Source: Candidatus Nitrosotalea sp. FS (GTDB lineage: Archaea; Thermoproteota; Nitrososphaeria; Nitrososphaerales; Nitrosopumilaceae). Taken from it: a stretch of DNA of 11,021 nucleotides. Numbering within the stretch: the stretch's first letter is position 1; the number at the start of each line of letters is the position of its first letter. The stretch lies in assembly GCF_011319475.1 (NCBI RefSeq), contig NZ_RCMC01000239.1:44175-55195 (forward strand). The letters are read 5' to 3'. A model generated the notes under the pieces. The model saw nothing but the letters and a program-made list of their open reading frames with translations. It was not told the origin of the DNA and searched no databases. Position numbers and translations under genes: made by a program. Positions 1-11,021 of this stretch are shown here, in pieces.

Positions 1-13
1 TATGGTTCTATAA

Positions 14-115
14 TTGAGAGATCAAATTGAAAATAAGAAGATTTTAGATTGGAACTTAAGACCAAAAACGGTTAGTATTTTGGTGACAGCTCCAACTGAT
101 ATCACTTTTCCGTAA
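14..115 (+). pseudogene. Possible broken 3' end of an upstream gene
   Basis: A plus-strand frame is open from a TTG at 14 to a TAA at 113-115 and reads like a real protein tail (IENKKILDWNLRPKTVSILV, then TAPTDITFP). It is closed upstream by a TAA at 11-13. Frame 1 from the window edge reads YGSIIE before diverging, so skipping one base near position 19 would join the two as YGSIIE-DQIENKK. This suggests the C terminus of a gene lying mostly outside the window and frameshifted near the edge. A short TTG-started peptide or chance are alternatives. I do not recognise the family. Confidence 0.3.
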
Positions 116-144
116 TAGTATTTAGATCATGCTGATAAATCACA

Positions 145-161
145 CGTTTACTTTTTAAACG
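145..161. repeat. Small perfect inverted repeat between facing gene ends
   Basis: CGTTTA and TAAACG form 6-base arms around a CTTTT loop. The repeat lies between the plus-strand frame ending at 115 and the SDR gene ending at 219. A role in transcript ending is possible but the stem is short and AT-rich. Confidence 0.3.
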
Positions 162-182
162 AATTTTGCGGTACTCTTTTGC

Positions 183-194
183 TAATTAAAAAAA
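183..194 (-). terminator. Poly-T terminator after the SDR gene
   Basis: Read on the minus strand there is a run of seven T followed by AATTAG, starting about 25 bases after the SDR stop codon. Archaeal RNA polymerase commonly stops at T-rich tracts without a hairpin, so this is a good candidate end for the SDR transcript. Confidence 0.5.
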
Positions 195-218
195 GCGATC
201 TTGAGATACGTTCACGAC

Positions 219-1067
219 TTATGCGCTAGGTTTACTCAGAAATTCAGAAACAAATTTTTTAAATTCTGGATCTGACAACTCTTTTCTTTTTTGTACAAGA
301 AATGCAGCATCATCGCCTGCGGTATACCTTAGATTGGGACTCTGTGATGTGACTGCCTCAAGTACCACTTTTGCAACCTTATCAGGCAAACTTCCATTTT
401 GTAAAAAGGAATTCATTAGGCCCAGAAGTTGTTGCATGTTTTTAAAATATGGAGAGTTTGAGTCACGACTTTTTGCAGGTATTACCATTCCACTATCAAA
501 ATTAGTTTTAATTGCACCAGGTTCTATTAGTACAACTTTGATTCCAAATGGTTCAAGATCATATGCAATGGATTCACTTAGACCTTCTACTGCAAATTTT
601 GTACTGATGTATGGAGAAAAGTATGGCAATGCTATTTTTCCTCCTATTGAACTAATGTTTACAATAATGCCGCTTTTTTGCTCTCTCATTGTAGGTAAAA
701 CTGCTTGAGTTACTCTGATCAAGCCAAAGACGTTTGTTTCAAACTGTGCTCTTAGTTCACTTATTGAGACATCCTCAAGTGCACCGCCAAGACCATAGCC
801 TGCATTGTTTACTAGAACATCTATTCTTCCCGCATCTGATTTTATACTTTTAATGGCATCATTTACAGATTTTTCGTCAGTGACATCTAGTTTCGTAATT
901 TTTAATTGTAGTTGTTCTTTCTTTGCTACTTCTGAAAGAGTTTTAGCTTTTTCTAAATTTCTCACAGTAGCAAATGTGCGAAAACCATTTCTTGCAAGTA
1001 TTAATGCAGTCTCATATCCTATTCCGCTTGCACTACCTGTGACTACGGCAACTTTGTGATCTGACAT
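219..1067 (-). CDS. Short-chain dehydrogenase/reductase (classical SDR)
   Basis: This is an NAD(P)-dependent oxidoreductase of 282 residues, the usual length for a classical SDR. The Rossmann nucleotide-binding motif TGSASGIG is at residues 10-17, DVT at 61-63, the structural NNAG at 87-90, N112 in the catalytic position, the NISS strand with the active-site serine at 137-140, and the catalytic pair in YISTK (Y153, K157). PG at 183-184 is the usual post-catalytic motif. A basic residue (R37) after the second strand hints at NADPH preference, but this is weak. The substrate cannot be told from sequence; the family acts on sugars, lipids, ketones and many others. No signal peptide is seen, so it should be cytosolic. 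The ATG at 1065-1067 places the glycine motif at the normal distance from the N terminus. The gene follows the hyf operon on the same strand but is separated from hyfI by 257 bases, so it is probably transcribed on its own. Confidence 0.93.
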   Translation of the reverse strand: MSDHKVAVVTGSASGIGYETALILARNGFRTFATVRNLEKAKTLSEVAKKEQLQLKITKLDVTDEKSVNDAIKSIKSDAGRIDVLVNNAGYGLGGALEDVSISELRAQFETNVFGLIRVTQAVLPTMREQKSGIIVNISSIGGKIALPYFSPYISTKFAVEGLSESIAYDLEPFGIKVVLIEPGAIKTNFDSGMVIPAKSRDSNSPYFKNMQQLLGLMNSFLQNGSLPDKVAKVVLEAVTSQSPNLRYTAGDDAAFLVQKRKELSDPEFKKFVSEFLSKPSA

Positions 1068-1190
1068 TTTTCTGTTTTAATTATGCATGAGCAAGTAATA
1101 AACACGATAGTGAAGGTATAGAAAGTAGGTTAACTGTTAGCAAGTTAATATTTTCAGTATTCAGATCACGTTGTATTTTTGTATCACTGT

Positions 1191-1328
1191 TTATTTTACT
1201 GTGGGTAGTATCTGTTCTTTTTTCAATTCTTGTACTAGTCTTACAGATATTGCAAGAATACTTGGATGTTCGGCGGATTTGCTTAAATTAGTTTGATACC
1301 GCCTCTCATTTTGGAATAATTTACTCAG
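1191..1328 (-). pseudogene. Out-of-frame continuation of the hyfI C terminus
   Basis: Directly after the hyfI stop, the minus-1 frame stays open for 45 codons to a TAA at 1191-1193. It reads as a plausible charged amphipathic tail, including LSKLFQNERRYQTNL, SAEHPSILAISVRLVQ and ELKKEQILPTVK. It has no ATG, GTG or TTG start of its own before its middle and no ribosome binding site. Adding one A to the AAAA run at 1330-1333 (minus-strand codons ATG AAA ACC TGA) would fuse it in frame to hyfI, giving a protein of about 307 residues. Three explanations fit: a real one-base deletion, a programmed frameshift, or a sequencing error in the homopolymer. A chance open frame is less likely given the protein-like composition. 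Confidence 0.45.
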
Positions 1329-2116
1329 GTTTTCATCCTGTTTACTGCCAGTAGCAGTCCCTGAAGTAATACCTCAGGCCTTGGAGGACATCCTGGAATA
1401 TAGACATCAACTGGAACAACATTGTCAATTCCTCCCGTTGTTGCATACGTATCACCAAATATCCCGCCGCTGCACGCACATGCACCTACGGCAATTACAA
1501 TTTTTGGATCAGGCGTTGCTTCATAGGTTCGCAGCAGAGCAATTGCCATATTTCTTGAAGCAGGTCCGGTTACCAACAAGACATCGGCATGTCTTGGCGA
1601 AGCTACAAAATGAATTCCAAATCGTTCAATATCATAAATGGGATTGTTAAGGGCGGTAATTTCAATTTCACAACCGTTGCATGAACCAGCATCAACCTGC
1701 CGTATTGCAAGTGATCTGCCAAACATTTTTTGAATTTTTTCTTTTAATTCATTGCCAATTTGCTCATAAGATTTTTCTGAAGGCAAAGTTTGTGGACTAG
1801 AATAATCAATTATCTGGCTTTTCATCTTTGCAGGAATAGCTGGTTTGTTGCTAATTTTGATAGTTTGTGGTGCAGATTCGCTGCAGTAACCACACATGAT
1901 GCATTTGCCATTATCCAAACCCATCGCATTATTTTCTTTGATTGAAAACAGTGCCTTTGTTGGACAGATGTCTTCAAGTATCTTTCTTTGATCATTTGTT
2001 GGCTCTGCCGTAAAGATTGCGCTTCCGTGATAATTTTCACTTGAAAGAGAATCTGACAGATTCTTGATGGTCTCAATACCATTTCCCACTATGCCCTTTC
2101 TCGCTGTCTTGATCAT
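1325..2116 (-). CDS. hyfI: Hydrogenase-4-like small subunit (NuoB family) with half-ferredoxin N terminus
   Basis: This is the iron-sulfur subunit that passes electrons to or from the large subunit HyfG on the cytoplasmic arm. The NuoB-like domain spans about 130-263. It has all the proximal [4Fe-4S] ligands: C146 and C149 in SCNGCEIE, C213 in GACACSGG, and C243 in PGCPPRPE. The N-terminal part (about 45-90) is a reduced ferredoxin: CP at 51-52 and CIMCGYC with C72, C75 and C78 can hold one cluster. The other cluster has lost every ligand; its last cysteine is alanine in SAP (81-83). The domain probably replaces the separate HyfH/NuoI polyferredoxin, which is absent here. The ATG overlaps the hyfG stop as ATGA, indicating translational coupling. 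The C terminus may be cut short by a frameshift, since a 45-codon continuation lies in the next frame. Family assignment is secure; the electron partner is unknown. Confidence 0.88.
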   Translation of the reverse strand: MIKTARKGIVGNGIETIKNLSDSLSSENYHGSAIFTAEPTNDQRKILEDICPTKALFSIKENNAMGLDNGKCIMCGYCSESAPQTIKISNKPAIPAKMKSQIIDYSSPQTLPSEKSYEQIGNELKEKIQKMFGRSLAIRQVDAGSCNGCEIEITALNNPIYDIERFGIHFVASPRHADVLLVTGPASRNMAIALLRTYEATPDPKIVIAVGACACSGGIFGDTYATTGGIDNVVPVDVYIPGCPPRPEVLLQGLLLAVNRMKT

Positions 2117-3723
2117 AGGTCATTCCCCGAATAGGACAGATCCAGACTTTTATTGACTAGTGGAAAGTCTGGTACTATATCATTTAACACAGCCTGCTCT
2201 ATAACAGGCCAGTTACAAAATGAGGCAGTTCTAATCTTGTATCTAAATATCGAGTTATTCTCCCCCATCATGACCCAGTGAAGTGTTTGCCCTCTATGAG
2301 ATTCAGCCCATCCAAGCGATGATCTGAACGGTTCAAGACGTTCTGGAATGCTTGTAAACAACGCATCATTCTCAAGATCAAGCGATTTTCTGATCATATC
2401 AAAGGAATCTCGGACTTCTTGTACGCGTATCTCAAATCGTGCCAAGGCATCCCCAGTTCGTTTTTCCATCGCAATTTGGTGTTGCATCATTTCTTGCGGT
2501 GTTTTGTGATTGTCCAAGTCATAACTTCCATAAGGATGATCGTATCTTGTATCAACCTCTATTCCTACACACCTAGCAACTATCCCTACTGTTCCAAGAT
2601 CATGTGCAATTTTTTTTGGAATAGCTCCAGTGCCGCGCAATCTGTCCATGAAAGATGATTTTGATTTTAGGAGTATTATGATCTTGCCAAAATCATCTGA
2701 AATTTCACTTAGAGTTTTAAGAATTAATTTTTTATTTTCATCTGTTATGTCGCATCGTACTCCTCCAATTCTGTTGACTCCAAAAAGAATGCGGCTTCCG
2801 CTCAGTGATTCATTAAGACGCATCAGCCTTTCTTTTAGGATATTCAGTCTTGCAGCCCCAAAAGGAAAACTTGCATCAGTTGAGATTCCTGCCAATGTCC
2901 CTACGTGATTATAGATTCTTTCCAGCTCTGCAAAAATAGTTCTGATTTTTTTTGCCCTCTTTGGGATCTCTACTTGAGATATCTTTTCAATTGCTTGACA
3001 AAATGCTGATGAATTTGCCACAGACTCGTCTCCAGCTATGCGCTCAGACAATAGTACTGCTTCATCAAGTCTCATTGATTCTGCAAGTTTTTCCATTCCC
3101 TTGTGCGTGTAAAAAAGACGGGTTTCCAGATTGATTATGTTCTCTCCCAAAATACTAAATCTAAAGTGACCTGGTTCTATGATTCCAGCATGCACAGGAC
3201 CTACAGGAATTTCACATATTCCCTCACCGTGGACTCTCAAAAACGGGTACTCTTTTTCTTGTCTTTTGACCTTTGTCTCAAGTTCAAACTCCTTTCTCAG
3301 AGGGAAAACATCATCAGGCCAGTGTTCATGCAAGACTAGGGGTCTTTCATCAGGATTTCCGGTCGGAATCAAGCCAAACATGTCTTTTATCTCCCGTTCG
3401 TAAAGTGCGGCAGCTGGAACATGCAAGGCAATACTTGGAAAAGAAAAACTTGGACCCGTAGAAACTATGATGAAAATAAAACCGTCATCTTTTTCAAATA
3501 CATAGCGGATTATAAATCCTCCAATATTTTTTTGTTCATCAGAACAAATTATTGTTGCAAGTCTTGCATTCAGATTTTTATAAACATAATCACATATTTT
3601 TGGCATGTCATTTAATTCTGCATTGAGATGTAGCTCATCATTGATTTGGCGAACCTTTGTTATTTTGTTTGAAAACTTGTCTGCAATCTCTTTTGCATAA
3701 TTTTCTAGATTTGTGTTACTCAT
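2113..3723 (-). CDS. hyfG: Hydrogenase-4-like large subunit (NuoC-NuoD fusion) without NiFe ligands
   Basis: The 536 residues carry a NuoC-like domain (about 1-150; EREIKDMFG at 109-117 and PLRKEF at 141-146) fused to a NuoD/NiFe large-subunit domain (from about 165; GPVHAGIIEPGHFRF at 175-189). This is the HyfG/HycE arrangement at normal length. In a true group 4 hydrogenase the first ligand motif is ERICGIC; here it is ERIAGDE (227-233), so A230 and E233 replace the cysteines. The second motif, DPCxxC near the C terminus, is DLSYSG at 528-533. All four NiFe ligands are therefore missing, and the protein stops at GNDL without the tail that a maturation protease removes. By eye, the complex I quinone tyrosine position is G231. 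It should be a structural or altered redox subunit of an Ehr-type complex, not an H2 enzyme. ATGA overlaps link it to hyfF upstream and hyfI downstream. Confidence 0.9.
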   Translation of the reverse strand: MSNTNLENYAKEIADKFSNKITKVRQINDELHLNAELNDMPKICDYVYKNLNARLATIICSDEQKNIGGFIIRYVFEKDDGFIFIIVSTGPSFSFPSIALHVPAAALYEREIKDMFGLIPTGNPDERPLVLHEHWPDDVFPLRKEFELETKVKRQEKEYPFLRVHGEGICEIPVGPVHAGIIEPGHFRFSILGENIINLETRLFYTHKGMEKLAESMRLDEAVLLSERIAGDESVANSSAFCQAIEKISQVEIPKRAKKIRTIFAELERIYNHVGTLAGISTDASFPFGAARLNILKERLMRLNESLSGSRILFGVNRIGGVRCDITDENKKLILKTLSEISDDFGKIIILLKSKSSFMDRLRGTGAIPKKIAHDLGTVGIVARCVGIEVDTRYDHPYGSYDLDNHKTPQEMMQHQIAMEKRTGDALARFEIRVQEVRDSFDMIRKSLDLENDALFTSIPERLEPFRSSLGWAESHRGQTLHWVMMGENNSIFRYKIRTASFCNWPVIEQAVLNDIVPDFPLVNKSLDLSYSGNDL

Positions 3724-5213
3724 GCAAATCCTCCTCCGCTAATTATTGTCGATGCATTCTGTATCAGTGTCTGTAACTGTGTCGGTATGTAGATTCCAAA
3801 GATAACTACAAGTGAGCACAATATTGCCATCGGTATTATTGCAAGTTTGCCCATTTCCCCTTTTTTCATTTCTGAAAGAGGATTTCCAAAAATCATTTTA
3901 ACAAGATGTCTCAAAAATACTGCAAAGGTTATGACCAGAAATAAAATTACCAGCGATGTTGCAACAAACTGTCCACTCTTAAAACCAGAACTTAGAATCA
4001 TAAATTCACTCAAGAAAATATTGAATGGTGGCATACCTACAAGAGCAAGTCCACCTATCAAAAACAAAATACCAGTAACTGGCATCACTGTGATTATTCC
4101 TTTTATTTTTGACATGGCTTTTGCTTCATATTTCTGGCTTACCGATCCGCTTGCAAAGAACATCAGAGGTTTTGCCATGGCATGATTTACAATCTGAAGT
4201 AATGCACCGTAGATTCCAAACAGGCCTCCAAAGCCAATACCAAGCGATATGAGGCCCATGTGCTCTACGCTAGAATAGGCAAGCATTCTTTTCATGTCTT
4301 TTTGGAAGTAAATTGATGCTGCTGCAATCCCAATAGAAACGACCGCAAGTATTATCAAAAGTTGGTTCGAAAATTCTGGCCCTATTGATACGCTGCTTAC
4401 TATATGGAAGCGAATTATGGCATAAAATGCGCAGTTTAGTAATACTCCTGACAAGACTGCGCTTACAGGTGTTGGAGCTTCACTATGTGCATCAGGAAGC
4501 CAAGTGTGCATCGGAGCAAGACCAGCTTTTGTTCCAAATCCTACAAGTATGAAAACAAATGCAATTTTGACCAAGTTTGGATCAAAAAGTTTTGCATTGT
4601 GCACCATTCCAGTCCAATTCATGGCATCATCAGAAGTATTTGCATTGATATTTGCATAATAGAAAAATACTGTTCCAATAAGTGCAAAGGAAAGACCGAC
4701 TGTTGCAATTATCAGATATTTCCATGCAGCCTCGATTGCATTTTCCTTAAAGTAAAGCATTATCAGCAGAACTGATACAAGTGTTGTAGCTTCAACCATC
4801 ACCCACATTATTCCCAAGTTGTTTGCTATTGGAACCACAAGCATGGTTAGCAAAAACACATTGAAGCCTTGATAGTATCTTACAATGTGTTTGTCGTCTA
4901 CTGTACCGTTGTCATACTGTCTGCCCATATAGTTTTTAGAATATAATGCGGCGACAAAACCTACAACTGAAACTGAAAGTAGAATTACTGCACTTAATGA
5001 ATCCACATAGAATGTATTTCCAAATGCAGTGATGGTTTTTTCAGACACTATTCTTGATACCAGAAGGAGTACCTGAATCAAAATAAGAAATGCGGTGCAT
5101 ATGGTTATGATTCCAATCATTTTTTTCTTTTTTATGACTGTCACAAGGCCTGTCCCAACTATTGGAGGCAAAAGAAGGAACAGTATTGTTAGGTTAGATA
5201 TGAGAGTGTCCAT
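3720..5213 (-). CDS. hyfF: Antiporter-like membrane subunit HyfF (NuoL/M/N, MrpD family)
   Basis: This is a 497-residue polytopic membrane protein with roughly 14 hydrophobic segments, a proton_antipo_M family member that forms an ion channel in the membrane arm. The key charged residues are in place: E141 in the segment MWVMVEATT, K229 in VGFGTKAGLAP, and H236 with D241 and H243 in the loop MHTWLPDAHSEAP. Another conserved pattern, SSVEHMG, is at 314-320. The set fits proton or sodium translocation driven by redox change in HyfG-HyfI; which ion cannot be told from sequence. Length is close to E. coli HyfF. The ATG overlaps the hyfE stop by one base (TAATG) and the stop overlaps hyfG by four, so it is translated in the middle of the operon. 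Confidence 0.92.
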   Translation of the reverse strand: MDTLISNLTILFLLLPPIVGTGLVTVIKKKKMIGIITICTAFLILIQVLLLVSRIVSEKTITAFGNTFYVDSLSAVILLSVSVVGFVAALYSKNYMGRQYDNGTVDDKHIVRYYQGFNVFLLTMLVVPIANNLGIMWVMVEATTLVSVLLIMLYFKENAIEAAWKYLIIATVGLSFALIGTVFFYYANINANTSDDAMNWTGMVHNAKLFDPNLVKIAFVFILVGFGTKAGLAPMHTWLPDAHSEAPTPVSAVLSGVLLNCAFYAIIRFHIVSSVSIGPEFSNQLLIILAVVSIGIAAASIYFQKDMKRMLAYSSVEHMGLISLGIGFGGLFGIYGALLQIVNHAMAKPLMFFASGSVSQKYEAKAMSKIKGIITVMPVTGILFLIGGLALVGMPPFNIFLSEFMILSSGFKSGQFVATSLVILFLVITFAVFLRHLVKMIFGNPLSEMKKGEMGKLAIIPMAILCSLVVIFGIYIPTQLQTLIQNASTIISGGGFA

Positions 5214-5887
5214 TAATCATCCCTCAAATTCTCTAGCTTGCCTACATCTAGGCTATCAAATGTACGGCTTATTCTGAAAAGCAGTATGGAAGAGATCAAA
5301 ATGCCAACAAGAATGTCCACGAATATTCCTATCTCAATTAACAGAGACACTCCATGTGTTAACGCCATAGCAAAGAGAAATAGCCCATTTTCTATGATCA
5401 AAAGTCCTACGACCTGGCTTAGCACAGTCCTTCTGTTTACAAGCACAAATAGTCCGATGAAAAACTGGGCCATTGAAACAGGAAGGTATGCGTTTACAAT
5501 TTGGTCAGATTTGAATGGAATTTGTTGAATAAGAAAATATGACAGAGCCACTAGCAGTGCTGAAATTATTACTGATGCACGAATGCTTACATACGGATTG
5601 GTTTCAAGCTTGAATTCAATTTCGAGTTTTCTTGTAACATATGTTAGAACTTTGGGAATGATGATTGATTTTATTACCAGAGTCAGGCCAGCCGCAATGT
5701 AAATTTCCCAAATTCCCGTAACATATCCTATGATGGCAGTTACTCCAGAAAGTACTATTGATTGGTATCGGTATGCGTTTAACCAATCCATGAATCCACG
5801 TGTCGCAACAATGCCAAACGTAGCAATCAACAGTATTGCGCCAGAAATTGTCAAAACATCAAATTGTATTGTTTCCATAAAAATCAC
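5213..5887 (-). CDS. hyfE: Membrane subunit HyfE (NuoK-like C terminus)
   Basis: This 224-residue membrane protein has about six to seven helices and the length of E. coli HyfE. The C-terminal half resembles NuoK/MrpC: QVVGLLIIENGLFLFAMAL carries E166, and the next helix carries E185 (SLLIEIG) and D191. These buried acids are where NuoK-type subunits pass protons. It should sit between HyfC and the antiporter-like subunits. The longest reading starts with GTG at 5887, giving TAGTG with the hyfC stop. An ATG three codons later (5878) is equally possible and would lie just after the hyfC stop. No clear ribosome binding site decides between them. The 3' end overlaps hyfF by one base. Confidence 0.88.
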   Translation of the reverse strand: MIFMETIQFDVLTISGAILLIATFGIVATRGFMDWLNAYRYQSIVLSGVTAIIGYVTGIWEIYIAAGLTLVIKSIIIPKVLTYVTRKLEIEFKLETNPYVSIRASVIISALLVALSYFLIQQIPFKSDQIVNAYLPVSMAQFFIGLFVLVNRRTVLSQVVGLLIIENGLFLFAMALTHGVSLLIEIGIFVDILVGILISSILLFRISRTFDSLDVGKLENLRDD

Positions 5888-6828
5888 TAAAGATAGCAGA
5901 GAACTATTCCTATCATCGAAGTAGCTATTGCTATTGCAATCAGGTCAGGTATCCTAAAGAGCCTCCACTTTGCAACAGACGATTCTGAAAAAGCAACAAA
6001 GATTCCAAATAGTGAAATTTTTCCAATAAATGCTAAAAATCCTACCGCAAGAGAGGACAGCAAAACGGATGAGGAAATTCCCCATGGAACAAAGATGTTT
6101 ACCATCAATGTGAAAAGTATGATTTGTTTGATGGACTGGGACCATTCCATTAAGGCCAAACTCTTACCTGAATATTCCAAAATCATCGTCTCATGAACCA
6201 TGGTGAGTTCAAGATGTGTAGCAGGATTATCAAACGGCAATCTGCCTGTCTCACCTAGTATGATGATGAACAAGCCTATTGCGGCAAAGATGATTTGCGG
6301 ATGAGGTAGAAATGACGCGTTTGAAGATGCCCCAATTAGCGTGCTCAAATTTGTCCCACCATATGTTATTGCCACAACAAATATGCTCAGAAAAAGTGCA
6401 GGCTCTAAAAGAGCAGAGATCATCATCTCCCTGCTGCTCCCAAGTCCGCCAAAGGAGCTTGCTACATCCAACCCTGCAAGCATTGTGAAAAATCTACCAA
6501 GTGCAAAAAGTCCTACAACAAGAAGAAGATCACCTACCAGTCCAAAAGGTGTGTATACTAAAAATACTGGAATAAAAAATGCAGCCGTTGTCATTGCTGC
6601 AAAGTTAACCCATGGACATGCCCTGAAGATCCAAGATGCTTGATCCGACACAATCTCATCTTTTCGTACTAGTTTTAACAGATCATAGTATGGTTGCAAA
6701 ACGCTAGCACCAATTCTTTTTTGTGTTCTTGCCTTTGTTTTTCGTATTATTCCGGTTAGCAGTGGGGCCAGTACCAGTATGACTAGTACTTGGGCTAGTC
6801 CAATTACGATCATTGTAATACTAGGCAT
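5887..6828 (-). CDS. hyfC: Membrane subunit HyfC (NuoH family)
   Basis: This 313-residue membrane protein belongs to the NuoH/HycD/HyfC family, which anchors the hydrophilic arm to the membrane arm. Around eight helices are visible. Family signatures are ASVLQPYYDLLKL at 41-53, just after a basic loop (KARTQKRIG at 32-40), and GETGRLPFDNP at 192-202 followed by THLELTMVHE with E207 and E213. These acidic residues line the passage that couples redox events at HyfG-HyfI to ion movement. The cytosolic loop EYSGKSLALMEW is also typical. Length equals that of E. coli HyfC within a few residues. Its ATG lies inside the end of hyfB (eight-base overlap), so the two are coupled. No oddity was seen in this subunit. 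Confidence 0.93.
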   Translation of the reverse strand: MPSITMIVIGLAQVLVILVLAPLLTGIIRKTKARTQKRIGASVLQPYYDLLKLVRKDEIVSDQASWIFRACPWVNFAAMTTAAFFIPVFLVYTPFGLVGDLLLVVGLFALGRFFTMLAGLDVASSFGGLGSSREMMISALLEPALFLSIFVVAITYGGTNLSTLIGASSNASFLPHPQIIFAAIGLFIIILGETGRLPFDNPATHLELTMVHETMILEYSGKSLALMEWSQSIKQIILFTLMVNIFVPWGISSSVLLSSLAVGFLAFIGKISLFGIFVAFSESSVAKWRLFRIPDLIAIAIATSMIGIVLCYL

Positions 6829-8866
6829 TATTGCTCAACCTCACAAATAGCAAGAGTAGAACGAGTGTTATCATGATGTAAAGCAGGTATGCGTTTATCT
6901 TTCCAGTCTGGAGCCTGCGCACCTTGTCAAAAAAGAAAACAAATGAAGAAACTATCGGAGTATAAAGTAGATCTTCGAAAATATTTTTTATTGCAGTTTC
7001 AATTTTTATAGTCTTTAGTTGGTAAGGGTTTTCTCCAAAAGATTCTTTCTCGGTTTGATTATGGGGCCTAAAAAAAACCTTAAAGACTGTACGTATTGGC
7101 TGTGAAAGAGATGTCGGAGTATACTCCATTCTCTCATTGAGGCTACCGAATCCACAATCCCAGGTTCCGTACTTGGTCTTTTTGGTATTACCGCTCAATA
7201 CACGAATAAAGCCAAAGATTGCAATTGAGACTGATGAGAGCATAATCACAACAACAGGCATGGAAAGATTTGCAAAACTTTTGCCAGAACTGTTCTGAAT
7301 TGCTATGGAATCAAATGGACTTGACGGTTGAGAAGGCATGTGGAATGCAGTAGATATCAAGGATGTACCAAGATATGGTGCAACACCAAACAATACACAG
7401 ACTGCAGCAAGAATTGACATTCCCAAAATCATGCTGTGTGGAACCTCTTTGATGTTTATGGCAAACTTACTTCTTGCCTTGGAGAGAAATGTCATACCAA
7501 ACAGTTTGACAAATGTTGCAGCCGCAATTCCTATTGTCAGTGCAAAAGGCAGACTTGCAAAAGCAATAGAAATTTGGAGTATGGTTGATGGAACGTGATA
7601 ACTTGACAACAGAGACTGCATTGTAAACCATTCACTTATGAATCCGTTAAATGGAGGAAGTCCCGAAATTGAAATTGCTCCAATCAAAAACAACAAGGCA
7701 GTCCAAGGCATTTGTTTTACAAGACCGCCTAGATGTTCGATATTTTTTGTGTGTGTTACTGACACCACAGAGCCTGCTCCCATAAAGAGCAGGCCTTTGA
7801 ATACTGCATGGTTGATTGTGTGATACATGCTTGCCACCAGTGCAAGCACAGCAAATGCGGCAAGCTGAAATGATGTAAAAACTACAGACAGCCCAAGGCC
7901 AATTAGTATTATCCCGATATTTTCAATACTTGAAAAGGCAAGGGCTCGCTTGATGTCACGCTCTACCACCGCATACAGGACTCCAATTATAGCCGATACA
8001 GAACCAAAAGCGATTAGGAGCATTCCCCACCATGCAAAATCAGGCGAGGCGCCAAATCCGCTAAAATCAAAAATCGTTCTTATCATTCCATAGATGCCAA
8101 TTTTTATCATAACTGCCGACATGAGAGCGGAAACATTGCTTGGTGCTGACGGATGGGCCTTTGGCAGCCAGACATGCAGTGGTACCATTCCTGCCTTTGT
8201 TCCAAATCCAATAAGCGCAAAAACAAATACAAGGTTTTTTACAAGCAAAGGAAAACCTGCTGAATCATGACGAAATGAATCAAAACTAAAGCTTCCAGTT
8301 TGGATGTAGCCTAACAAAAATGATGCAAAGATGAACGCGGTTCCAAAATGCGTCATTACAAGGTAGGTCATTCCAGACTTGATGTTTTCCTCTTTATCAT
8401 GATCATAAATAACTAGGAAGAATGATGTTAGCGACATCACTTCCCAAAATAATAAAAAGAAAAAGGCATTGTTCGATGCCACTACAAGAACCATTGAAAG
8501 TATGAACACATTGAAAAGAAATCCTAGTACCATGGTTCTTTTTTTGACTTGATATTCCTTTGAATATCCAATAGAATATACCGATACTGCAAACGAAACT
8601 ATTCCTACAATCAAAAGGAAAAATGCGGCTATTCCGTCAACAAAGATTTCAAGATCAAAGAAAGGGATCACATTTGGAACCATCCACGTCATGGGTTTTC
8701 CCGTGATGATATCAATGGAAAACATGATTGTAAAAACAGATCCGATCATGGCAGAACCAAAAATTGCATGTCGTGCAAATCTGTTGTTGCGTAGTAGCAA
8801 GCCAACTAGTGCACCGCCTAGGAATGTCAGAATTGAGATCTGGAACAAGACAAGATTGCTAAACAT
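6821..8866 (-). CDS. hyfB: Antiporter-like membrane subunit HyfB (NuoL family), first operon gene
   Basis: At 681 residues this matches E. coli HyfB (NuoL-like) in length. It is a polytopic membrane protein with some 14-16 helices and forms an ion channel in the membrane arm. Conserved charged residues are present: E142 in LFWEVMSLTS, K224 in GFGTKAGMVPLHVW, H230, K236 and H238 in the WLPKAHPSAPS loop, E315 in SSIENIG, and H353 with K357 in INHAVFKG. The C-terminal part contains KYGTWDCGFG and RMEYTPTSLSQPI, a pattern seen in HyfB proteins, followed by a last helix near 655-675. It is the first gene of the operon; upstream, a palindrome and an AT-rich element precede the ATG at 8864-8866. No strong ribosome binding site is seen, in keeping with a leaderless or short-leader mRNA. 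The stop overlaps hyfC by eight bases. Confidence 0.93.
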   Translation of the reverse strand: MFSNLVLFQISILTFLGGALVGLLLRNNRFARHAIFGSAMIGSVFTIMFSIDIITGKPMTWMVPNVIPFFDLEIFVDGIAAFFLLIVGIVSFAVSVYSIGYSKEYQVKKRTMVLGFLFNVFILSMVLVVASNNAFFFLLFWEVMSLTSFFLVIYDHDKEENIKSGMTYLVMTHFGTAFIFASFLLGYIQTGSFSFDSFRHDSAGFPLLVKNLVFVFALIGFGTKAGMVPLHVWLPKAHPSAPSNVSALMSAVMIKIGIYGMIRTIFDFSGFGASPDFAWWGMLLIAFGSVSAIIGVLYAVVERDIKRALAFSSIENIGIILIGLGLSVVFTSFQLAAFAVLALVASMYHTINHAVFKGLLFMGAGSVVSVTHTKNIEHLGGLVKQMPWTALLFLIGAISISGLPPFNGFISEWFTMQSLLSSYHVPSTILQISIAFASLPFALTIGIAAATFVKLFGMTFLSKARSKFAINIKEVPHSMILGMSILAAVCVLFGVAPYLGTSLISTAFHMPSQPSSPFDSIAIQNSSGKSFANLSMPVVVIMLSSVSIAIFGFIRVLSGNTKKTKYGTWDCGFGSLNERMEYTPTSLSQPIRTVFKVFFRPHNQTEKESFGENPYQLKTIKIETAIKNIFEDLLYTPIVSSFVFFFDKVRRLQTGKINAYLLYIMITLVLLLLFVRLSNNA

Positions 8867-8877
8867 TTTTTGTCAGC

Positions 8878-8895
8878 TTATCAAGCCCTTGACAA
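8878..8895. promoter_or_regulatory. Candidate operator: imperfect palindrome upstream of hyfB
   Basis: TTATCAAG and CTTGACAA are 8-base arms around a CC centre, with one mismatched pair. The site sits 12 to 29 bases in front of the hyfB start, next to an AT-rich TATA-like stretch (minus strand TTTGATATT, about 8895-8903). That is where a dimeric repressor would block transcription of the operon. There is no independent proof of binding. Confidence 0.35.
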
Positions 8896-8970
8896 TATCA
8901 AAACAGTTTTTCATAGTTAGGTCTTTGAGCCTAAATTTCTGTTTTATGCATTTAATTGTTTATGAGAAAA

Positions 8971-9000
8971 GGTATATGTGTATGTATGTATATATGTGTG
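8971..9000. repeat. Alternating TG/TA tract before the winged-helix gene
   Basis: Thirty bases made almost only of T/A/G steps with repeated TATG and TGTA units lie just upstream of the ATG at 9009. The tract supplies several out-of-place ATGs, and the true start is taken to be after it. It is probably a low-complexity promoter-proximal tract, with the TATA element inside it or close by. Confidence 0.4.
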
Positions 9001-9008
9001 TAAGCGCT

Positions 9009-9275
9009 ATGCAGGATTACAATAACACCGTACAATTGCTTGCCCAAAAGCCCGAATACCTCAAGACACTCCAGCTAGCTGTTCAAAAAGAAGAGGAAAA
9101 TCTACCCAACAAGCAATATCTGGGATGGCAATGGTTTGATGTGGAGACTCATCCCGCAAAACTCATGAGACTCATTACAAGCAGTATTGTCAAGGTGAAC
9201 TTCAAGTCCAACAACTCTACCAATTATCTTCTCAAGAATCGAGAATCTGTAAAACGAGCTATAAAGCGTTCATAA
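9009..9275 (+). CDS. Stand-alone winged-helix-like protein, possible fragment of an archaeal AAA ATPase
   Basis: The 88-residue product is mixed helical and soluble. The patterns KPEYLKTLQLAV (14-25), QYLGWQWFDVETHPAKLMRL (36-55) and VKVNFKSNNSTNYLL followed by NRESVKRAI (61-85) resemble the winged-helix domain that, as I recall, precedes the ATPase domain in archaeal AAA ATPases. Here the frame ends right after that region with a TAA. No Walker motif follows in any frame before 9320, so the ATPase part is absent. The frame is open upstream to 8691, but that part lies over hyfB, and the residues just before M107 of that frame come from the TG/TA tract, so the start at 9009 is preferred. It may be a truncated gene or a small DNA-binding protein in its own right. 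It is divergent from hyfB and shares the 142-base region between them, so a role as local regulator is possible but unproven. Confidence 0.6.
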   Translation: MQDYNNTVQLLAQKPEYLKTLQLAVQKEEENLPNKQYLGWQWFDVETHPAKLMRLITSSIVKVNFKSNNSTNYLLKNRESVKRAIKRS

Positions 9276-9310
9276 TTGAAATCTTATGAATTAATATTAC
9301 TTCTCTAAAA

Positions 9311-9326
9311 CTATTATTTTATTTTC
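9311..9326 (+). terminator. T-rich tract after the winged-helix gene
   Basis: CTATTATTTTATTTTC lies about 35 bases beyond the stop at 9275 and could end the plus-strand transcript as an archaeal T-rich terminator. It overlaps the 3' end of the disrupted minus-strand frame. Confidence 0.35.
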
Positions 9327-9491
9327 GTAATCTATAGAATACATAGATGAGAATAAACGGTATTGTTCCAAGTACAAATGAAGCGTAATGTTTTCCACTA
9401 AAGCTCTGGTTGCAAGTTGTAAACCTAGGAACAGTGTAATCATTGCAGGTTGGGTAACTGTTGGAATAATGGGGCTCTCAGTTATTGTCAT
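9319..9491 (-). pseudogene. Small membrane-anchored protein, probably frameshifted
   Basis: The longest single open frame here (100 codons, 9297-9599 minus) does not look like a protein, but another minus frame does. Ending at a TAA at 9319-9321 it reads EPHYSNSYPTCNDY, then TVPRFTTCNQSFSGKHY, then a helix ASFVLGTIPFILIYVFY closed by RLRK. That is a hydrophilic stretch with two cysteines followed by one membrane segment and a basic tail. The frame has a TGA just upstream. Adding one base to the four-C run at 9471-9474 (minus strand) would join it to an ATG at 9489-9491 reading MTITES, giving a 57-residue protein. I do not recognise the family. A one-base error or mutation is the simplest reading; a chance frame is possible. 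Confidence 0.35.
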
Positions 9492-9601
9492 GTTCTTGAC
9501 CTGCATAAAATAAACCATTTTGCAACATAGATGTCTGCAAACTATTGCATTTTTTGAATGGTTTCTTCTCTGAATGTATGCCAAATGCACTATTAGCATT
9601 C

Positions 9602-9607
9602 TTTATA
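9602..9607 (+). promoter_or_regulatory. TATA box for the 56-aa membrane protein
   Basis: TTTATA is centred about 28 bases before the ATG at 9633, the spacing expected for a leaderless archaeal transcript. An AAGGAG at 9618-9623 also lies 9 bases before the ATG, so a ribosome binding site could be used if transcription starts further upstream. Confidence 0.42.
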
Positions 9608-9632
9608 GTATGGAAAAAAGGAGTAAACTCTA

Positions 9633-9803
9633 ATGGTATTTGATATAGATCAAACAATGCTTGTTTATCTTGCCATGATTACAGCTGGCATCTTTCTATT
9701 TCCAATAGCGCCATATCCTTCTCCATATTTTATCGGAGGTATTGCACTTATAGTAGTAGGAGGATTCTTGGTCTTGCGTAAATCACGAAGAACTCCTGGC
9801 TAA
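9633..9803 (+). CDS. Small two-helix membrane protein, function unknown
   Basis: The 56-residue product starts MVFDIDQTM and has two hydrophobic segments: about 9-25 (LVYLAMITAGIFLF) and about 32-48 (FIGGIALIVVGGFLVL). A short proline-rich turn, IAPYPSPY, lies between them, and a basic tail RKSRRTPG points the C terminus to the cytoplasm. AAGGAG sits 9 bases ahead of the ATG and a TATA box about 28 bases ahead. I do not recognise the family; small membrane proteins of this kind are common in Thaumarchaeota. Its stop codon overlaps the stop codon of the facing 127-aa gene by two bases. Confidence 0.68.
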   Translation: MVFDIDQTMLVYLAMITAGIFLFPIAPYPSPYFIGGIALIVVGGFLVLRKSRRTPG

Positions 9804-10183
9804 TGAAACTTTGACTGCGATCTTAGTTTATCTGTTAACTTGCTAAAAATTTCGTTGTGACTTACATCTGTAAAATTAACAGCACCGCCTTCACGTATGA
9901 TCTGTTTTTCAAATTTCTCTTTTATCGCAAATGTAACTGATGAATAATGAATCCTACCCTTTAGTTTCTCTTGCACTATGGTATCTGTATCTGGGAACGT
10001 TGCAAAATGAAATGACACTCCGCCTGCCCAAAAGATAGTAGGTATGCCACCTCCGGCTGATCTTGCACTGGCAATTATCTGAGTTATCCAGTCTTCAAAT
10101 CTTAACTCTAATACTTCATGAATGACAAGTTGGTTCCACGGCTCAATTATTATCTCCAAGTCTTGATTACAAATCGCACTCAA
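9800..10183 (-). CDS. Conserved-looking soluble protein, function unknown
   Basis: The 127-residue frame reads as a compact alpha/beta protein without signal peptide or membrane segments. Visible features are a tryptophan-containing start (EIIIEPWNQLVIHEVLELRF), a glycine-rich patch SARSAGGGIPTIFWAGGVSF at about 40-59, and a charged C-terminal helix region. I do not recognise the family. There is no ATG in the frame: the longest version starts with TTG at 10183. However, a perfect TATTTAAA/TTTAAATA box at 10188-10195 predicts transcription from about 10165, inside that version. The TTG of codon 9 (10159) would then be the leaderless start, giving 119 residues. The 3' end converges with the 56-aa gene. 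Confidence 0.68.
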   Translation of the reverse strand: MSAICNQDLEIIIEPWNQLVIHEVLELRFEDWITQIIASARSAGGGIPTIFWAGGVSFHFATFPDTDTIVQEKLKGRIHYSSVTFAIKEKFEKQIIREGGAVNFTDVSHNEIFSKLTDKLRSQSKFH

Positions 10184-10187
10184 GTTT

Positions 10188-10195
10188 TATTTAAA
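10188..10195 (-). promoter_or_regulatory. TATA box for the 127-aa protein gene
   Basis: Read on the minus strand the site is TTTAAATA, an ideal archaeal TATA element. Its expected start site about 25 bases away is near 10165. This argues for translation from the TTG at 10159 rather than the TTG at 10183. Confidence 0.5.
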
Positions 10196-10255
10196 GAGCC
10201 ATGGATCTGTTATGAATTAGGCGATCTGGATATGGCTTGCCTCATGAAAGATGGA

Positions 10256-10263
10256 TTTAAATA
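10256..10263 (+). promoter_or_regulatory. TATA box for the 33-aa membrane peptide gene
   Basis: TTTAAATA preceded by GGA lies about 39 bases before the ATG at 10299. Expected transcription start is near 10285, leaving a short leader of about 14 bases. It is one of a pair of divergent TTTAAATA boxes only 60 bases apart. Confidence 0.5.
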
Positions 10264-10298
10264 CTATGCAAGTTTTTTGTTGGTTAGGTAATTTAGAT

Positions 10299-10400
10299 AT
10301 GCAAGATTGGAGTCAAGCGGGCGTATACATACCATTGATGGTAGGATTGATACCAGGATTCATTTACTGGTGTGTAATTACCGCAAAGAAACACAAGTAA
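10299..10400 (+). CDS. 33-residue single-helix membrane peptide
   Basis: The frame encodes MQDWSQAGVYIPLMVGLIPG followed by FIYWCVITAKKHK. It has a polar aromatic start, one membrane helix (about 8-28) broken by GLIPG, and a basic KKHK end that would face the cytoplasm. A good TATA box precedes it and a T-rich tract follows, so it has its own transcription unit. This supports a real gene despite its size. I do not recognise it. Such peptides often act as small subunits of membrane complexes, but no partner can be named from the sequence. Confidence 0.6.
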   Translation: MQDWSQAGVYIPLMVGLIPGFIYWCVITAKKHK

Positions 10401-10410
10401 ATCAACCAAA

Positions 10411-10430
10411 TCTTTTATCTTCTTTTTATA
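10411..10430 (+). terminator. T-rich terminator after the 33-aa gene
   Basis: TCTTTTATCTTCTTTTTATA begins about ten bases after the stop at 10400. Interrupted T runs like this end transcripts in archaea. Confidence 0.4.
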
Positions 10431-10471
10431 ATTATTGTCAACTAACGCTAGTTTAGTAGAACCTTCTAAAC

Positions 10472-10510
10472 TATGTTGTATAGATTATGATATGTTGTAT
10501 GTGATTAATC
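10472..10510. repeat. Imperfect 19-base direct repeat upstream of the secreted protein gene
   Basis: TATGTTGTAT occurs at 10472-10481 and again at 10491-10500. Each copy is followed by a GATTA, with one extra base in the second copy. The copies are about two helical turns apart and lie 20-60 bases ahead of the ATG at 10531, a fitting place for a regulator that binds side by side on one face of the DNA. Confidence 0.4.
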
Positions 10511-10530
10511 CCCTTTTGGAACTAGAATAG

Positions 10531-11021
10531 ATGAAAACTCTGTTACTTTCAAGTTTACTGATTATTACATTATTTACGACAAATATTGTCTGGGCTGATC
10601 TTCCATCTCCGACCAGTCTCAAGGCCGAAATACCTCAAACAACATATTCCTACAAAGCAAGTAATGGCACCACTGTAGTACTAGGTGAGGTTCAAAATGA
10701 CAATGATGTTCCAATCGGTAAGGTGGTTGTCTATGTCAAATTCATGAACAGTGATGGAACTAATATTATAGAATCCAAAACTGGAACAACACTTCTCCAA
10801 GTAATTCCTCCACATGGTACATCTCCATTTATGATCTATTCTACACAATCTGATCCATCAATTGCCACTGTTCAAGTAAACATGGGACCATTTGACTCTG
10901 CATCCACAAAACAGCAAGCATTAGATATTTCACCGGGGCTTTTACAAGTCTCTGATAAACTGGTTCTTTCTGGTAATGTGCATAATAACGGTGTACAAAA
11001 ATCACTCAATACCAAAGTCTA
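10531..11021 (+). CDS. Secreted protein with Ig-like/FxLYD-type repeats, 3' end outside window
   Basis: The first 163 codons are present and the frame is still open at the window edge. Residues 1-22 are a signal peptide: MK, a hydrophobic core TLLLSSLLIITLFTTNIV, then WA before D23. The mature part is beta-rich and secreted or surface-exposed. A strand pattern VVLGEVQNDNDVPIGKVVVY (49-68) and a second copy beginning LVLSGNVHNNG (144-154) resemble each other and suggest repeated FxLYD-like immunoglobulin-type domains, in which a hydrophobic strand, G-x-V and N-rich turn recur. This domain assignment is by eye. Function is not known; such proteins are usually envelope components. A GGA at 10518-10520 is a poor ribosome site, so the message may have a short leader. 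A 19-base direct repeat lies just upstream. Confidence 0.75.
   Translation, partial: MKTLLLSSLLIITLFTTNIVWADLPSPTSLKAEIPQTTYSYKASNGTTVVLGEVQNDNDVPIGKVVVYVKFMNSDGTNIIESKTGTTLLQVIPPHGTSPFMIYSTQSDPSIATVQVNMGPFDSASTKQQALDISPGLLQVSDKLVLSGNVHNNGVQKSLNTKV

Follow-up and report, generated by a model that had tools for sequence, protein, structure and literature searches.

A hydrogenase-4-like operon of Candidatus Nitrosotalea assigned to the Ehr complexes, with a predicted acidic pocket at the former NiFe site

Introduction

What does a membrane complex do when it is built like a hydrogenase and its large subunit carries none of the cysteines that would hold a NiFe centre? The question is raised by an operon in a genome of the acid-soil, ammonia-oxidising archaeon Candidatus Nitrosotalea sp. 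FS. Complexes of this kind, known as Ehr, have been reported in Nitrosotalea, Nitrososphaera and Nitrosocosmicus (excerpts of a 2023 review, PMC10432482), in Nitrospira (PMC10284858; described as hyfBCEFGI in PMC5596200) and in the CPR (PMC7304191); the core of the finding, the presence of Ehr in Nitrosotalea, is already known. According to the portions of the literature available to us, Ehr is suspected to couple a cytoplasmic redox reaction to ion translocation, and pairing with formate dehydrogenase has been suggested for some bacteria (PMC6349859); in Geobacter, Ehr is more abundant with formate (PMC7894505). Two Nitrosotalea genome papers, as excerpted, list a Ni-Fe hydrogenase. If they mean the hyf operon of Nitrosotalea, it is not to be counted as one.

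A compact operon with all subunits intact

The window, by which we mean the whole stretch of 11,021 nt that was analysed, contains a single, compact operon on the minus strand with the gene order hyfB-C-E-F-G-I, just as originally predicted. Adjacent genes overlap by 1–8 bases and all six reading frames are intact. All six products score above the Pfam cut-offs as complex-I/hydrogenase-type subunits, and their best NCBIfam matches are to hydrogenase-4 or Nuo models. The first gene, hyfB (6821–8866, minus strand), encodes an antiporter-like subunit of 681 aa that matches NCBIfam hydrogenase 4 subunit B (690 bits, cut-off 667). It is followed on the same strand by hyfC (5887–6828; 313 aa, NuoH/HycD-like, with the E-channel glutamates), hyfE (5213–5887; a NuoK-like membrane subunit of 224 aa), hyfF (3720–5213; antiporter-like, 497 aa), hyfG (2113–3723; the expected ORF of 536 aa, a NuoC-NuoD fusion corresponding to a large subunit without NiFe ligands) and hyfI (1325–2116; 263 aa, a ferredoxin-like N-terminus joined to a NuoB/HycG-like small subunit). 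The closest named relatives of HyfG among the matches listed are those of N. devaniterrae and N. okcheonensis, with 73% identity.

HyfG lacks the NiFe ligands and has an invariant set of acids in their place

Both ligand motifs of HyfG had been predicted to be gone, and alignment bears this out. When HyfG was aligned with HMMER to E. coli HycE (PDB 7z0s_E, E-value = 2e−86), ERIAGDE fell on DRVCGIC and DLSYSG on DPCYSC. Residues A230-G231-D232-E233 (codons 3025–3036, minus strand) stand at the CGxC position, as judged from HycE and from homologues, and D528-L-S-Y-S-G533 (2125–2142, minus strand) stands at the position of DPCxxC, with three residues after it and no maturation peptide. HyfG has seven cysteines (C44, C60, C170, C242, C324, C385 and C503), among which there is no CxxC pair. 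The ligands have therefore not been relocated elsewhere in the protein, and a hydrogenase with relocated ligands was rejected as a candidate.

Conservation was assessed in the best 120 of 7887 HyfG homologues, a set chosen without any motif pattern. E183, G231, D232, E233, D283, R477, D528, S530, Y531, G533 and D535 are identical in all 120, while position 230 is occupied by A in 76 and by S in 44; for G231, D232, E233, S530, Y531 and G533 such invariance excludes chance. Three residues follow SYSG in 119 of these 120 homologues, namely in those that have SYSG. A broader set of 74 Ehr rows, which leaves out L033 and L051 (sorted elsewhere by script), L017–L019 and the half-way L062, has S or A at 230 together with G231 in 74, D232 in 67, E, S or T at 233 in 70, S530 and Y531 in 74 and G533 in 73, and the 16 nearest rows with four cysteines have C at 230, 233, 530 and 533 and G at 283; because the Ehr loci were drawn with two peptide patterns, one of them being DLSYSGND, the motif counts in these 74- and 16-row sets are biased towards it.

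Excerpts of the structural work on HycE (PMC9474812) describe Glu193 as lying near the nickel cysteine and likely exchanging protons, Asp192 as occupying the position of the histidine at the quinone site in complex I, and the canopy residues Arg478 and Asp529 as important. By alignment, Glu193, Asp192, Arg478 and Asp529 correspond in HyfG to E183 (codon 3175–3177, minus strand), I182, R477 (by position) and D528. In all of the best 120 of 7887 homologues, I182 stands in the place of the quinone histidine. These equivalences imply that the proton-handling residues of hydrogenases have been kept and that both quinone residues are absent. The position of the quinone tyrosine had been expected to be glycine, and G231 does align with the tyrosine of Aquifex NuoCD (7q5y_B); it does not, however, mark a lost tyrosine. 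The residue corresponds to the glycine in the ancestral CGxC, found in 15 of the 16 nearest four-cysteine rows, and is thus uninformative on a lost quinone site. D283 (codon 2875–2877, minus strand) is an acid where all 16 of those rows have Gly; it is not specific to Ehr, and Asp also occupies this position in the Mbh hydrogenase and in the NuoCD of both Aquifex and E. coli.

The alignments establish, at the level of sequence, an invariant set of acids, E183, D232, E233, D283 and D528, which together with the canopy arginine R477 would form a pocket at the former place of the metal. Of these, D232, E233 and D283 are additional acids located at that place or close to it, and they probably line the cavity. 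Built from 19 close sequences, an AlphaFold2 model of HyfG was of poor quality (pLDDT 55.4) and was set aside; a second, built from 105 sequences, was good. The fold resembles the large subunit of hydrogenases and of complex I, and a distant PDB match was 6u8y_L of the membrane-bound sulfane reductase (Mbs/Mbx).

The complex belongs to a large Ehr clade

Scanning the collection yielded at least 580 relatives, of which the best 80 were kept. In a quick tree of 112 large subunits, computed without bootstrap, the Ehr group comprises 79 rows (SH-aLRT 90, not starred) and includes L017–L019 on a very long branch; the thaumarchaeal rows form a starred group of 19. HyfG falls with the Ehr of Nitrospira and CPR, apart from the four-cysteine enzymes, the nearest of which come from Brocadia, Thermincola and other Bacillota. 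What a reading of this operon by itself would take for a single loss within a hydrogenase-4 operon is part of a large clade spread across many phyla. In one Desulfosporosinus row, each pair has lost one of its cysteines (SGIC, LSYAC).

HypD and the endopeptidase HycI, which together made up the search for maturation genes, were each found in none of the 37 genomes of the genus; since the host genome is 78.8% complete, it is this genus-wide count that bears the argument. The same search was positive in E. coli and in two methanogen controls, and each protein was found in 7 of the 61 relatives searched in all. Two kinds of observation that would have spoken against the original prediction, ligand cysteines elsewhere in HyfG and maturation genes for the operon, have thus both failed to appear. 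Of the features that define a group 4 [NiFe]-hydrogenase, the two NiFe-ligating cysteine pairs, HypD with HycI and the C-terminal extension removed during maturation are all missing. Complex I is likewise a poor fit, given that the quinone tyrosine and the β1–β2 histidine are replaced by G231 and I182 in all of the best 120 of 7887 homologues and that HyfI has CNGC spacing in place of the tandem-cysteine N2 motif of NuoB. What the operon does have is a group-4-type large subunit without NiFe-coordinating cysteines, accompanied by a NuoB-like small subunit, a HyfC/NuoH-like subunit and antiporter-like subunits. It almost certainly encodes an Ehr complex, six-subunit, membrane-bound and complex-I-like, without hydrogen chemistry.

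Two competing views of the operon can be dismissed at this point. A hydrogenase with unusual metal ligands would agree with the hydrogenase-like operon and fold, and is nevertheless very improbable in view of the missing ligand set in HyfG, the failure to match HypD or HycI in any of the 37 genomes and the absent C-terminal extension. That the operon is a decaying remnant without function is hardly credible: presence in the genus is patchy (22 of 37 genomes), yet the six reading frames are intact, the pocket is invariant in all of the best 120 of 7887 homologues, and the dN/dS of HyfG is 0.075–0.177 in six pairs with congeners, a sign of purifying selection by which a pseudogene was ruled out.

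Distribution and neighbours in Nitrosotalea

A HyfG match with at least 65% identity was present in 22 of the 37 genus genomes (two partial); among the 19 with a completeness of 90% or more, the number is 14. The complex is therefore accessory, being absent from five of those 19 genomes. The same operon occurs in two single-contig Nitrosotalea genomes (G006 and G036). A check for a separate complex I in the host was positive, NuoD being encoded with nuoB, C, H and I on another contig (C239).

The neighbours of 12 thaumarchaeal loci were clustered and for the most part compared with one another without annotation, and no redox partner was found among those examined. The commonest neighbour, present at 5 of the 12 loci, is a divergent ORF, roughly 105 aa long, for which Pfam gives no convincing match; no family exceeds this number, and a dedicated redox partner next door was rejected. 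No formate dehydrogenase gene recurring beside the Nitrosotalea operon was seen among the clustered neighbours either. The window also holds an SDR gene (219–1067), which does not recur beside Ehr loci. MnhE, the marker of a separate Mrp antiporter, was found in none of the 37 genus genomes, which is neutral evidence.

Iron–sulfur clusters and ion path of the Nitrosotalea complex

The remaining subunits were expected to retain their iron–sulfur and ion-path residues, and they do. HyfI keeps the ligands of two [4Fe-4S] clusters. One, inferred from the cysteine pattern, would be bound at the N-terminus by C51, C72, C75 and C78 (1883–1966, minus strand); the other is the proximal cluster, with ligands C146, C149, C213 and C243 (1388–1681, minus strand) in the CxxC spacing of hydrogenases. 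The N-terminal pattern is present in 21 of 22 thaumarchaeal HyfI ORFs, some of which are one gene fetched twice, and the lone exception (L031) is a short ORF. In the aligned rows of the Ehr group, E142, H238, H353 and K357 of HyfB are conserved in 47 of 47, K224 in 46, E412 in 45 and K255 in 44; E193, E207, E213, E218 and E282 of HyfC in 46 of 46; and in HyfF, E141, K229, H236 and H344 in 66 of 67 and K348 in 65 of 67.

Ehr lineages that have also lost the proximal cluster ligands

Not all Ehr small subunits are equipped in this way. Counting identical proteins once, 64 Ehr loci have an aligned small subunit, of which 50 keep all four proximal ligands, two are truncated, one (L097) keeps three, and 11 retain one at most; a twelfth locus of ligand loss, L058, is partial and has two Asp at those ligand positions that can be read. 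At the four-cysteine loci, all 23 aligned small subunits (out of 24 loci) keep the four ligands. The losses fall into two groups, one comprising methanogens, an Altiarchaeales and a Dehalococcoidales contig, with D, T, D and N at the ligand positions, and the other the CPR, with D or T, C, D or G, and D. A contig without Fe-S ligands labelled Thermoleophilia (L086) groups with the CPR, and a binning error is possible. A single origin of the loss was rejected (p-AU 0.0101, two changes being counted), with the qualification that 7 of the 19 rows in the one-clade test were CPR placed by tree position without a reading of their small subunit, so that the p-value does not come from a clean prior test. 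Reports of Ehr small subunits without Fe-S ligands were not found in the retrieved open-access (PMC) literature, outside which lie the founding papers (Marreiros 2013, Batista 2013, Coppi 2004).

The replacements are uniform. Among the best 120 homologues of the Methanosarcina small subunit Cys occurs at none of the four sites, and DTDN is found in 101; among the best 120 of the CPR subunit C149 alone is kept, as DCDD in 81 and DCDN in 39. The full four-cysteine set is present in none of these 240 listed homologues. Such uniformity argues against decay. The pocket persists at the same loci, E183, S230, G231, D232, S530 and Y531 being found in 12 of 12 and D283 in 11, and so do the ion-path residues of HyfB, HyfC and HyfF (HyfE was left out of the comparison), with one exception: Glu403 of HyfF is Lys in 8 of 13 Fe-S-free loci, as it also is in 6 of 14 four-cysteine rows.

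In the CPR, the operon lies directly after atp genes on the same strand at 3 of the 11 loci with readable upstream DNA, a count that excludes L162 (other gene order, 34% identity) and loci whose upstream DNA is not readable. At two of the three (L042 and L104) it follows atpA, G, D and C, and at the third (L058) atpG and D, with masked sequence between. L076 has an atpC-like gene on the opposite strand, one ORF away, and more atp genes some 5 kb past the operon. The remaining 7 of 11 (L060, L083, L157, L159, L160, L161 and L163, the last containing only the first 86 residues of HyfI) have no atp genes nearby. A wider draw of CPR genomes gave a HyfI-like match in 13 of 286 sampled from the phylum, including at least one ordinary four-cysteine hydrogenase (L164). 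Adjacency to ATP synthase as a general feature of the Fe-S-free forms was abandoned after this draw, which cut it to the 3 of 11 plus L076 nearby.

Possible mechanisms

The original prediction also held that the complex is probably active with some redox partner. This is plausible for the clade of the window and fails for the family as a whole, two lineages of which have lost the proximal ligands. Redox chemistry does not, then, appear indispensable to Ehr, and there are hints that the shared job of the family is the moving of ions.

The retention of both clusters in the window's clade favours an Fe-S-linked pump for ions, whose pocket is acidic and protonatable and whose electron partner is other than H2, a reading to which we give even odds (probability of roughly 0.5). 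A ferredoxin-like donor, or an acceptor if the complex runs in reverse, would exchange electrons with HyfI; protonation of the acidic pocket would match the charge on the proximal cluster, and this would be relayed by way of the HyfC glutamates to HyfF and HyfB, the subunits that would move protons or other cations. Run in reverse, the complex would make low-potential electrons for this autotroph. By analogy with the reverse operation of complex I hypothesised for ammonia-oxidising archaea (PMC7785015, excerpts), such a reductant-making role in an ammonia oxidiser would be attractive.

Against an Fe-S-linked pump, relatives without the proximal ligands keep the pocket, which need not then be coupled to redox; the accessory distribution within the genus and the failure to see a redox partner among the neighbours examined at the 12 thaumarchaeal loci weigh against it too. 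As these forms keep both pocket and membrane arm under selection, a non-redox or redox-gated cation or proton translocator stays alive as an explanation: an Mrp-like antiporter core with a soluble head, in which the pocket would be an ion or proton site and the clusters of the window a sensor, a gate or a leftover. In its favour are the loss of ligands at 12 Ehr loci, which fall at two separate places in the tree (three or four of the four at 11 of them, one being partial), the rejection of a single ligand-loss clade, the conserved replacements, the retention of the pocket and of the HyfB, HyfC and HyfF residues at these loci, and the CPR operons found directly after or, in the fourth case, near atp genes. 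The seven CPR operons away from atp genes speak against it, and so do the eight cysteines kept for two clusters in the window's clade, which are expected only if electron transfer matters there; we regard it as rather unlikely, if far from negligible. Less likely still is a ferredoxin:quinone oxidoreductase, a stripped complex I with a quinone in the former NiFe pocket. The tyrosine and histidine sites are G231 and I182 throughout the best 120 of 7887 homologues, where E183 is kept, the proximal cluster is of the hydrogenase CxxC type and not the tandem-cysteine N2, and D283, being Asp in the Mbh hydrogenase too, does not point to quinone.

A more speculative synthesis, which we likewise regard as rather unlikely, would make Ehr a set of complex-I relatives with conserved ion translocation through an acidic pocket that has replaced the NiFe site, redox centres being optional. 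The CPR and the methanogen/Altiarchaeal forms would then be redox-free exchangers alongside ATP synthase, with an Asp/Asn/Thr(/Cys) cage, a possible cation site, in place of the Fe-S cluster, and the Nitrosotalea form would be Fe-S-gated. If functional, the forms without proximal ligands offer a direct test of whether electron transfer is needed to drive or gate a complex-I-type membrane arm. The invariant acidic pocket names candidate residues for probing the function of Ehr, an open question in the literature as excerpted.

Comparison with known systems

The E. coli hyf operon has A, D, H, J and R, all missing from the operon of the window. The formate hydrogenlyase and hydrogenases-3 and -4 of E. 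coli (HycE, HyfG) further differ in having four NiFe cysteines, a separate HycF/HyfH, a maturation protease with Hyp genes, and a C-terminal extension on HycE/HyfG. Among relatives with four cysteines, those of Thermincola, Brocadia and others come nearest to Ehr (38–46% identity); they have C-x-x-C and ELCY[SA]C, with all four ligand cysteines present in 16 rows, unlike the HyfG of the window. Respiratory complex I (NuoD/NuoB) has the fold of the large subunit and the type of membrane arm in common with the window complex, which differs from it in having no quinone Tyr/His, a CxxC-type proximal cluster and no NuoEFG in the operon.

The Ehr of Patescibacteria/CPR (PMC7304191, as excerpted) has an SGD pocket and subunits as in the window; in contrast to the window, its proximal Fe-S ligands are lost too, hyfI comes first in the operon, and some operons adjoin ATP-synthase genes. 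In Nitrospira, the hyfBCEFGI or Ehr operon consists of the same six genes (PMC5596200 and PMC10284858, in the text available) and has equally lost its ligands (SGDT and LSYAG), with 38–42% identity; its HyfI, of 169–173 aa, is without the N-terminal Fe-S stretch, unlike that of the window. The excerpted account of Ehr in ammonia-oxidising archaea (PMC10432482) does not mention the acidic pocket; we found no difference between the systems it describes, group-4a homologues said to lack the CxxC motif and present in the same genus, and the complex of the window.

Iron–sulfur-free Ehr complexes

The four-cysteine set that binds the [4Fe-4S] proximal cluster is absent from the Ehr small subunits of a CPR (Patescibacteria) group of loci (L042:4298-4840, L060, L073, L076, L083, L086, L104 and L058), among which L086 bears the label Thermoleophilia. 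The same set is absent from the small subunits of L088, L092:11619-12131, L094 and L095, as well as L156, L157, L159, L160 and L161. In the small subunits of these Fe-S-free loci, conserved Asp, Asn or Thr residues stand in place of the cysteines, and the six genes of the complex showed no other recognisable redox site. In three of 11 readable CPR loci the Fe-S-free operon directly follows ATP-synthase genes (L042:2-4165, L104:3-4130 and L058:1-1867), and in a fourth, L076, such genes lie near it.

Genes flanking the operon

A divergently transcribed ORF lies upstream of hyfB (window 8898-9275, + strand), and about 105 residues of it recur in five of 12 thaumarchaeal loci. The window copy had no Pfam match; possibly, the ORF encodes a regulator. 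Nothing indicates membership in the Ehr complex for the SDR oxidoreductase downstream of the operon on the same strand (219-1067, −) or the FxLYD-domain protein (10531-11019, +).

Related large subunits

A second Ehr-like complex, distant from the window type (L017:6088-13356, L018 and L019), is carried by two genomes of the genus (G018 and G020) and one of the order; G018 has both types. Its large subunit matches HyfG only from approximately residue 162 onward and carries the motifs AGNF and LSYAD. The gene order in the L017-type complex is C-E-F-G-I-B, with hyfC not seen in L019.

Where complex I has its quinone tyrosine, the NuoD of the window's genome (L001/L029, G000:C239) carries Ile (ERPVIHD), as does that of L022. 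The quinone-histidine loop is shorter in L001/L029 NuoD, making the histidine position there unsure.

In a Peptococcaceae large subunit (L039:9977-11590), CAAC replaces CGxC, yet all four cysteines are present. The Desulfosporosinus large subunit (L062:4376-5830) has SGIC and LSYAC, each pair short of one cysteine and, judged by its sequence, stands half-way between hydrogenase and Ehr.
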